A DNA stretch of 64,000 nt from assembly GCF_005405105.1 (NCBI RefSeq), contig NZ_BJDK01000019.1:1-64000 (forward strand). The letters are read 5' to 3'. This document shows, one piece after another, positions 1 to 64,000 of this stretch (position 1 is its first letter; each line of letters starts with the position of its first letter). Both the position numbers and the translations under genes were made by a program. The notes under the pieces are model-generated. The model saw only the letters and a list, made by a program, of their open reading frames with translations, searched no databases and was not told the origin of the DNA. The DNA comes from Lactiplantibacillus dongliensis (lineage in GTDB: Bacteria > Bacillota > Bacilli > Lactobacillales > Lactobacillaceae).

Positions 1-30
1 AAAATCGAAATTAAATTTACTCATAAATGA

Positions 31-70
31 AACCCCCAAAATTGGATTTTTCTGTCCAACCTTGGGGGTT
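31..70. terminator. hairpin, possible terminator
   Basis: Nine-base arms (31-39 and 62-70) plus an inner TTGG/CCAA pairing form a strong stem. The T-tract is poor on either strand. It lies about 60 bases beyond the 30-bp remnant at 130-159, where the terminator of the original flavoprotein gene would be expected if that gene once ended there (inference). Confidence 0.45.
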
Positions 71-129
71 CACTTTAATTATTGAAATTTCCGCAAGACT
101 TTTTTTCAACCTGTCAGTTTACTGAACCC

Positions 130-159
130 TATTTCACGTGTTTCAGCGCATCCTGAACC
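130..159 (-). repeat. 30-bp direct repeat of the flavoprotein 3' end (att-like remnant)
   Basis: These 30 bases are identical to 5935-5964, which encode the last codons and most of the stop of the 784-residue flavoprotein. Similarity stops abruptly on both sides. Both copies have the same orientation and bracket the 5.8-kb AT-rich block of exporter and secreted-protein genes. A 3'-end duplicate of this kind is what site-specific integration at a gene end leaves behind, but no integrase is visible inside the block. Confidence 0.8.
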
Positions 160-262
160 ACTGTTAGAGCTACATAAATACACCCATTTTTCATCATGTA
201 TCACTCTTTAATTTTGTACACTTATGCGCGTGCGCTTTCTCTTGCTCTACTTCATCATAAAT

Positions 263-985
263 CTATTCTTGGTAATCCGTACTAATTGACTGTGTCCACC
301 CCTTTATTTTAGGGTGCATAAGATCGTTAAGATAGACAAATTTTTCTCCTTCACGAGTACGCTGTAGCGTATATGACTTACCTAGTCTAAAAGGATCTTT
401 ACCGTGTTCACCATCAATTGTGGCAACTTCACTATTTTTCCCATATTGTGTATACTGAGGAAATTTTAATAGCGATGTATACGACAAGTAATAGGGCCCG
501 ACATCAAGACCATTTCTAAGCTTTTTCGTCGTTTGTGCACTTCTAATTCCCCCACCAAATTTAGTTAGGTTATGACCGCCATAAATATAACCTCGGTACG
601 CACCATTCATTGTAACAACACGATAATAAATAGCACCGTTCGTAGCCTTTTTATAACCGTACACCCGAAAATAATATCTCGAGCCTTTATATTTATGATT
701 ATTTAAAGCATGGCTATAGTAATAATCACGATCGCTCTGTGAATACGTACCCATCACTTTTAAAATATTTTTAGAGAGCACTTGCTTAGCGCCTCTTTCA
801 GTTCCGGGTTTAGTAAACAATCCATACTTACCATTCGTTTCTACATTTCTTTTTGAGCCATCATTTCTCAGCTCTGTATAATGTGAAAAGTGATTATTTG
901 CGGATGCTATTTTATACGGAATAATTATAACAGTTAGAAATGATAACACACTCACCGTTAACCCTAAACACTGTACTTTTCTCAT
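263..985 (-). CDS. secreted protein with SH3-like (SLAP/GW-type) repeats, unknown function
   Basis: 240 residues. The start ATG has AGGAGA about six bases upstream. The N-terminus (RK, then a long hydrophobic stretch to about residue 28, ending near ASA) is a signal peptide. The mature part is rich in Tyr, Gly and Lys and contains segments such as KYGLFTKPG and YRVVTMNGAYRGYI that resemble the bacterial SH3-like surface repeats common in lactobacillus envelope proteins. No catalytic motif is seen. It is probably cell-wall associated; family membership is by resemblance only. It stands alone, separated from the exporter operon by a pseudogene, within the block bracketed by the 30-bp repeat. 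Confidence 0.7.
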   Translation of the reverse strand: MRKVQCLGLTVSVLSFLTVIIIPYKIASANNHFSHYTELRNDGSKRNVETNGKYGLFTKPGTERGAKQVLSKNILKVMGTYSQSDRDYYYSHALNNHKYKGSRYYFRVYGYKKATNGAIYYRVVTMNGAYRGYIYGGHNLTKFGGGIRSAQTTKKLRNGLDVGPYYLSYTSLLKFPQYTQYGKNSEVATIDGEHGKDPFRLGKSYTLQRTREGEKFVYLNDLMHPKIKGWTQSISTDYQE

Positions 986-1146
986 TTTTATCTCCTAATT
1001 TTTTCTAATATCAATAATTTTTCGCACTAAAATAAAAGATACAAATTGTATATTCTTATAATACTAAATATATTGTGAAAACAAGCTTAATATTCAGTCT
1101 CCAAAGGTTATTCTGATATTATAAACAATGAATTTACAAATAGATT

Positions 1147-1524
1147 GGTTGTGAAGAAGCCCCAGTTAAAGCGGCTTGCAAAGACCAAGTACAATTTGAT
1201 AATAATCACTGGGGAGTACCTAATTCTAATTCGACCCAAGGACTTGAGTTTTCTGACGGCAGGGCCATTTACATTTCAAGTGGTACTCACAATTACAACA
1301 ATCTCGACCAACCTAAAATTGGCAAATACTTCTGGGGAAATGGTTTTCCTAATATGGTTATTCAGCTCGTATCTTCACAAATCACTTCACGGATGCAAGA
1401 TAACGAAATCGAGGGTATTCAGCTAAAGGAAAACGATATTTTTGTCAGCCAACACTTTCATAAAAACGGCACACGCCCTGTTGCACAGACAATTTATAAG
1501 ATTCCTAAGAGTACCTTTAACTGA
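1147..1524 (+). pseudogene. 5'-truncated remnant of an unrecognised protein gene
   Basis: A frame of about 125 codons runs from just after an in-frame TAG at 1141 to a TGA at 1522-1524 without a usable start; the first in-frame Met is deep inside. The translation looks protein-like (for example FDNNHWGVPNSNST, GKYFWGNGFPNM, HKNGTRPVAQTIYKIPKS). It is followed by a good hairpin at 1545-1567, as a real gene end would be. The open frame in the other register at 1145-1426 is its shadow. A short ATG frame at 1128 breaks after eight codons, so a frameshift plus upstream deletion is likely. I do not recognise the family. Confidence 0.6.
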
Positions 1525-1544
1525 AAAATAAATTCATCATCTTT

Positions 1545-1567
1545 GGCCCCACATCACATGTGGGGTC
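1545..1567 (+). terminator. hairpin after the truncated gene
   Basis: An eight-base perfect stem (CCCCACAT/ATGTGGGG) with a 3-base loop, extended by two weaker pairs, lies 20 bases after the TGA at 1524. The following T-run is short. Confidence 0.5.
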
Positions 1568-1598
1568 AACCTTTATCATTTCACAGAATCAGTTTACC

Positions 1599-2126
1599 CT
1601 ACGATTCAAAATTCAATAAATACGAATACTTAATAAATCGATTTGAGTCTTGTGGTACCAAGAAACTGAAGCGTGAAGTGCCATTGCGACCACGATAGTT
1701 ATCAATTGGCGTTCGAAAATTCATCACAATCATTCTAGTGCCTGGTCTCTCCATTTCAGCCATGTTTAACAGACCCCCATGTGGTTTTTCTGCCCCTTTA
1801 GCAACGCTGTAATAGCCGTAAGGAATATTAAACCACATATTTTCATCGTAATAAGGGTAATCGTGCTTAAAACCATAGTTTCCCGGCCCAATCTGGTTGA
1901 CACTGATCCTCACACTTGCGAAAGCTTCAGTAGCAGTTAATTTAGTTTCTGCACTCAGTATTTTAAAATGGACAGTTTTATCTTTGACTAATTCACCTTG
2001 CTTAACTATCACTTCTTTGACAGTTTGACGATGGTAATTACGATTCACCATTCGGTATCTGACTACAAAGCCTACACCAAGCAGTCCAGGCGTCATTAAT
2101 AGCACTATCTTTGATCTAAGCTTCAT
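1599..2126 (-). CDS. membrane-anchored accessory protein of the exporter operon
   Basis: 175 residues with one N-terminal membrane segment (about 8-25) and an extracytoplasmic domain. No known motif. The ATG overlaps the stop of the ATPase gene (ATGAAGCTTAG arrangement), so it is translationally coupled and is the last gene of the six-gene operon. Candidate roles are a transport accessory or an immunity/lipid-anchor protein for the operon's secreted product; this is inference from position. Confidence 0.65.
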   Translation of the reverse strand: MKLRSKIVLLMTPGLLGVGFVVRYRMVNRNYHRQTVKEVIVKQGELVKDKTVHFKILSAETKLTATEAFASVRISVNQIGPGNYGFKHDYPYYDENMWFNIPYGYYSVAKGAEKPHGGLLNMAEMERPGTRMIVMNFRTPIDNYRGRNGTSRFSFLVPQDSNRFIKYSYLLNFES

Positions 2127-2748
2127 TAACTTGACCTGCCTTGACCATAAACTTTCTGGTAGCTACTTGGGCAACAAATTCACGATCGTACGAAGCAATT
2201 AAAAACGTACTCCCCTGCTGATTTAACTGGTGAATATATTCGACTAGATTATCAACACTTTCAGCATCTAATGCATTGGTCGGTTCGTCCAAAATAATTA
2301 GCTCACTAACTCCTAGCATCGCTTGCGCAATCCCCAGTTTTTGGCGCATTCCTAACGAAAATTTCCTAACCCGCTTTGAACCAGTGTTGGGTAATTCAAA
2401 TTGAGTCAATAGTTGATTTATCTGAACATCATTCACGCTTGGTAAAAGCTTGGCCAATAACGCTAAGTTCTTTTTAGCAGTAAATTCTTCGATAACACTC
2501 GGGCTTTCAATCATAATCCCAGCCTGAACTGGAAAGGCCTCCCCTGCCTTTAACACTTGGCCTTTAATCTTAACTTGACCGGTCGTTTTAATCAGACCAA
2601 GTATTGCTTTTAAAATCAACGTCTTACCGGAACCATTAATTCCTTCAAAAACAGCAATTTCTCCACCTTCAATCGTTAAACTCACCTCATTTAGCAAAGT
2701 TTGGCCTTTGACCTTTTTCGACACCTTCACTAACTCAATTAAACTCAC
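2116..2748 (-). CDS. ABC transporter ATP-binding protein
   Basis: About 210 residues. Walker A GINGSGKT, ABC signature FSLGMRQKLGIA and Walker B LIILDEP are all present with normal spacing, so it should hydrolyse ATP. I chose the GTG at 2748 because GAGAGG lies nine bases upstream; the longer frame to 2784 places that Shine-Dalgarno inside the gene. It follows three membrane proteins and presumably powers them as an ABC-2 type exporter. It ends in an overlap with the next gene. Confidence 0.9.
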   Translation of the reverse strand: MSLIELVKVSKKVKGQTLLNEVSLTIEGGEIAVFEGINGSGKTLILKAILGLIKTTGQVKIKGQVLKAGEAFPVQAGIMIESPSVIEEFTAKKNLALLAKLLPSVNDVQINQLLTQFELPNTGSKRVRKFSLGMRQKLGIAQAMLGVSELIILDEPTNALDAESVDNLVEYIHQLNQQGSTFLIASYDREFVAQVATRKFMVKAGQVNEA

Positions 2749-2768
2749 AACCTCATTCCTCTCTATCT

Positions 2769-3500
2769 TCAATAAACCTCGCAATAACGATAATAATAAT
2801 AATAATAACTCAGTATTAAACTCAAAAGACTGCCCACTAATACCAATATTGTTGTCATATTTAAATCCGATGCTCGTTGAAAAACACTTAAATTTAACGG
2901 GTTATAGCGATTATCCCAATAAATGGTTAGGACCAATAAAACTGTCGGTCCAAACAGACCTAAAGCAGTGTTAATTAGATTCCCCAGTAATTGAAACAAA
3001 AGAATTAACAAAACTTCCGCATATACCAATAATCCCCAAATCAGCCAAGCATTAATGCCTTGTAATACACCAATCCTGAGTGGCACAGTATTATTGACAC
3101 AACTAATCATTGCCATACTGCCTATTCCCAGTATTGTATATAAAAAAGCCACCAAGTTCACTAAAATTAAATTCAACTGCCCAAAATGTGCCTTAGAAAA
3201 ATGATAGCCCAACAGTTGGACCACATGCTGCTTCCACAGCACTTGAAAACTATTTCCAACAATGATTAATGGAAATAGATAATAGCACAACCACAAACTC
3301 GGAAAAACAATCTCATGTTGATGTAAATCCACTGTGGTTGGCCCCATAAAAAATTTAGAAACAATGTTCAGACAAATGTCTCCCCAAAGCTGTGTTCCCA
3401 CTAAACAACTCGCAACACTAATACTGAGCGTAACTAGCCAAAAGCGATATTTGACTAGTTGCCAATAATATCTGTATTGAACTTGCCATAAGCGTCCCAT
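2769..3500 (-). CDS. ABC-2-like membrane protein (third permease gene)
   Basis: About 243 residues with roughly six hydrophobic segments and no extracellular domain of note. The ATG at 3500 comes just after the upstream stop at 3503, with GGCGGG eight bases before it. The C-terminus ends in six consecutive Tyr encoded by a TAT/TTA-type triplet run (2790-2808), followed by RYCEVY. It is one of three membrane genes of similar layout in this operon and is probably a permease subunit. The family cannot be named from sequence alone. Confidence 0.75.
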   Translation of the reverse strand: MGRLWQVQYRYYWQLVKYRFWLVTLSISVASCLVGTQLWGDICLNIVSKFFMGPTTVDLHQHEIVFPSLWLCYYLFPLIIVGNSFQVLWKQHVVQLLGYHFSKAHFGQLNLILVNLVAFLYTILGIGSMAMISCVNNTVPLRIGVLQGINAWLIWGLLVYAEVLLILLFQLLGNLINTALGLFGPTVLLVLTIYWDNRYNPLNLSVFQRASDLNMTTILVLVGSLLSLILSYYYYYYRYCEVY

Positions 3501-3502
3501 CT

Positions 3503-4186
3503 TTAAAATTCCCGCCTTAAGACTAGCCAATAAGTAATCAGATTAATCGCAATAATCACAATAATTAACAACCAAATTTGACCAAGTCGTCCTACAGTCC
3601 CGCCTAGCTTTGTAAATTCATACAATAATGTCTGATGACCACGCATGCTCAATTCAAAAATACCGACATTAACCGCGAGTACACCAATCACCGCAATCAC
3701 TTTATTCTTAAACAAGAAATAGAGTCCTAAAAAACTACTATTAAAAATCAACTGGACTAACCAAAGTGAAATTATACCCAATCCATTGGCAATCATGAAT
3801 GGTACAGGGAACTGCTGCCACAAACGGATAACTAACAACGATAGTGACGCCAAACTCCACCCCAACCAAATCAAACTAGTCGTGATTAAGTTCTGAAAAA
3901 TTGTTTGATAATACAATGCACATCGCTGTTGGCAAAGCATACTATCCACTAATCGATAACGTGTAACCATCGCACCTGTGACCACTGTCAGTGGTAAAAG
4001 AACATAATAAATAAAAAAGCGATCAAACGTACATTCATAAAGTGCCTCAAATGTCTGTGTATCATGCACAAACAGGCCCCAAAAAGACATCAATCCACCA
4101 CCCAGAGCGATTAGCGTAATTAGTAACAATAAGCCTTTTTGGGCCCGAATTCGATACCATTCTTGACCCCAAATACTACATAACAA
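3503..4186 (-). CDS. ABC-2-like membrane protein (second permease gene)
   Basis: About 227 residues with about six hydrophobic segments. The start is uncertain: a TTG at 4186 lies 13 bases after a GGAGGA, and a TTG at 4207 has no upstream Shine-Dalgarno and would contain that GGAGGA. Either way it overlaps the end of the preceding gene (4176), so the two are coupled. It probably forms the membrane part of the exporter together with its neighbours. Confidence 0.7.
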   Translation of the reverse strand: MLCSIWGQEWYRIRAQKGLLLLITLIALGGGLMSFWGLFVHDTQTFEALYECTFDRFFIYYVLLPLTVVTGAMVTRYRLVDSMLCQQRCALYYQTIFQNLITTSLIWLGWSLASLSLLVIRLWQQFPVPFMIANGLGIISLWLVQLIFNSSFLGLYFLFKNKVIAVIGVLAVNVGIFELSMRGHQTLLYEFTKLGGTVGRLGQIWLLIIVIIAINLITYWLVLRREF

Positions 4187-4970
4187 TTCGATAACGGCGT
4201 CCTCCAATAGCTAGTAGACTTGTCGCCACTATCATAATGCTGGTAATTAAAATAACCAGGCCTACTTGTAAATCATTTTGACTTGTCTCCGTAACAAAGT
4301 ACATTGGTACAAAAGTAGCAGCTAAATCGGTCATCCCTTGAAAAAGGATCATCCCCAATTGCAAGATAAATCCCATTGTCAATGCAACAAAACGATTACT
4401 AATTAATAGCGACCAACCTAAGCAAAATACTGAAAACAACGAACCCCAAAAGCCTGCAAAAAGGATCGATAACAACGCATGCATTAACGGGTGCTGGTAA
4501 TACAAACTCACCAGTAGCGTATTTCGATTAATCACCAAAATATTATTATTCAACAGATGATCTGGATGACTATCAGGTAACAATAAGAAGTAACCCGCTA
4601 AATTAATTAATAACGGTATCATGACGATTACAGCACCCATGGTAACAGCACACAAAAAATAAGATTTAAAGACTGCTCTCATCCCTATTCTAACTTGGAG
4701 TTGTGCAAAAAAGCCTATCTCTAAATCCTTTCTTATCAATGTACTGACTGGCAGTGCCGCTAATAATGGCAATAGCAAGTAAAAAGCTGTTGCCGAAAAA
4801 TGAAAGCTGTCGATACCAATCCATTTCGTATATGGTGAATCAAAAAAAGTATTACTAACTAGTAACCGCTTATTAAGTGACTGAAAGATTTGAATTATCG
4901 GTAAAATTAACGCCATTCCAAAATAAAGTGTTACAACACGATAATCTAATCGTTTAAATATTAAGTCCAC
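4176..4970 (-). CDS. ABC-2-like membrane protein (first permease gene)
   Basis: 264 residues with about six membrane segments and a large loop between the first two. It starts with GTG, preceded by GGAGGAA at proper spacing. It lies 55 bases downstream of the secreted-protein gene and overlaps the next permease gene. Three consecutive permease-like proteins for a single ATPase is more than a standard ABC-2 pair needs; one may be an immunity or maturation factor (inference). Confidence 0.75.
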   Translation of the reverse strand: MDLIFKRLDYRVVTLYFGMALILPIIQIFQSLNKRLLVSNTFFDSPYTKWIGIDSFHFSATAFYLLLPLLAALPVSTLIRKDLEIGFFAQLQVRIGMRAVFKSYFLCAVTMGAVIVMIPLLINLAGYFLLLPDSHPDHLLNNNILVINRNTLLVSLYYQHPLMHALLSILFAGFWGSLFSVFCLGWSLLISNRFVALTMGFILQLGMILFQGMTDLAATFVPMYFVTETSQNDLQVGLVILITSIMIVATSLLAIGGRRYRIVM

Positions 4971-5025
4971 TGTCTCGTTCCTCCTAAAAAGTTGATGTAT
5001 TACAGAGCCGAATCTGTAATTTCAC

Positions 5026-5478
5026 TTACTTAACATCTGGGTTCCAGACGCCAGATGCAGTTCCATTTGCCTTACGAATACGATCAATTCTTACTGAAAT
5101 ACCATTTCCAGTCGATTCAATTGCATTATTCCATAAATGAGTTGTTGAACCAGTATATGATTTATATCCACGATGACCTGAAACGTCCCGTCCATCGTAT
5201 AAAGCTGCATGAATATTGATATATTTCATCGATGAACTAACATAATTTGTGTAATTATAATAGGCAGAACGACTGCTCTTCTGACAAGCTGGTGTATGAT
5301 CGCACATGCTACATACTGTATATTTATTTGACCAAGAAGTATCAACGGTATCGGCTGAAACTGATAAAATACTGATCCCACTTTCCATAAGCGTAAGTGC
5401 TAAAGTACCGACCACAAAAAACGCTTTCGCATTCAAGTGAAAGATTCCCCAATTTTCATTTTTCGGTTCTGTTCGCAT
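5026..5478 (-). CDS. small secreted Cys-containing protein, candidate exporter substrate / bacteriocin-like
   Basis: 150 residues from the ATG, which lacks a Shine-Dalgarno. A TTG at 5436 with GGGGA nine bases upstream would give a shorter, classic signal peptide (N-A-K, hydrophobic core, cleavage after VSVSA near residue 42). The mature part is about 108 residues and is polar and aromatic. It has Cys56, Cys59 and Cys65 (CSMCDHTPAC), which could bind metal or form disulfides, and ends GVWNPDVK. It is the first gene of the operon with the ABC exporter. It resembles the layout of lactococcin-972-type loci (secreted product, membrane proteins, ATPase), but the sequence is not recognisably that family. 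Confidence 0.6.
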   Translation of the reverse strand: MRTEPKNENWGIFHLNAKAFFVVGTLALTLMESGISILSVSADTVDTSWSNKYTVCSMCDHTPACQKSSRSAYYNYTNYVSSSMKYINIHAALYDGRDVSGHRGYKSYTGSTTHLWNNAIESTGNGISVRIDRIRKANGTASGVWNPDVK

Positions 5479-5888
5479 AAGACTACATGATAAAGTCAGC
5501 AGCTGTCTATAACTTTTTAATCAGCATCTAATCATAATCATTATTTTTATATCAACAAATTCGTTTGCTTATATCTAAACAAGGAACTTCAATCCCATGA
5601 TTAACACAACTTAGACACATTCTTTTTACACCCAGACGCCCTATAGCCGCGCAGTTTTCTCATTAATAACCAAAAAAGTTTTTTTCTCTTTATATTTTCA
5701 TAATTGCTTTTCTCTAACTTTTTACGCCATTTCAACGTCACTTCAGCAATACCAGATTTTTACTATTACTCAAAAAAAAGTGACTATTAATGCCTTTGGT
5801 GTTAGTTAAAATGTTTCCTACCAATTGAATCTTTAGTAGACCACAGAAAACATCTTTCACGGGTTTTCATGGCCTGTTTTGTACAACA
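5479..5888. other. AT-rich intergenic region upstream of the exporter operon
   Basis: No open frame with a ribosome binding site is seen. The stretch should hold the promoter of the leftward operon that begins at 5478, but I could not single out a convincing -35/-10 pair. Confidence 0.4.
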
Positions 5889-5925
5889 AAAAACACTAGC
5901 TAGTTATTTACCAGCCAGTGTCTTC
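5889..5925 (-). terminator. terminator of the flavoprotein reductase gene
   Basis: Imperfect inverted repeat (ACACTAGCTAG / CAGCCAGTGT) followed, on the minus strand, by a run of T (AAAAAA on the plus strand). It lies about ten bases beyond the stop at 5934. Confidence 0.7.
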
Positions 5926-5933
5926 AACATTAA

Positions 5934-8288
5934 TTATTTCACGTGTTTCAGCGCATCCTGAACCGCTTCTTTAATTGCCCGACTAGAAGCCGATGCACCA
6001 GAAATCGCATCAACATCGGTCGAATTAGCAGCCACAATTTCTTTTGGCACTTGGTCAACCGCAACTAAGCCAACATCTTCACTTTCATGATGTTGAACGA
6101 CTTCGACATTTTCAATCTGTTGGGCGCGATACGTGACCCGCACGGTAATCTTGCCGCCTAAACCACTGTTCGAACTGCCTAAATACTGATTAGCGCCAAG
6201 ATCGACCTTGGCCGCATTCTCGGTGTCCACAATGTCATTGACCCCGTTAACGTCATCAGCCTCGACATCATCGGCGTCGGCTTTCTCAGTCGCCGCTTGT
6301 TCGCCAGCTAACTTACCGAAGATCAAGCATTCCGCTAAGTTACCGCCACCTTGGTAACAGTTCGAGACAATCCCACCGAGTTCACCGGCACCATAAAGAT
6401 GTGGAATCGGTTGGTTATTGACGCCTAAAATTTGCGCCTTTTCATTGCGTTCAGGCCCACCTTGGGTATTCAGGACATCGTTAGCGACCGCAATCGAATA
6501 GTAAGGCCCATCATCAAAGGCCCGCATACTCTCAACGTGCCGGCCAAATTCATAATCTTCACCAGCTGCTTTAAATTGATTAAAGCGAGCAACGGTCTTT
6601 GCTAGATTATCAGCTGGTACGTTCATTTGGGTGGCCAATTTAGCTAAAGAATCCGCAGAGATCAATTTATCCATAAATTGGGGGTAAGGTAACCGACCGT
6701 TAGTGGCTAATTCTTGCTTAAAGTCATTATATTGGGCTTGATCAAAGATCAAGTATGGATGCAAGTTCTTCATTGGAATCAACCATGAGCCATGGGTCTT
6801 AATGTGACCATGCCGATGCGGGGCATCTTCTGGGAAGTAACGGGTTCCATCATCAGCGGTCACTAAGATACTTCCTTGCTTCAATAATGGCCAGTTCAAT
6901 TGCCGACCACGTTCATTATCAGCTTCTTTAAAGGTCAAACCTGGTAAAACGCCATGTGACTCATAGTTGGCCATATGCCACATCTTGGCACCCACCGTTT
7001 GGGCCATCTTAACCCCATCACCACGGTTATAGAGCGTGCCTAATGGTGTTAGCCGCTTACTATGCAAGTAAGTTTGGACGAGTTCAGGGTTATTTTCAAA
7101 GCCGCCCATCGCTAAGACGACCCCATTTTTCGCATGCACATTGATCACTTGATCGTGACGTTTGATTTGTACGCCACGGATAATGCCCGTCCCGGGTTCT
7201 TGAATCAACTTTTGAGCCCGTGACTCCAACCAAACATCAATCTTGTCAGTCCGATCCATAACTTCTTGCCGCAAAACTTTCCACAAGCCAGCATCTTTGT
7301 CACGTTTGTGGACTAGGGCAAAATCAACCGTCTCGCTACCCTTTAGTTCTGGATATTCCGCCATCGTCTTCTTCATATCAACCGCATCGCCGGGCTTGAC
7401 ATCATGCTTCCAGCTAACGGCTTTAATTCCTAAGTAATTTTCAAAGTAAGCGGGAATCTGGCTCATGCCCCGTAAATAAGCCTGCAAAGTCTTTTCCGGG
7501 GTCACAAACGCGCCATTCAAGCCATGATAGTAATCGGTCAAATCTTTTAAGTTTTCACCCATGACCACGTGTTGGGCGGAATAACGGGTATTCCCACCTT
7601 CACGACCATAAGGCGCCGTTTCAACAACTAAGACCCGCGCGCCATTGTCGGCGGCAAACCGTGCGGCAGAGGCCCCGGCGCCACCAAAGCCTAACACGAT
7701 CACATCATAATTGCCTTGCCATTTAACGGCCAACGCTGGCGTACCGTTTTGCATTTTAACTAATTGCGTGAAATGCACAAAGCAACTTTCCAAGAAACTA
7801 ATCGTCTTTTGATCAACTAAGCTCCCTTGGTCATCAAAGGCTTTCGGTGCAAAGCTCAACATAAATTCATTACCCGGTAAGACGGTCGCGCCAACCCCAG
7901 GTGAGTTCAAGATTAGTCGTAATTCATCTTGGGCGCGTGACGTACCTTGGATGCCTAAGGACGTGCCGACAATCATTAGCGGCTTGCCATTTAACGGATG
8001 CACACTATATGAGAGCCATTCGATGACACTCTTCAAAGCAGCCGGCACAGCATGATCATATTCAGGTACCCCAATAATGACCCCGTCAGCGGCATCGATT
8101 TGATCGGCTAAGGTTTGAACAGCGGCTGGTAATTCAGCGTCTTTACTAGGTTCTTTAAATAATGGCACTTGATCAATCTCAGCCACAGTCATGCTGACCT
8201 GGGCACTGAAATGATGTTGCATGTAATGTAGTAATTCACGATTATACGACTTTTCGGCATTCGTACCGACAATAGCGACTAATTTCAT
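5934..8288 (-). CDS. three-domain flavoprotein reductase, fumarate reductase type (FMN reductase + FAD-binding 2 + FMN-bind)
   Basis: 784 residues. Residues 1-180 resemble NADPH-dependent FMN reductases (opening KLVAIVGTNAEKSYNRELL). Residues 190-670 are an FAD-binding-2 / fumarate reductase flavoprotein domain with the dinucleotide signature VLGFGGAGASAARFA and the block GREGGNTRYSAQH. The C-terminal 90 residues are an FMN-bind domain ending DAISGAS, which fits the site where ApbE attaches FMN covalently. The fusion suggests a soluble NAD(P)H-driven reductase using fumarate or another 2-enoate (urocanate, acrylate, hydroxycinnamate); the substrate cannot be read from sequence. The start has AAAGGA upstream. 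The gene is divergent from a dicarboxylate transporter, fitting reductive succinate metabolism. Confidence 0.9.
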   Translation of the reverse strand: MKLVAIVGTNAEKSYNRELLHYMQHHFSAQVSMTVAEIDQVPLFKEPSKDAELPAAVQTLADQIDAADGVIIGVPEYDHAVPAALKSVIEWLSYSVHPLNGKPLMIVGTSLGIQGTSRAQDELRLILNSPGVGATVLPGNEFMLSFAPKAFDDQGSLVDQKTISFLESCFVHFTQLVKMQNGTPALAVKWQGNYDVIVLGFGGAGASAARFAADNGARVLVVETAPYGREGGNTRYSAQHVVMGENLKDLTDYYHGLNGAFVTPEKTLQAYLRGMSQIPAYFENYLGIKAVSWKHDVKPGDAVDMKKTMAEYPELKGSETVDFALVHKRDKDAGLWKVLRQEVMDRTDKIDVWLESRAQKLIQEPGTGIIRGVQIKRHDQVINVHAKNGVVLAMGGFENNPELVQTYLHSKRLTPLGTLYNRGDGVKMAQTVGAKMWHMANYESHGVLPGLTFKEADNERGRQLNWPLLKQGSILVTADDGTRYFPEDAPHRHGHIKTHGSWLIPMKNLHPYLIFDQAQYNDFKQELATNGRLPYPQFMDKLISADSLAKLATQMNVPADNLAKTVARFNQFKAAGEDYEFGRHVESMRAFDDGPYYSIAVANDVLNTQGGPERNEKAQILGVNNQPIPHLYGAGELGGIVSNCYQGGGNLAECLIFGKLAGEQAATEKADADDVEADDVNGVNDIVDTENAAKVDLGANQYLGSSNSGLGGKITVRVTYRAQQIENVEVVQHHESEDVGLVAVDQVPKEIVAANSTDVDAISGASASSRAIKEAVQDALKHVK

Positions 8289-8409
8289 AATTAACAGTCC
8301 TTTTCAGTTTTATGTCTGATTTCATTTAACAGCGTGTGGTTGTTCACGAGGTCAATATAACGACTTTTGACGAAAAGGCAATGTGCAATTTTGATTAAGC
8401 TGATGAAAG

Positions 8410-8423
8410 CCTGATATATCAGG
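8410..8423. promoter_or_regulatory. 14-bp perfect palindrome, possible operator
   Basis: CCTGATATATCAGG is self-complementary and lies about 120 bases upstream of the flavoprotein start in the divergent control region. The binding factor is unknown; the LysR-type regulator encoded downstream is one candidate. Confidence 0.4.
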
Positions 8424-8466
8424 TTAAATTAGCTTTATATTTTTTTAATACCTTGATTATCACTAT

Positions 8467-8480
8467 GTAAAGCGCTTACT
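8467..8480. promoter_or_regulatory. candidate catabolite-responsive element (CcpA)
   Basis: GTAAAGCGCTTACT contains the core AAAGCGCTTAC of a cre site and differs from the usual consensus mainly at the first two positions. It sits in the 550-base divergent region between reductase and transporter, where carbon control would make sense. Confidence 0.45.
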
Positions 8481-8838
8481 TTAGCTAAATAATAATTTGC
8501 TATCCATAAATATTATTAATAAATATGACTATCATAAGACCGACATTTAACGTTTAAAGCCACGTAACAATAACTATTATCTAGCGCTCTTCTATTTATT
8601 ATCCTTGTTAAATCAGCATTCAAGCAACTACCCAATCTTAGTTATTACTCATACCCCCTATCCAAGGATTGACATTCACAAAATAAAAGTTATGATACCT
8701 CATGAATCTTAAGCAAGCGGATTCAACCTCCACATTCATGTGAATCTTTTATCAATTGATCACTGACGACGGTTGCGTCGATGATCGTGATTGCCATTAT
8801 TCATGGTTCAAACCATCAGCATAAAGGGGCTCAAAATT

Positions 8839-10254
8839 ATGATTAGCAAAATCAATTGGAAAGCATTTCTCTTACCTTTAATTCTCGGCATCGCCATCTG
8901 GCTGCTGACACCATTCAAACCCACCGATATTAATACCGCCGCTTGGCATTTATTTGCTATCTTCGTCGCAACGATCGTGGCCTGCATTACCAAGCCACTG
9001 CCAATGATGGCGACAACCTTAATTGGGATCACCATTGCAACTTTATCAGGAATCTTTACGATGGATGAAGTCACGGCGGGCTTTGGGAACTCGACCGCTT
9101 GGATGGTTGCGATGTGTATGTTCATGGCCGCTGGCTTCATCAAGTCCGGCTTAGGTAAACGAATCGCCTACCTCTTCGTCAAGTTATTCGGTAAGCACAC
9201 GTTGGGCTTAGCTTATGCATTATCAGCCGTCGATACCGTCTTAGCCATTGGCATTCCAAGTAACAATGCCCGGGTCAATGGGATTATGTATCCAATCATC
9301 GATAACCTCTCGCACGAGATGGGTTCTGATCCGAAAAAAGGCACCCAACGCAAATTAGGTTCATTTCTAATCTTTAATGAATACGAAATCAACAACGTTA
9401 CTTCTGGCCTGTTTCTAACTGGGCTGGCTGGGAACATGGTCGCGTTAGGTCTAGCTAAGACACAAGGAATCACCGTTTCTTGGTTACAATGGTTTGCGGC
9501 TGCGAGTGTTCCTGGGATTCTTTCCCTCTTAATCATTCCGTTCGTCCTTTACAAAGTCTATCCACCCGAAGTCAAAGAAACGCCCAATGCCCATGCATGG
9601 GCCGATGCCCGCCTAAAAGAAATCGGTAAAATGACCTTGAGTGAAAAGATCATGTTAACGACCTTCGTCTTAGCAATTGGGCTCTGGCTCGTGGGGACCA
9701 AGCTTGGTATTGACGCCACTGAAGTCAGCTTTATTGCGGTCGTCATCCTCTTAATCACGGGGGTCTTAACGACCAAGGATATGTTAAAAGAAAGCTTTGC
9801 GTGGAATATCTTAGTGTGGTTATCAGTCATTATGTTAATGTCTCAAAAACTCATGACATTAGGCTTCTTCCCATGGTTCTCAAAGACGTTGGGTAACGCC
9901 TTGCACGGGATGAGCTGGCTGTTTGTCTTAATCATTTTATTCTTAGCTTACTTCTACTTACATTACATGTTCCCCAGTGTCTCGACCCAAATCTCCGCCC
10001 TGTATGCTGGCTTTCTCTCCGTAGCGATTGGGGCAGGAGTGCCCCATACGTTAGCGGCCTTAATGCTGGCCTTTTGTGGGTCAATCTATTTGTCCACGAC
10101 CCCTTATTCAGCCGGTCCAGCTGCGTTGCTTTCTGGTACTGGTTACGTTTCTAATAAAGAATGGTGGCAGCTAAGCGCCCTGATTGGGGTTATCTTCAAC
10201 GTCATCTGGCTGGGTGGCGGTCTCTTATGGACCAAGGTTATCGGCCTCTGGTAA
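8839..10254 (+). CDS. DASS-family dicarboxylate/citrate transporter
   Basis: 471 residues from the ATG at 8839, which has AAGGGG ten bases upstream; the frame from 8791 lacks this. There are about 12 hydrophobic segments. The block IPSNNARVNGIMYPIID matches the SNT-type substrate loop of the CitT/TtdT branch of the divalent anion:sodium symporter family, and a second SxxTxxS-like segment (PSVSTQISAL) lies near residue 380. These proteins often exchange a substrate such as citrate, tartrate, malate or fumarate for succinate. It is divergent from the fumarate-type reductase and followed by a LysR gene, so it likely imports the acceptor acid or exports succinate (inference). Confidence 0.88.
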   Translation: MISKINWKAFLLPLILGIAIWLLTPFKPTDINTAAWHLFAIFVATIVACITKPLPMMATTLIGITIATLSGIFTMDEVTAGFGNSTAWMVAMCMFMAAGFIKSGLGKRIAYLFVKLFGKHTLGLAYALSAVDTVLAIGIPSNNARVNGIMYPIIDNLSHEMGSDPKKGTQRKLGSFLIFNEYEINNVTSGLFLTGLAGNMVALGLAKTQGITVSWLQWFAAASVPGILSLLIIPFVLYKVYPPEVKETPNAHAWADARLKEIGKMTLSEKIMLTTFVLAIGLWLVGTKLGIDATEVSFIAVVILLITGVLTTKDMLKESFAWNILVWLSVIMLMSQKLMTLGFFPWFSKTLGNALHGMSWLFVLIILFLAYFYLHYMFPSVSTQISALYAGFLSVAIGAGVPHTLAALMLAFCGSIYLSTTPYSAGPAALLSGTGYVSNKEWWQLSALIGVIFNVIWLGGGLLWTKVIGLW

Positions 10255-10271
10255 TCAAAAATTAAAAGCCG

Positions 10272-10314
10272 CTCCTAAACTAATTTACGCTATACTTAAC
10301 TTAGTTTAGGGGAG
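10272..10314 (+). terminator. terminator-like hairpin overlapping the LysR ribosome binding site
   Basis: Ten perfect pairs (10274-10283 with 10301-10310), extendable by two, enclose a 17-base loop and are followed by GGTTTTTT. It can end transcription of the transporter gene. Its 3' arm also contains the first G residues of the GGGGAGG that serves the LysR start at 10323, so it may restrict LysR translation on read-through transcripts. Confidence 0.65.
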
Positions 10315-10322
10315 GTTTTTTA

Positions 10323-11210
10323 ATGAATGAGCGCGATTTAAAATACTATTGTCACTTAGTCGAGAGCGGCAACTACACGGCCACGGCCAAACACTTTCAA
10401 GTGACCCAGCCCGCCATTTCGGCTGCTTTGAAACGGTTAGAAACCCAATACGGCACCCAGCTATTAAGCCAAGCCAATCATCGCGCCCGCTTAGTCACGA
10501 CCGCTGCCGGTCAAGTCCTATATATTCGCGCGCGCAAGCTCATTCAAGAATTCGCTCAAGTAGCCTTAGACGTCCAGCACGCCGATGATCAAAAGGTTCG
10601 ACTAGGATTTTCACATAACGCCGCCAGTATTTGGTTGCCAACAGTCATTGAAACCTTTGCGCATCACCACTTACTGCCAGCTATTGCTACGACCGTCGCA
10701 ATGTCGGAACCTTTATTCGACCAGCTCCATCACCATAAGTTGGACGCTGCCATCTTGTCGACCTTACAGCCGATGCAATCAGCAGACTTGCAGGTCTTTC
10801 AATTAACGACCCACCCACTTTGCGTACTCGTTAATCGCCATCACCCGCTCAGCCAGCAATCGATGATCCAAGCGACTGATTTACAACAAGTCCCCATCAT
10901 CGCGCGCTTACCACACTCGTTGCCACGCACCGCTTTAGCACAATATTGCCAGCAGCGACAACTGCAGCCAAATATTATCTACGAGGCCCATTCGAATCAA
11001 TTAGTTGAGAAATTAGTCGCCCGTAATCTCGGCATCGGCTTCGTGATTGCCGGTTCGGTCTCGCTGAGCCAAGACGTCGTGGCCGTGCCATTAAAGTCCA
11101 GTGAAGCAATTACCTGCTACATGCAACTCGTCGTCCGCAAGTCTTTCTTACCAACGGCCCGACAAGTTCATTGCATTAGCTTACTCAAACAGATTCCAAC
11201 CCAAGGATAA
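10323..11210 (+). CDS. LysR-type transcriptional regulator
   Basis: 295 residues. The N-terminal winged helix-turn-helix (YYCHLVESGNYTATAKHFQV, then TQPAISAALKRLE) is typical of LysR, and the rest fits the periplasmic-binding-like effector domain. The ATG follows GGGGAGG. It sits directly after the dicarboxylate transporter and probably controls the divergent reductase/transporter promoters in response to an organic acid (inference from position). Confidence 0.9.
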   Translation: MNERDLKYYCHLVESGNYTATAKHFQVTQPAISAALKRLETQYGTQLLSQANHRARLVTTAAGQVLYIRARKLIQEFAQVALDVQHADDQKVRLGFSHNAASIWLPTVIETFAHHHLLPAIATTVAMSEPLFDQLHHHKLDAAILSTLQPMQSADLQVFQLTTHPLCVLVNRHHPLSQQSMIQATDLQQVPIIARLPHSLPRTALAQYCQQRQLQPNIIYEAHSNQLVEKLVARNLGIGFVIAGSVSLSQDVVAVPLKSSEAITCYMQLVVRKSFLPTARQVHCISLLKQIPTQG

Positions 11211-11246
11211 TTAGTCGACTCAAAATCACGGCTTTAGCCGAAAGCC

Positions 11247-11278
11247 GTCACAGTTTGTTCACAGGCCGCGGCTATACT
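11247..11278 (+). promoter_or_regulatory. promoter of sRNA-like unit 1 with tandem TCACA boxes
   Basis: GTCACA (11247) and TTCACA (11258) are spaced 11 bases start to start, and a -10 TATACT lies at 11273. A normal -35 is missing, suggesting activator dependence. The second box is seven bases plus GG before the -10, exactly as in unit 2 at 13822-13853. The layout resembles PhoP-type direct repeats. Confidence 0.5.
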
Positions 11279-11284
11279 TTAGGC

Positions 11285-11430
11285 ATAGTCAATTAAGGAA
11301 CGCCCCATTCCCGAACGACATCCTAACTTTAAAATTCATTGACGCCCCCAAGTAATGAATTGTGTGTGTGATACCCTAACTTTAAAGTTTTATCCCTTTT
11401 TCCACCATTCTTCCCCGGATGGTGGTTTTT
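11285..11430 (+). ncRNA. sRNA-like transcription unit 1 (C-rich loops)
   Basis: About 146 nt with no credible reading frame. A hairpin with stem AATTCATT/AATGAATT (11333-11361) presents the loop GACGCCCCCAAGT. A small AACTTTAAAGTT palindrome follows, then an intrinsic terminator with stem CCACCAT/ATGGTGG, a C-rich loop and a T-run at 11426-11430. Two relatives at 13860 and 14386 keep the same order of elements. C-rich loops of this kind could pair with Shine-Dalgarno sequences of target mRNAs (inference). The start is estimated from the -10. Confidence 0.6.
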
Positions 11431-11431
11431 A

Positions 11432-11560
11432 GAGTGTGAGGTCCAACGGGTGCCCCTGAGCATTGCCTAGCTAGTCAATGATACCGATGAACTGTCCGGA
11501 ATTATTGACTGGCGTAGCAAGCGTAGTCGCCAGCTTTGCCGAACACGTTTCGGCAAATTC
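11432..11560. repeat. structured ~125-bp repeat, copy A
   Basis: Shares with copies B (14017) and C (14155) the blocks GAGCATTGCCTAGCTAGTCA, GCGTAGCAAGC and a final hairpin TTGCCGAA..TTCGGCAA. A second stem pairs GTCAATGAT with ATTATTGAC. It begins immediately after the terminator of sRNA-like unit 1, as copy B does after unit 2. Confidence 0.75.
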
Positions 11561-11769
11561 ACAAAAAAGCCGCTGTCACTAGCACTACTTAGGCCTCAAC
11601 AGTCCTAAAATCTCCCTTTTACCACAATTTTCTAACCCGTTTAGTAAGTCCGCACCCCAATCCAACCCATTAGCTCACCTAACAAAGTCCCCATCACACC
11701 GGCATTTCGTTGACCAACTACAACATCCTATCGTAAGCTGGCACTACTTTAAAGATGGGGGAAATTCAT
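11561..11769. other. intergenic leader of the amidohydrolase gene
   Basis: C- and A-rich, without an open frame or clear repeat. It includes the GGGGGAA ribosome binding site of the amidohydrolase; no promoter could be picked with confidence. Confidence 0.4.
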
Positions 11770-12951
11770 ATGTCTAAAACTACATTCAAGAATTGCCAGT
11801 TATTCGACGGCGCCCATGACGCCATTCAAGCTAATAGTTGGTTCACGGTTAATGATACTGGTCGCATTACCGCGATAGGGACCGGGACCGCGCCAAGCAG
11901 TGACCACGTTGTTGATCTCAATGGCAAATATGTCATGCCGGGGTTGATCAATGCTCACACGCACATCACGATGGACCCCAAAGTCGGCAGTGGCGACACT
12001 GGCGTCGATGAAGTCACGGCGACGGTCCGCGCCGTTCAAAATTTACATGAACTCTTAAAATCAGGTGTAACGTATATTCGCGAATGCGGCTGTACATTTA
12101 ACATCGACGTCGCACTTGAGAAACTACGCGCAACTGGTAAATTAACCAAGATTCCCAACATTTTACCGTCTGGCCAGCCATTTTCAATGACGGGTGGTCA
12201 TGGTGACTTGCCAAACTTCGGCAAACTAGTCGATTCACCAGACGAAATGCGTAAAGCCGTGCGGACGGCCCTGCGTGATGGCGTCAAAGCGGTCAAACTC
12301 ATGGCAACCGGTGGCGTCATGACCCCTGGTGACTTTATGGATGATCCGCAATTGACCATTGAAGAAATGTCAGTCGCGGTCGCCGAAGCCCATCACAAGG
12401 GTAATATTGTCGCCGCCCATGCGGAAGGCAATCCCGGCATCTATAACGCCATCAAAGCCGGCGTTGATTCGATCGAACACGGCTGTTACGTCACCGATGA
12501 CGAGATCGACATGATGCTCGATCAAGGCACTTACTTGACACCCACCCTAGTCGCCGCTTGGACGATTCCTGAATTTGGCCCGGGTAAGTTACCCGACTGG
12601 GAAGTCAAAAAGTCCGCCGATGCCTGGGGCGATATTTGCGTCAACATCGAACATGCTCGTCAACGCGGCGTAAAAATCACGTTGGGAACCGATGCCGGTA
12701 CGCCCTATAATGACTTCTCAATGACGCCAGTTGAATTCGAATTAATGGTCCGTAATGGTGCGCCGAACTTTGCTGCCTTACAGACCAATCAAAATTCAGC
12801 GGCGTTATTAAACATCGCCGATGATTATGGAACGCTAGCCGAAAATAAAATTGCGGACTTCTTAGTGTTAGACCGCGATCCGTTAGCGGACGTCAAGGCC
12901 GTCCAACAATTAGACAAGGCCGTCTATAAAGCAGGCGTCCAAGTGTATTAA
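11770..12951 (+). CDS. amidohydrolase (imidazolonepropionase/prolidase-like)
   Basis: 393 residues from the ATG at 11770 (GGGGGAA upstream). Metal ligands of the amidohydrolase superfamily are visible in order: HTH in GLINAHTHITMD (about residue 63), the lysine of VKLMATGG (about 178), His in AAHAEG and SIEHG, and Asp in LGTDAG. It therefore should carry a binuclear metal centre. The subgroup is that of Xaa-Pro dipeptidase/imidazolonepropionase-related cytosolic hydrolases; the substrate is unknown. It is monocistronic, with a terminator at 12963-12994. Confidence 0.85.
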   Translation: MSKTTFKNCQLFDGAHDAIQANSWFTVNDTGRITAIGTGTAPSSDHVVDLNGKYVMPGLINAHTHITMDPKVGSGDTGVDEVTATVRAVQNLHELLKSGVTYIRECGCTFNIDVALEKLRATGKLTKIPNILPSGQPFSMTGGHGDLPNFGKLVDSPDEMRKAVRTALRDGVKAVKLMATGGVMTPGDFMDDPQLTIEEMSVAVAEAHHKGNIVAAHAEGNPGIYNAIKAGVDSIEHGCYVTDDEIDMMLDQGTYLTPTLVAAWTIPEFGPGKLPDWEVKKSADAWGDICVNIEHARQRGVKITLGTDAGTPYNDFSMTPVEFELMVRNGAPNFAALQTNQNSAALLNIADDYGTLAENKIADFLVLDRDPLADVKAVQQLDKAVYKAGVQVY

Positions 12952-12962
12952 ACTAAGGCATT

Positions 12963-12994
12963 AAAAAAGATTGGGCTAGCGTCCAATCTTTTTT
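12963..12994 (+). terminator. intrinsic terminator of the amidohydrolase gene
   Basis: AAAAAAGATTGG pairs with CCAATCTTTTTT across an 8-base loop; the T-run ends the stem. Confidence 0.85.
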
Positions 12995-13076
12995 GATAGC
13001 CACTATTCAGTAGGCAAACGTCACAAAATTTGCTAGAATACCCCTTAACAATTAAAACTTGAAGGGGGAACCCACT

Positions 13077-13769
13077 TTGTTCTTTTTTGACCCAACTTAC
13101 TTTCTCGTCATTATCGGCTTAATCATCTCGATGGCCGCTTCCAGCTACGTTAACCGCACGTTCCATCATTATGATAGTTACCGTAGCCAAAGCAACCAGA
13201 CCGGGAGCGATGCGGCCCGCTTTATCTTATCGCAATCTGGTATTCAAGATGTCGGCGTCCAGGCCATCAGTGGCGACTTAACTGATAATTACAACGGCCA
13301 GACTAAGGTACTCAGCTTGTCTGAATCTACCGCCAACTCAACTTCAGTTGCCGCAATTGGTGTCGCGGCGCATGAATGCGGACACGCGGTTCAAGATCAC
13401 GTCAATTATTGGCCGATGCGCTTACGAACGGCCTTAGTTCCCGCCGCCAATCTCGGGTCAATGTTATCATTACCAATAATCATCGTCGGGGTCTTATTGA
13501 GTTACAACACAACGTTAATTCATATCGGAATCTTCTTATTCTCGTTAGCGTTACTTTTCCAACTAGTCACCTTACCCGTAGAATTCAATGCGTCCCGGCG
13601 TGCTTTAAAGATTTTGTCAGATGGTCAAGTCCTAACGCCAACCGAAGTGCCGATGGTTCGCAAAGTTTTAGTCGCAGCGGCGCTAACTTATGTTGCCGCG
13701 GCGCTATCGACTTTCCTACAACTCTTGCGGCTGGTGCTCTTATTCGGCGGCAATCGCGACAACGATTAA
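13077..13769 (+). CDS. membrane zinc metallopeptidase, YugP-like
   Basis: About 230 residues. I place the start at the TTG at 13077 because AAGGGGG lies eight bases upstream; the frame from 13059 would include it. There is an N-terminal membrane segment, the zinc motif AAHECGHAVQ (HExxH) at about residue 105, and two or three C-terminal membrane segments, matching the neutral zinc metallopeptidase family of YugP. The role of this family is not well defined. It lies between two sRNA-like regions and has no operon partner. Confidence 0.88.
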   Translation: MFFFDPTYFLVIIGLIISMAASSYVNRTFHHYDSYRSQSNQTGSDAARFILSQSGIQDVGVQAISGDLTDNYNGQTKVLSLSESTANSTSVAAIGVAAHECGHAVQDHVNYWPMRLRTALVPAANLGSMLSLPIIIVGVLLSYNTTLIHIGIFLFSLALLFQLVTLPVEFNASRRALKILSDGQVLTPTEVPMVRKVLVAAALTYVAAALSTFLQLLRLVLLFGGNRDND

Positions 13770-13821
13770 AAGTTAGCTTAACAAATGCTTAGGGATTTTT
13801 TCACGACATTGCACCAGTTCG

Positions 13822-13853
13822 TTCACATATTCTTCACAGGCACTCGGTATGAT
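13822..13853 (+). promoter_or_regulatory. promoter of sRNA-like unit 2 with tandem TTCACA boxes
   Basis: Two TTCACA hexamers (13822 and 13833) are 11 bases apart start to start, and a -10 TATGAT lies at 13848. No good -35 is present. The arrangement and distances match the promoter of unit 1. Confidence 0.55.
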
Positions 13854-13859
13854 AGCATC

Positions 13860-14012
13860 ATAGCAATTGAGGTAAAGCTCATTGTTACTATCTACAACCT
13901 AAAATTTTTCATTTACTCCTCCAAAGTAATGAAATTAATAACGTCAGGTGACTCCCCATCACCTGACTACCCTACTCCTTTTTCCACCGTATCCCCGTAC
14001 GGTGGTTTTTTT
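13860..14012 (+). ncRNA. sRNA-like transcription unit 2 (C-rich loops)
   Basis: About 153 nt. Hairpin 1 (13907-13934) has stem TTTCATT/AATGAAA and loop TACTCCTCCAAAGT. Hairpin 2 (13943-13967) has a perfect 9-bp stem GTCAGGTGA/TCACCTGAC and loop CTCCCCA. The terminator (13984-14012) has an 8-bp stem CCACCGTA/TACGGTGG, loop TCCCCG and T7. All three loops are C-rich. Loop CTCCTCC is complementary to GGAGGAG Shine-Dalgarno sequences. There is no coding frame with a ribosome binding site. It is homologous to unit 3 in hairpin 1 and to unit 1 in its terminator. Confidence 0.7.
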
Positions 14013-14016
14013 GTAG

Positions 14017-14147
14017 AGTGAGAGGCAAAGTGGGTTGGTGACGAGCATTGCCTAGCTAAATCAATTATCCGGTGGGCTTCCGGATGGTTGACTTAGCGTA
14101 GCAAGCACAGTCACCAGCTTTGCCGAACACGTTTCGGCAAGTTTGAA
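14017..14147. repeat. structured ~125-bp repeat, copy B
   Basis: Starts five bases after the terminator of sRNA-like unit 2. It has the shared blocks GGTTGGTGACGAGCATTGCC and GCGTAGCAAGC and the hairpin TTGCCGAA..TTCGGCAA. Its middle stem uses ATCCGG..CCGGAT, different in sequence from copy A but in the same place. Confidence 0.75.
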
Positions 14148-14154
14148 GCAAATG

Positions 14155-14283
14155 CCTGAGAGAGCCAACGGGTTGGTGACGAGTATTGCCTAGCCAGTCA
14201 ATGATGTCGGTGACCTTCCGGCATTGTTGGCGTGGCGTAGCAAGCGGAGTCGCCAGTTGGATCGAACGCGTTTCAGCCAACTA
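14155..14283. repeat. structured ~125-bp repeat, copy C
   Basis: Tandem to copy B. The final hairpin has the stem GTTGG/CCAAC where copies A and B have TTGCC/GGCAA, a paired change that keeps base pairing. The block GGTTGGTGACGAGTATTGCC is shared with B. Confidence 0.75.
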
Positions 14284-14350
14284 GCCCCCAAAAAACGACC
14301 GGCAGTTTAAACGAAAACTTTACAATTTCCATAACTTAACACATATCACT

Positions 14351-14379
14351 TTAACTTTTACCCACCAAGTCGTTATACT
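14351..14379 (+). promoter_or_regulatory. promoter of sRNA-like unit 3
   Basis: TTAACT, a 17-base spacer and TATACT form a housekeeping-type promoter. The tandem TTCACA boxes of units 1 and 2 are not clearly kept. Confidence 0.6.
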
Positions 14380-14385
14380 AGGAAC

Positions 14386-14526
14386 ATGGTAGTTGAACTT
14401 GTCACTCAATTACCATAATCTTTTTCATTTACTCCTCCAAAGTTAATGAAAAATTAGTTTCGTTGGGCACTCCAACCTAACGAAAAGAACTACTCCTTTT
14501 GCCGTCGCTTAACAGCGATGGTTTTT
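14386..14526 (+). ncRNA. sRNA-like transcription unit 3 (C-rich loop)
   Basis: About 141 nt. A 5' hairpin pairs GGTAGTTGA with TCAATTACC. The conserved hairpin (14421-14453) has stem TTTTTCATT/AATGAAAAA and the loop TACTCCTCCAAAGTT, nearly identical to unit 2. A third imperfect hairpin (14458-14485) shows ACTCC in its loop. The terminator (14502-14526) has stem CCGTCGCT/AGCGATGG and T5. It ends about 80 bases before the hydrolase gene. Confidence 0.68.
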
Positions 14527-14605
14527 ATTTTTACTTTCAGAAAACTTGCAATTCTAAAACCGGCAAGCGTATGATAATCGAGGAAGCTTGATAAGGAGTG
14601 ATTAC

Positions 14606-15544
14606 ATGAAGAAGCGTAGTTGGGTCGCGGCATTAGCGACGCCCCTAACGTTATTTACCGCCACGCTGTTAGCTAGTGAAAAGTTATATAACTTTGCTTT
14701 CAAACGGGTCGATTACGTCCCTGAAACTTCGGCTGACAAACAAAAGTACGCGGATGCTTATTGGGCTTACGTCAACTGGTTATATCGGCAGCCGATTCAA
14801 AAGTGGCAATTGAACCTGGGCGATGCTGAAAACCGTCTCGTGGCGCAATATGTCCCGGCTAAGGCCAATAGTCGTAAAACGGTTATTATTTCACACGGCT
14901 ATAAAGGCGACGGCGAAACCATGGCGAATTACGCCTACATGTTCCATAACATGGGCTATAACGTCTTGTTGCCAGATGATCGTGGTCATGGTAAAAGTGC
15001 CGGCAAATATATCAGTTTTGGCTGGCAAGATCGGCGCGACTACCTTGGTTGGGTCGATCAAGTCATTAAGACGGTCGGCAAGTCAGCCGAAATCGTCCTC
15101 TTTGGTGTCAGTATGGGTGGGGCCACCGTTGAGATGATGAGCGGTGAAGAATTACCACCACAAGTAAAAGCCATCATCGCCGACTGTGGCTATACCAGTA
15201 TTGAAGAAGAATTAGCTTACTTATTGAAACGGCAATTTCATTTACCGAAATACCCATTTGTGCCAATTGTTAGCTTTATCAATCGCCACCGTATGGGTTA
15301 TTTCTTAAGCGATGTCAGTTCTGTTGAACAGTTACGCCATAATAAGTTACCAATCTTCTTCATTCATGGTGAAAAAGATGTCTACGTCCCCAGTTGGATG
15401 TTGAAGAAAAACTACCGTGCAACAACCGCACCTAAGATGATGTGGCAAGTGCCGAATGCCACGCACGCGGAAAGCTTTTGGATTGGCCCCGCGGCTTACG
15501 AAAAGCATGTGAGTGCCTTTTTGAATCGTTATCTAGACGACTAA
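14606..15544 (+). CDS. alpha/beta hydrolase (membrane-anchored)
   Basis: 312 residues from the ATG at 14606 (AAGGAG upstream). One N-terminal hydrophobic segment (about 5-25) suggests membrane anchoring. The alpha/beta-hydrolase fold is shown by VIISHGYKG, the nucleophile elbow GVSMGG (Ser about residue 170), FFIHGEKDVYVP with the acidic residue, and the catalytic His in ATHAES. The substrate is unknown; similar Lactiplantibacillus proteins are annotated as cell-surface hydrolases. Monocistronic, followed by a strong terminator. Confidence 0.88.
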   Translation: MKKRSWVAALATPLTLFTATLLASEKLYNFAFKRVDYVPETSADKQKYADAYWAYVNWLYRQPIQKWQLNLGDAENRLVAQYVPAKANSRKTVIISHGYKGDGETMANYAYMFHNMGYNVLLPDDRGHGKSAGKYISFGWQDRRDYLGWVDQVIKTVGKSAEIVLFGVSMGGATVEMMSGEELPPQVKAIIADCGYTSIEEELAYLLKRQFHLPKYPFVPIVSFINRHRMGYFLSDVSSVEQLRHNKLPIFFIHGEKDVYVPSWMLKKNYRATTAPKMMWQVPNATHAESFWIGPAAYEKHVSAFLNRYLDD

Positions 15545-15548
15545 ACCT

Positions 15549-15589
15549 AAATAGGTGGTGAAAACTTTTACAGTTTTCACCACCTATTT
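15549..15589. terminator. bidirectional terminator between hydrolase and glycerate kinase genes
   Basis: An 18-bp perfect stem (AAATAGGTGGTGAAAACT and complement) with a 5-base loop lies between two convergent genes. Confidence 0.85.
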
Positions 15590-15603
15590 GATTTAAATTC
15601 AGT

Positions 15604-16725
15604 TTAGTGACGGCTGACCGCAGTCACAATGCGCGCCAATCGATCGGCCATCTTCGCCAAGTTAGCCGATCCTTGGGTCATCGCTTCAGCTAAGGTTGAC
15701 ACATGGTCCACAATCGGCAAGACCGCCGTGACGCCATGCTCCGCAAAGGCTTGATTCGCCCCTTGTTGATTACCAACTAATAAGTAACATGGCTTGTCGG
15801 CAGCTTGAGCCAATTCACTGATTTGAATCGGCACTTTGCCCATAAAGCTTTGGTCATCGACTTGACCTTCACCGGAAATCACCCAGTCAACAGCTTGAAT
15901 CCGGTCCGCTAACCCACTGAGCTTAGCCACCAGTTTAAACCCAGATTGAACTGGTGCACCTAGAAAATACCGCAATGCAAACCCAATGCCACCAGCCGCA
16001 CCATCGCCAAGGTGATCACTGACTTGACCGGTCGACACTTGCATAAAGTGTTGCATCGCCGCATCATAAGACCCAATAGCGGCTTGGGATAACCCTTTTT
16101 GGGGACCAAAGATCGCCGCCGCACCTTGTGCACCGGTCAGTGGATTGGTCACATCCGACGCATTGACGAACTGAACCGTTGCCAACGCTGGTAGGACTTG
16201 CCCAGTCTCAACCCGTGCCACTTGACCTAAGTCAGCACCAACCATCATCAATTCGTGGTCATCGGCATCAAAGAACTGATAGCCCAGTGCCCGTAAAATA
16301 CCCGCACCACCATCAACGGTCCCACTGCCACCTAAACCAACCACAATCTGCCTAGCCCCACGTTGTATGGCATCTTTAATCAACAGACCGGTGCCGTATG
16401 TATTGGTTTGACTAGGCGTCAGTCGATCGGTGACAAACTGAATACCAGAAGCCGCCGCCACTTCAATCACGGCCAGCTGCTGATCGGCAAAGTACCCGTA
16501 ACTAGCTGTAATCGGGTGCTGAACAATATCCACCGTTGCGACCGAAACTAACTCACCACCCGCTTGATTCGCTAAAAAGGCAGCGACCGTTCCTTCACCA
16601 CCATCCGCAATCGCGATTTGATCGGCACTAATCCCGTGGGCGGCTAGTTGATCCGCCACGATTTGATTAGCTTGAATACTCGTCATTGAATTTTTAAATG
16701 AATCAATTGCTACTAATGCCCGCAC
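15604..16725 (-). CDS. glycerate kinase
   Basis: About 373 residues. The opening ALVAIDSFKNSMTS matches the APDSFKGS start of family-1 glycerate kinases, and IADGGEGTV, GLGGSGTVDGGAG and ISGEGQVDDQS are further family signatures. I favour the GTG at 16725, which gives the usual short N-terminus; the frame can extend to an ATG at 16737. It phosphorylates glycerate with ATP, feeding lower glycolysis. It follows purB in the same direction but is separated from it by a terminator. Confidence 0.92.
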   Translation of the reverse strand: MRALVAIDSFKNSMTSIQANQIVADQLAAHGISADQIAIADGGEGTVAAFLANQAGGELVSVATVDIVQHPITASYGYFADQQLAVIEVAAASGIQFVTDRLTPSQTNTYGTGLLIKDAIQRGARQIVVGLGGSGTVDGGAGILRALGYQFFDADDHELMMVGADLGQVARVETGQVLPALATVQFVNASDVTNPLTGAQGAAAIFGPQKGLSQAAIGSYDAAMQHFMQVSTGQVSDHLGDGAAGGIGFALRYFLGAPVQSGFKLVAKLSGLADRIQAVDWVISGEGQVDDQSFMGKVPIQISELAQAADKPCYLLVGNQQGANQAFAEHGVTAVLPIVDHVSTLAEAMTQGSANLAKMADRLARIVTAVSRH

Positions 16726-16811
16726 TGCACTCACCATTCCTTTTCGCTATTCGCTGTCATCGTTACCAGCGTGCCATCATCAATCATACGCCGAAATGCT
16801 CATGGCTGCCG

Positions 16812-16843
16812 AAAAAAAGCGACCCAGCCGCAGCCAGGTCGCT
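16812..16843 (-). terminator. terminator of purB
   Basis: AGCGACC/GGTCGCT stem with an internal GC-rich part and seven T on the minus strand, about 20 bases beyond the purB stop. Confidence 0.8.
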
Positions 16844-16861
16844 CATCATTGATATTAGTTT

Positions 16862-18160
16862 TTAGTCATCCAAACCCAGACGCTTAAAGATATCGTCCAC
16901 ATGGCGTAAATGATAATGATAATCAAACGCATCATCAATTGCCGCTTGGTCTAAATGTTGTCGAATCTCAGCGTTCGCTTCCACCAATGGCTTGAATTGT
17001 AAGTGTTCATCCCAAGACTTCGCCGTCAATGGTTGGACTAAATCATAGGCCCCTTCACGTGACATGCCGGTATCGATCAACTTCAACATTACCCGTTGAC
17101 TGTAGATCAAACCATAAGTATCACCCATGTTTTCCTTCATCCGTTCTGGGAAAACGGTCAACGTTCCGATAATCTTATTAATCCGGGTTAAAATGTAATC
17201 CGTTAGAATCGTGGTGTCAGGTAAAATAATCCGTTCCGCCGATGAATGCGAAATATCGCGTTCATGCCAGAGTGGGACATCTTCATAGGCTGTCATCATG
17301 TGGCCACGAATTACACGAGCCAAACCGGTCACATTTTCAGAACCAATTGGATTGCGCTTATGCGGCATCGCTGATGAGCCTTTTTGACCTTTATTGAAGA
17401 ATTCTTCAACTTCGTGGGTTTCCGACTTTTGTAACCCACGAATTTCAGTGGCGAAGACTTCAACACTCGTCGCGATTAACGCTAAAGTGGCGATGTATTC
17501 GGCATGTAAATCCCGTGGTAAGACTTGCGTTGAGATTTCTTGGGCCCGAATACCTAATTGATCACACACGAATTGTTCAACGAATGGTGGAATGTTAGCA
17601 AACGTCCCGACCGCTCCACTAATCTTGCCCGCTTCTACGCCGGCTGCGGCATGTTCAAAACGGTCAATATCACGGTTAATTTCGGAATACCAACGGGCTA
17701 GCTTTAAGCCAAAGGTTGTTGGTTCAGCATGCACGCCATGCGTCCGACCCATCTCAACAGTGTATTTGTACTTCTTAGCTTGTGACGCTAACGTTGCGCG
17801 TAAGTCTTGTAAATCTTGGCGAATGATAGCATTGGCCTGCTTTAACCGGTACCCTTGTGCCGTATCAACGACATCAGTACTAGTCAAGCCATAATGGACC
17901 CATTTGCGTTCGTCACCGAGTGATTCGGACACATCGCGCGTAAAGGCCACGACATCATGATGAGTCACGGTTTCAATCTCCGCAATCCGATCTACATCGA
18001 ATTTAGCATTCTTACGAATCTTAGCGACATCTGCCGCGGGGATCTTGCCTAATTCAGCCCAGGCTTCATCGGCGGCAATTTCAACAGCTAACCAAGCTTG
18101 GTACTGATTTTCAAGGGACCACACTTTGCCCATCTCTGGACGCGTATAACGATCAATCAT
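16862..18160 (-). CDS. purB: adenylosuccinate lyase
   Basis: 432 residues, full length. The fumarase/aspartase-superfamily signature [15 protein letters not shown] and the motif [12 protein letters not shown] are present. It splits SAICAR and adenylosuccinate, releasing fumarate, in purine synthesis. The ATG is preceded by GAGG. It is divergent from purA; a candidate PurBox overlaps its promoter (18197-18209). Confidence 0.97.
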
Positions 18161-18196
18161 TGCTAATCCTCATTTCTATAACCTCATTTACTAACA

Positions 18197-18215
18197 AAAC
18201 ACGAACATTATTATA
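18197..18215. promoter_or_regulatory. purB promoter with candidate PurBox
   Basis: AAACACGAACATT (18197-18209) matches 11 of 13 positions of the Gram-positive PurBox AWWWCCGAACWWT. Directly beside it is a minus-strand -10 TATAAT (18210-18215) facing purB. Overlap of the box with the promoter fits repression by PurR. Confidence 0.5.
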
Positions 18216-18347
18216 TCATACCCGTCTTGCAAATCATAGGAACGAACGCTGAAAATAGCTAGTTAATTTTCATTACTTTTCATATTAAAATCGTTATATT
18301 CCGGTGAATCACGAATAACCATGAACGTTTATAAACTAGTAAATTAA

Positions 18348-18394
18348 GAACATTCGGTTTTAGGGTTGCACTCGGTCATTAAAATTGCTATACT
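18348..18394 (+). promoter_or_regulatory. purA promoter with candidate PurBox
   Basis: TTGCAC (18366), a 17-base spacer and TATACT (18389) form a good promoter. Just upstream, the reverse complement of 18348-18361 reads AAAACCGAATGTTC, matching most of the PurBox. A weaker box may lie near 18318-18330. Confidence 0.6.
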
Positions 18395-18478
18395 TCTTGC
18401 TGTTGGGTTGGTGAACGTTTGACCACCCATTGCTGTTAAACATTCATATATTAAAATAATTTAATGAGGTGGAAAATT

Positions 18479-19768
18479 ATGGCATCAGTCGTAGTAGTAG
18501 GGAGCCAATGGGGCGATGAAGGTAAAGGAAAGATCACGGACTTTTTAAGTCAGGAAGCAGATGTGGTATCACGTTACCAAGGCGGCGATAATGCCGGCCA
18601 CACCATCGTATTTAATGGTAAAACTTTCAAATTACGGCTGATTCCTTCAGGGATTTTCTTCCATGATAAGACCAGTATCATCGGGAACGGCGTGGTTTTA
18701 AATCCAAAGTCGTTAGTTGAAGAACTCCAGTACCTCCGTGACAACGGGGTTAATCCGGATAACTTACGCATCTCCAACCGGGCTCACGTTATCTTGCCTT
18801 ACCATATCACCTTAGATGGTGCCCAAGAAAAAGCCAAAGCTGGCGACAAGATTGGGACGACTAACAAAGGGATTGGCCCGGCTTACATGGATAAAGCCGA
18901 ACGAATCGGGATTCGGGTTGCGGATCTCTTGGAAAAGGACACCTTTGCCGCCCTCTTAAAACGTAACCTTGAAGAAAAGAACCAAATCATCACCAAGCTA
19001 TACAGTTTAGAACCCCTTAACTTCGATGATATTTTTGAAACTTACTATAATTATGGTCAAGAACTCAAGCCATTCGTGACTGACACTTCCGTCGTCATCA
19101 ATGATGCGTTAGATAATGGCAAGCGGGTCTTATTCGAAGGCGCACAAGGCGTCATGCTCGATATCGACCAAGGAACTTATCCTTACGTCACTTCATCTAA
19201 TCCCGTTGCTGGGGGCGTGACGATTGGGAGCGGCGTCGGCCCTTCAAAAATCGATAACTGTGTCGGGGTCTTAAAAGCCTATACCTCACGTGTTGGTGAC
19301 GGCCCATTTCCAACTGAATTATTCGACGAAACTGGCGATTTCATTCGTGAAACGGCCCATGAATACGGGACCGTGACGAAACGCCCCCGTCGAATCGGTT
19401 GGTTCGATAGTGTCGTTCTCCGCCATGCTAAGCGGGTTTCAGGCTTAACACATTTGAGTTTGAACTGTTTAGACGTTTTGACCGGCTTAAAAACCATCAA
19501 AATCTGTACGGCTTACGACTTAAACGGTGAAACCATCTATCATTACCCCGCTAGCTTAAAAGAACTCGAAGCTTGCAAACCAATCTACGACGAATTACCT
19601 GGGTGGGACGAAGATATTACCGGCGTGAAGACCTTAGCTGAATTACCTGAAAATGCCCGTAACTATTTGAAGCGGATCGAAGACCTCGTTGGCGTTAAAG
19701 TGGCGACCTTCTCCGTTGGTCCTGACCGCGACCAAACTAACGTGATCGACCAAAATATCTGGGACTAG
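18479..19768 (+). CDS. purA: adenylosuccinate synthetase
   Basis: 429 residues from the ATG at 18479 (GAGGTGG seven bases upstream; the frame from 18464 begins inside the Shine-Dalgarno). The P-loop [11 protein letters not shown], the DNAGHT segment and GPFPTEL are diagnostic. It makes adenylosuccinate from IMP, aspartate and GTP. guaC follows 18 bases downstream, so the two likely form an operon balancing adenine and guanine nucleotides, opposite purB. Confidence 0.97.
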
Positions 19769-19786
19769 TTTAAGGGAGCGATTGAC

Positions 19787-20758
19787 ATGGAGATTTTTGA
19801 TTACGAAGATATTCAACTAATTCCAAACAAATGTGTCATTAATAGCCGCTCAGAAGCGGACACGACCGTTGAACTTGGCGGCCGTCGCTTCAAGATTCCG
19901 GTCGTCCCAGCCAATATGGCAACCGTCATTAACGATGACCTTGCCAAGTGGTTGGCCGGAAACGGCTACTTCTATATCATGCACCGCTTTGAACCGGAAC
20001 AACGGCGCCACTTTATCGAAACGATGCATGCTGACCAGCTATTTGCATCAATTTCAGTCGGCGTAAAGTCAAGTGAACATGACTTTGTTGACGCTTTAGC
20101 CGCCGATAAGCTTGTGCCTGAATATATCACGATTGATATCGCTCACGGCCACGCTGACAGTGTGATTGAGATGATCAAGCACATTAAAGCGGCCTTACCG
20201 GATAGCTTCGTGATTGCCGGGAACGTCGCAACCCCAGCGGCCGTACGTGACCTAGAAAACGCTGGCGCCGATGCCACTAAAGTTGGCGTTGGTCCTGGGA
20301 AAGCTTGTATCACTAAGGTCAAAACGGGCTTTGGCACTGGCGGCTGGCAATTAGCGGCTGTGCGTTGGTGTGCCAAGGCTGCCCGGAAGCCCATCATCGC
20401 GGATGGTGGCGTGCGGACCAACGGTGATATCGCCAAGTCGATGCGTTTCGGCGCCACGATGGTCATGATTGGGTCCATGTTGGCCGGTCATCAAGAATCA
20501 CCCGGGAATATTCTCAAGATTGATGGCAAAACATATAAGCAATATTACGGTTCCGCCAGTGAGACCCAAAAAGGTGAACATAAAAACGTTGAAGGCAAGC
20601 AGATGTTAGTCCCATATCGGGGCCACTTAGCCGATACTTTGAAAGAAATGCAAGAAGATCTCCAGTCGTCAATCTCATATGCTGGCGGTCGCGATCTCAA
20701 AGCGATTACCAAGTGTGATTATGTGGTCGTCAAAAATTCAATCTATAATGGTGATTAA
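19787..20758 (+). CDS. guaC: GMP reductase
   Basis: 323 residues, starting 18 bases after purA with GGGAGCG upstream. The IMPDH/GMPR barrel is clear: the catalytic Cys lies in [11 protein letters not shown], followed by [10 protein letters not shown], which is typical of the Gram-positive GuaC2 group rather than IMP dehydrogenase, and there is no CBS pair. It reduces GMP to IMP with NADPH. Terminator at 20767-20796. Confidence 0.95.
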
Positions 20759-20766
20759 GTACCGTA

Positions 20767-20796
20767 CGAGTTTGGCTAAGGCCAAGCTCGTTTTTT
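20767..20796 (+). terminator. terminator of purA-guaC
   Basis: CGAGTTTGGC/GCCAAGCTCG stem with a short loop and six T. Confidence 0.85.
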
Positions 20797-20935
20797 GTTG
20801 ATCTAGCACGCGTACACCCTCGATTTTAGTAAATCCTTAACGCCTTTTCCCTGACGTTCACTGGTCAAACCAGTTATACTTAAGATAATGATGTCTTGGC
20901 AGTTGCCAGGACGACTACTAATCGAGGTAATCAAG

Positions 20936-21721
20936 ATGGAACATAATCGGGTTTTACGTTTAGAACATGGGATTAACTTCCGCGAACTCGGCGGTTACGC
21001 CACTACTGGCGGTCAAACAATCAAATGGCAAAAACTCTTGCGTTGTGGGGGCATGTCGCTCCTATCAGCCAATGACTTGGCCTACTTAGATGATTATGGC
21101 CTACGCTACGACATTGATCTCCGACAAACCAGCGAGACCCAAATGTCGCCGGACCGCTATCCCAAGCACACGACCTATATCAATACCTCCGTGTATCCGT
21201 TCAGCGATAACCGTCGGATTGACCGCCGCCTCAAACGACTCTTTAAACGGTTAGTGGCACCGGACACTTTCGGCACCCAAGTCTACGCGCGGATGATTAC
21301 CGACAGTCATCCGGTCAAAGTCTGGCAACAGCTCTTCAGTACATTGCTGGCTAATGACCAACCCAACCAATCAGTGCTCTTCCATTGTGCGGCTGGTAAA
21401 GACCGGACTGGCGTTGCGGGTACTTTGATTATGACGGCGCTAGATGTACCGCGGGAAACAATTATTCAGGACTACTTACTGACCAACGCCGTCTTTATGG
21501 CAGCCGACCAAGTCGACAATGACACAATCATTACAGAAGCAAACAATGGGGACTTAGCTAGTCGCTTCAATTCAGCTTTAAACGTTGAATCTGACAACTT
21601 AAAGATGATTTTTGCCGTTTTCGATGACCTCTATGGCGGTGGCATTGGCTACTTACGGGAAGTCTTAGGACTTAGCCAAGCCGATATTAATGACTTGCGG
21701 CGTCTTTACTTAGACGATTGA
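20936..21721 (+). CDS. tyrosine/serine protein phosphatase (DSP-like, Y_phosphatase3)
   Basis: 261 residues from the ATG at 20936 (GAGGT six bases upstream). The N-terminal NFRELGGY and the P-loop HCAAGKDRTG with catalytic Cys and Arg match the LipA/IphP-type phosphatases, which remove phosphate from phosphotyrosine or phosphoinositides. No signal peptide. It is a single gene after the purine operon. The stop codon lies within a triple GACGATT repeat. Confidence 0.92.
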   Translation: MEHNRVLRLEHGINFRELGGYATTGGQTIKWQKLLRCGGMSLLSANDLAYLDDYGLRYDIDLRQTSETQMSPDRYPKHTTYINTSVYPFSDNRRIDRRLKRLFKRLVAPDTFGTQVYARMITDSHPVKVWQQLFSTLLANDQPNQSVLFHCAAGKDRTGVAGTLIMTALDVPRETIIQDYLLTNAVFMAADQVDNDTIITEANNGDLASRFNSALNVESDNLKMIFAVFDDLYGGGIGYLREVLGLSQADINDLRRLYLDD

Positions 21722-21734
21722 CGATTGACGATTG
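21713..21734 (+). repeat. three tandem copies of GACGATT at a stop codon
   Basis: The first copy contains the last codons and stop of the phosphatase gene (TGA 21719-21721); two further copies follow. A slippage gain could shift the stop and extend the C-terminus by a few residues. Confidence 0.8.
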
Positions 21735-22117
21735 TTTAGCTTGCCGCCTGACGGTTGGTTTCTAAAATGTTGGAACGCCATGGGCCATTTTGAAGCCAAA
21801 GGTCAGTCTTCAAAACTGACCTTGACCTAAGCCCGAGCAGACCACTCACACTAAGGGCAACGAAACGGCTGAGCATTTTAGAGACCAACCTCTCAGCTAA
21901 AATCCTGATTGCAGTGAATTAACGTTAATTTATAACTATCCATTAATTAACGGCGGGCGGCCCAGAATTGGCTCAGTGGTGTCGTTTATCTTAGTCATGA
22001 TTTTCGACTTAGATAAAGCCCGGCTTTCGAGACCGCCCTTCGGCTCGAAAACGTGGCCACCACGTTCCAGCCGATTCTGGGCCAACTAGAGTGGCAATTC
22101 AATCCAATTAGCACTGA
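21735..22117. repeat. near full-length copy of the ~404-bp MITE family, decayed ends
   Basis: The interior matches 41922-42325 throughout: shared blocks include GGAACGCCATGGGCCATTTT, TTATCTTAGTC, and ACGTTCCAGCCGATTCTGGG. The outer 15-20 bases of both inverted termini have diverged (GTTTAGCTTGCCGCC left, GGCAATTCAATCCAATTAGCA right). No coding potential. It fills the gap between the phosphatase and cls genes. Confidence 0.8.
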
Positions 22118-22173
22118 TTCCCCTTATCTAACAGTATTTATAATCGATTTAGAGTTTTAAACCTCACCATATT

Positions 22174-22219
22174 AAAAAAGCGTTGGATTTAGTTAATTTA
22201 ACTAAGTCCAACGCTTTTT
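22174..22219 (-). terminator. terminator of the cardiolipin synthase gene
   Basis: A 17-bp stem AAAAAGCGTTGGATTTA with its near-perfect complement lies just beyond the stop at 22223. Confidence 0.85.
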
Positions 22220-22222
22220 CAA

Positions 22223-23668
22223 TTACAAGATTGGTGATAACAGCCGGGAAAATATTTGTTTAAACTTCAACCAGAATGATTGTTGCTTAAAGTCTTGCAC
22301 GGTGATCAAGCTACTCTTCGCCTGATCCGCTAAAAAAATTGTTTCTAACTCTTGGGCCAAGTCGGTATCATACAAGAACGCATTGACTTCAAAGTTCAGC
22401 TTAAAACTACGGAAGTCCATATTCGCCGACCCTACTGAGGCAATCTGACCATCGATGACCATCGTCTTCGCATGGATAAAGCCATTGTTGTAATAATAAA
22501 TCTTGACCCCGGCTTCGGCTAATTCCCGCGCATAGTACTGCGTGGCCCGATAAACAAAGGCATGGTCCGGTTTGTCCGGCACCATAATCCGAACATCAAC
22601 GCCCGACATGGCCGCAATCCGAATCGCATCTAACACGGAATCATCCGGAATCAAATAAGGCGATTGAATCCAAAGCCGCTGTTGAGCTGTGGTTATCATC
22701 TTAATATAGCCTAACTTAATCTGTTGGGCATCACTATCGGGACCGCTGGAAACAATCTGTAGTGACGTGTTCCCTTTAACCTTGATGACTGGGAACATCT
22801 GATTGTTGGGTTCGATTCGATGATCGGCATCAGTCGCGTTCCAATCACGAATGAACCGTTCCTGAAGTTCAAAGACCCCCGAACCCACGATCCGCAAATG
22901 GGTATCACGCCAATAACCGAACTTTTTATCGCGACCTAAATATTGGTCACCCACATTGAAGCCACCGACGTAGCCAACCCGACCATCAACGACCACAATC
23001 TTACGGTGATCACGGAAGTTCAACCGAAAGTCGAGTATGGCGGAATGGGCGCCCAAGAATGGCCGCGCATGACCGCCAAGTTCTTCTAAATGCTTGAAGA
23101 AACTACGGAAGGTTCCCATTGACCCCCACGGATCATACAAGACCCGCACATCGACACCCTGCGCGGCTTTTCGTTCCAGCAGGTGTAACAAATCGTTCCC
23201 AATGCGATCGTTGTAGAACGTATAATATTCAATATGAATGTGCTTCTTAGCCGCTTCAATATCTTGAAACATCGCGTGGAACTTCGCATGACCATCAGTA
23301 TAAATCTTGACCCGATTCTTCCGACTCAGTAACGCGCCGTCTGAATTCAGGAATAAACTGACCATCCCACGCACCGAACTTGTGACCGCATCGGCAGGTA
23401 AGAGTTCCGAGCCTAATTCATCACGTTGGCGCTGAATCGCTTCTTCCAAGCGAATCTGGGTTTCTTTCTTTAAACGGAATAAACGATTTTTGGGCAGCTT
23501 CCGGCCGAGAAAGGCGTAGGCAATAAATCCGGCCACCGGAATCATCACTAGCACCAATAACCATGCCCAAGTCGCCGCAATATCGCGCCGATCCCGGAAC
23601 ACCGTAATGACCGCGGCAACCGCGTTAATCACAACGATGATGTTTAAAATTGGCAAAATATATTGCAA
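22223..23668 (-). CDS. cls: cardiolipin synthase (phospholipase D family)
   Basis: About 481 residues. There are two N-terminal membrane segments (about 1-50), then two HKD motifs: HRKIVVVDGRVGYVGG (about 220) and HAKTMVIDGQIASVGS (about 400). This is the full two-domain architecture of bacterial cardiolipin synthase, condensing phosphatidylglycerol in the membrane. A TTG at 23668 lies nine bases after AGGTGG; the GTG at 23677 is adjacent to it and less likely. Confidence 0.94.
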   Translation of the reverse strand: MQYILPILNIIVVINAVAAVITVFRDRRDIAATWAWLLVLVMIPVAGFIAYAFLGRKLPKNRLFRLKKETQIRLEEAIQRQRDELGSELLPADAVTSSVRGMVSLFLNSDGALLSRKNRVKIYTDGHAKFHAMFQDIEAAKKHIHIEYYTFYNDRIGNDLLHLLERKAAQGVDVRVLYDPWGSMGTFRSFFKHLEELGGHARPFLGAHSAILDFRLNFRDHRKIVVVDGRVGYVGGFNVGDQYLGRDKKFGYWRDTHLRIVGSGVFELQERFIRDWNATDADHRIEPNNQMFPVIKVKGNTSLQIVSSGPDSDAQQIKLGYIKMITTAQQRLWIQSPYLIPDDSVLDAIRIAAMSGVDVRIMVPDKPDHAFVYRATQYYARELAEAGVKIYYYNNGFIHAKTMVIDGQIASVGSANMDFRSFKLNFEVNAFLYDTDLAQELETIFLADQAKSSLITVQDFKQQSFWLKFKQIFSRLLSPIL

Positions 23669-23799
23669 TTGAGGCACCCACCTATTTTATTGATAATCTC
23701 ATTTTAACGCAGATTGTCATTGGATAATAACCTTTTGCGATTGGAATCATTGCTTTTTTCGCGAAAAACGGTAATACTTTCGACATGGAGGTCGTTACG

Positions 23800-23952
23800 A
23801 TGTTAGCTATGCTAGGAATTCATGGACTGGGACCTATTCGGATGTTTCATCTAACCGAACGGGTCGCCGGCTCGCGGGGTGCCATTGGGATTCTGCTCAT
23901 TATTATTTTACTGTACATTGCTTACCGCCATTATCGGCGGCAACAGAAATAA
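23800..23952 (+). CDS. 50-residue membrane peptide
   Basis: ATG at 23800 with GGAGG eight bases upstream, ending at TAA 23950-23952. The translation has a polar first half (GIHGLGPIRMFHLTERVAGS), one membrane helix (GAIGILLIIILLYIAYRHY) and a basic tail RRQQK. A weak hairpin follows at about 23959-23995. It lies upstream of and divergent from cls. Function unknown; the ribosome binding site and clean helix argue it is expressed. Confidence 0.6.
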   Translation: MLAMLGIHGLGPIRMFHLTERVAGSRGAIGILLIIILLYIAYRHYRRQQK

Positions 23953-24087
23953 CCTTTTAGCGGCTCGATCTGGTTTATTAACCAGTCGGGTCGCTAACCT
24001 GTTTATTATGAATAAAGATAAACGTCAAACTTTCTGGTATAATACTCATATAAGTTGGTTTATTAATTCAGAAACGGAAGTGACGGG

Positions 24088-24890
24088 ATGTTCTATAGCT
24101 TATATTTAGATGAAAGTAAGTTTTTTGATCCAAACAAGATTACATCTATTGTATTGCTGGTATCATTATTAATAATAAACAACTCCCCACAATCAGAGAA
24201 CGAATAGATCATTTAAAAATGAAGCTTTGGACAACTAGTAGTAACTATTTAGCTAACCAAGCAGAGTCCTTCATCTTCCATGAATCAGAAATAAGATCTG
24301 ACAACACCAATATTATTTCTAAACGACCCGAATATATCATCTTTCATCAAAACCGTTCCAATAAACGGAAAGTAATCGAAGAAATTGGGAACATTATTCA
24401 AGATGAAAAGTTAACGATTCTTGGTGCAATTGAAAATCAGACACAAGTTGAAAATAATTATCAAATTACCAGAGATTCATATTCTTCATACTACTTGTGT
24501 TTGAAAAGCATTGTTGAAAACTATTGTGCATTTTTAAGGCAAAATCATAGCCATGGGAACATTATTCTAGAATCAAGAAAGAATCAGAATTCAACTATCC
24601 AAGATCAACGCACACGCAAAATATTTAATAAAATTTTGGTCAATGGAACATTAATCTACTCGGCATTGGAACTACAACAAACTATTTATTATATAAAATT
24701 TATTCAAAAACAAGAAAATGATGTTGGCTTACAAATTGCAGATTTTATTCCGCGACCACTCTTACTTAACTATTCAAGCATTCCTCAAAGTAAGCCATCA
24801 ATTTATCAAAAAATACGGAAAGCACGCTATAACGGTCCGGATATTGCTAATGTATATCCCTCTAAATTTGGTGTTTGCATTTTTGATTAA
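24088..24890 (+). pseudogene. DUF3800 protein gene, frameshifted near its start
   Basis: The frame from the ATG at 24088 reads FYSLYLDESKFF, the conserved Asp-Glu-Ser opening of DUF3800 proteins, then drifts. From about 24129 a second frame reads YCIAGIIINNKQL and continues to the stop at 24888-24890, including the late ADF segment (DVGLQIADFIP) characteristic of the family. One missing base near 24126-24130 explains both. DUF3800 proteins have an RNase H-like fold and often sit on mobile or defence-type loci. As it stands the gene is broken unless the base is a sequencing error. Confidence 0.75.
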
Positions 24891-24894
24891 TCTT

Positions 24895-24923
24895 TTGACA
24901 CTCCGCTATTAATAAGATATAAT
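24895..24923 (+). promoter_or_regulatory. consensus promoter TTGACA-N17-TATAAT
   Basis: Both hexamers are perfect and the spacer is exactly 17. It starts five bases after the DUF3800 stop and drives a region with no protein-coding frame, which points to an abundant ncRNA. Confidence 0.85.
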
Positions 24924-24929
24924 CCAAGT

Positions 24930-25119
24930 ATCGAGTACGAAGAAGTTTTGAACTTCTGTAGATTAATTTCTAATGGTATTGTGATACCTATCGTACATTG
25001 TACTGATTATGAAATTAGAACGGATGTTAAGCTTGAACTAGTGAGCTTACATGATTAAGTTCATGCCGTCATCTGTTATTTATGAGTTGAGGAATCGCCA
25101 CTGGTGATTCCTCTTTTTT
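24930..25119 (+). ncRNA. probable structured ncRNA, ~190 nt
   Basis: Between the perfect promoter at 24895-24923 and an intrinsic terminator at 25089-25119 (stem GAGGAATCGCC/GGTGATTCCTC, six T) there is no reading frame. Local hairpins are visible: AGAAGTT/AACTTCT near 24955, and ATGTTAAGCT/AGCTTACAT at 25024-25052. An AATTTC/GAAATT long-range pairing is possible. The size is that of 6S RNA, but I could not reconstruct the 6S central bubble, so I leave it unnamed. Confidence 0.65.
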
Positions 25120-25418
25120 ATTATCATTCAATTTATTCTCAAAATATCAAAATCCCAATAAAATTAACTTTACAACCATTCCCACTTTTAATCCTTCCTC
25201 CTAACCCTTATTCAAGCCTCTTGAGAGCGGTTAACCAGCTTTAGTCAGGAAACGTTAAACTGAACAATCAAAATAGCCATTTCACCAATTATTCGGTTAT
25301 TTTTAGCTATATCAGCCAAAATAGCCAACTAATATTTACAATTCAGTCAAAATAACTAGTTCATTTCATTAAAAACCGATTAGAATAGAACCCATCAAAT
25401 CGAAATGGGGCGATTTTC
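25120..25418. other. AT-rich leader of the amino-acid permease gene
   Basis: Contains several near-repeats of AAAATAGCCA and AAAATAACTAGTT (25270-25360) that could be a regulator-binding array. No reading frame. Confidence 0.35.
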
Positions 25419-26867
25419 ATGGATCTTACGCATACGCATTTGCTTCGCAAAAAAGATATTGGGGCCATGTTAGCTAGTTACCACAGTCCGCTGAAAAAGG
25501 AACTCAAAACATTTGATCTCACGATGTTAGGTATTGGGGCCATCATCGGAACCGGGATTTTCGTGTTAACCGGGACGGGGGCGTTAACCGCCGGACCTGG
25601 CTTGATGATTTCCTTCGTCATTGCGGCGATTGCCTGCTTATTCGCTTCCCTATGTTACGCCGAGTTTGCAGCGATGGTGCCCGAAAGCGGGTCAGCCTAC
25701 ACGTATTCCTACACGACGTTAGGCGAAATCGTGGCCTTCATTATCGGTTGGGATTTGATGTTGGAATATTTATTCGCTGTCTCAACAGTTTCCGCTGGTT
25801 GGTCAGGTTATTTTCAATCATTCTTAGCCGGCTTCGGCTTACACTTACCAACTATTTTGACTGCCGCTCCAGGTTCCGTTCCGGGCGTTACCTCATACTT
25901 CAACTTACCGGCCTTTGCCATTATCATCTTGATCACCGCGTTGCTATCCTTGGGCGTTAAAGAAACTAAACGGGTCAACAACATTATGGTCGTCATCAAG
26001 CTAGCCGTCGTCTTACTCTTCATCTTCACGGCGGTTCGCTTCATCAAGCCCGCCAACTGGTCACCACTATTGCCATTTGGCATGAAAGGCGTCTTTGGGG
26101 CCGCTTCAAGCGTATTCTTCGCCTTTATCGGTTTTGATGCGATTTCATCCAGTGTTGAAGAAACACTGGAACCTTCTAAGACGTTGCCCAAGTCAATGTT
26201 AATGTCACTTGGTATCTGTACCGTGTTATACGTGGCTGTCTCTGCGATTATGACTGGCGTAGTGCCTTTCCGGATGTTCGCTAAATACATCGACCATCCA
26301 ATCTCAGCCGTCCTCATCTATTCCGGGCAAAACTGGTTAGCTGGCGTGGTCGACTTAGGCGCCATCTTAGGGATGACCACCGTTATGTTAGTCTGCTTAT
26401 ACGGACAAACACGGATTTCCTTCTCAATGTCCCGCGATGGCTTACTCTCACCACTCTTCAGCCGAATCAGCAAACGGACCGGCGCACCCGTAGCCTCAAC
26501 CATGTTGTTTGGGGTGATTGCCGCCGTCATCGGTGGGTTCATTCCACTGGCCGACTTAGCTGAATTGGTTAACATCGGGACATTGACCGCCTTCTTACTC
26601 GTGTCCTTCTCCGTTATGCGGCTTCGCAAGACCCAACCGAACTTACGTCGACCATTCAAGACACCTTGGGTCCCATTCGTCCCAATTATGTCAATGGTTT
26701 GCTGCATCTTCTTATTGATCAACTTAAAACCCGTCACTTGGTTACGCTTCGTAATTTGGTTAGCAATTGGGATGGTGGTTTACTTCACCTACTCGATCAA
26801 GCATTCCAAGTTAAGCCCAGTGCAATTGGCTAAAGCCGACGAACCGGAAGAAAAAGAAATTAAATAA
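25419..26867 (+). CDS. APC-family amino acid permease (YfnA/CAT-like)
   Basis: 482 residues, about 12 membrane segments. The N-terminal LKTFDLTMLGIGAIIGTGIF is the substrate-binding first helix of the APC superfamily, and the order of later helices (FAFIGFDAISSSVEET) fits the cationic amino acid transporter group. The ATG at 25419 has GGGGCGA upstream. Likely proton-coupled amino acid uptake; specificity unknown. Monocistronic, terminator at 26876-26919. Confidence 0.92.
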   Translation: MDLTHTHLLRKKDIGAMLASYHSPLKKELKTFDLTMLGIGAIIGTGIFVLTGTGALTAGPGLMISFVIAAIACLFASLCYAEFAAMVPESGSAYTYSYTTLGEIVAFIIGWDLMLEYLFAVSTVSAGWSGYFQSFLAGFGLHLPTILTAAPGSVPGVTSYFNLPAFAIIILITALLSLGVKETKRVNNIMVVIKLAVVLLFIFTAVRFIKPANWSPLLPFGMKGVFGAASSVFFAFIGFDAISSSVEETLEPSKTLPKSMLMSLGICTVLYVAVSAIMTGVVPFRMFAKYIDHPISAVLIYSGQNWLAGVVDLGAILGMTTVMLVCLYGQTRISFSMSRDGLLSPLFSRISKRTGAPVASTMLFGVIAAVIGGFIPLADLAELVNIGTLTAFLLVSFSVMRLRKTQPNLRRPFKTPWVPFVPIMSMVCCIFLLINLKPVTWLRFVIWLAIGMVVYFTYSIKHSKLSPVQLAKADEPEEKEIK

Positions 26868-26875
26868 GGTTAAAC

Positions 26876-26919
26876 AAAAGACTGCTGACTTAGGTGGATG
26901 CCTAGGTTAGCAGTCTTTT
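26876..26919. terminator. terminator of the permease gene, shared with the convergent toxin gene
   Basis: A 19-bp stem with wobble pairs, AAAAGACTGCTGACTTAGG and its complement, flanked by A and T runs, so active on both strands. Confidence 0.85.
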
Positions 26920-26946
26920 GATATGCGTACGTTTCAATTCGACTCG

Positions 26947-27729
26947 CTATTTTGGTATTAACGTCTTTAAAACTGTGATCACTTCCGATTGGGTCATTTC
27001 AAAGTCAACATCACTACGAAATCGACCTTTAAACAGTTTAGGGTCCTCATCTTGAACCAACATGATAAATGCTTTTAAGTCCTGCTGACAAGCTAACGGT
27101 ACCTGACTCGTATCAAAGTCAGCTTCCGGTAACAATGAGCAGAGCCGGCAAACATCTTTAAAATGTTTAGTTTTATCCATACGATGAGTGATCTTCTGGC
27201 CAGCATTGATACGCTTTCGAACATCTAAATGAGCTTTAGCTTTAAAATAAATTAGTGCTGACGGTCCCAGCAATGACTGATTACCCATTTTTTGCGACCC
27301 AATTTTTAATAACTCGTAATAGTCATCATTCAAAATAATAGCTGACAAGCTAGGCCCATCATCATAGTGCAACGGCGTCTTAAAATTATCACTTTTCAAA
27401 ATATAGGCTAGTGGTTTTCGTGAAAACAGTTCAATTTGAACCGGAACCTCGCCACTCTTTTCATAACGTTGAAACCGATAATAGTTCTTTTGACCATCTT
27501 CAGAAAGGCCACTGTTTAAGGCTGTATACTCATACTTTTTAACAAATGTTAAAAATTTTGCCGCAAAATCACCACCAGCGTTTTCAAAAATCACGACAAC
27601 ATCATAATCTTGGGTTGCCCTAAACTGCTGGCCATCATCATGCAATAAAATTGAGGCTGCATTACCACCAATAATCACATAACTATTTGTATAATCTTGA
27701 AAATAATCAAAGAACGTCTTTGAAATCAT
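26947..27729 (-). CDS. AbiEii-like nucleotidyltransferase, putative type IV toxin
   Basis: 260 residues from the ATG at 27729, which overlaps the upstream stop (TAATG); the longer frame to 27747 has no ribosome binding site. YVIIGGNAASILL followed by RATQDYDVVV is the GG..DxD nucleotidyltransferase core of the AbiEii/AbiGii group, which transfer nucleotides to tRNA ends and stall growth. The C-terminal half is mostly helical with many Lys. Its upstream partner is the antitoxin-like gene. Family assignment is by motif and gene pairing. Confidence 0.75.
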   Translation of the reverse strand: MISKTFFDYFQDYTNSYVIIGGNAASILLHDDGQQFRATQDYDVVVIFENAGGDFAAKFLTFVKKYEYTALNSGLSEDGQKNYYRFQRYEKSGEVPVQIELFSRKPLAYILKSDNFKTPLHYDDGPSLSAIILNDDYYELLKIGSQKMGNQSLLGPSALIYFKAKAHLDVRKRINAGQKITHRMDKTKHFKDVCRLCSLLPEADFDTSQVPLACQQDLKAFIMLVQDEDPKLFKGRFRSDVDFEMTQSEVITVLKTLIPK

Positions 27730-28835
27730 TACGCCACCGACTCCCAAATTTTATCGACTAATTCAACAACTTCCCCAGCAACACGTTCATCTGGGTAATT
27801 AGCAAAAATTGCATATAGATGAAATGGATCAATAACCGATTCTGGATAGTTCGGTACAATCGTTCTAAATAAATCTGCAAATGGATTTAAGGGATATAGC
27901 GACACCTCAGCTTGACAGTCCGCTTCATCAGTAACAACTTGAGGTTCAGTAACTTGTTGCCAAGCCTGACGATCAAGAACAATCGTTTTTATGGCATCGT
28001 CATTAATCATCGTCAGTTTGGCCAATGCTGTTAACCCACCCGTCAAAAAGTCATTGTGACTCAGCTTTTTTAGTTCAGCATACGAAAGCCGTTTACTCTG
28101 ACGTTTTGAAATAGGTGATATTAACTTATGCTTTAGCTGATTAAATAATTTACGGCTGGTCAATTCACAAGTATAGACCCGATTCTTTGTCTCACCATGT
28201 CCTTTTAGTAACCCTAACTCAATTAATGGCTTAGTTGCCCGAGTGAATGCGACCCGATTATTAATTTCAAATCGTTGGCCAACACCAGTTACAAACCGCT
28301 GACCGCCAGTAATTTTAAACAATCCATTTTCAACCTGAAACATCTGTGCAAAGTGCGTATTCAGTGCGGATTGCCCCTGTCGTTCATATAAAAGTTGCGC
28401 ATCTAAGATCAGCAATATTAACCGCTGGGCAATCGGTGTCATGATTGCATCCGTAGCTGGTGCCACTGGTGCGGCCATTAATCTGGTCCCCATAAAAGGT
28501 AAAAACACGTCACCGTCTAAAGTTATAAAAGACAATCGCCATGCCAACAACTGCTTACGTTCTTGCGCACTTAATTGCGTTATCAACGCTACCGAAATTA
28601 AGTTAAACTCATTAGATAACCGCTGCATGACTTTTCTTAACCGCACCATGTTGGAACTATCGTAAGCAATGACGATAATCCTATGATCCATAATCCGCGC
28701 AAAAGCGACTTGAACATGTCGATTTTCTACTGCCGCCAAACCTTCAGATGATTGCGTATCCGGTGCCTCGATAGTCACTTTAAAACCAATCCGTTTGTTA
28801 AAATCAGCAAGTTGTTTTTCAATATTAACTGCCAT
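27729..28835 (-). CDS. AbiEi-like antitoxin / regulator of the type IV module
   Basis: 368 residues with GGAGG before the ATG. There is no catalytic motif. A central region (GQRFEINNRVAFTRATKPLIELGLL) looks like a winged-helix segment, and the charged C-terminal region resembles antitoxins of the AbiEi type that bind DNA rather than the toxin. It overlaps the nucleotidyltransferase gene by one base. The operator-like repeats at 28854-28921 suggest autoregulation. It is larger than classical AbiEi (about 200-280 residues). Confidence 0.6.
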   Translation of the reverse strand: MAVNIEKQLADFNKRIGFKVTIEAPDTQSSEGLAAVENRHVQVAFARIMDHRIIVIAYDSSNMVRLRKVMQRLSNEFNLISVALITQLSAQERKQLLAWRLSFITLDGDVFLPFMGTRLMAAPVAPATDAIMTPIAQRLILLILDAQLLYERQGQSALNTHFAQMFQVENGLFKITGGQRFVTGVGQRFEINNRVAFTRATKPLIELGLLKGHGETKNRVYTCELTSRKLFNQLKHKLISPISKRQSKRLSYAELKKLSHNDFLTGGLTALAKLTMINDDAIKTIVLDRQAWQQVTEPQVVTDEADCQAEVSLYPLNPFADLFRTIVPNYPESVIDPFHLYAIFANYPDERVAGEVVELVDKIWESVA

Positions 28836-28853
28836 CTTTCAACCTCCATGATT

Positions 28854-28921
28854 GGATTGTAACATATTATTTTTAATTGTAACATCAACATGTAACAATA
28901 ATTTTAAGAATGTTACAATCC
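28854..28921. promoter_or_regulatory. operator array of TGTAAC repeats upstream of the AbiE-like operon
   Basis: GGATTGTAACAT (28854-28865) and ATGTTACAATCC (28910-28921) are perfect 12-bp inverted repeats. Between them lie ATTGTAACAT (28876-28885) and ATGTAACAAT (28890-28899). Four related boxes within 68 bases right before the antitoxin start fit negative autoregulation by the AbiEi-like protein. Confidence 0.65.
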
Positions 28922-28962
28922 TGCTTTATCACCGAAAAGCGGGCAGATTTCCTCTTCAACCC

Positions 28963-29535
28963 TTAATCATCATCGGCCACGCGCACAACCTTCCCAGTAT
29001 ACGCGTCAACCTGAACCTCACTCACCTGGTGACCGTGCTTCACCTTCACTTCCCAAAGCACCGTGCCATTTTCATGATCCATTGACCATTCAACGGCCGT
29101 GCCACCGCCAACCCGCTTTTCCGCTGCTTTTGAAACAGTAGCAAGTGGCTTTAACCGTGTGACGTCAAGCGCCGTTTGGGTAAGATCATCGCCATCAGTA
29201 TCAAGTAATTCTTGTTCATGCCGAATGACGTGCCCCGTTTGTGCATTGAGGGTTAATTCGTATTCATGACGCTGATCCAAGCCACTGACTTCATATTGAT
29301 ATCGACCATTTTCACGTTCGAGTGAGAGTTCACTGACGGTTGCTTTGGCACCAAATTGATCATGATACTTGGCCACCGCCTGCTTCACGCTGACCTTGAT
29401 CGTTGACGGTGACACTTGCTTAGTTGTCACCTGACTATGCTTATCTTGACTGCTAGTGGCGTCATGGTCAGCTGGCTGGGCGCTACAGCCGGCCAAGACT
29501 AGGGCCACCAATAATAGGCAACTTAACTTTTTCAT
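28963..29535 (-). CDS. PepSY-domain lipoprotein
   Basis: 190 residues. Signal peptide with lipobox LVLAGC (Cys about residue 17) and a Ser/Thr/His-rich linker. Then come two PepSY-type modules, the second visible as GTVLWEVKVKHGHQVSEVQVDAYTGKVVRV. PepSY lipoproteins are thought to restrain secreted peptidases or sense envelope conditions. GGAGG precedes two adjacent ATG codons; the second is better spaced. Monocistronic. Confidence 0.88.
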   Translation of the reverse strand: MKKLSCLLLVALVLAGCSAQPADHDATSSQDKHSQVTTKQVSPSTIKVSVKQAVAKYHDQFGAKATVSELSLERENGRYQYEVSGLDQRHEYELTLNAQTGHVIRHEQELLDTDGDDLTQTALDVTRLKPLATVSKAAEKRVGGGTAVEWSMDHENGTVLWEVKVKHGHQVSEVQVDAYTGKVVRVADDD

Positions 29536-29760
29536 CATCGGTCCTCCGTTTCTCTATTGAATGCGATTACATTAACACCTATTATTTTAGCAACAACCGC
29601 GTTAAAACGCCACTTTGACTGGTCCGGTCAGTGAGCTAACAAAAGTCAGTTATAAATTAGCATAAAATAATTAATTTAAAGCCATTCCCGCCACCATCAC
29701 CGCCAAAAGCGCGTATCCTAATAGGCACCAATCAAGATGACCACTAGGGGGCGGGCACAC

Positions 29761-31788
29761 ATGCGACAACAGAAGCTACAGTCACGGTCATTGTTCGGGA
29801 TGCTCATCACACTCGGCGTCGTCTACGGCGATATCGGGACCTCACCGCTATATGTCATGAATGCAATCATCAATGACGCGGGTCGCCTAAAGTCAGCGAC
29901 CCCAGACTATGTCATTGGTTGTGTGTCGTTGATTTTTTGGACGTTAATGCTGATTACGACGATTAAGTACGTGTTGATTGCCCTACGCGCCGATAATCAC
30001 CACGAAGGCGGCATTTTTGCGCTGTACGCGTTAGTCCGGCAACGCGCTAAATGGCTGATTTTTGTCGCGCTAATTGGCGGCGCCGCTTTATTGGCTGATG
30101 GCACCTTAACTCCCGCCGTTACTGTGACTTCCGCCGTCGAAGGCTTACGCGGCTTACCCGGAACCGCCAGCTTCAGTCAGCATCCCTTACTGGTACCATT
30201 AACAGTCACCGTCATCTTACTTGCGCTATTCATGATTCAAGGCCTAGGCACCGCACTGATTGGGCGGTCATTTGGTCCGTTAATGCTGTTGTGGTTTACC
30301 GCTATTGGTGTCGTTGGACTAGCCAACATTGGCACCGCGCCAGTTATTTTAAAAGCGTTCTCACCCTTTTATGCGCTCAAAGTACTCGTCAGTCCAACGA
30401 ATAAAATGGGGATTTTCATTCTCGGCAGCGTCTTCCTCGCGACAACTGGGGCTGAAGCCTTGTACTCTGATATGGGCCACGTCGGTAAAGCCAATATTGA
30501 TGCCACCTGGCCATTCGTCTATGGCATGCTCATCTTAAACTACTTGGGTCAGGGCGCTTGGATCATCCAACATTATCAGCAAGCCGGCTATCGCAATGTG
30601 GTGAACCTTAATCCCTTTTATGAGATGATCCCAGCTAACTTACGCGTCGCCGCCATTGTCTTAGCCACCTTAGCTGCCATCATCGCCTCGCAAGCCTTGA
30701 TTACCGGCTCATATACCTTGGTCGATGAAGCAATTGGTCTGAAATTTCTACCGCGCATGATTATTAAACATCCTAGCCAGATTCGCAGCCAGATCTATAT
30801 TGGCGCGATTAACTGGTTATTGTGCGGGGTCACTTTGGCTATCGTCTGGCTCTTCCAGACTTCCGCGCACATGGAAGCTGCCTATGGATTGGCGATTACG
30901 ATTACCATGCTGATGACCACGATCTTACTGACGCAATTCGTCCAATTACGCGGTCATCGTTATGCGGCACTCGGCCTACTAGCCGGATTCGGTAGTCTCG
31001 AAATGGTCTTCTTAGTGGCCAGCTTGACTAAGTTCATTCACGGCGGCTACTTAACGCTGGGCCTGACACTACTAATCTTCGCCATCATGGTCCTCTGGTA
31101 TTTCGGGAACAAACGGCGCCTGTGCTACAACCGCGACCAAGAACAAGTCAGCCTACTCGACTACCGCCAGCAACTCACCCAACTTAGCCACGATGACCGC
31201 TTGCCGTTATTCGCTACTAACTTGGTCTATCTCGCCAAAGTCGACGCGAATTATCACGTTAAACGTGCCATTCCGTATTCGATTCTAGATAAACGACCGA
31301 AACGGGCTCGCGTTTACTGGTTTATCACGATTAACGAGACCAATCAGCCCTACGACTGCAACTACACCGTAGATATGCTGGGCACTCGCAACATCGTGGA
31401 AGTCCAATTGAACCTCGGCTTCAAGAAGTCACAACACGTCACGATCTATTTACGTGAAATTGTAACTTACTTGATTGCCAATCACATCATTGATCCACAG
31501 CACCCGCACTACGGCACCCAAATCAACCGCAACGTGGGCGACTTCAAGTTTGTTGTCCAGAATCAACAGATTATGGATCTCAGCAGTTATCCGACCATGC
31601 GCCAGCTCGACCGGATCTTAATCGGTGGGCGGGTCTTACTGCAAAACATCACGCCATCCTCGGCCAGTTGGTACGGCTTGGAATTTAGTGATGTCTTGGA
31701 AGAAACGATTCCATTATTTACGAATCCAGCGACCGATGCGACCTTAACCAATCGAGCAGTCCGGCATCAGATGCAACCACCGAAATAA
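29761..31788 (+). CDS. kup: Kup-type potassium uptake protein
   Basis: 675 residues from the ATG at 29761 (AGGGGGCG upstream; the frame from 29737 starts without one). [15 protein letters not shown] at the N-terminus is the Kup signature, and [15 protein letters not shown] and [14 protein letters not shown] match the conserved pore helices. About 12 membrane segments are followed by a cytosolic C-terminal domain. Proton-coupled potassium import at the membrane. Single gene with terminator. Confidence 0.95.
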
Positions 31789-31827
31789 GTCTACCAGATC
31801 ATCTAACCACACACTCTAAACGATGCT

Positions 31828-31861
31828 AAAAGCGACCGCAATTACTGAGGGGCGCTTTTTT
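31828..31861 (+). terminator. terminator of kup
   Basis: AAAAGCG/CGCTTTT outer stem with a GC-containing loop and T-run. Confidence 0.7.
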
Positions 31862-32050
31862 AGCGTCCTGCTTAAAAATAATCACCAGTGTGTATATTAC
31901 CTTACTAAGTCTTATCAACAATCAAACTAAGACGACCATACACTGGCTAACTAGTATTCTTTCCTGCCTTTATTTGAGATTATTTTACTTGCTATACTTG
32001 GATTCATGCTATAACATACGTAAAGACATTAACCTGAGAGGTTACACATT

Positions 32051-32380
32051 TTGGAAATCAATGCTGAAACAAAGAAAATGACAAAGGCCTTAAGCTCTCA
32101 AAAGGCCATGGTCAGGGCATACGGAGAAGCGATTTCCACAAAGTTAATGCGTCGTATTACTGAGCTATCCGCTGCCACTAGCTTGGCCGACATTAGTCAC
32201 TTACCACCACAACGATTACATCAATTAACTGGAAAATACGACACTTACTTTGCAGTTGATTTAACTAGAAATACGCGTTTAGTCTTCCGCGGATTAGATA
32301 TGAATAACGAAATGACAATGATTAAAACTGATATTATTTCAATTTTAGTGAGGGAGGTTGTTGATTATCATGGCCATTAA
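32051..32380 (+). CDS. higB: HigB-like toxin of the RelE/ParE superfamily
   Basis: 109 residues with a TTG start; GAGAGG lies nine bases upstream, and no ATG with a ribosome binding site is available. LHQLTGKYDTYFAVDLTRN and RLVFRG match the core strands of HigB (plasmid maintenance killer) mRNA interferases. The gene overlaps the following regulator gene by 11 bases, the usual toxin-first order of higBA. Confidence 0.8.
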   Translation: MEINAETKKMTKALSSQKAMVRAYGEAISTKLMRRITELSAATSLADISHLPPQRLHQLTGKYDTYFAVDLTRNTRLVFRGLDMNNEMTMIKTDIISILVREVVDYHGH

Positions 32381-33500
32381 AATGTATAAAATAACGCCTG
32401 ATTATACGACCAAACCAGGTGATACGCTCCGTGACTCGTTAGAATCATTGAGTATGACACAAGCTGAGTTAGCAGAAAGAATGGGAATCACCCGCAAACA
32501 TGCCTCTGAACTGCTAACGGGTAAATCCAGAATTACGCCTCAAACTGCCAATCAATTAGAATTTGTACTAGATGTCCCTGCAAAATATTGGCTAGCACTT
32601 CAAGGTCAGTATGATGAATTTCTAGAGAAAACAAGACAAGATGAAGAATTGGCAAACCATGTGAAGTATGTTAAGAAGTTTCCATACAATGCTATGGCTA
32701 AGAACGGCTTTGTTCCGGCCACAAAAGACCGAACCGAACAACTAAAAAATCTATTACGTTTCTTTCGAGTTTCTTCATTTGAAACTTTTGTTGATCAGAC
32801 CAGTCAAAATCCATTATTAGTCGGTGCTTTTAGATCCAGTGCCCCAAAATTTGATTTAGATACGTTCGCATTACATGCCTGGTTACAAGAAGGAACGATT
32901 TTAGCTAGCAAAATCACCACACACCAGTTTAACGCAAACCTCTTAAACGAAAAGCTTCCTGAATTTCGGGCACTAGTCCAACTGACTAACCCCAGAGACT
33001 TCATGCCAAAATTACAAGTATTAGCCGCTTCTGTTGGGATTGCGGTAGTTGCCGTTCCTGAATTGCCTAAGAGTCGTGTCAGCGGTGCAACGCGTTGGCT
33101 TTCACCCTTCCCTAAAGCGATTATTGAATTAAGCTTCAGACATAAATCACATGATAGCTTTTGGTTTACTTTTTTCCACGAATTAGGTCACTTAGTCCTA
33201 CACAACAAAATACCATTTTTTTCGGTTAACCGATCATACGGGCAGACTATTGAGGAACAACAGGCTGATGCTTGGGCAACCAATATTTTAATTCCAAAAA
33301 AAGATTGGCATGCCTTTATCACCAGCCATAACACTACGAACCAACCAATAGATGAGGCGGTAATTATCGCCTTTTCCAAAAAAATACAAACACATCCCGA
33401 TATTATCCTTGGCCGCCTACAAAATGCAGGTATCTTAGATTACTCACAGTTTTCAACTATGCGAGTTCACTACCATTGGTCATCCGAAAAAAACGACTAA
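32370..33500 (+). CDS. higA: HigA-like antitoxin fused to an ImmA/IrrE metallopeptidase domain
   Basis: 376 residues from the ATG at 32370 (GGGAGG 12 bases upstream; the TTG at 32358 touches it). Residues 20-80 form an XRE helix-turn-helix (MTQAELAERMGITRKHASEL, SRITPQTA) of the VapI/HigA type. The C-terminal half contains FFHELGHLVLH, the zinc site of ImmA/IrrE (DUF955) peptidases, followed by an acidic QQADAWA segment. The fusion suggests proteolytic relief of repression, perhaps under stress (inference). Confidence 0.85.
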   Translation: MAIKMYKITPDYTTKPGDTLRDSLESLSMTQAELAERMGITRKHASELLTGKSRITPQTANQLEFVLDVPAKYWLALQGQYDEFLEKTRQDEELANHVKYVKKFPYNAMAKNGFVPATKDRTEQLKNLLRFFRVSSFETFVDQTSQNPLLVGAFRSSAPKFDLDTFALHAWLQEGTILASKITTHQFNANLLNEKLPEFRALVQLTNPRDFMPKLQVLAASVGIAVVAVPELPKSRVSGATRWLSPFPKAIIELSFRHKSHDSFWFTFFHELGHLVLHNKIPFFSVNRSYGQTIEEQQADAWATNILIPKKDWHAFITSHNTTNQPIDEAVIIAFSKKIQTHPDIILGRLQNAGILDYSQFSTMRVHYHWSSEKND

Positions 33501-33522
33501 TTTTTCACCAATATGATTCCAC

Positions 33523-33577
33523 AATACTAATAGAGTAGGTAGTCTCAATTCATACGGCTGCCTACTCTATTAGTGTT
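33523..33577 (+). terminator. terminator of the higBA operon
   Basis: A stem of about 20 bp (AATACTAATAGAGTAGGTAG and complement, one wobble) with a 15-base loop. Confidence 0.8.
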
Positions 33578-33967
33578 TATTTAGCCTAAAATCCCACCTA
33601 GATAAATCCGGCCACCCCCTTGTTACGATTCCACCCCTAACTTATGCTGCTCACGACATCGTTACCCCCAATTTAACCCTAACTAGCCTGAATTGTCCCA
33701 CCTGACTACTGCACCCAAACTTTTTTTGCCACCTCAGCTACCCCTTTTTTAGGGGTTAAGCCTCACTTTTCATCCCCATTGCCAGCCAGCTACCACCACG
33801 ATCCGAGTTATGTTAACTTTTATTCCTCCAACAACACGCTAAAAATTCTATATCTATACAGAGACTAATTTAGGCATAGGCTGATACGACGCTCACAACG
33901 TACCCGTAGACTAAGCCAACTACCCTAAATTGTTTTTGACACACATGCTTGGCACCTTCAACTACTT
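33578..33967. other. C-rich non-coding stretch upstream of the Rep gene
   Basis: The plus strand is strongly depleted in G, with several short C-runs and a small CCCC..GGGG hairpin near 33742-33758. No reading frame. Such strand asymmetry occurs at rolling-circle origins, but no nick-site consensus could be identified. Confidence 0.35.
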
Positions 33968-34083
33968 ACTACAAGTGCTAGTTGGCTTAAATTGCCACTC
34001 TGATTGGTCCAGAATCGGCTGGAACGTGGTGCCGCGTTTTAGGAACCAACCGGCAGGCGGCAATTTCAACTAGCACCAAGCGT
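33968..34083. repeat. internally deleted MITE copy, left border of the Rep element
   Basis: Opposite in orientation to the full copy at 41922-42325. It keeps one end (TGCTAGTTGG..AAATTGCCACTCTG, GAATCGGCTGGAACGTGGTG) joined directly to the other (CCAACCGGCAGGCGGCAATT, CAACTAGCACCAAGCGT), with about 290 bases of interior missing. Confidence 0.8.
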
Positions 34084-34226
34084 AAGGGCCGAATAGTAAT
34101 GGCTAAGAATTTTTGGTCCATAGCCAATCAACGAACAACAACCAACTAGTCCAATAGCGAACGGCCGATAACATGCGTGCCCTTAATTTAATTCTATTAC
34201 TATTTCTCACCGTGGAGGTTATCAAT

Positions 34227-35120
34227 ATGGCAATATCCAAATCAGCACTTGGTTCCAACCAGTACCAGCAGATACCAGACAAGCTATTAGTGAAGGTCAC
34301 TCGTATGCATCACTTAACTGAGATTCAAGCCAATGAGCATCATAATAATCGAGCTACTGTTAGACGCCTACCTAATCATCGTTACCTAGTTGTCTCAACT
34401 CAGGAGATTAAGACGAGTCGTCATCATGCTAATCGAAGTCAGAACCCTAATGACCTAATGCAGACCTTTAAGCGACTACGTTACCTGATTAACAATAACT
34501 TTGATGGGAGTAAAGATGAACGCTTTCTAACTTTAACCTATGCAAATGACGTGACCGACCCTAGACAAATTAGTCACGACTTTGATTGCTTTATGAAGCG
34601 ACTTAGACGCCGTTGGACCCACCTAGATTATCTGAAGATTACTGAACCACAGGGACGGATGCATGATGGTCGACCCGTCTGGCATTATCACGTCCTATTA
34701 AAGGGGGTTGGCTACATCGCTAACTCGACGCTCGCCCAATTATGGGGTCATGGCTATGTAAAAATCACTAAGATGACGACGATTGATAATCTCGGCTGGT
34801 ACTTAACGGCGCATCTGACCGATATTCCTCTCCAACAGGGAAAGCAACTCACCGATTATCAGGGATCACGACCAATTGCAACCAAGATAGTTGATGGTCA
34901 GAAGAAAGCCTTCATCAAAGGTGCCCGGTTGCAGTATTATCCAACCCATATGCACCTGTACAGTGCCTCTAAAGGCATCAAAGCACCCAAAGCCCAGTTC
35001 ATGCCCTATGAACAAGCTAAGGCTCACGCTGGTAAACTCGTCTATGCGCATAACACCACTATCGAGACGCCAACATTTAAGAACCATATCCGAACGGAGG
35101 TCTATAATGCGAAACGTTAA
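34227..35120 (+). CDS. HUH-type replication initiator (rolling-circle Rep)
   Basis: 297 residues from the ATG at 34227 (GGAGG upstream). Three Rep motifs occur in order: FLTLTYAND (motif 1), the metal-binding HYH in VWHYHVLLKG (motif 2) and the tyrosine in NLGWYLTAHL (motif 3, a single Tyr visible). The size and layout fit rolling-circle replication-associated proteins of the G2P/ORF2 type found on small plasmids and phages. Its 3' end overlaps the convergent adhesin gene by four bases. It implies a plasmid- or phage-derived segment integrated here. Confidence 0.85.
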   Translation: MAISKSALGSNQYQQIPDKLLVKVTRMHHLTEIQANEHHNNRATVRRLPNHRYLVVSTQEIKTSRHHANRSQNPNDLMQTFKRLRYLINNNFDGSKDERFLTLTYANDVTDPRQISHDFDCFMKRLRRRWTHLDYLKITEPQGRMHDGRPVWHYHVLLKGVGYIANSTLAQLWGHGYVKITKMTTIDNLGWYLTAHLTDIPLQQGKQLTDYQGSRPIATKIVDGQKKAFIKGARLQYYPTHMHLYSASKGIKAPKAQFMPYEQAKAHAGKLVYAHNTTIETPTFKNHIRTEVYNAKR

Positions 35121-36658
35121 GCCACCGTTACCTGTTGAGCAGCCACCACCCGGATCAAGCTTGTGTGGTGGTCAAAGTCGTAAAAGTTAAAGACCACCTT
35201 GTGCTTGGTTGGGTTTACTTTATCCTTACCAAAAGTCGTCTTAACTTTGTTTGATGGCGTCCCTGGTGTATCTGTACTCGTCTTGTGCCAGATCGCGTGG
35301 TTGTAAAATGGCCACTTCAAACTGGTATTCGGGTGCTTGCTCATCCACTCGCCTACATTACCAGCCAAATGGAACGTTACGACCTTGTTTGTCGCCGTCT
35401 GATACTTGGTCGTATTGATACTGGCCTTAAATTGGTGCGTCTTATTGATATCAGCTACTGAATTATGGGTAAACCCTGATACCCCCGATACACTCGTTAC
35501 GGTGAAACGATGTGGGATTGCATCAGATATATACGCACCCTTCTTAGCCATATTTAGCTTGGCCACCAGATTGTAAGCCATCGTATCATTCTGGTTAAGC
35601 AGTGTATTAGACTTGGTCGTCTTACCATTATAAGTAATTGACTTACCGATAGTTGAATTTGTGGGCTTCTTAGGATAGACCTTCAGACCTGAGAAGACGA
35701 ATTGGTCGACCCCATTGGCAGAACCATTAACCTTTAAATTAATCGTCTTCGTCCCAGTAGCCTTATACACGGCGGCTGCACCAGAATAATGCAACGATGG
35801 TCGTAAATCACGGTTCAAGGCATCATCCCAGATATAATGGATTAAGTCATCGGCATTTTTCTTAGTCTCTTTGACCTTCTTATGGGTCTTGTAATTGTAC
35901 CCAAAGCCAGAGCCTTCTTTCATATTACTTGGGAACTTCCACTCGTTCTTCATTCCAAATACACCCTTATTTGATGCATTAGGTCGATTAATCCATGAAT
36001 AAGTACCATCAATATTACCTAAAGGTTTCCAATAAGTCGTATCTGTTAGACTAGTCACATATTGATTGAAAGAAGTCCCCTCTTTGCCATCAAGATACAA
36101 TACTTTAGGTTCCAAGTCAGAATAGGCTAGCCCAATATAGTCATTGTCCCACTTAACCTGTTTACCAGTTACTGAATCATAAAACTGGAGTTTCAAGTGC
36201 ATCGACCGATCCAGATAGGTGTTATAACCTTGGTGTGTTGCCATTTCAATATTAAAACCACCATAAGGTTCAGTACCAACGAACTTAACGTTCTTACTGA
36301 AGTTAGACATGGTTACTTTAACATTAACTTGATGCTTCTTACCCGCCTTAGTAGTACTGGAATAATTGGGGTTATGGCCTAAATTCTTAAAAGTTACGGC
36401 AATCCCTGACTTAGCCCGATAGAAAGTTGACTTGGAATGTGAACTCCATTGAAAGGGCTTCTGACCACCAGTATTAGAGAACGAATATGAGACTTTGTCA
36501 TCACTAAATACTTGCGGTGCCCAAGTTACTTGATGTGACCCATCTTGTTCCGACCCCATCGCATGAGCGCTGTCAGTGGTCGCCCCTAGTGTCAATACGA
36601 CACCTGAAAGTACCCCTAGAGTGAGTAAAGAATATTTTAAACTCTTACGTAAATTCAT
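35117..36658 (-). CDS. large secreted adhesin-like protein with an isopeptide D2-type domain
   Basis: 513 residues; GAGGTGG before the ATG. Signal peptide to about residue 33 (cleavage near AHA). A beta-rich Asn/Thr/Lys-rich body follows. The segment AYNLVAKLNMAKKGAYISDA (about residue 360) is like the start of fimbrial isopeptide-forming D2 domains. The C-terminus ends HHTSLIRVVAAQQVTVA without a sorting signal, so it may pair with the LPXTG protein encoded just upstream (11 bases) in the same operon. Function unknown, probably surface display or adhesion. Confidence 0.7.
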   Translation of the reverse strand: MNLRKSLKYSLLTLGVLSGVVLTLGATTDSAHAMGSEQDGSHQVTWAPQVFSDDKVSYSFSNTGGQKPFQWSSHSKSTFYRAKSGIAVTFKNLGHNPNYSSTTKAGKKHQVNVKVTMSNFSKNVKFVGTEPYGGFNIEMATHQGYNTYLDRSMHLKLQFYDSVTGKQVKWDNDYIGLAYSDLEPKVLYLDGKEGTSFNQYVTSLTDTTYWKPLGNIDGTYSWINRPNASNKGVFGMKNEWKFPSNMKEGSGFGYNYKTHKKVKETKKNADDLIHYIWDDALNRDLRPSLHYSGAAAVYKATGTKTINLKVNGSANGVDQFVFSGLKVYPKKPTNSTIGKSITYNGKTTKSNTLLNQNDTMAYNLVAKLNMAKKGAYISDAIPHRFTVTSVSGVSGFTHNSVADINKTHQFKASINTTKYQTATNKVVTFHLAGNVGEWMSKHPNTSLKWPFYNHAIWHKTSTDTPGTPSNKVKTTFGKDKVNPTKHKVVFNFYDFDHHTSLIRVVAAQQVTVA

Positions 36659-36669
36659 TTAATCCACCT

Positions 36670-37638
36670 CTAACCTTTATCTACTTTACTGTGTTTACGT
36701 AACCACATTGCTAGTCCCGTACCCCCGAGACCAAACGCTACCAAAATACCTAAGATACTAGCGACCATCGTTTGACGCCGTTGTTCACCAGTGGTTGGTA
36801 AGTTTCCTTTACGCGAACCTTTAGCAACATTAACTGAACTGTTAGTTGTTGTACCAGAGTTATTAGTGGTATCACGATTACCATCGACCTTATTTGAATG
36901 CGAAATACCGGTGTTAGTATGGCGATCTGGTTGCTTCGACTCATTATCAGTACCCCGAGAAGCACTAGTCTTAGATACCATCCCTGTATCCCGGTTAGAA
37001 CGCTTAGGGTGCTTAACTTTAGTCACGGTAATATTGGTCTGTTGATTACCATAATTAGTTGACGAACTATCAGTACTGACCGAATTACCCTTGTCTTTAT
37101 TATTAACTTCGTTTGGAACATTCGAAGTGTCAGCGTCCTTGATTGGGTCTACGTGACTGTTATCAGTAGCATTATCGCCTGTATTAACAGTATTATCACC
37201 GCCGTCTTTACTATCTTGTGTTGCCCCTTCACCACCAACATCAACACTATTGTTATTCTCTTCATAATCGCCCATAGTGCCATCATCGTTGAACCTACTC
37301 GTTGGCAGTTGTAAATTATGCCACGCTGTGTAAATCTGTGCTTTAGTTGCGGACTTGTCATCATACACCTTTTGGGCAGCCTTCTGATATTTTGTAATTG
37401 GGGTGATATAACTAATATCAAGATGTTCAGTATGCGATAGGATTAACTTAGATTTATTAATCAACTGTTTCAATTCAGTCTTAGTAGTACCAATACCATT
37501 ACTCAAATCAGCATGGATAGCCATTGGATTACTATTGACCAGCATCGTGGTCGATAATGCCGATACCCCTGCTAAGGACACTGACAACAGACCTACCATC
37601 AATGTCTTAGATAAATACCCCCTGTTGCTAGCTTTCAT
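36670..37638 (-). CDS. LPXTG-anchored surface protein
   Basis: 322 residues. Signal peptide to about residue 43. A short helical FIVAR-like domain (about 55-115) is followed by a long low-complexity Asn/Asp/Ser/Thr stalk (about 120-280). The C-terminal sorting signal has LPTTG, a hydrophobic helix (ILGILVAFGLGGTGLAMWL) and a basic tail. Sortase A should attach it to peptidoglycan. First gene of a two-gene operon with the adhesin-like protein. Confidence 0.9.
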   Translation of the reverse strand: MKASNRGYLSKTLMVGLLSVSLAGVSALSTTMLVNSNPMAIHADLSNGIGTTKTELKQLINKSKLILSHTEHLDISYITPITKYQKAAQKVYDDKSATKAQIYTAWHNLQLPTSRFNDDGTMGDYEENNNSVDVGGEGATQDSKDGGDNTVNTGDNATDNSHVDPIKDADTSNVPNEVNNKDKGNSVSTDSSSTNYGNQQTNITVTKVKHPKRSNRDTGMVSKTSASRGTDNESKQPDRHTNTGISHSNKVDGNRDTTNNSGTTTNSSVNVAKGSRKGNLPTTGEQRRQTMVASILGILVAFGLGGTGLAMWLRKHSKVDKG

Positions 37639-37797
37639 AACTTACACACCCTTCATGTTTATAAAATCGACTATAATTTCATCATACAAGAATTGACTTA
37701 CAGCTAAGCCAATAACGTAGGATTAGGTATACAAGTGTAATTGCCATTCTAATCCATGACTATAAGGTATAAATACCGGCTAAAGATTGTGGCAAAT

Positions 37798-37828
37798 AAA
37801 AACACCCTGGAAATTAATCCAAGGTGTC
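37798..37828 (-). terminator. terminator of the SH3-like secreted protein gene
   Basis: ACACC..GGTGT outer pairs around TGGA/TCCA; on the minus strand the hairpin is followed by TTTTTA. It lies 20 bases beyond the stop at 37848. Confidence 0.7.
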
Positions 37829-37847
37829 CAATAAAGCTACATCACTA

Positions 37848-38726
37848 TTAATATTTAGCATCTTTTAACGCAGCATTAACATTGGCTTGTACGTCTTTAA
37901 CAGCTGAAGGATCAGTTTGTACCTCTTTAATGCTCTGAACATAAAGAAGCTTGTCAGTATTATATTCCCCAAGATACATATCATACGTAATCTTATGAAC
38001 AACACTAGCACTATCATTCATAGCATTGTGCTTTTCACCTAATGAATCCCAAGCATTAGGATAATTAACTAAAATGTACCCCAACTTATTAATACTATCT
38101 CGTAAAGTAGCCACCCCTTTAACTCCTTTATAGTTACTATCAGAGACAGTATCAACCAGCATCGTTAATTTTTTCTTATCAGTACTTACAGACTTAACAT
38201 TTGAAGTCTTTTTCAGTGGTACATAAACAGTCTTCTTAGCAATCTTAGTATTGGTAGTTGCTTTGGGTTGGATGCCCTTATAAGTCGTTACACTAGCGGG
38301 GGTCACAATACTCCCGTTCACATTAACCGTCTTATTGCTGGTACTCGTTACCTTACCCTGCTTTCCCTTTAAGTTGCCTGTCCAAATCCATCCCTTGACC
38401 GTCTTACTCTTATTGGTTACATACCGATAAGTTGCTTGCTTGCCCGTTGACTTGACCACCCGAACTGATTGGGTTGAATAAAAGGTCTTGGTCTTCTTGG
38501 AAGTCGTGTGCTTTGATAAGTAACGACTTGAATAAATCGTTACCCCCGTCTTAGGTGCCTTCTTAGTATAGGCAGACTTCTGATAATGCGTATTCTTGGT
38601 AATCTTAGTTACTCGAAACCCCTTGGTCTTCACCGACTTAGCCGAAGCACTGGTCGCCATACTCGTACCCCCTAAAGCGGCCGCTAAAGCAATTAATGAT
38701 ACTGATTTAAAAACACTACTCTTCAT
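37848..38726 (-). CDS. secreted SH3-like (SLAP/GW-type) repeat protein
   Basis: 292 residues; GGAGG before the ATG. Signal peptide to about residue 29 (ending SASA). A Lys/Thr-rich region then contains several short SH3-like surface repeats (TYRYVTNKSKTVKGWIWTGN is typical), and the final ~110 residues form a separate domain (TLRDSINKLGYILVNYPNAW). The repeats probably hold it to the cell wall. The C-terminal domain is not recognised. Confidence 0.75.
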   Translation of the reverse strand: MKSSVFKSVSLIALAAALGGTSMATSASAKSVKTKGFRVTKITKNTHYQKSAYTKKAPKTGVTIYSSRYLSKHTTSKKTKTFYSTQSVRVVKSTGKQATYRYVTNKSKTVKGWIWTGNLKGKQGKVTSTSNKTVNVNGSIVTPASVTTYKGIQPKATTNTKIAKKTVYVPLKKTSNVKSVSTDKKKLTMLVDTVSDSNYKGVKGVATLRDSINKLGYILVNYPNAWDSLGEKHNAMNDSASVVHKITYDMYLGEYNTDKLLYVQSIKEVQTDPSAVKDVQANVNAALKDAKY

Positions 38727-38769
38727 TATATTCCTCCATAATTAGTACATTCCTCTACATCTTTAACAA

Positions 38770-38910
38770 GTCATCAACCTCGTAACCAATGGCGTTAAAC
38801 ACCGCCAATTCGCTCAGCTAGGCTGACCGCGTAGACGGCTCAACGAGACCCTAGAGTTCGAGCCGAAATGCGATCAACCTAGTGGAGCGAGCGGCGAGGG
38901 CTAACGCTTA
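38770..38910. other. GC-rich non-coding patch inside the AT-rich element
   Basis: Between two leftward genes lies a stretch much richer in G+C than its neighbours, with short complementary blocks (CCTAG/CTAGG, CTCGAA/TTCGAG-like). No reading frame. It may be a recombination scar or an origin fragment; nothing specific can be named. Confidence 0.3.
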
Positions 38911-38914
38911 CTTG

Positions 38915-39502
38915 TTATATTTCACTTTTCTTCAAATGCCATCTATCATCATATTTGTAAACACTTTTTAAGCTTTCAGTATTTTTATAATCTGCTAGAG
39001 CTGCCACTATCGGATTAATACTATAACCAGTCTGATTCAACTCCATCGCATGAATTTCATCTTTTCCTACAACATTAGAAATTATGTTCATTATTTTTAC
39101 ATAGGTCTCTTCATCTGTATCTGAAATATTCCCAGTTCCAACTAAGAAATAAATATTTTCAGATTCTCGTAATAAACCTTTAATGGCCCTAATATTACGT
39201 TCAGTAATTCCAGTTTTTTCTTCATCTGAATCCTCTGAAAACTTATCTTTTTTCTCAATCATCACTGGTGACACATTCACAATAATGATCTTCTGATATT
39301 CTTTCCCAACGCCTGTTAGTAATCCATTAACGGTCTGATCACTTTGATTCCCGTTCGCAGTACTCGGATTCATCATCAATACAAATAATGTTTCTGGCTT
39401 ACTTGTATTAGAATTTACAATCTTTAACGAGTAACGACAATTACCATCAATATCGGCACTTTCACACGAAAAGCCTTGCGGATACGGATATTCATATGCC
39501 AT
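38915..39502 (-). CDS. DUF1643 family protein
   Basis: 195 residues; AAGGAGC before the ATG. FVLMMNPSTANGNQSDQTVN (about residues 40-59) and IIIVNVSPVM are the hallmark blocks of DUF1643, a family with a probable nucleotide-hydrolase-like fold that is frequent on plasmids and phages. Cellular role unknown. It sits between the surface-protein genes and the recombinase gene in the same orientation. Confidence 0.8.
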   Translation of the reverse strand: MAYEYPYPQGFSCESADIDGNCRYSLKIVNSNTSKPETLFVLMMNPSTANGNQSDQTVNGLLTGVGKEYQKIIIVNVSPVMIEKKDKFSEDSDEEKTGITERNIRAIKGLLRESENIYFLVGTGNISDTDEETYVKIMNIISNVVGKDEIHAMELNQTGYSINPIVAALADYKNTESLKSVYKYDDRWHLKKSEI

Positions 39503-39669
39503 ACTTAACAGCTCCTTTTATATTTATCCCTTTGAACAAAAATAATTTAGCGAACACTAGTAGTTGTTCTTTTGAGTATTTAACGGGTATCTGTCCTGTA
39601 ATATTTTCATGCCACCATTCGCTTAAATTTATTAATAATCCAAAGGTTTAAGCTCAATTTCTCTAATTA

Positions 39670-39794
39670 ACGACCGTTTTTTAGAGATATTACATAACTA
39701 ACAAATAAAATCTAAGAGCCTTGATTTAGCAGCATTCTATGTTGTTGATCAAGACTCTTTTTCTGTCTAAACTACGACTCTAAAAAACGGTCGT
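39670..39794. repeat. 17-bp inverted repeats beside the recombinase gene
   Basis: ACGACCGTTTTTTAGAG (39670-39686) and its exact complement (39778-39794) flank a terminator-like hairpin near 39713-39770. The arrangement, 54 bases beyond the serine recombinase gene, could be a resolution/inversion site or the ends of a small invertible or lost element. Confidence 0.6.
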
Positions 39795-39847
39795 ATTTTA
39801 AAGGTCAGCGCTTACACACTTTTATTATATTACAATGAGCTTTTTTA

Positions 39848-40462
39848 TCAAGAACGGTTTTTTCGCCGACTTAACTGGTGACGCTTGGCAATGTTATAGA
39901 CTGTGGCTTCCGACACACCGCAAGTGACGGCAATCTCACGAACAAGCGTATTTGAATCCCGATACAAGTCACAGATCTTATTGACAACTGCTTCCTCAAT
40001 TCGCGGTCGACCCAGTTGCACGCCTTGCCGCTTGAGTTCTCTCAGTGCATCGCTAGTCCGTTGCCGAATCGTATTAACCTCATATTCACTGAAGCTCGCT
40101 AACATCTGATACTGCAAGATACCCGTTGGCGTTGAAGTATCCAAGTGTTCCCGTAATGACACAACTTGTACACCAACCTCCGTCAATTCTTTAATCGTCC
40201 CAACTGATTTCAACATACTACGCGACAATCGATCTAACTTATAGACATCGAACTCTACCTGATTGCCTTGACGAGCATGCCGCTTAGCGAATCGTAACGC
40301 TCGCTTGAATTCCGGACGCGAATCGTCTGTACCCGAAAGTTGTTCTGAATAAATATACTGACACCCAGCTTTTTCTAAAGCACGTAATTGTAAGTCCAAG
40401 CCTAATTCTTGCCGATTCTCGGCTGTTGACACTCGTGCGTAGCCCATCTTAATCATTGTCAT
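39848..40462 (-). CDS. serine recombinase (resolvase/invertase, Pin-like)
   Basis: 204 residues; GGAGTG seven bases before the ATG. YARVSTAENRQ carries the catalytic Ser, and YKLDRLSRS carries the conserved arginines of the catalytic domain. The C-terminal helix-turn-helix (NTLVREIAVTCGVSEATVYN) is intact. Such enzymes resolve plasmid multimers or invert DNA. It fits the plasmid-like nature of the 34.2-40.5 kb segment. Confidence 0.93.
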   Translation of the reverse strand: MTMIKMGYARVSTAENRQELGLDLQLRALEKAGCQYIYSEQLSGTDDSRPEFKRALRFAKRHARQGNQVEFDVYKLDRLSRSMLKSVGTIKELTEVGVQVVSLREHLDTSTPTGILQYQMLASFSEYEVNTIRQRTSDALRELKRQGVQLGRPRIEEAVVNKICDLYRDSNTLVREIAVTCGVSEATVYNIAKRHQLSRRKNRS

Positions 40463-40611
40463 TATCAGTCACTCCTAATATTTTTATCGCTTAATCTACC
40501 TTAAGCTAATCAGTGATAACGCCACCACCGCAATGTCCCTGAGCAACAAAAAAGAAGGGGAGGGGTTCACTCCCTGTGCTGTCATATCATCCATAATTAA
40601 TTATCAGTAGT

Positions 40612-40744
40612 ACGCTTGGTGCTAGTTAAAATTGCCACTAACTAACGCCGGACTGGTCAGTATTAGCTTCCAAACGTGGCCACCACGTTCCAGCCGATTC
40701 TGGCCCAACCAGAGTGGCAATGTAAGCCAACAAGCACCAGGCGT
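40612..40744. repeat. internally deleted MITE copy, right border of the Rep element
   Basis: Both termini are recognisable (ACGCTTGGTGCTAGTT left; the complement of ACGCCTGGTGCTTGTTGG right). The interior keeps only the right-hand block CCACGTTCCAGCCGATTCTG. Total 133 bp. Flanking 9-mers do not match, so the target duplication has decayed or been lost by recombination. Confidence 0.8.
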
Positions 40745-40765
40745 ATCAAGCTTATTCACCGGCAA

Positions 40766-40810
40766 ATAAAAAGAGAGTAGCTCGCCTCAAGTTATATGGC
40801 GACCTACTCT
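40766..40810 (-). terminator. terminator of the AI-2E family gene
   Basis: AGAGTAG/CTACTCT outer stem plus CGCC/GGCG inner stem, with T-run on the minus strand; nine bases beyond the stop. Confidence 0.75.
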
Positions 40811-40818
40811 ACTATTAA

Positions 40819-41850
40819 TTATTTCGATGTAATTCGTTTCGGATGTTCAGAATCTTGGACCCCAAGAATATCTAAGAAGAACGCAACAATTGGAATCCCA
40901 ACGATCAAGCCCCAAGCACCTAACAAGCTTTCCATGATAATCAGCGTGATAAACGTGGCAAAGACCGGTAAATCGGTTCGATCAGCCATCAACCGTGGAT
41001 GTAAGAAGTAAGATTCAAACGCATGGATGATAATCACCAGCACAATAATCTCAGCGACCCGGACTAACCCGCCGGATGCAAACGCCAGTAAGGTCAAGGG
41101 AATCATCGATAACAGCACTCCCGCTACCGGTACTAGGCCTAAGATGAAGACGATGATCGATAACACCATAATGCTGGGCATGCCAATAATGACAAACCCA
41201 ATCGTCATTAAGACGGTATTAATGGTACAAATAATCAACTGCGTTTCAATAATTTTGCCTAAGATCAAGACGAACTTGCGCCCTAAAAAGTAGACATTAT
41301 GGAAGAACTTACTGAACCGCGATGTTAGGAATTGGCGACCAAAGCTCATCATCCGACCACGCGTTAACGTGAAGATAAAGCTCAAGAAGACCGCCATCAA
41401 AACGTGCGTAAAGCCGGTCCCAATATGACCAGCCTCTTTAATCCCAGTCACTAACAAGGTCTTCCCATTTTGAATCAACTCGCTACTATGAATCGCTTGA
41501 TCGACCCACTTATCAATATTCTCATTCCAGACCGGATGATTGGTGACCGCTTTTGTCAGCATATCCGGAATTACTTTTAACTGTGTGATTAGCGTTGGCG
41601 CAGCATAGGACACGGCCCCAATCAACACGCCAATGACGACCACGTACACCACAATCGCCGCAATCCAATACGGTAGATGCGTCTTCACGTTCAACCACCG
41701 ACTGACTTTTACCGCTAAAAAGGCAAAAATCACGGTCAGTAAGACAACCGTTGCAAAACCCCGCATTAAGTAAATGAGCACGATTAAAAACGCCAGCGTG
41801 AGATACATAGCCACGTCGTCACGCTTCAAAAAACGACTGATTCGATCCAT
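40819..41850 (-). CDS. AI-2E/PerM family permease
   Basis: 343 residues from the ATG at 41850 (GGGGGACC upstream). About eight membrane segments with the PerM pattern, including a long amphipathic region in the middle and the C-terminal block VLSIIVFILGLVPVAGVLL / GLIVGIPIVAFFLDIL. Family members export AI-2 or act as sodium/proton antiporters; the substrate cannot be told. Monocistronic. Confidence 0.88.
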   Translation of the reverse strand: MDRISRFLKRDDVAMYLTLAFLIVLIYLMRGFATVVLLTVIFAFLAVKVSRWLNVKTHLPYWIAAIVVYVVVIGVLIGAVSYAAPTLITQLKVIPDMLTKAVTNHPVWNENIDKWVDQAIHSSELIQNGKTLLVTGIKEAGHIGTGFTHVLMAVFLSFIFTLTRGRMMSFGRQFLTSRFSKFFHNVYFLGRKFVLILGKIIETQLIICTINTVLMTIGFVIIGMPSIMVLSIIVFILGLVPVAGVLLSMIPLTLLAFASGGLVRVAEIIVLVIIIHAFESYFLHPRLMADRTDLPVFATFITLIIMESLLGAWGLIVGIPIVAFFLDILGVQDSEHPKRITSK

Positions 41851-41921
41851 GAACAGGTCCCCCAAATCTTTTTACTACCGATTAAGTTGGCAGTCGTATC
41901 AAATGTCAATACATTACTTGT

Positions 41922-42325
41922 GCGCTTGGTGCTAGTTGAAATTGCCGCCTGCCGGTTGGATTCTAAAATGCTGGAACGCCATGGGCCATTTTGAAGCCAA
42001 AGACTGGTCTTCAAAACTGGCCTTGGCCTAAGTCCGAGCAACCCACTCGCACTAAAGCCAACGACACGGCTGAGCATTTTAGAATCCAACCTCTCGGCTA
42101 ACTAACGGGAATTAAATAATTAATCGTTAATTTTTTAATTCCCGTTAGTTAACGCCGGGCGGTCCAGAATTGGCTCAGTGGTGTCGTTTATCTTAGTCGG
42201 TGATTTTCCGACTTAGATAAAGCCCGGCTTGTGAGACCGGTCTGTGGCTCGCAAACGCGGCCACCACGTTCCAGCCGATTCTGGGCCAACCAGAGTGGCA
42301 ATTTAATTCAACTAGCACCAAGCGT
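41922..42325. mobile_element. full-length 404-bp MITE with 9-bp target duplication
   Basis: The ends are inverted repeats: GCGCTTGGTGCTAGTTGAA on the left, and on the right the complement of ACGCTTGGTGCTAGTTGAA. ATTACTTGT occurs immediately on both sides (41913-41921 and 42326-42334), a 9-bp target-site duplication. The interior has no reading frame but several strong hairpins: TTCTAAAATGCT/AGCATTTTAGAA, CTAACTAACGGGAATTAA/TTAATTCCCGTTAGTTA and TTATCTTAGTCGG/CCGACTTAGATAA. At least four other copies or fragments lie in the window. The autonomous parent is not visible. Confidence 0.88.
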
Positions 42326-42399
42326 ATTACTTGTCATTATAGCATTGCCCCCCGCAAAACGTGGGGTCAGCCACTTCCTTAAGCAAAACTTGACTTTCC

Positions 42400-42710
42400 A
42401 GATTTGAACCGGTAGAATGGTTTCAACATTAAAGAACGATTAAAAGATGAGTAGATTAGTTGTGGTGTTAAGCGAGCATTGGGTTGGTGGAACAATGTCA
42501 CCGCGCTGATTGAAGATGGTCTTGGATTAAGTTCACGTTGGTGAGTGACTATCACAAACTAACGTCGCCGCAACTGCCCGTTACCGCAGTTAGGGATCGT
42601 GACAACTGTCACCGTCCTTATGAGCAAGCGCCCAGCTTGGAACTCAGGTGGTACCACGACCAAACGTCGTCCTGATTGATTTAACGATCAATCAAGGACG
42701 GCGTTTTTTT
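42400..42710 (+). promoter_or_regulatory. T-box riboswitch, probably methionine-specific
   Basis: The T-box core CTCAGGTGGTACCACG is at 42643-42658, followed by a terminator (42665-42703, stem GTCCTGATTGAT/ATCAATCAAGGAC, T7). Upstream lies a long stem-I region with AGTAGA and the distal GGGTTGGTGGAA typical of T-boxes. Possible ATG specifiers occur at 42516-42518 (GAAGATGGT) or 42495-42497, which would read methionyl-tRNA; the exact specifier needs folding. Uncharged tRNA would permit read-through into the MetE-like gene at 42746. Confidence 0.88.
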
Positions 42711-42745
42711 CGTTCTTAACTAAAAAAATTATGAGGTGTTCAATT

Positions 42746-43873
42746 ATGACAGAATCGACTTTAACCGCACCATTTCGCTACGATGTCGTCGGTAGTTTAC
42801 TCCGGCCGACCGCTTTAAAACAAGCCCATGCCCAACTAGCTGCAGGTGATATTACCGCTGAAGCAGCCTTGCGGGTCCAACAAACCGAAATCAAACATAT
42901 CGTTGATGAACAAGTTAAGCTCGGCCTACATGCTGTGACCGATGGCGAATTTTCACGAAGCTGGTGGCATCTCGACTTCTTATGGGGCCTAACCGGCGTT
43001 GGTAAATACGACTATCATCAAAGTTATAAGTTCAAAGGTGACCACACCCGGACTGATAATGCCGAGTTGGTCGGCAAGGTTGCGTTTAACCCCGACCATC
43101 CCTTTTTCAAAGCTTTTAGTTACTTACAATCGATTGTTCCTGATGGCGTCTTAGCCAAACAAACGATTCCGTCACCATCAATGCTCTTTCGAGACAACCG
43201 TAGCGATAACTGGCATCAATTCTATGACAGTTGGGACGCGTATTTAGACGACCTCGCAAAAGCTTATCACGAAACGATTTTACATTTCTATGACCTCGGC
43301 TGCCGCTATATTCAACTCGACGACACCACTTGGGCCTTCTTAATCAGCAAGCTCAATGACGACCAGTTGTCCACCGCCGATCATGACCATTACTTACAAG
43401 TTGCCCAAGACGCCGTAACCGTAATCAACGCGTTATTAGCTGACCTCCCTAGTGACCTGACTGTAACAACGCATATTTGCCGTGGAAACTTCAAGTCGAC
43501 TTACCTCTTCTCTGGCAGCTATGATGTTGTCGCTGATTATTTAGGTCAGCTACATTATGACGGACTCTTCTTAGAATATGATAACCAACGCGCAGGTGGC
43601 TTTGACGTCTTAGACCGAATCTGGAACGGTGACGCTCACAAACGGATTGTCTTAGGGTTAGTCACATCTAAATTCCCAGAACTAGAAGCCAGCGACCATC
43701 TGATTGCTCGCATCCACGAAGCCGCGACGAAAGTACCACTAGCTAACTTAGCCTTATCCACGCAATGCGGCTTTGCCTCGACTGAAGAAGGCAATCAGTT
43801 AACTGAAGCCAATCAATGGGCCAAGTTACAACTGGTCATTGATACTGCTAACAAAGTCTGGCCAGAAGCTTAA
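42746..43873 (+). CDS. MetE-like cobalamin-independent methionine synthase family protein (YxjG/YxjH type)
   Basis: 375 residues from the ATG at 42746 (GAGGTG upstream). It corresponds to the C-terminal catalytic half of MetE: YDVVGSLLRP at the start, zinc ligands in THICRGN (HxC) and STQCGF (Cys near the end), and LEYDNQRAGGFD. The short form lacks the MetE N-terminal domain and probably methylates homocysteine from an unknown donor. Control by the T-box directly upstream supports a role in methionine supply. Confidence 0.92.
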   Translation: MTESTLTAPFRYDVVGSLLRPTALKQAHAQLAAGDITAEAALRVQQTEIKHIVDEQVKLGLHAVTDGEFSRSWWHLDFLWGLTGVGKYDYHQSYKFKGDHTRTDNAELVGKVAFNPDHPFFKAFSYLQSIVPDGVLAKQTIPSPSMLFRDNRSDNWHQFYDSWDAYLDDLAKAYHETILHFYDLGCRYIQLDDTTWAFLISKLNDDQLSTADHDHYLQVAQDAVTVINALLADLPSDLTVTTHICRGNFKSTYLFSGSYDVVADYLGQLHYDGLFLEYDNQRAGGFDVLDRIWNGDAHKRIVLGLVTSKFPELEASDHLIARIHEAATKVPLANLALSTQCGFASTEEGNQLTEANQWAKLQLVIDTANKVWPEA

Positions 43874-43880
43874 TGAACCC

Positions 43881-43923
43881 AAAAGGCTCTCGAATCTGTT
43901 AATCGATTCGAGAGCCTTGTTTT
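43881..43923 (+). terminator. terminator of the MetE-like gene
   Basis: A 12-bp perfect stem GGCTCTCGAATC/GATTCGAGAGCC with a 7-base loop and T-rich tail. Confidence 0.88.
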
Positions 43924-44057
43924 ATATTATATTCAATTAATTACGCGTGGTCCGTGACTATCATCCATGCATCTAAAACAATACTGGCTTGCCGATTACA
44001 AAATAGTTTAACTTCGTAATACGTGTTATACTAGTTAAAAGAAAGGGGGGGCTTATC

Positions 44058-44276
44058 ATGATGGAAGTAAAAACAGTAAGTCGTGGTAACTCTTTAGCAT
44101 TGAGCTTGCCGAAAGATGAACGTTTCAAAAAAGGCCAACGTTGGCTGCTAATCCCCGCCACAGACGGAGAATCCTTCACTTTGGTTCCAAAAATGGAAAA
44201 TCCATACGCCCAAACTAAAGGCTCAAAATCTATGACTGAAGAATGGTCTGACGTTAATTGGAGCGAAGTAGAATAA
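44058..44276 (+). CDS. MazE/AbrB-type antitoxin
   Basis: 72 residues with GGGGGG upstream. SRGNSLALSLPKDE is the swapped-hairpin AbrB DNA-binding core. The acidic C-terminus (TEEWSDVNWSEVE) is the toxin-neutralising tail. The stop overlaps the start of the toxin gene (TAATG). It probably represses its own operon. Confidence 0.88.
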   Translation: MMEVKTVSRGNSLALSLPKDERFKKGQRWLLIPATDGESFTLVPKMENPYAQTKGSKSMTEEWSDVNWSEVE

Positions 44277-44626
44277 TGGCATATACCCCTAAGCAAAAAG
44301 ACCTCATCTGGGTTAATTCTGATCCGCAGCGTGGACGAGAAATCAAAAAGCGTCGCCCTGCGCTGATACTCAGTAGTGACCTTTACAACCAGAACACTGG
44401 CTTTGTGATTGTTGCACCAATCACATCCACAATCAGAGACTTACCAGGTTATCTGACCTTGAGTGACAACTACCAGATTCATGGCCAAGTTGTCGCTGCA
44501 CAAATCTACTCATTTGATGCATCACCCAATGCAAATCGTCAAATCGACTTCATTGAGACTATGCGTGACGAAGACTTTTATCGAGCCGCGCAAATTGTTT
44601 ACTACAACTTTGATTTTCCGTTTTAG
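44276..44626 (+). CDS. PemK/MazF-type mRNA interferase toxin
   Basis: 116 residues from the ATG at 44276, overlapping the antitoxin stop by one base. KQKDLIWVNSDPQRGREIKK, RRPALILSS and IVAPITSTIRDLPGYLTL are the full set of MazF/PemK blocks, so the toxin looks intact. It should cleave mRNA at a short recognition sequence. Compare the decayed homologue at 52060-52407. Confidence 0.92.
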   Translation: MAYTPKQKDLIWVNSDPQRGREIKKRRPALILSSDLYNQNTGFVIVAPITSTIRDLPGYLTLSDNYQIHGQVVAAQIYSFDASPNANRQIDFIETMRDEDFYRAAQIVYYNFDFPF

Positions 44627-44679
44627 GTCAATCAAGGTCATTTGACCATAAGTATCAGACAAATCGATCTAAACAAAAA

Positions 44680-44720
44680 ACAAGGTATCTCACACAACTT
44701 TTTCAGCTGAGATACCTTGT
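44680..44720. terminator. bidirectional terminator between the toxin gene and the SMR pumps
   Basis: A 13-bp perfect stem ACAAGGTATCTCA/TGAGATACCTTGT with A and T runs on opposite sides. Confidence 0.88.
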
Positions 44721-44732
44721 TTGTATATTCAA

Positions 44733-45116
44733 TTAATTACGCGTGGTCCGTGACCGTAGTCGTTGCCGCCACGGTTTAACCGGCTGCGAACTGCTCGCCT
44801 TGATGGGCCGGTTGAGTAAGATAACGCCAATAATGATCGCCGCAAACCCAACAATCTTGGCTCCGGTCAAAATTTCACCGAACGCCCAGACACCGATCAA
44901 GCCAGTGATGGCCGTACCAACTCCCGCCCAGATTGCATAACCTACACTGAGTGGTAACTGGCGCAACGCTAAGGAAAAACTAAAAATGGCTAAGCCGTAT
45001 AATAACATCCCCGCGATGCCAACCCATTGATGGTTAAACCCATCTGAAAGTTTCAACAAACTAGTCCCTAAAATTTCCACACCAATTGCTACTATTAACT
45101 GTACCCATGCCCGCAT
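44733..45116 (-). CDS. small multidrug resistance (SMR) protein, second of a pair
   Basis: 127 residues, four membrane helices. Glu14 in VEILGTSLLK is the essential proton/drug carboxylate; YAIWAGVGTAI is the SMR signature. It has a longer, basic C-terminal tail (KPWRQRLRSRTTRN) than its partner. Paired SMR genes of unequal tails usually form heterodimers with fixed opposite topology (EbrAB-like). Confidence 0.92.
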   Translation of the reverse strand: MRAWVQLIVAIGVEILGTSLLKLSDGFNHQWVGIAGMLLYGLAIFSFSLALRQLPLSVGYAIWAGVGTAITGLIGVWAFGEILTGAKIVGFAAIIIGVILLNRPIKASSSQPVKPWRQRLRSRTTRN

Positions 45117-45131
45117 GACACAGACCCCCTT

Positions 45132-45440
45132 TTAGCTATTTAATAAAATCGCGCCAATCACAATGGCCAATAAGCCACTGATTCGACTAAGACTAAGCCG
45201 TTCTCGGTACACAACAACGGCTAAAATCACCGTAGCAAACGTGCCGAGACCTGCCCACATGGCATACGTCACCCCTAATGGTAACTTTTGCATGGCGAGC
45301 GTCACCAAGACCAAAGAACTAAAATACCCCAACAACACCATTATCGTCGGTATTAAATTTCGAAATCCGTTCGCTTTCTTCAAGAAAAAGCTGCCCACGA
45401 CTTCCATTAAAATACCGCCAAACAATAATACGTATGCCAT
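45132..45440 (-). CDS. small multidrug resistance (SMR) protein, first of a pair
   Basis: 102 residues from the ATG at 45440 (GAGGTG upstream; the GTG at 45449 lies inside it). Four helices, Glu in GGILMEVVGSFFLKKANGF, and YAMWAGLGTFA. Only 15 bases separate it from the second SMR gene, so they are co-transcribed. Confidence 0.92.
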   Translation of the reverse strand: MAYVLLFGGILMEVVGSFFLKKANGFRNLIPTIMVLLGYFSSLVLVTLAMQKLPLGVTYAMWAGLGTFATVILAVVVYRERLSLSRISGLLAIVIGAILLNS

Positions 45441-45598
45441 ATTTATCACCTCGCTAAAATTTTCGCTGTTCTCCCATTCTACGGAAGTTTTTCTAAAAAG
45501 GCAATCAAAAGATACGCCTGGCTGATTACAGTTTCATGACAAAATGAAGACAAACAAATAGCGTCATCTAGCCAACTAGCTAAATCACGCTCAAATTT

Positions 45599-46237
45599 TT
45601 AAATATAAAAATAGATGGAAAAGTACATCAACGTCGTCCCAATCATCACGAAGATGTGCCAGATAACGTGTAAGTACTTGATATGCGGGAAGCTGTACAA
45701 CAGGGCGCCCAAAGTAAATGCCACGCCACCAGCAACCAAGAGCCAGAAGCCGGTCAGCCCCAGATTCAGCCACAACTGCCGACCACCAGCCAAGCACATC
45801 CAACCCATCAAGACGTAGATAATCGTTTCAATCTTATGCAACCGTCCTGGCCAGACGGCATTCACAGTAATCCCTGCAATCGCTAAGATCCAGATGGTGA
45901 TGAGAATCGTCCACCCCAACCAACCGCGAATCGCCAACAAGCTGAATGGCGTATACGTACCGGCGATTAGGACGTACACCCCACTGTGATCTAAAATTCG
46001 AAACACCTCACGTGCTTTGGTGAAGTACAGACTGTGAAACATCATTGAACAAGTGTAGAGCACTAGTAGTGAGCAACCATAAATAATAAAAGCTGTCCAT
46101 TCTAATCCCCGACTGTCCTCATAGGCTTTGAACATCAGAAAGACAAACCCGACAATGCTCATAATCAGGCCGATGCCGTGAGTGACCGCATTTAAAACTT
46201 CATTCGTAATTTGATAGCGCCGCGTTGGCTGTTGCAT
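45599..46237 (-). CDS. hemolysin III / PAQR family membrane protein
   Basis: 212 residues from the ATG at 46237 (GAGGTG upstream). Seven membrane segments. The conserved His residues of the PAQR/hlyIII fold appear in NAVTHGIG, MFHSLYF, LDHSGVY and the late HVIWHIFV. The family has been linked to membrane lipid homeostasis; actual haemolysis is not implied. Confidence 0.9.
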   Translation of the reverse strand: MQQPTRRYQITNEVLNAVTHGIGLIMSIVGFVFLMFKAYEDSRGLEWTAFIIYGCSLLVLYTCSMMFHSLYFTKAREVFRILDHSGVYVLIAGTYTPFSLLAIRGWLGWTILITIWILAIAGITVNAVWPGRLHKIETIIYVLMGWMCLAGGRQLWLNLGLTGFWLLVAGGVAFTLGALLYSFPHIKYLHVIWHIFVMIGTTLMYFSIYFYI

Positions 46238-46337
46238 GTTAATCACCTCGAAATATCGTTGGGTCTAGCATACCATCATATAATGTTAATATCAACACAT
46301 CTAGTCTATAAAACTAGATGATTAAATTGCTTTACTT

Positions 46338-46385
46338 AGTTTGGTGCGGATTGCCACTCTGATTGGACCAAAATTAACTAGCGGT
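46338..46385. repeat. MITE-end fragment
   Basis: GTTTGGTGCGGATTGCCACT followed by CTGATTGGACCA resembles one end of the 404-bp MITE family. The rest is not recognisable. Confidence 0.5.
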
Positions 46386-46478
46386 AGTTATAGATAAACC
46401 AGTTACTAAAACTGCTCAGCTGGAGTATTGGTCTTAAACAATCGTCAAGATCAGCCTTTTAAACTATCCCATAGCTAA

Positions 46479-46517
46479 AAAAATCGCGTGACCAGCTGAT
46501 GACTGACCGCACGATTT
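46479..46517 (-). terminator. terminator of the beta-lactamase-like gene
   Basis: On the minus strand AAATCGTG pairs with CACG(C)GATTT around a 20-base interior and is followed by seven T. Confidence 0.65.
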
Positions 46518-46522
46518 GATGC

Positions 46523-47344
46523 TTAACGATGTTGATTCAAATAAGTCACGACATCGCGACCGAAGTGATTCATGCCACGGTATTGCTGATACTGGTTCCC
46601 ACTTTGTGCCAAGACAACGATGCTGTAAACACCGTGTTTAGTTTTAAAGAGAGCTGCATCGTTTTGAACGCCTTTATCTGGATATTCACCCGTTTTATTG
46701 TAGACGGTCGCCCGCTTGACCAGCGCCGGTAACTTACTGTGATTACGACAACCCTTTAATAACGTCAGCATTTTCCGGTCATAGGTCCGACCTAACAGCC
46801 GGTGCCGATAAACGCGAGTCAAGAAATGCGTTAAGTCCGATACTGACGTGTAGTTATCATGCCCGCGCCGCAACGCTTGCGTATCTAGCAAATGCCGTGC
46901 TAACATTGTCTGCTTAAAATGAAACGCCCTAATCGTCTGATTAACTGCCCTTAGACCGCCAGCCCGTTTGATCAAACGATTGGCCGCCGCGTTATCAGAG
47001 TTGTGAATCATTAATTTTAAATCTCGCTGATTTTGAGCCGTCAATCTGAACCGATGTCGCTGCACCCGGCGATAAACCGCCAGCATGATGTAGACTTTAA
47101 TCGTACTAGCCGCGCGTTGCCGCCCGACTTTGGTATGACCAGTCTGCACACTGACTGGCCGTTGACCTAGGCGCGTCACTTTAACCGACCAGCGACCACC
47201 CATGGGCTTTAGGTCCCGTTTGGCTATTTTTTTAATCGCCGTTTGCTCCTGCTTTAAGCTCGTCGCTTGGGCGTTAGTCGACCATAGCCCCAGACCGACA
47301 GCTGCAAGTAGCAGGATTAAAACGGCGCGACTGAATTTTTTCAA
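46523..47344 (-). CDS. secreted class A beta-lactamase-like serine hydrolase
   Basis: 273 residues with a TTG start (GGAGGTC six bases upstream). Signal peptide to about residue 27. The three active-site boxes of penicillin-recognising enzymes are present: SxxK in AASTIKVY, SDN in HNSDNAAANR and KTG in YNKTGEYP. The omega-loop Glu is not obvious, so strong beta-lactamase activity is doubtful. A role in cell-wall metabolism is likelier. First of a leftward run that ends an envelope cluster. Confidence 0.88.
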   Translation of the reverse strand: MKKFSRAVLILLLAAVGLGLWSTNAQATSLKQEQTAIKKIAKRDLKPMGGRWSVKVTRLGQRPVSVQTGHTKVGRQRAASTIKVYIMLAVYRRVQRHRFRLTAQNQRDLKLMIHNSDNAAANRLIKRAGGLRAVNQTIRAFHFKQTMLARHLLDTQALRRGHDNYTSVSDLTHFLTRVYRHRLLGRTYDRKMLTLLKGCRNHSKLPALVKRATVYNKTGEYPDKGVQNDAALFKTKHGVYSIVVLAQSGNQYQQYRGMNHFGRDVVTYLNQHR

Positions 47345-47359
47345 GCGAAGACCTCCATT

Positions 47360-47833
47360 TTAGTAGTAATACCCACGCTTAGGCTGAAACTTAGTCCATA
47401 CGAGGTTTGGCCCCATTTGTGCCGTTTCAATTAAGACTTTATGTGATTTGTGCTTAATTGTACGATGACTCGCACGTATGTCCGGCGCATCCGTAAACTG
47501 ACCCAACACAATTCGATAGGCACGCACAGACCGATTATTTTTGAGGTACATCGTCGATTTATATGCCCGCAGCTTCTTACCGGTCAGCTTAGTCACAATA
47601 TGCCATTGATGGCTTTTCTTCATATACTTTCGAACGGAACGGGGCTTGATCACTAACCGGTAATGATGCCCATCTCCACTTAAAGTCGCATTGTTATAAA
47701 AATACCAAGTACCGCGCAACGATTTTGGCATTGTCCGCGTATAGTCACTCGCTTGCGAGTTAACTGGTGCCACCATCAATCCTATGCCAGCTGTAACAGT
47801 TGCCAGTCCTAATACCCAACCAAACTTTTGCAT
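47360..47833 (-). CDS. small secreted protein, unknown
   Basis: 157 residues; GGAGGTC before the ATG. Signal peptide to about residue 28 (VNSQAS). The mature part starts TMPKSLRGTWYFYNN, a pattern seen in lipocalin-like small extracellular proteins of lactobacilli, and is basic (many K, R and H). It starts 15 bases upstream of the beta-lactamase-like gene, so they are co-transcribed. Function unknown. Confidence 0.75.
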   Translation of the reverse strand: MQKFGWVLGLATVTAGIGLMVAPVNSQASDYTRTMPKSLRGTWYFYNNATLSGDGHHYRLVIKPRSVRKYMKKSHQWHIVTKLTGKKLRAYKSTMYLKNNRSVRAYRIVLGQFTDAPDIRASHRTIKHKSHKVLIETAQMGPNLVWTKFQPKRGYYY

Positions 47834-47851
47834 GCTTCAGACCTCCAAGTC

Positions 47852-48769
47852 TTAATTAATCTGATAGTCCCCTTTAATATGTTGGAAACTCGTCTCTACA
47901 CTGTATTCGCCATCGTCCATATCGACTAACCGCAACGTATACGTCTGTCCCGGTGCGGCGGTGATACTCATCATTTGGAGCTTCGTTGAATACCCGTCAT
48001 TCGTACGTGACTGAACCCGAGCCTCTTCAATCGTTCCCCGTTCATTCGACCACAACCGCCAGTGCCAACCATCGTCAGCTTCAAAGAATTTTGAATAGGT
48101 TACTTCATCATTGTTACGGGTACTACTTTCTTCCGTAGCCGTATCAGTAAATTGTCCCAAAACTTTCTCTTTTTGATCAATACCGTCATCGCCAAAATGA
48201 TAGACACCTTTCAAATGTTGAAAATTCGTTTCAACCGTGTATAACAAGTCATTAGCGCCGACGAACTTCAACGTATAGTGTTGTCCATTCTGCGTCACAC
48301 TTGCCATATTCAGATACCATTCCATCCCGTCAGTCTTACCTTGATCGGATAAGATACGGCCTTTTTCAATCGTGCCTCGTTTAGCGGAAGTTAACTCCCA
48401 ATACCACTGGTCGTCAGTCTGGTAAAACCGTGAATAAGTCACTTCACTATTATCAATCGTTTTAGGATCTTCAATCGCCTTTTTACCCTCCATCGAATCC
48501 AGTGTCCGAACTAATTCATGATTGAGCGGCTTAACATCCTTAGTTTCACGCGCCGTACTCGTTACTGCGGTACTACTGCTACCAACCGAACTAGCCGTCG
48601 ATACTGATGACGAACTACTACTGCTGCTGACAGCGGCATGACTTGATGCCGTCGTAGGTTGTGTCTGGTTATCACTCGACGCCCCCATCCAAAACAAGCC
48701 TACTAAGAAGATCATCGCACAAAGTCCCATTCCCAGTAGCACCCACAAGATCCATAATCCTTTTTTCAT
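47852..48769 (-). CDS. membrane-anchored extracellular protein with a duplicated domain
   Basis: 305 residues from the ATG at 48769 (GGAGGAGC upstream). One N-terminal helix (about 5-30), then a Ser-rich linker (about 40-75), then two homologous domains of about 90 residues: compare EVTYSRFYQTDDQWYWEL with EVTYSKFFEADDGWHWRLWS, and the shared GTIE and GQ.YTL.. motifs. It could be an envelope sensor or binding protein. It precedes the small secreted protein by 18 bases, giving a three-gene operon. Confidence 0.75.
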   Translation of the reverse strand: MKKGLWILWVLLGMGLCAMIFLVGLFWMGASSDNQTQPTTASSHAAVSSSSSSSSVSTASSVGSSSTAVTSTARETKDVKPLNHELVRTLDSMEGKKAIEDPKTIDNSEVTYSRFYQTDDQWYWELTSAKRGTIEKGRILSDQGKTDGMEWYLNMASVTQNGQHYTLKFVGANDLLYTVETNFQHLKGVYHFGDDGIDQKEKVLGQFTDTATEESSTRNNDEVTYSKFFEADDGWHWRLWSNERGTIEEARVQSRTNDGYSTKLQMMSITAAPGQTYTLRLVDMDDGEYSVETSFQHIKGDYQIN

Positions 48770-48919
48770 AAGCTCCTCCAAAATTAGCTGGTTTTAATGT
48801 CGTGATAATTATAGCAAAAATAACCATACGGGAACGTCATTATTAAAGAAAACGGTCTGACCAACGTTAAGTCTGCTAAAATAGCCATAAGGGGAATTTA
48901 AAGGAGGAGTTTGTTACAT

Positions 48920-49612
48920 ATGAAAAAATTAACCACATTACTCGCATTAGGTGCTATCACTGGGGGCTTAGCTTGGGCGCAACCGTCTAAAGCCGACACG
49001 ACCCCAGCCAAGACCACAACTGCCAAAACAACTAAAAAAGTAACCAAAAAGAAAAAGGCTAAACATCATTACTTATTAGTCATGGGTCACGGGGCTGGCG
49101 ATCCTGGCGCCCGCGGTCAAGGAACAACTGAGGCCACCTTTATGCGGCAAAAGTTGATGCCTAAGTTAGCAAAATACGCGAAGAAGATTAAAAAGAGCCA
49201 CGTGACGATTTATAATCCTAGCCACAACATTGTCCGTGATACGTTAGTCTTCCATAAGGGGTCCTACAAGATCAAGAAACATACGACCGTCATTATGTTC
49301 CATCTCGACGCCACCACCAGTGCCTATGCGCACGGCGGCCATGTGATTATTCACAAACGCAAGCCCACTAAACGTGACGTTAAGCTCCGGAAAGTTATTA
49401 AACAATATGTCGGTTTGAACCCCGCCAACCACGGCTATAGCTTCCGCACCAACTTACGGAATTGTAACGTTTTACGTAAACGCGGCATCGACTACAGCTT
49501 GATTGAGACCGGCTTCATTACTAATAAGTCCGACTTCAAGCACATCAACAAACACTTAGACCAGCTGGCTAAGGGGTACGTTGAAGCGATTGCGAACGAA
49601 AAAATCAAATAA
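48920..49612 (+). CDS. secreted N-acetylmuramoyl-L-alanine amidase (Amidase_3)
   Basis: 230 residues from the ATG at 48920 (AGGAGGA upstream). Signal peptide to about residue 25, then a Lys/Thr-rich basic linker. Zinc ligands of Amidase_3: His in LLVMGHGAGDPGARG, His in IMFHLDA, and the catalytic Glu in SLIETGFITN. It cleaves the amide bond between MurNAc and the stem peptide. The basic linker may bind wall polymers. Divergent from the envelope operon. Confidence 0.88.
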   Translation: MKKLTTLLALGAITGGLAWAQPSKADTTPAKTTTAKTTKKVTKKKKAKHHYLLVMGHGAGDPGARGQGTTEATFMRQKLMPKLAKYAKKIKKSHVTIYNPSHNIVRDTLVFHKGSYKIKKHTTVIMFHLDATTSAYAHGGHVIIHKRKPTKRDVKLRKVIKQYVGLNPANHGYSFRTNLRNCNVLRKRGIDYSLIETGFITNKSDFKHINKHLDQLAKGYVEAIANEKIK

Positions 49613-49622
49613 ATTACCTAAG

Positions 49623-49655
49623 AAGGACTGAAACCAAAAATTTCAGTCCTTTTAC
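49623..49655 (+). terminator. terminator of the amidase gene
   Basis: An 11-bp stem AAGGACTGAAA/TTTCAGTCCTT followed by TTAC. Confidence 0.8.
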
Positions 49656-49759
49656 TTAGCTTGTTAAAAACCGTCACCTAATCTATTGATGTCCAAGCCC
49701 CTGACGCCCTTATGTTAAACTAAGCTTAGTCATTACAATATGAAAGTAGGGGCCTCAAC

Positions 49760-50506
49760 ATGTTAATGTCAATTAGTTTAATCATTATCGGCTTTTTAGT
49801 CGGGCTATTAGTGATCTCCACTGGCGGTGGGGGCGCGGCGATTTACTTAGGACTACTCACCAGCGTCTTCGGTTTAGCCCCAGCCGTCGCCGCCTCGACG
49901 TCCCTCGTCACGGCGTTTCCATCATTGCTAGTCGGCGCTTATGGGCATTACCGAACCGGTCAGATTCACTTTAAAGTCGGCAATCAAATGCTGATGACCG
50001 CCATTCCCGCGACCATCGTGGGCGCATTAGTCGCGCCTTACATTTCTTCCATCGCGTACACTTGGATTGTTGCTGTCATCCTGACGGGACTAGGTATTCA
50101 GATTCTCATCAAACGTTTTCTTAGTCATGGCAACCACCCCGTTCAACACCAAGGAATCCAAGCCGCTATTTATGGGCTAATCAGTGGGATTATGGTTGGT
50201 GTGGCCGGCTTAAGTGGTGGCGGCCCAATTATCGCTGGCTTACTCGTCTTGGGACTCGATATGCTACCAGCCACTGCGACCTCAGCTTACGTACTAGTCG
50301 GGACGTCATTAGTTGGTCTACTCTTTCACCTATCGGCCAACAACATTAATTGGTCAGTCGGCCTCAGTTTGATGGTCGGTGCGGTTGTGGGTGCCTTTTG
50401 TGCCCCCCGCCTACTAGCTAAAGTCGATGCTGCCAAGCTCAATGCGTATGTGAAACCATTTATGGGTGTCTTATTAATCATTATGGGATTGCGGATGTTA
50501 GTTTAA
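49760..50506 (+). CDS. TauE/SafE-family permease
   Basis: 248 residues, eight hydrophobic segments in two homologous halves. Glycine-rich starts of both halves are typical (VISTGGGGAAIYLGLL and VGVAGLSGGGPIIAGLL). The family exports sulfite, sulfoacetate or similar anions. No linked sulfur gene is present. Monocistronic. Confidence 0.9.
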   Translation: MLMSISLIIIGFLVGLLVISTGGGGAAIYLGLLTSVFGLAPAVAASTSLVTAFPSLLVGAYGHYRTGQIHFKVGNQMLMTAIPATIVGALVAPYISSIAYTWIVAVILTGLGIQILIKRFLSHGNHPVQHQGIQAAIYGLISGIMVGVAGLSGGGPIIAGLLVLGLDMLPATATSAYVLVGTSLVGLLFHLSANNINWSVGLSLMVGAVVGAFCAPRLLAKVDAAKLNAYVKPFMGVLLIIMGLRMLV

Positions 50507-50513
50507 ACGACAT

Positions 50514-50553
50514 AAAAAGTCCGATTATCGCGCTAACGATAATCGGACTTTTT
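50514..50553. terminator. bidirectional terminator between TauE-like and ArsR genes
   Basis: A 17-bp perfect stem AAAAAGTCCGATTATCG and complement with a 6-base loop. Confidence 0.9.
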
Positions 50554-50610
50554 ATGACCCATACATTTGACACTAGTTGAATTTAACCAGCATCAAGCGT
50601 TGTCCCACGA

Positions 50611-50952
50611 TCAGACCCGTTCTTCCGCATGCGCGGCGACTTGCTGAAAGATACTGATGATATGCTTATCGGCCAGTTGGTAGTGGACGTTACGCCCATT
50701 ACGCGTCCCAACCACCAACTTTAAGTTCCGTAGCACGGATAGTTGGTGCGAAATGTTCGATTGCGTTAGATTCAAGCCGGATGCGAGTTCCCCCACACTT
50801 AACTTCGAAACCCCCAAAGCATACAGAATACGGGCGCGCGTGGGATCACCCAAGGCTTTAAAGATGGCGGTAATTTGACTCAGCTCCGCGTCTTGCGGGA
50901 TTAACTGACTGAGTTTCGTAACGATGGCTTGATGTTCATTCTCTGGATTCAT
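50611..50952 (-). CDS. ArsR/SmtB-family metal-sensing repressor
   Basis: 113 residues from the ATG at 50952 (GGAGC upstream; the frame to 51015 has none). Helix-turn-helix SVGELASGLNLTQSNISHQL, then the winged hairpin VVGTRNGRNVHYQL. The C-terminal helix bears D and H residues (ADKHIISIFQQVAAHAEE) in the pattern of the alpha-5 zinc site of CzrA/SmtB. It is divergent from a CDF exporter gene, so it likely de-represses zinc efflux. Confidence 0.9.
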   Translation of the reverse strand: MNPENEHQAIVTKLSQLIPQDAELSQITAIFKALGDPTRARILYALGVSKLSVGELASGLNLTQSNISHQLSVLRNLKLVVGTRNGRNVHYQLADKHIISIFQQVAAHAEERV

Positions 50953-51002
50953 AGTTGCTCCATTTTCCGATTGTTTCCACAAATTAAAGGTGTTACAATA
51001 CA

Positions 51003-51020
51003 CATGAACAGCCATTCATA
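51003..51020. promoter_or_regulatory. candidate ArsR/CzrA operator
   Basis: ATGAA (51004-51008), a 6-base gap and TTCAT (51015-51019) form the 12-2-12-like core of zinc-responsive ArsR sites, in the 137-base divergent region. A further ATTCATAA lies at 51030. Confidence 0.6.
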
Positions 51021-51089
51021 TGTCTGGTCATTCATAAATTAATTATAACCATTCAACGGTCAAATTCAACTTAGAAGGGTGCGATTCGA

Positions 51090-51977
51090 ATGGCGCATGA
51101 TCATCAAATCAAACAACAGACCACGGCTTTTAAAGTTGGGGTCATCTTAAATTCAGTCTTTATCGTCTTAGAAGCAGGCTACGGGTTGTCGAGTCATTCA
51201 CTGGCCTTAGTCGCCGATGCCGGTCACAATCTCAGTGACGTTCTCGGCCTCTTAATCTCCTGGTTAGCACTATGGCTTGGACAAAAAAGTGCTAATGCAA
51301 AGTACACGTATGGCTATAAAAGCTCCTCGATTCTCGCGGCGCTTTTCAATGCTGTCTTCCTACTTGTCGCCATTGGTGGGATTTCAGTCGAAGCTATTCA
51401 ACGACTCGACCATCCGGCGCCAGTTGCCGAATGGGATGTCATTATCGTGGCCGCCATCGGGATTTTAGTGAACGGCTTCACCGCTCTCTTATTCATGAAA
51501 GGGCAAAAACATGATTTAAATATCAAAGGCGCCTTTCTCCACATGGCCGCCGATGCCGGGGTATCGCTAGGCGTGGTCTTAGCCGGGTTCGTCATCTTAA
51601 TGACCGGCTGGTACTGGCTAGACCCCGTAATTTCCTTACTGATTGCGGTGGTCATCTTAATCGGGACTTGGGGCTTACTCCGCGATGCCATGAATTACTC
51701 GCTGGAAGCCGTTCCTGACAATATCGATCAACAGGCGATTCGCGATTACTTGCTATCACGGCCAACGGTTAATCAAGTCCATGACCTGCACATCTGGGGC
51801 ATGAGTACGACCGAAACCGCGATGACCGTCCATCTTTGTCGTTCGACTTTAAACGATAATAACGTCTTTCTGGAAAAGCTCAACAAAGGCTTGAGCGACC
51901 AATTCCCAGTGACCCATATTACCGTGCAAGTAGAACTCGGCAAGGTCGACTATGAGACGACAGATACTTCGATTTAA
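51090..51977 (+). CDS. cation diffusion facilitator, zinc/cadmium efflux (CzcD-like)
   Basis: 295 residues, six membrane helices. Metal sites: LVADAGHNLSDVLG (helix 2) and HMAADAGVSLGVV (helix 5). The cytosolic C-terminal domain contains VHDLHIWGMSTTETAMTVHL, the typical dimerisation/sensing segment. It exports Zn2+ in exchange for H+. Control by the divergent ArsR protein is likely. A decayed partial copy of its 3' end lies at 53777-54020. Confidence 0.95.
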   Translation: MAHDHQIKQQTTAFKVGVILNSVFIVLEAGYGLSSHSLALVADAGHNLSDVLGLLISWLALWLGQKSANAKYTYGYKSSSILAALFNAVFLLVAIGGISVEAIQRLDHPAPVAEWDVIIVAAIGILVNGFTALLFMKGQKHDLNIKGAFLHMAADAGVSLGVVLAGFVILMTGWYWLDPVISLLIAVVILIGTWGLLRDAMNYSLEAVPDNIDQQAIRDYLLSRPTVNQVHDLHIWGMSTTETAMTVHLCRSTLNDNNVFLEKLNKGLSDQFPVTHITVQVELGKVDYETTDTSI

Positions 51978-51981
51978 AGCT

Positions 51982-52029
51982 AAAAAAGGCTACCAATTAG
52001 GAACTTTTCTCTAATTGGTAGTCTTTTTT
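51982..52029. terminator. terminator of the CDF gene
   Basis: AAAAAAGGCTACCAATTA and TAATTGGTAGTCTTTTTT pair across a 12-base loop. A decayed relative of this hairpin is at 55905-55955. Confidence 0.88.
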
Positions 52030-52059
52030 AAGCCACATTATGATCTGTTTATCATTATC

Positions 52060-52407
52060 CTAAAATACCGTTTTAGCCCGTGTCAGCAATTCATTTAACA
52101 TTGAAGTCTTTACCTTACCAACAACTTCACCATGTCTAGCCACATAATCATAATTCGGTAACATGAAAGTAATAATCGAGCCTTTTATACCACTTTCAGG
52201 TTCAGCAATCTGTATATATACCGTCCATTACTCAGTAGCTTTGACGTGATTGGCATCCCTTCTGGTACTCTGATTATAGCCATCATTTGAAAGGACAACC
52301 AATGGAAGCCTAATATTCCCTGAAGTCGGATTATGTCCTCCTTCTTCATGTCCTGCATGTGGCTCCACATCGATAAAGATTAGGTCTCCTTGTTGTGGCA
52401 TTACCAT
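52060..52407 (-). pseudogene. decayed PemK/MazF toxin
   Basis: From the ATG at 52407 the frame reads VMPQQGDLIFIDVEPHAGHE, then LPLVVLSNDGYNQSTRRDAN, and hits TAA after about 59 codons. Past it the same frame gives VYIQIAEPESGIKG, then VARHGEVVGKVKTSML, to a stop at 52060. The order fits a MazF/PemK toxin with the middle block (ITS..P) damaged by indels. The start overlaps the antitoxin stop as in an intact module. Confidence 0.75.
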
Positions 52408-52676
52408 ATCACAGACTCCTTGCCAACCGCTACGCCCGTATCAATGTCATTCAGTTGGGCAATTTCAGCATCAAAATCAATATCATCAAATTCACCATTT
52501 AGCCAAGGATTACTCTCAACAGGTTTATATTCCAGCACCCCATCTGACTTGGCAACTAATAAATATTTGGACTTTTCAGGCACTCCCACTTTCTGTGGAA
52601 CAGTTAAAACAAGAGAATTACCAATTTTACGTGTCTCATACTCACCAATAACTCGTTCTTTCCTTCTTGTTGGCAT
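52401..52676 (-). CDS. AbrB/MazE-type antitoxin with decayed partner
   Basis: 91 residues from the ATG at 52676; GGAGG lies inside the longer frame to 52691 and correctly spaced for this start. RKIGNSLVLTVPQKVGVPEK is the AbrB fold, and the acidic tail (NGEFDDIDFDAEIAQLND) is typical. Reading frame intact although its toxin is broken. The IS element sits 27 bases upstream of the start codon, so its native promoter has been cut off. Confidence 0.85.
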   Translation of the reverse strand: MPTRRKERVIGEYETRKIGNSLVLTVPQKVGVPEKSKYLLVAKSDGVLEYKPVESNPWLNGEFDDIDFDAEIAQLNDIDTGVAVGKESVIW

Positions 52677-52702
52677 ATTGATTGCCTCCATTCGTATATA
52701 TA

Positions 52703-53755
52703 ACGCGTTGTTCTAGGTTTGACACATTTTGTTCAATCATTGATTTTAAGCCCACTGCGTCCGTGCTGTAGTTGCTCGTGAGCTTTGATTACATTCCAAA
52801 GAAAGATCGTTGATAGACGGCTATCCAAGCCATTCATGGTATCCGTTCCCGGATGTTCAAAGTGACTAACAGTGTTCAAATTATTAAAAGCTGTTTCAAT
52901 ATGTCGTTGTTGATTCTTTAAGAATGCTGGGTTAGTTTGATCACTTGGTCGCATATTTTTTCGCAATGGAAACCAGAGATGAATGCCATAGGTCCGCTTT
53001 AGAAACTCTTGCAACGGTCGGCTTAAATAACCGCCATCTGCTAACACATATTTGGTGGGACTCTTGCTTAATAATTCAATGGCTGCCTTGCGGTCATCTA
53101 TGGAAGCTGGTGTTAATTTCCAATTAACAGAGTAACCATCGTTAGTCATGACGGCATGTAATTTGAATCCATAATAATAAGTCTTTTTGGTGGCGTTATA
53201 GCCTTTATTGGCAATACTTCGCAAGACTTTTGCTTGATTGCTGCGTCGTGCTGAAACTAATGTAATTGGCGCACTATCAATGATTTCATAAGCTGGCTCA
53301 TGCACAAACTTTTTCAACATCCAAAGTCGAATTGGCTTTGCCGCATCCTTCAATTTACGACAGCGCCGATTACAGCGACTTCTTTCTGGGACGACGATTC
53401 CCGAAGCCACTAACATTTGATGGAAATGCGATTCACTGGATTCATGCAAGTCAATTCGAGCCAACATACAAGCCAAAATGATAAGGTCACTAACTTTAAG
53501 CTCACGATAATTACAACGATATCGGAATTCTTTCGGCAGTTTTTCATAGAAAGGTTTGATAATTGACACGAATTTCATGACAGAAACTTGAATTGGATTG
53601 AATTTTGCGATAACTTTAGGGAGGCCTAGCATTTACGATTCTTCTTTCTTGGTTTGGACGCCTTAGAAGTTACCGCAAATGCGGGCTTTTTGCATGCTTT
53701 AGACCCGAATTCACTATTTGATTTTTTAAATTATTACGAACCTAGCACAACGCGT
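52703..53755 (-). mobile_element. IS982-type insertion sequence, complete
   Basis: 1053 bp. The left end ACGCGTTGTTCTAGGTTTG pairs with the right end (complement of ACGCGTTGTGCTAGGTTCG), 17 of 19 identical. TATATA directly flanks both sides (52697-52702 and 53756-53761) as a probable target duplication. One transposase gene fills it, leftward. Confidence 0.88.
52733..53632 (-). CDS. IS982-family transposase
   Basis: 299 residues, full length for the family. IIDSAPITLV holds the first catalytic Asp. NKGYNATKKTYYYGFKLHA is the signature block of IS982 transposases, and VLADGGYLSRPLQEFLK holds the second Asp; a Glu follows in IETAFNNLN. No frameshift is visible, so the element may be active. 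Confidence 0.92.
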   Translation of the reverse strand: MLGLPKVIAKFNPIQVSVMKFVSIIKPFYEKLPKEFRYRCNYRELKVSDLIILACMLARIDLHESSESHFHQMLVASGIVVPERSRCNRRCRKLKDAAKPIRLWMLKKFVHEPAYEIIDSAPITLVSARRSNQAKVLRSIANKGYNATKKTYYYGFKLHAVMTNDGYSVNWKLTPASIDDRKAAIELLSKSPTKYVLADGGYLSRPLQEFLKRTYGIHLWFPLRKNMRPSDQTNPAFLKNQQRHIETAFNNLNTVSHFEHPGTDTMNGLDSRLSTIFLWNVIKAHEQLQHGRSGLKIND

Positions 53756-53776
53756 TATATAAGTATATGCCACATA

Positions 53777-54020
53777 GACAATATCGATCAACAAACGATT
53801 ACTTAATGTCATTGTCAAAGGTTAATCAAGTCCTGACTTGCATATCTGGGGCATGAGTACAACCGAAACGGCAACGACCGTTCATCTTTGTCGTTTAGCT
53901 TTAAATGATAATAATATCTTTCTGGAAAAACTCAGTGAGGTTTGAACGAATAGTTTCCATATTATAGTACAAGTAGAACTTGGCAAAGACGCCTGTGAAA
54001 CGACGGATGCCACGATTTAG
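53777..54020 (+). pseudogene. decayed duplicate of the 3' third of the CDF exporter gene
   Basis: Aligns with 51718-51977 of the intact gene: GACAATATCGATCAACA, ATCTGGGGCATGAGTAC, GTCCATCTTTGTCG-like and GATAATAA..TCTTTCTGGAAAA blocks are shared. It has a TAA early, several indels and a TGA where the parent has GAGCGACC. It ends at the same stop position (GATTTAG for GATTTAA). No start or upstream domain remains. Confidence 0.88.
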
Positions 54021-54218
54021 AATTAACAATTAAAATTAGAATGTGATTTTGATTGACTGCTTCAGATCGCTCTCTGAACGGTTATTTTTATTGGTCAAAA
54101 TCAAGCTTTAAAAGCTAACTTTAAGCGCCTAGCAATCCCGTCAAGCTGGTAAATCAACATTAAACCATTAAACGGCCTGATTCCGAAAAGTATCGAAATC
54201 AAGCCGTCCAAATCAAGA

Positions 54219-54464
54219 TCATTGCTTACTTTTAAATATCAAGTAACCAAAGACAAGTATAAACCCAATAATAAGCACACCAACTGTAGTAATCGGCACT
54301 CTCAATTGTAAAAGTACATAGATAAATACAATAACAATTAGCAATCCACCGTATCGCTTAAAAAACGTTATAATTGAATTATTTGGAAAATATTTCTTAA
54401 TGTAACTGAGCAACAAAATGATACTAATATAGATGATTACATGTGTTAGAACTGACAAATACAT
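54219..54464 (-). CDS. small membrane protein, possible immunity partner
   Basis: About 81 residues (ATG at 54464; GTG at 54473 also possible, with GGGA nearby). Three hydrophobic helices with a basic loop KKYFPNNS and a KSKQ tail. It follows the secreted protein gene by 26 bases in the same orientation. By size and position it could protect the producer against that protein (inference). Not recognised as a family. Confidence 0.55.
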   Translation of the reverse strand: MYLSVLTHVIIYISIILLLSYIKKYFPNNSIITFFKRYGGLLIVIVFIYVLLQLRVPITTVGVLIIGFILVFGYLIFKSKQ

Positions 54465-54498
54465 AGTATACACAATTCCCTAATTTCCGTTTACAATA

Positions 54499-55188
54499 CT
54501 AAGCTAAAACGTGACACGAATAGCCACCTGAGTAATTTACATCCATATATATCTGATTGTGTCGGTGATTGTTATTATAATGATTTAAATAGATAGACAT
54601 TGAATTAAAGTATGCAGTAGCGGTTGTTGCCACCGCAGCCGCACCGCCATCAGTAAATAAAGTCCCAATTACTCCCGCCACGTCAAACCCATATTCAATA
54701 TTTGATAATTCATTTGTCATTTCTGCCACTGCCGCATTACTTGTAAAATAGTATCTTGTTCCCCACCAAAAATTAGTTGCTGTATAATGACTGTTCCAGG
54801 CTGCTTTCGATTCAGGAATAGATACTGTACTCTTAGTCACTGGCTCAATTGTTAAGTGTTGTTCAATGACAGTTTTATTGGCTTGACTAATTGATAACTT
54901 AATTTGTTTTAATTCTTGCTTATTAAAAGCTCCTGAAGCAGTATGATTTAACTGATATCTATTATTTAAAACAGTAACATATGGATTGATCTTTTGAATT
55001 TGAGATTCCGTTAACCCAGTAGCATTATGTTCTTGACTAGTGGTATGTCGTTGCTTGTATGCAGCAGTTACCACTGTGTTGGAAGAGTTATCAGTTGCAT
55101 TCGCACTGGCCTCAGTTGCAGATTCAAGTACGATTGGCGCTAAAAGCACTGTCGCTAATAAACCATAAAGCACGGGACTTTTCAACAT
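54499..55188 (-). CDS. secreted protein with glycine/alanine-rich C-terminal segment, unknown (toxin-like?)
   Basis: 229 residues from the ATG at 55188 (AAAGGATG eight bases upstream). Signal peptide to about residue 30 (EASA). Polar middle, then an aromatic block ATNFWWGTRYYFTSNAAV and a hydrophobic Gly/Ala stretch VAGVIGTLFTDGGAAAVATT, ending HNQIYMDVNYSGGYSCHVLA. A hydrophobic, helix-forming stretch after a soluble leader is seen in secreted pore-forming or bacteriocin-like proteins. I do not recognise the family. Confidence 0.6.
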   Translation of the reverse strand: MLKSPVLYGLLATVLLAPIVLESATEASANATDNSSNTVVTAAYKQRHTTSQEHNATGLTESQIQKINPYVTVLNNRYQLNHTASGAFNKQELKQIKLSISQANKTVIEQHLTIEPVTKSTVSIPESKAAWNSHYTATNFWWGTRYYFTSNAAVAEMTNELSNIEYGFDVAGVIGTLFTDGGAAAVATTATAYFNSMSIYLNHYNNNHRHNQIYMDVNYSGGYSCHVLA

Positions 55189-55390
55189 AGTAAAAACATC
55201 CTTTCTGAAATCCTGATTAAGAAACAACCAATATGTTACGAAGTTATATTAACATTTGTAATTACTTACAATCTTCAATTTATTGTAAATTTATTGTTTA
55301 CCTTTTTGAAGAAAAGATAAATTTTTTGTAAAGTCGTTTTTTAAGACCTGCCTTCAATATGTTAATCTAGTCACTATTCCTGTTCTACTA

Positions 55391-55792
55391 GAGTGTGTCT
55401 TCAAAGCATACAGATAGCATAAATATTACCAGTCCTGTTACCCGATCTATTCACAAAAATAGCCTGAAATCTTGTCATCGCTTTAGCGATAAGAGATTCC
55501 AGGCTATTCTTTTTTCACCCATTGGGTGAAAAAAGAAACTCCACTTATGTTATTGTGAAGTCACCACAACACACACATTAACAGCAAGGAGAGTTTCCAA
55601 TGTCAATCTTACATAAAACCCGATTAAACAGCAATACTAAAGTTCAAATTAAAAATAATCGAGTGTTATTTCAATAAATTAAAGCATTTTAGACATATTG
55701 CGACGCGCTTTGATAAGTTAGCGTCGTCGTTTTTAGCATTTGTCCAAATTGCGACTATATTTCTACTTACAAAATAATTTGAAGACACGTTC
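55391..55792. mobile_element. 402-bp miniature element with TA target duplication
   Basis: The ends GAGTGTGTCTTCAAA and the complement of GAACGTGTCTTCAAA are inverted repeats with 13 of 15 identical, and TA flanks each. Inside are two strong hairpins (around 55452-55510, and TTTTTTCACCCA/TGGGTGAAAAAA at 55512-55536), a 25-codon frame and a GACGC/GCGTC hairpin. A TA duplication and such ends suit the IS5/IS427 or IS630 type; no transposase remains. Confidence 0.65.
55600..55677 (+). CDS. 25-residue basic peptide inside the miniature element
   Basis: ATG at 55600 with AAGGAGAG eight bases upstream. The translation contains SILHKTRLNSN and ends NNRVLFQ before TAA; net charge about +6. It may be the surviving N-terminus of a lost transposase or a genuine small peptide. 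A GC hairpin with TTTTT follows at 55699-55736. Confidence 0.4.
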   Translation: MSILHKTRLNSNTKVQIKNNRVLFQ

Positions 55793-55904
55793 TAAGGACA
55801 AAGAAATTTGGGTCATAATTATTGCCCATTGCCAACTAAGCGATGGATGATGACACTGATACCGACCTTAAGAAACCACTTCTTATATCAACTGATAACT
55901 CAGA

Positions 55905-55955
55905 TTCAAAACTAAAAAGACTACCAACCAGGAATTTTATCCTTAATTAGTAGTC
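55905..55955 (+). repeat. decayed copy of the CDF gene terminator
   Basis: CAGATTCAAAACTAAAAAGA, then CTACCAACCAGGAAT and AATTAGTAGTC, parallels the CDF stop-terminator region at 51961-52023 (CTACCAATTAGGAAC, TAATTGGTAGTC). It lies 1.9 kb beyond the CDF remnant at 53777-54020, so DNA was inserted between remnant and terminator. Confidence 0.6.
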
Positions 55956-55966
55956 AATGTTAAATT

Positions 55967-55991
55967 TTGGGGGTTTATTTAACCCAAAATC
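55967..55991 (-). terminator. weak terminator after the folate operon
   Basis: TTTTGGG/CCCAAAA stem with an 11-base loop, about 35 bases beyond the last gene; the T-run is moderate. Confidence 0.5.
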
Positions 55992-56024
55992 CCAGCCTAG
56001 ATATAAGGTCTTAACAACCTGCCC

Positions 56025-56552
56025 TTAATTAACTTGAATAATTCCAGCCGCTAACAAGAACATATGCGTCACCACTGGCCCGACAAAAGTAAAGCCATGG
56101 CGATGCAAGTCTTTCGCCACCCGTGCCCCCAAGGCCGAACGCATCGGCAATTCATCGTCTGGCGCTGGCATGATGAACGGCGTTGCATCGACAAATGCCC
56201 ATAAATAATGACTGAAACTGCCATATTCGGCCTGCAACTTTACAATCGCCCGCGCATCGGTCATGATTGCACGTAATTTCCGACCATTATGCATCACGCC
56301 CGGCGCTTGCATCAGTCGTTCAAAGTCTGGTTCATCAAAGCCGGCTACTTGGTCCACCCGTAGTCCAGCCATGTGTTGACGCAAGCTTGGCAACTGACTC
56401 GCCGCCACCTGCCAACTGAGACCGGTTTGCAAGATCCCGACGATCAACAATTCGAATAAGACATGATCATCATGTGTTGGCGTACCGAAATACGCGCTGT
56501 AATCTGCAACCCCATCAGCCATAATCTCATTAAAATCATCGCTCGCAATCAT
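56025..56552 (-). CDS. tag: DNA-3-methyladenine glycosylase I-like protein (divergent Tag)
   Basis: 175 residues. The ATG at 56552 overlaps the folP stop as ATGA, so translation is coupled. Block DDHVLFELLIVGILQTGLSW and GRKLRAIMTDARAIVKLQ match Tag. Yet the usual N-terminal RCxW and C-terminal DHxxxC zinc ligands are missing: the protein begins IASDDFNEIM and ends GIIQVN. It may excise alkylated bases without the zinc snap, or have another substrate. Its place as last folate-operon gene is unexplained. Confidence 0.78.
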   Translation of the reverse strand: MIASDDFNEIMADGVADYSAYFGTPTHDDHVLFELLIVGILQTGLSWQVAASQLPSLRQHMAGLRVDQVAGFDEPDFERLMQAPGVMHNGRKLRAIMTDARAIVKLQAEYGSFSHYLWAFVDATPFIMPAPDDELPMRSALGARVAKDLHRHGFTFVGPVVTHMFLLAAGIIQVN

Positions 56553-57697
56553 TTGGCACTCGCCAACCAATACCCATTTTCAATCCGATTCAGCAATGTC
56601 ACTAGTTGCTTAGTTTCGGCAACATCGTGTACCCGCAAGATTCGGCCACCTTTTAACATCATCGCCGCTTCCGTCACTAAAGTCATTGGCAAGCGGTCTT
56701 CTTTCTTCAGACCCAATAAGAGTCCCAAGTAACCTTTGCGTGAGATGGCAACCATCATCGGCCGTTTTAAATAATTGAATTCATCAATATTACGCATCAT
56801 CACGTAGTCTTGTTCACCATGAGCAACTTTGGAATACCCGATGCCTTGATCTAAGGCGATTCGTTCTAGATCAATCCCCGCCGCGGTCAATTCAGCTAGA
56901 TTTTGCTCGAAAAACTGCCGCATGCTACTCGTTAAGTCCGCATACTCTTGGTCACGACTACTATGCATCGTCAATAAGCCCACCCGGCTATCCGCCATTA
57001 ATTGTAGCTTACGCGGATCATCCGTAAAGGCATTCACGTCATTAATAATGCTGACGCCTTCCGTTAAGACTGCTTGCATCACGGGATACTTGTACGTATC
57101 GATGGCCAAGACGGCTGCTGGAAATTGGGCTTTAATGGCCCGAATATATGGCAAGGTCCGATCTAGCTCTTCGGCTGGTGTGACTTCTTTAAAGCCGGGC
57201 CGCGTCGTTTGACCATTGACCTCGATGACATCGGCACCCGCTTGCAGCATCTCATCGACGTGCGCCAAGACATCGGCCATCGTTTCGTAGCGGCCACCAT
57301 CGTAAAAGGAATCAGGCGTAATATTCATAATGCCATAGATTAAGGGTTTCGTCGTTAAATTGAAGCGATGATCACCCGCTTGCCAGTAGATGTCATATTG
57401 CTTCATGATTTGCGTCAATTGAATCTGCACGGTCGCCTGTTGTTGAAAGACTTGGGACCAGTGCCGTGTTAATTGGCGGGCTGCTGGTTGGCTGAGCAGC
57501 ATCGTCAAAGCCGCCGGACTCGCCTGTACGACGCCATCTAATTGGTGTGCCAATTGGGTTAACTTGACTTGTTGTTCCCGGTCATACTGCGTAAAACGGA
57601 GCACGAGCTGTTGTTCCCGGTTGATTTGGGTACTCAGCGCCTGACTAGCAAAGTCGCGCGCTTCAGCAAATGTACTGGTAATATCTTGAACTAACAT
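56549..57697 (-). CDS. folP: dihydropteroate synthase with N-terminal extension
   Basis: About 382 residues (ATG at 57697 after AGGTGG; a GTG at 57706 is also possible). The catalytic TIM barrel starts near residue 125 with YGIMNITPDSFYDGG, followed by VNGQTTRPG in place of the usual GGESTRPG, and ends VHDVAETKQLV. It joins the pterin pyrophosphate with p-aminobenzoate. The first ~120 residues (Gln-rich, helical) are extra relative to typical ~280-residue FolP. Sixth gene of the fol operon. Confidence 0.93.
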   Translation of the reverse strand: MLVQDITSTFAEARDFASQALSTQINREQQLVLRFTQYDREQQVKLTQLAHQLDGVVQASPAALTMLLSQPAARQLTRHWSQVFQQQATVQIQLTQIMKQYDIYWQAGDHRFNLTTKPLIYGIMNITPDSFYDGGRYETMADVLAHVDEMLQAGADVIEVNGQTTRPGFKEVTPAEELDRTLPYIRAIKAQFPAAVLAIDTYKYPVMQAVLTEGVSIINDVNAFTDDPRKLQLMADSRVGLLTMHSSRDQEYADLTSSMRQFFEQNLAELTAAGIDLERIALDQGIGYSKVAHGEQDYVMMRNIDEFNYLKRPMMVAISRKGYLGLLLGLKKEDRLPMTLVTEAAMMLKGGRILRVHDVAETKQLVTLLNRIENGYWLASAK

Positions 57698-57721
57698 CGA
57701 TGCCACCTAACCTTTCCTTGT

Positions 57722-58309
57722 TCACAATTGTTGTTTGAGTTGTTGAGCGGCTTGACCACGATGACTCAGTGGAATCCGCCATTGATCTGGCAATTCAGCT
57801 AAAGTGCGGCCCAAGCACGGTAACCAAAATAACCGATCAAAGCCACCCGAATACTGACCGATTTGGACCGGTAATAAATAACCAGTCACGGTTGCCTGGG
57901 CGACCACGACGCGACCATCTGGCCAAGCTGCCGCCAATGTGGCGCGCATCACAGCACGACGTTGCGCTAACGGTAAGCTATTTAGTGTAGTTATAATCTC
58001 ACGATTACGATCAGAACCACTTACGGCAACTCCTAAGTCCCGCGCTGTCGTCACCCCGAATAAGTCTGGGCGCGCCGGTAGTTCTAAGCCACTATCATCC
58101 GCAATGGCTGGCTGTTGCAAGGCTCGTGCCGCAAACCGCGCTTTTCCGACGGCATTATCGACATAACTGGTCGTAGTTTCAGCCGGAAAGTTCAGGCGCG
58201 GATAGCGGGTTAAATATTGGGATGCCGAGACGCCATAATAGGCCAAGCAGCGTCGTAAATCATCACTCTTCCCCCGATTATTGGAAGCAATCAGCCAATC
58301 AATGCCCAT
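57722..58309 (-). CDS. RdgB/HAM1-family NTP pyrophosphatase, likely folate-pathway step
   Basis: 195 residues from the ATG at 58309, overlapping folC by 11 bases. LIASNNRGKSDDLRR and IADDSGLELPA are the HAM1/RdgB signatures (ATxNxGKxxE, ADDSGLxVxAL), the first one altered. It probably hydrolyses a nucleoside triphosphate. Inside a fol operon it is the natural candidate for removing pyrophosphate from dihydroneopterin triphosphate, a step otherwise without a gene here (inference from context). Confidence 0.85.
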   Translation of the reverse strand: MGIDWLIASNNRGKSDDLRRCLAYYGVSASQYLTRYPRLNFPAETTTSYVDNAVGKARFAARALQQPAIADDSGLELPARPDLFGVTTARDLGVAVSGSDRNREIITTLNSLPLAQRRAVMRATLAAAWPDGRVVVAQATVTGYLLPVQIGQYSGGFDRLFWLPCLGRTLAELPDQWRIPLSHRGQAAQQLKQQL

Positions 58310-59651
58310 CGCTAAACACCTGCCAGCCCGTTTGTTGTAATTCACGCATCACATAAAAGGATCCCGTCACAATAATCGCCCCATTATCAGCCACGGCTTG
58401 TTGCGCTAACGCTAGTGCGGATTGAATCGTTGACGCCGCTTGAATCTGCGGTTGAACCGCTTGTTCGTCCGCGACAGTCTGTGCCACCGCAGCTAAGGCA
58501 ACCGCTGACAAAGCCCGTTGTGGATTAGCTGGCGTATTGGTAATCACCGTGGTTGCGGCAGGCACAAGTTGTTGTAACATCGGTTCATAATCTTTATCCT
58601 TTAAGACCCCGACGACCCAGACTAATGGCCGATGCGGCAATAACTGCTGTACACTCGTGACTAAGGCCTGCATACCATCAGGATTATGCGCGCCGTCCGC
58701 AATGATCAACGGCGCTTCTTGAAGGACGGTTAAGCGACCAGGCAATCGAACTTGCTGTAACCCAGTTCGTACTGCCATGGTGGTGATTGCCACCTGTTGC
58801 CGTTGCAGCACCGCGACAACCGTTAAGACTAAGCTGAGATTTTGTAACTGATAGTCGCCTACTAAACCGAACTTTAACGTTGACCAATCGAATAAATCGC
58901 TACTCATTGAGACCGTTGTGCCAGTAATATCACGCTGCTGGACTTGAACTTTTAACTGCTTTGCCACCACTAACGGCACATGTTGGGCTTCAGCTTCAGC
59001 CGTAAAAACGGTAGCCGCGGCCGGCGCTTGATTAGCTAACGTAACAACGGTGGTCTTCGGCTTAATAATCTTTGATTTATTGCGGGCAATCGCCGTAATC
59101 GTCGGGCCTAAAATAGCAGTATGGTCCAAGGCAACCTTCGTAAAGACGGTAACTTGTGGGCCCGCCAAAGCATTGGTCGCATCATATTGACCGCCTAACC
59201 CGGCTTCAACCACGGCCCAATCAATCCCTAAGTTGCGAAACCAGACCATCCCAATCAAAAAGAACCATTCAAAGATCGACACCTCGGCCGCCGTCAATCC
59301 CATATTCGTTAAGACGGGCACAATCTCTTGATACGTATCAATAAATTCCGCCGCCGTAATCCAGCGGCCGTTCACTTGCAATTGCTCACGCGCGTCATTA
59401 ATCGCTGGACTACTAAAACGCCCAACTTGATAGCCTTGCGCTTGCAAAATACTGGCCAGCATTGCACCGGTTGAGCCTTTACCATTGGTTCCCGCCAGAT
59501 GGATCACGTGAAAGTGTCGATCCGGTTGATTTAAATGCTGCATGATCCGCCGCAATAATGGCACTCGATCCGTCTCAGTCACGAGCATGGCTTGATTCAA
59601 TTGACCTAATAATTGCTGATAACGAGCCTCAATCTTAGTCGTTGTCGTCAT
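58299..59651 (-). CDS. folC: folylpolyglutamate/dihydrofolate synthase
   Basis: 450 residues; GCAGGTG before the ATG. P-loop HLAGTNGKGSTGAML, Mur-ligase features (VVEAGLGGQYDATNAL, IADGAHNPDGM). It adds glutamate to dihydropteroate and to folates using ATP. Fourth gene of the operon, overlapping the next gene. Confidence 0.94.
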   Translation of the reverse strand: MTTTTKIEARYQQLLGQLNQAMLVTETDRVPLLRRIMQHLNQPDRHFHVIHLAGTNGKGSTGAMLASILQAQGYQVGRFSSPAINDAREQLQVNGRWITAAEFIDTYQEIVPVLTNMGLTAAEVSIFEWFFLIGMVWFRNLGIDWAVVEAGLGGQYDATNALAGPQVTVFTKVALDHTAILGPTITAIARNKSKIIKPKTTVVTLANQAPAAATVFTAEAEAQHVPLVVAKQLKVQVQQRDITGTTVSMSSDLFDWSTLKFGLVGDYQLQNLSLVLTVVAVLQRQQVAITTMAVRTGLQQVRLPGRLTVLQEAPLIIADGAHNPDGMQALVTSVQQLLPHRPLVWVVGVLKDKDYEPMLQQLVPAATTVITNTPANPQRALSAVALAAVAQTVADEQAVQPQIQAASTIQSALALAQQAVADNGAIIVTGSFYVMRELQQTGWQVFSDGH

Positions 59652-59662
59652 GTGTCACCTGC

Positions 59663-60232
59663 CTACTGATTAATTCGTTGTAAAAATTCCCGCTTTAAGT
59701 CTAAGTCAGCACGGAACTTCCCGCTATAATAACTACTTTCAGTCTGAACACCCGGCTTGCTGACACCCCGCATCTCCATACACATATGCCGCGCCGTGAT
59801 TGACACCGCAATCCCAGCTGGGTCTAAAATCCGTTGCAGTTCCGTCGCAATCGTTACCGTTAAGCGTTCTTGAACGTTGGGTTGCTGACTGCAATAGTCG
59901 ATCAACCGAGGAATCTTACTTAGGCCAATCACTTGATCATGCTGTGGCACGTAGGCAACTTGAACCGTCCCAAAGAATGGTAACAAATGATGTTCACACA
60001 TTGAATAGAACGGGATATCTTTTAATAAAACCATTTCAGTCGGATCAGTAATTTTAAACAACTTATAGTTATCGAATGGGGCCGCGGTCTTCGTTGCAAA
60101 GACTTCCGCATACATCCGAGCGACACGGTCGGGCGTCTCAACTAACCCGGGACGATCGGGATCTTCACCGATCGCCGTTAAAATCTCACGTACTGCGTGG
60201 CGAATCGTCGCCTGTTTCGTTTCATCAATCAT
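59663..60232 (-). CDS. folE: GTP cyclohydrolase I
   Basis: 189 residues from the ATG at 60232, overlapping the folK stop. Zinc and catalytic residues lie in YSMCEHHLLPFFG, and ARHMCMEMRGV provides the second Cys and conserved segment. It opens GTP to 7,8-dihydroneopterin triphosphate, the first folate step. It is third in gene order. Confidence 0.96.
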   Translation of the reverse strand: MIDETKQATIRHAVREILTAIGEDPDRPGLVETPDRVARMYAEVFATKTAAPFDNYKLFKITDPTEMVLLKDIPFYSMCEHHLLPFFGTVQVAYVPQHDQVIGLSKIPRLIDYCSQQPNVQERLTVTIATELQRILDPAGIAVSITARHMCMEMRGVSKPGVQTESSYYSGKFRADLDLKREFLQRINQ

Positions 60233-60734
60233 CTTGCTCACTCACATTCCCTACATTTTTAATCCAACTCGTATCTTGATTGGCCGCAATCAAGCCGGCC
60301 AGCTGAGGTGCTACTAATGGATCATCTTTCGCAATCTCAGCAGTTGGCAACAATACAAAGTTCCGTTCACCAGCATGGGGATGTGGCACTTGTAACGTTG
60401 CCGTGTTAATCTGGCGACGGCCCCAGAAAATAATATCTAAATCAATCGTCCGTGGTCCCCAATGAATATCACGTTGCCGGTGCAATTGTTGTTCAATCAT
60501 ATGTAACGCCGTTAAAAGTTGATCCGGCGTTAAAGTGGTCGTTAGTGCGACCGAAACGTTGTAAAAGTTAGCTTGATCGCGCTTACCCCAGGGCTCCGTT
60601 TCATACCAATTCGACGTAGCTAACACCGTCACAGCTGGTAAAGCGCGCAACTGTGCCAGCGCCTGTCGAATCGACGCCACGCGCGGATGAATATTCGAAC
60701 CAACACTTAGATAGACTCGTTCGTCACTTGACAT
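60225..60734 (-). CDS. folK: HPPK, 6-hydroxymethyl-7,8-dihydropterin pyrophosphokinase
   Basis: 169 residues from the ATG at 60734 (GGAGGGGG upstream, inside folB). YLSVGSNIHPR, YNVSVALTT, WGPRTIDLDIIFWG and PHPHAGERNFVL are the ordered HPPK motifs. It transfers pyrophosphate from ATP to the pterin. Overlaps folB by 11 bases and folE by 8. Confidence 0.95.
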   Translation of the reverse strand: MSSDERVYLSVGSNIHPRVASIRQALAQLRALPAVTVLATSNWYETEPWGKRDQANFYNVSVALTTTLTPDQLLTALHMIEQQLHRQRDIHWGPRTIDLDIIFWGRRQINTATLQVPHPHAGERNFVLLPTAEIAKDDPLVAPQLAGLIAANQDTSWIKNVGNVSEQDD

Positions 60735-61092
60735 GTGGCGCCCCCTCCACTTCAATCTCGACATCGTCAAAGATACCTGGCATCGGCACACTGTACTTCC
60801 GAATTTTGACATTAATCGTCTCCACCGTCGGAAAATGATCGAGTAAAGCCGCTAACAAGTGATTCGCCAACGATTCAATCAACTTATAGGAATGCGTAGT
60901 GACGAATTCATCCGTAATGGCGCGGACTTCGGCGTAATTGATCGTTTCATGCACATCATCATGCCGAACTTTCGTTTCGATCGGATATTTAATTGCAATA
61001 TCCAAGGCTAATTGTTGCCCGTTGCGCCGTTCTTCTGGTAATACCCCGTTAAACGTGTGGACGCGCAAGTTATTAATCCGAATCATTCCCAT
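60724..61092 (-). CDS. folB: dihydroneopterin aldolase
   Basis: 122 residues; AGGGATT before the ATG. FNGVLPEERRNGQQLALDI with the conserved Glu of the pterin site and YKLIESLANHLLAALL with the catalytic Lys region fit FolB. It makes 6-hydroxymethyl-7,8-dihydropterin. First gene of the operon; its promoter should lie in 61093-61205. Confidence 0.95.
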   Translation of the reverse strand: MGMIRINNLRVHTFNGVLPEERRNGQQLALDIAIKYPIETKVRHDDVHETINYAEVRAITDEFVTTHSYKLIESLANHLLAALLDHFPTVETINVKIRKYSVPMPGIFDDVEIEVEGAPHVK

Positions 61093-61205
61093 TAGAATCC
61101 CTCTTTAGCTGTTTTTAACTACCATAATAGCATGAAGCACCCGCTTAGTGATAGTAATCCGATGAATATCGAACTTTCATTCCAAAAATGTTTGTCAATT
61201 GACCC

Positions 61206-61243
61206 AAAAACACGAACCTTCCAGTTCGAAGATTCGTGTTTTT
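61206..61243 (-). terminator. terminator of cvpA
   Basis: AAAAACACGAA/TTCGTGTTTTT stem with a 16-base loop lies just beyond the cvpA stop, with flanking T on the minus strand. Confidence 0.85.
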
Positions 61244-61248
61244 AAAGT

Positions 61249-61779
61249 CTATGAATTTTGTAATCCAGTTTCAAATTTAAAGACCTTCCCAAGGTACTGA
61301 CTTGTTAACCCCGGTGTCCGTTCCACAATAAAAGTCGCGACGGGCGATTGGGCCATTTGCGTTTGAATAAAGTCCGTATTGACTAAGCTGGCGAGTGATA
61401 AGACCACAAAAATCACCAAGTAAGTCAGCACAAAAGCCACCGCCCCACCAGCTAAGCTGTTAACTTGCTTAATAACCGGTAACCAAGTCACACTGCGCGA
61501 CACTCGGGCTAATAGGCGGATCACTGACCACCCCAATGATGAGAGTAGGAAAAATGACACTAAGTTAATCACCAAACCACTGATGGCACTCTGATTCATG
61601 AGTTTCATCCCGGTTAATAAGTTGGCAATCAACGTGCCTAATGGTTGGTAAAGCAGCCGCGCAAACACGAGGACCCCAATCGTCCCAATCAAGTGCAACA
61701 CTTCAATAACCAAACCGCGGTGAAAGCCGCGCATGATAGCTGTCACTAATAATAGTAAAATCACAATTGTAAAAATCAT
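61249..61779 (-). CDS. cvpA: CvpA family membrane protein
   Basis: 176 residues from the ATG at 61779 (GGAGGATT upstream; the longer frame is N-terminally unsupported). Four or five membrane helices. The opening MIFTIVILLLLVTAIMRGFH and RGLVIEVLHLIG match the CvpA pattern. Role unclear; family members affect envelope stability and colicin V production. Confidence 0.85.
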   Translation of the reverse strand: MIFTIVILLLLVTAIMRGFHRGLVIEVLHLIGTIGVLVFARLLYQPLGTLIANLLTGMKLMNQSAISGLVINLVSFFLLSSLGWSVIRLLARVSRSVTWLPVIKQVNSLAGGAVAFVLTYLVIFVVLSLASLVNTDFIQTQMAQSPVATFIVERTPGLTSQYLGKVFKFETGLQNS

Positions 61780-61955
61780 CGATATAAAATCCTCCTGTGT
61801 TCGTGCTCTTATTTTACCAGTTCCGTGCGTGGCAATACCGGCAACCAACTAAAATTAAGGCAAATTTAGAGGGTAATCATCTTAATTAACAACACCGTCT
61901 AACTGGTAACCACATACCCTGATCTTAGCCTGTAACTTGACTTCCGAACCGTTTT

Positions 61956-61981
61956 TCGTTACCTTTAATAGTAACTGTTAC
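61956..61981. promoter_or_regulatory. candidate metal-regulator site upstream of the metal-binding lipoprotein
   Basis: CGTTACCTTTAATAGTAACTGTTACC contains GTTAC-N7-GTAAC and the near-palindrome GTAACTGTTAC, similar in form to AdcR/Zur-type sites (TTAACNRGTTAA). It lies about 40 bases before the start. Confidence 0.4.
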
Positions 61982-62022
61982 CATTTAAAAATGGTCATTA
62001 TCTTAGAAACGGAGCACCCCAC

Positions 62023-62919
62023 ATGCGTTTAAAGCAAATCTTCTTAGGCGCCGTCCTACTACTAGGGCTTAGCGGCGTCTTAGCCGGTTGTCAGCAGACA
62101 GCCAGTCCGACGAGTCATGGTCAGATTAAAATCGTAGCTAGCTTAGATTTTTACGGTCAGACGGCTAAAAAAGTCGCTGGTAAGTACGGCCAGGTCAAGT
62201 CGGTGATTGATCGACCAAGTATCGACCCGCATGACTATGAAGCCACCGTTCAAACAGCCAAGCAAACGAGTACCGCGCAATTATTGATTTATAACGGCTT
62301 GGGCTACGATGACTGGATGAGTAAGCTGATTACCAATAAAGCGCAAAATGCACAAGTCATTCAAGTTGGACAAGATGTGGCCGGACTAGCCGATGGTGCC
62401 AACGAACACATCTGGTATGATCCAACCACGATGCCGAAGCTGGCGCGACTCATTGCCAACCGTCTCGGTCAACTGCAGCCCGCCCATCGCCAGTATTTTA
62501 TAAAGCAGGCAAAAGCCTATAATGCGAGTTTGGCCCCATTAACGACCGAAATCAAACAATTGAAGCAACACGTCCACGGTCAAAAGGTGGCCGTTAGCGA
62601 ACCGGTCTTTGACTACGCATTAAAAGCGTTAGGCTACCAGATCAGCAATAATCACTTCGCCAAGTCAATCGAAGAAGGTGCCGATCCGTCACCGAAAGAC
62701 ATTCAGCAGATGCAACAAGACATTAAGCATCATCGAATTGCTTTCTTTGTCGAAAATACCCAATCAGACAGTAACTTAGTCGATAATATGGTGAAACTAG
62801 CTAAAAAAGCCGACGTTCCGGTCCTTAAAGTCACCGAAACTTTACCGGCTAACCAAACGTATGCCAGCTGGATGCTGGATCAGTATCGCCAACTCGCTAA
62901 GATCCAGGCACACAACTAA
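62023..62919 (+). CDS. metal-binding ABC substrate-binding lipoprotein (ZnuA/MntC type)
   Basis: 298 residues; GGAGC before the ATG. Lipobox LAGC (Cys22). Cluster A-I features: His in SIDPHDYEAT, His in NEHIWYDPTTM, and the later SIEEGADPSPKD. No His-rich loop, so zinc or manganese are both possible. It should deliver metal to an ABC importer, but no permease or ATPase gene follows; a terminator does, so it works with a system encoded elsewhere. Confidence 0.88.
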   Translation: MRLKQIFLGAVLLLGLSGVLAGCQQTASPTSHGQIKIVASLDFYGQTAKKVAGKYGQVKSVIDRPSIDPHDYEATVQTAKQTSTAQLLIYNGLGYDDWMSKLITNKAQNAQVIQVGQDVAGLADGANEHIWYDPTTMPKLARLIANRLGQLQPAHRQYFIKQAKAYNASLAPLTTEIKQLKQHVHGQKVAVSEPVFDYALKALGYQISNNHFAKSIEEGADPSPKDIQQMQQDIKHHRIAFFVENTQSDSNLVDNMVKLAKKADVPVLKVTETLPANQTYASWMLDQYRQLAKIQAHN

Positions 62920-62930
62920 CTATCCGTAAC

Positions 62931-62973
62931 TAAAAGGCCTTCCAGAAATTTCAATAATTTCTGAAAGGCTTTT
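62931..62973. terminator. bidirectional terminator between the lipoprotein and MFS genes
   Basis: AAAAGGCCTTCCAGAAATT and AATTTCTGAAAGGCTTTTT pair with one bulge, with A and T runs on both sides. Confidence 0.85.
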
Positions 62974-62983
62974 TAGATTAAGC

Positions 62984-64000
62984 TTAATTCTTTTGCCGCT
63001 CATCGCGTAATAATAGCGCTAAGATTACGCCAACAATTTCAACCCCCAGCATCGTCAAGAAGACGGCATGGTAACCATGCAAGTTAGCAGCTAATGTTGG
63101 AACCCCAGCCTTTAGCTGTGCCGCCGTCACGTTGGATAAGATCAATGTCGCGATGGCGACCCCGGCAGAGCCTAAAATTTGCCGTACCGTGGTAATCACC
63201 GCAGTACCATGCGAAATCAGCTGGTTAGGCAATGAGTTCGCTCCTAAGGTCACCGCTGGCATCATGACAAAGGCGTTCCCGCCTTCAATCAAAGCGGCGA
63301 TTAGGATCATCGTGGCTAGATTAAGCTTAGTCGTGATTAACGCTAGGATCAGCCACCCCACGACAATCATACTCATCCCAATCAACATGATCTGCTTATA
63401 ACCAATCTTTTCAGCTAACTTCCCAGTTAATGGATTCAAGATACTTAAAAAGACCGCCCCAGGAACTAAAGATAAACCTGAAATAAAGGGTGATACCTTT
63501 AAGACCCCTTGGTAATACAATGGAAAGACAATGGTAACCACAATTAGCGCAATATAAGAAATTGCCGTTAAGAAGATTGCCAAGTCATAATTAAAAGTCT
63601 TTAAGACCCGTAATTCAAGTAACGGGGTCTCCAGATGGAATTGCCGATACGTGAAATAGGCTACCGCCAGCAGTGATACGATCAATAAGCCCCAGCCAAA
63701 CGTCCAATTAACATTTGGTTTACCAATCTCATTAACCACGTACAAGATTCCAGCAAAGCCTAATAACATCACAATTGATAATCCATCAAGCTTCGACGGC
63801 TTGCTGACCATGACATCTTGAATCGTGACAAAGCTCAGCACGATTAAAATCGTGGCAACAGTAATAAAGACTAGGAATAAACCATGCCAGTCCGTAAACT
63901 TCAACACGACCCCAGAAATAATCGGCCCACTAGCTAAGGCAGAACCCATCACTAGTCCGGCCACTCCCATGGTTGAGCCACGTTTAGCTTCTGGCGTGAT
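62984..64000 (-). CDS. DHA2-family (EmrB/QacA-type) MFS multidrug transporter, 3' part
   Basis: The frame is open to the window edge; 338 C-terminal residues are visible. PEAKRGSTMGVAGLVMGSALASGPIISG at the edge (quoted in part: GSALASGPIISG) is motif C, found near helix 5, followed by about nine more helices, fitting a 14-helix drug:proton antiporter. The N-terminal four helices lie beyond the window; the Met at 63970 is internal. Confidence 0.9.
   Translation of the reverse strand: MTPEAKRGSTMGVAGLVMGSALASGPIISGVVLKFTDWHGLFLVFITVATILIVLSFVTIQDVMVSKPSKLDGLSIVMLLGFAGILYVVNEIGKPNVNWTFGWGLLIVSLLAVAYFTYRQFHLETPLLELRVLKTFNYDLAIFLTAISYIALIVVTIVFPLYYQGVLKVSPFISGLSLVPGAVFLSILNPLTGKLAEKIGYKQIMLIGMSMIVVGWLILALITTKLNLATMILIAALIEGGNAFVMMPAVTLGANSLPNQLISHGTAVITTVRQILGSAGVAIATLILSNVTAAQLKAGVPTLAANLHGYHAVFLTMLGVEIVGVILALLLRDERQKN

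Follow-up and report, generated by a model that had tools for sequence, protein, structure and literature searches.

The small RNAs closest to the locus described here include those of two well-described systems. The streptococcal csRNAs, which are controlled by CiaRH, are multicopy and, in the available parts of the published accounts (PMC3091779, PMC8186281), are characterized by a direct repeat in front of the –10 element, a nearby terminator and a combined complementarity to the Shine-Dalgarno (SD) sequence and the AUG start codon. The accessible portion of the earlier account places the –10 element at a fixed distance from the repeat, whose halves are separated by a 5-nt spacer, describes an anti-SD sequence with a CAU in 53 of 61 cases and reports the absence of a CiaH homologue from Lactobacillus (PMC3091779). 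The LhrC1-5 RNAs of Listeria (LisRK; RF00616) are multicopy, poor in G and equipped with repeated UCCC-type sites which, located in two loops and a single-stranded stretch, bind an SD region according to the available part of their description (PMC4132741). For lactobacilli, we found no account of small RNAs of this type in the open-licence literature, and the accessible portions of two papers on lactobacillus sRNAs (PMC9436029, PMC8249650) hold nothing tied to the family described below.

The stretch of 64,000 nucleotides from Lactiplantibacillus dongliensis analysed here (the window) contains three units, which an initial annotation had proposed to be redundant sRNAs complementary to SD sequences. 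Units 1 and 2 display the csRNA layout, with a 5-nt spacer in the repeat, 9 nt to the –10 element and a terminator within about 250 nt, whereas unit 3 is devoid of the repeat; the combination of anti-SD and anti-AUG sequences is found in units 2 and 3. The repeat itself, TTCACA-N5-TTCACA, differs from the CiaR repeat TTTAAG-N5-TTTAAG of csRNAs, which is not found in the unit-2 promoters of 19 genomes, where an alignment read by eye displays TTCACA-type repeats. The anti-start region, which in S. pneumoniae csRNAs is unpaired between two stem-loops in the part of the description available, here forms a hairpin arm and loop. The family shares with LhrC its multiple copies, a low content of G and a putative two-component control. 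With respect to the LhrC model, unit 2 remains below the gathering cutoff of RF00616 (24.7 versus 110 bits), and the element for LisR-dependent induction of lhrC5, located upstream of –53 in the available part of its description (PMC4132741), contrasts with a box that overlaps the –35 position. A search for LhrC in 250 genomes of the class retrieved a single weak match and none above cutoff, the sequence of which is unlike the TTCACA-box family. Since no CiaR box is found and the LhrC score is this low, we place the family outside both groups.

The Rfam comparison suggested in the initial annotation was carried out for the whole window and yielded weak matches only, with no family, riboswitches and leaders included, reaching its gathering cutoff. 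The closest match is Ref84 (RF02846, Enterococcus sRNA 84), with 37.2 bits for unit 2, 28.6 for unit 3 and 25.8 for a further copy on contig C1 at a cutoff of 52. The likeness concerns the 5' part ACAACC..AUUUUUCAUUU, the UACUCCUUUU linker and the terminator, whereas Ref84 has another hairpin and no CUCCUCC loop, and six of its promoters read by eye contain no TTCACA box. Ref84 occurs in other families of the order (61 of 246 genomes), often in several copies, and our family model, R1, matches 12 of 12 Ref84 loci tried with 27.2–40.0 bits, the two alignments viewed agreeing chiefly in linker and terminator. As judged by sequence comparison, the units constitute a new family of a known kind, which resembles the Streptococcus and Listeria families and fits none.

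Anatomy of three predicted small RNA genes

All three units, which are encoded on the forward strand, were found at the positions reported earlier. Their C-rich hairpins map to 11335–11359, 13908–13933 and 14424–14450, the boundaries given below for units 2 and 3 being slightly wider. Unit 1 is a predicted class B sRNA of about 147 nt (11285..11431), whose start was placed relative to a –10 element TATACT (11273..11278) located 9 nt 3' of the box GTCACA-N5-TTCACA (11247..11263), a presumed response-regulator site with one mismatch; both elements are defined by sequence and an alignment of class B promoters, and a consensus promoter scan made no call for unit 1 or its TATACT. The unit scores 89.5 bits with R1 over 11327–11431. 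Fold and alignment define its hairpin 1 with the C-rich loop GACGCCCCCAAGT (11335..11359), and a terminator scan a hairpin resembling an intrinsic terminator (11402–11425, T run to 11430).

Unit 2, a predicted class A2 sRNA of about 150 nt (13860..14012, start again placed from the –10 element), scores 103.6 bits over 13900–14011. Its aligned box TTCACA-N5-TTCACA (13822..13838), which the genome contains in exact form three times, is followed after 9 nt by TATGAT (13848..13853), which is kept in the alignment. Hairpin 1, TTTCATT-T-ACT[CCTCCAA]AGT-AATGAAA (13907..13934), contains a 5' arm and loop that we read as anti-AUG and anti-SD. In the ortholog alignment it is succeeded by hairpin 2 with the loop CTCCCCA and a covarying stem (13943..13967) and by the linker CTACTCCTTTTT (13972..13983), a second anti-SD-like stretch with invariant columns that is unpaired in the fold. 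The terminator-like hairpin (13984–14005, loop TCCCC, T run to 14012) is supported by scan and alignment.

Unit 3, a predicted class A3 sRNA of about 142 nt (14386..14527, start inferred from the –10 element), scores 87.3 bits over 14416–14527. Its promoter is without a TTCACA box, and its –10 element TATACT (14374..14379) was detected by scan as TTAACT-17-TATACT and is seen in the alignment. Ortholog alignments define a covarying 5' hairpin (14388..14414), hairpin 1 with the same anti-AUG/anti-SD segment as in unit 2 (14421..14453) and a covarying hairpin 2 (14458..14485), which are followed by the linker CTACTCCTTTT (14490..14500), identified in the sequence, and a terminator-like hairpin from the scan (14501–14522, T run to 14526). 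The earlier description of near-identical loops in units 2 and 3 that are replaced in unit 1 holds, as does that of a CCACC../..GGTGG terminator stem in two of the three units, which are units 1 and 2. An intergenic repeat unrelated to the sRNA family is located 3' of units 1 and 2.

Conservation, folding and distribution of the family

The folding energies of units 1, 2 and 3 correspond to z-scores of –2.40, –5.72 and –7.14 relative to dinucleotide shuffles, with none of 200 shuffles reaching the same value in either case. Other simple measures are less distinctive. Between 11200 and 14600, we counted 6 terminator-like sites (4.0 expected) and 10 promoter-like sites (4.7 expected), the 12-nt loop with up to two mismatches is not above expectation in the window (5 versus 3.85, with 2 of the 5 exact), and the excess of C over G is ordinary, with 3.1, 8.8 and 18.7% of windows being equally high. 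A longer hairpin pattern with up to two mismatches has six matches in the genome compared to none for its reverse; it is exact in unit 2 and the copy on contig C1, the remaining four matches look like chance, and it misses units 1 and 3 because their loop lengths differ. Such scans by themselves are insufficient to decide whether the units are real, and it is conservation that raises them above chance.

The family model matches seven places in the L. dongliensis genome, units 1–3 among them; the other four copies, on contigs C1, C16, C26 and C27, adjoin different genes. Several copies of the family sit near one another. Matches were found in 19 of 19 genomes of the same genus, Lactiplantibacillus, and the search across Lactobacillaceae that had been proposed earlier extended this to 93 of 350 genomes in 17 of 40 genera, with one L. 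plantarum strain among the named matches. The C-rich loop of units 2 and 3 is almost invariant throughout the genus, as the initial annotation required of a genuine family.

The earlier claim of stems that vary in sequence and preserve their pairing is weak for hairpin 1, which is mostly invariant, and applies strongly to some other helices. In unit 2, 10 of 10 hairpin-1 pairs are unchanged across orthologs (16 distinct rows), in unit 3 10 of 12, and across the 27 units of alignment A1 (out of 72 aligned units, the C1 type being absent) five of seven, with one pair changed on both sides and one on a single side. Conversely, six of nine pairs in hairpin 2 of unit 2 and five of nine in the 5' hairpin of unit 3 have changed on both sides; in hairpin 2 of unit 3 this holds for four of ten, and 13 of 18 rows cannot form pair 83-108. 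Covariation measured as further pair types is unexceptional, being reached by 60 of 500 shuffles for unit-3 orthologs and 164 of 500 across units. The proximity of several copies and the unrelated repeat behind units 1 and 2 would be expected of functionless dispersed repeats or decaying mobile elements, an explanation we find scarcely credible in view of the invariant hairpin 1 in unit-2 orthologs, the covariation in other helices and the promoter box shared by members in other genera. The view of a redundant, SD-complementary sRNA family is instead supported on comparative grounds, by terminator-like ends proper to each unit, covarying helices, genus-wide conservation and extra copies.

A direct repeat in the promoter and its putative regulator

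The TTCACA-N5-TTCACA repeat, which had escaped the initial annotation, precedes the –10 element in most members, among them units 1 and 2 and members in other genera, and is missing in unit 3 and the copy on contig C26. With up to two mismatches, it is present at 60 of 77 core sites in Lactobacillaceae and at none of 15 other sites, a count based on 80 of 106 stretches listed, 65 of which are assigned to Lactobacillaceae by their titles whereas the other 15 are not. The seven core sites that have exactly three mismatches do not exceed chance, with fractions of 0.08 to 0.215 in shuffles. Used by itself, the box pattern was found in 103 of 301 genomes and its reverse in five. We collected box sites from 30 loci and 52 regions chosen for genus spread (51 at new box places, one repeating the site of L272), giving 83 boxes, of which 81 are distinct. 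Among the latter, the –10 element follows after 9 nt in 23 and after 7 nt in 18 (5 and 6 in shuffles), and a strict C-rich motif is located 3' of the box in 53 compared to 66 of 3495 control windows. The other 28 are without this motif, and some of them precede protein genes or fall inside genes. The C-rich motif behind the box also occurs where the RNA body differs; R1 matches 33 of 82 box-first loci. Elsewhere in the L. dongliensis genome, a survey of 16 regions, which comprised box sites as well as the four further units, revealed that many one-mismatch boxes are intragenic and do not form a coherent protein regulon.

The repeat suggests activation by a two-component system, for which an ArlR/LisR-like regulator is our first guess. 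The genome encodes seven OmpR-type regulators, which we take to include LisR-like, PhoP-like, WalR and VanR-like proteins. For five of them, none of the best 25 NCBIfam models each reached cutoff, and in a PDB comparison of the candidate several regulators score alike, ArlR receiver chains included. Nearly all genomes (278 of 301) encode the ArlR/LisR-like protein, and the box is found in none of the 23 genomes without it (20 listed negatives, three by elimination). The promoter of its own gene matches the box with four mismatches at best; the promoters of six of the seven regulators (leaving out L131) contain no box with zero or one mismatch, and a stretch with two mismatches is located 249 nt upstream of regulator L136. 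The same sRNA family might instead be governed by PhoP, WalR or another OmpR-type protein binding the TTCACA repeat, for example in response to phosphate, which is compatible with the remainder of our interpretation and which we regard as a serious though less probable alternative. It draws on the number of OmpR-type candidates and on TTCACA fitting the presumed PhoP box, and is countered by the co-occurrence of box and ArlR/LisR-like protein and by the failure to find the protein we named PhoP-like at E ≤ 1e-75 in box-bearing members of g119, g121, g115 and g167, both of which are weak points owing to shared ancestry and thresholds.

Complementarity to translation start sites and proposed mechanism

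The sequence UUUCAUUUACUCCUCC, which forms the 5' arm and loop of hairpin 1 in units 2 and 3, is exactly complementary to an SD and start region GGAGGAGUAAAUGAAA. The anti-SD and anti-AUG sequence TTTCATTTACTCCTCC is contained in both units, with a looser version in unit 1. Among box-first C-rich cores, 29 of 35 carry a CAT immediately 5' of the core compared to 50 of 350 background windows, and in 15 of these 29 the 3' arm is devoid of ATG, leaving the CAT without a stem partner. We thus read the conserved element as an anti-SD combined with an anti-start-codon segment, the second part of which was overlooked in the initial annotation; together with the regulator-type box, it appears to place the family closer to csRNA and LhrC circuits than could be said before.

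From the gene anatomy, covarying helices, promoter box, conservation and complementarity found in the comparison, we infer transcription, activation, pairing with mRNA and repression as follows. Each unit would be a free-standing gene for an RNA of about 140–150 nt. In most members, an OmpR-family response regulator would bind the TTCACA-N5-TTCACA box, which takes the place of a –35 element, roughly 9 nt upstream of the –10 element, whereas unit 3 would be driven by a different promoter. The RNA would display several C-rich stretches in hairpin loops, the linker and sometimes the terminator loop; CU-rich C-runs number four in unit 2 (13916, 13952, 13975, 13992), four in unit 1 and only one scored in unit 3. 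On meeting a target mRNA, hairpin 1 would open and jointly cover SD and AUG, thereby blocking ribosome loading, and the copies would act additively or on overlapping targets. We consider it probable that the RNAs are such multicopy, two-component-controlled, trans-acting blockers of translation initiation, similar in action to csRNAs and LhrC and belonging to neither family.

That units 1 and 2 each hold more than one C-rich site, and that genomes carry the family in several copies, would also suit a sponge or decoy that sequesters a protein or a different RNA rather than blocking mRNAs, which we regard as very unlikely, since a CAT retained by the anti-SD core in the absence of a stem partner would be needless for a simple C-rich decoy. 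The units could also be cis-acting leaders or attenuators of downstream genes, most clearly in unit 3, located about 80 nt before a hydrolase-like gene at 14606 on the same strand. Of the start regions of 41 genes, that of the hydrolase-like gene is the fourth-best partner of the unit-2 hairpin (–18.2 kcal/mol). A cis-acting role is improbable given a terminator-like hairpin in every unit, relatives on four contigs that adjoin other genes, a conserved part that can be read as a generic complement of start regions and the absence of any leader or riboswitch family at the Rfam cutoff.

The analysis defines the anatomy of the genes together with their promoter box, yields a model that finds them in 17 of the 40 genera searched, and makes two-component control via RNA in lactobacilli testable. 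Tentatively, and with considerable reservation, we envisage that the output of one two-component system in Lactobacillaceae consists mainly of small RNAs, that a conserved box has received unlike C-rich RNA bodies in different genera, so that the regulatory connection would predate the RNA sequences, and that csRNAs, LhrC, Ref84 and the TTCACA-box family would be lineage versions of an ancient circuit of the Bacilli leading from a regulator to anti-start-site RNAs. As a search with the box alone recovers RNA genes with unlike bodies, a common origin of csRNAs and LhrC is open to comparative test.

Candidate targets

A pattern search for targets in 12 genomes of the genus and seven outside yielded a weak candidate in the window, the start region TTTGGAGGAGCTTATGAAA (48764..48782, reverse strand) of the ORF 47852–48781, which by our own reading encodes a predicted exported or membrane protein. 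The candidate contains three mismatches to the pattern, and a control with the reversed pattern also gave one match in the same genome; the candidate matches at the chance rate of its search, and the string is absent among the matches listed in 11 other genomes of the genus. With the unit-2 hairpin, this gene is the best of 41 genes in the window (–25.3 kcal/mol, compared to –22.3 as best over 20 shuffled RNAs), and with full-length unit 2 it is outside the six best of the 41. Hybrids of full-length units 1 and 2 with these genes are no better than those of shuffled RNAs, whereas the best hybrid of full-length unit 3 reaches –41.0 compared to –36.1 as best over 20 shuffles.

Structure of the three predicted RNA units

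The initial annotation had proposed three sRNA-like units, whose coordinates match the sequence: unit 1 (11285..11431), unit 2 (13860..14012) and unit 3 (14386..14527), all predicted sRNA genes on the forward strand. In every unit, a –10 element is followed by hairpin 1, whose loop is C-rich, then by additional hairpins and one resembling a terminator. Compared to shuffled sequences, RNA folding of units 1, 2 and 3 is more stable, with z-values of –2.40, –5.72 and –7.14, respectively. Consensus scans are by themselves not decisive, with a simple scan detecting 6 terminator-like sites vs 4.0 expected and the promoter of unit 1 not being picked up. Comparison of the whole window with Rfam revealed zero families at cutoff. 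A diverged intergenic repeat (GAGCATTGCCTAGC...GGCGTAGCAAGC...) is located at 11458-11557, 14043-14143 and 14181-14282 of the window, its first 14 letters being found in 3 copies vs 0.32 expected, and stretches resembling this repeat come after units in several relatives.

Conservation and covariation

A search of 31 genomes with unit-2 DNA resulted in 19 matches, which comprise 19/19 genomes of Lactiplantibacillus and 0/12 outside the genus. Together with its promoter, unit 2 is identical over 201 bases in genome G017. In the 19 loci read for conservation (18 sister genomes and the window), no letter of the unit-2 hairpin TTCATTTACTCCTCCAAAGTAATGAA differs in 19/19 cases and the unit-3 core TTCATTTACTCCTCCAAAG is present in 18/19; counts over related genomes, here and below, do not constitute independent events. 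In one locus, the 3' part of the unit-3 core is CGAATGAA in place of TTAATGAA. The class of unit 1 is more variable, as illustrated by the loop CACTCCCCCAAGT, and one locus (L045) contains five copies of this class inside a single 20-kb stretch.

Unit-2 orthologs were aligned in 19 rows, of which 16 are distinct; 99.8% of cells are paired, hairpin 1 is invariant at 10/10 pairs, hairpin 2 shows both-sided changes at 6/9 pairs and the covariation score was equalled in 0/500 shuffles. Among unit-3 orthologs (18 rows, 91.8% of cells paired), 11/39 pairs have changed on both sides, with the 5' hairpin and hairpin 2 together accounting for nine; a measure of further pair types was equalled by 60/500 shuffles. 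When 27 units representing three classes are compared, 2/7 pairs of hairpin 1 vary and the same measure was equalled by 164/500 shuffles. Hairpin 1 is thus held by its sequence in addition to its pairing.

Size and distribution of the family

A covariance model (R1) built from 27 units of the three classes identified seven places in the source genome (Lactiplantibacillus, 3.1 Mb in 71 contigs) at E≤10: units 1-3, C27:2856, C26:45630, C16:56591 and C1:107735-107926, the last consisting of two adjoining matches. The matches on C16 and C1 are weak (34 to 38 bits); the C16 member carries an exact promoter box beyond the region modelled by R1, and in the C1 member the hairpin core is exact. The latter (L021, minus strand, about 107700-107930) is a longer RNA with GGCATGTGAACGTCCCCCCGCTTATATGA inserted between hairpin 1 and terminator, this insert being the same in all 19 genomes aligned. 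The C26 member (TTCATTCATAGACTCCCCCAAG...; L126, C26:45630-45738; also L046:1724 and L054:3653) contains another conserved promoter region without TTCACA box.

At E≤0.001, R1 finds matches in 93/350 Lactobacillaceae genomes and 17/40 genera, including 19/19 same-genus genomes searched. An exact search for the core (18-letter pattern, one genome per species) yielded 106 stretches. Among the 80 of these that were listed, 65 are from Lactobacillaceae, including Lactiplantibacillus, Secundilactobacillus, Lacticaseibacillus, Loigolactobacillus, Paucilactobacillus, Agrilactobacillus, Lapidilactobacillus, Latilactobacillus, Paralactobacillus, L. selangorensis and Lactobacillus sp. MAGs, and 15 are scattered over other taxa, about the number that we estimate to occur by chance for an 18-letter pattern.

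A shared promoter box and its putative regulator

Units 1 and 2 are preceded by a direct repeat, TTCACA-N5-TTCACA, that ends 9 nt from the –10 element. With ≤2 mismatches, this box is found 5' of the core in 60/77 Lactobacillaceae sites vs 0/15 other sites. Seven more Lactobacillaceae sites show 3 mismatches, a similarity expected by chance in this setting, and of the ten sites with ≥4 mismatches nine resemble unit-3 orthologs and one is from Lapidilactobacillus. The source genome contains only three exact boxes, two of which precede family members; the third (L114, C22:6070-6086, minus strand) is located on the opposite strand upstream of a lipoprotein gene, which we take to be PrsA-like.

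The box pattern alone (KTCACANNTTCTTCACA) matches 103/301 family genomes vs 5 for the reversed pattern. In 81 distinct box sites, a chosen part of all box matches, a strict C-rich motif follows within 240 nt in 53 cases vs 66/3495 control windows of the same loci, and R1 matches at E≤0.05 in 33/82 loci located by the box. Some other sites precede C-rich RNA-like units of different sequence (e.g. L246-L258), and the remainder is found before protein genes, within genes or next to nothing clear. In L278, L282 and L284, all from one genus, an exact box precedes a gene with a GGAGG start region encoding a similar 168-aa protein (MKKFDLADA..., MTKSVFTDTA...), which may belong to the regulon as a protein member.

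An OmpR-type regulator is compatible with a direct repeat that has an 11-nt period and occupies the –35 position; the source genome encodes seven such regulators. One of them, on C10, which resembles LisR, shows PDB matches including ArlR receiver chains (6is1, 6is3), and other regulators score similarly. A C10-type regulator is present in 278/301 genomes, and the box was found in 0/23 genomes without it, a weak association comprising five genera only and three genomes assigned by elimination. At E≤1e-75, no PhoP-like protein was detected among the box-bearing members of g119, g121, g115 and g167, which is likewise weak evidence. The identity of the box-binding regulator is one that we infer.

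Complementarity to translation start regions

The sequence TTTCATTTACTCCTCC of units 2 and 3 is complementary to GGAGGAGTAAATGAAA, which encompasses a Shine-Dalgarno sequence, spacer, start codon and second codon. A CAT ≤9 nt 5' of the core is found in 29/35 core-containing RNAs that were located by the box alone vs 50/350 background windows, and in 15 of these 29 the 3' arm offers no ATG to pair with it. CAT is thus probably kept for an outside partner, for which the start codon of an mRNA would be the natural candidate.

When 19 genomes (12 of the genus) were searched for the 19-nt complement, allowing ≤3 mismatches, most matches within the genus corresponded to the sRNA genes. One further match in the source genome, vs one for a reversed-pattern control, is the start region of a gene (47852-48781 of the window) encoding an exported-like protein; the matched string is absent among the matches listed for the 11 sister genomes. 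Of 41 window genes, this candidate is predicted to pair most stably with the unit-2 hairpin (–25.3 kcal/mol), compared to a weaker –22.3 as best value for 20 shuffled RNAs. It is also the best predicted partner of full-length unit 3 and is found outside the top six genes for full-length unit 2. The evidence for this target is thin, and the best explanation of the units is independent of it. The candidate is surrounded by a cluster of exported-looking proteins (46523-48781 and 48911-49612), and the divergent gene at 48911 likewise carries AAAGGAGGAG in its start region.

Relationship to known RNA families

No earlier description of this set of RNAs was found in open-licence papers. Two reports on streptococcal csRNAs (PMC3091779; PMC8186281) describe a TTTAAG-N5-TTTAAG repeat with a –10 element ten nt later and an anti-Shine-Dalgarno sequence, accompanied by an anti-AUG CAU in 53/61 cases, the same logic as in the lactobacillus units. 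For Listeria LhrC, which depends on LisR, several UCCC sites binding upstream of the lapB start codon are described in a further report (PMC4132741). The nearest Rfam model is Enterococcus Ref84, which may be a true distant relative. Because the units depart from csRNA, LhrC and Ref84 in a tested defining feature of each, we regard them as a new family of the csRNA/LhrC/Ref84 kind.
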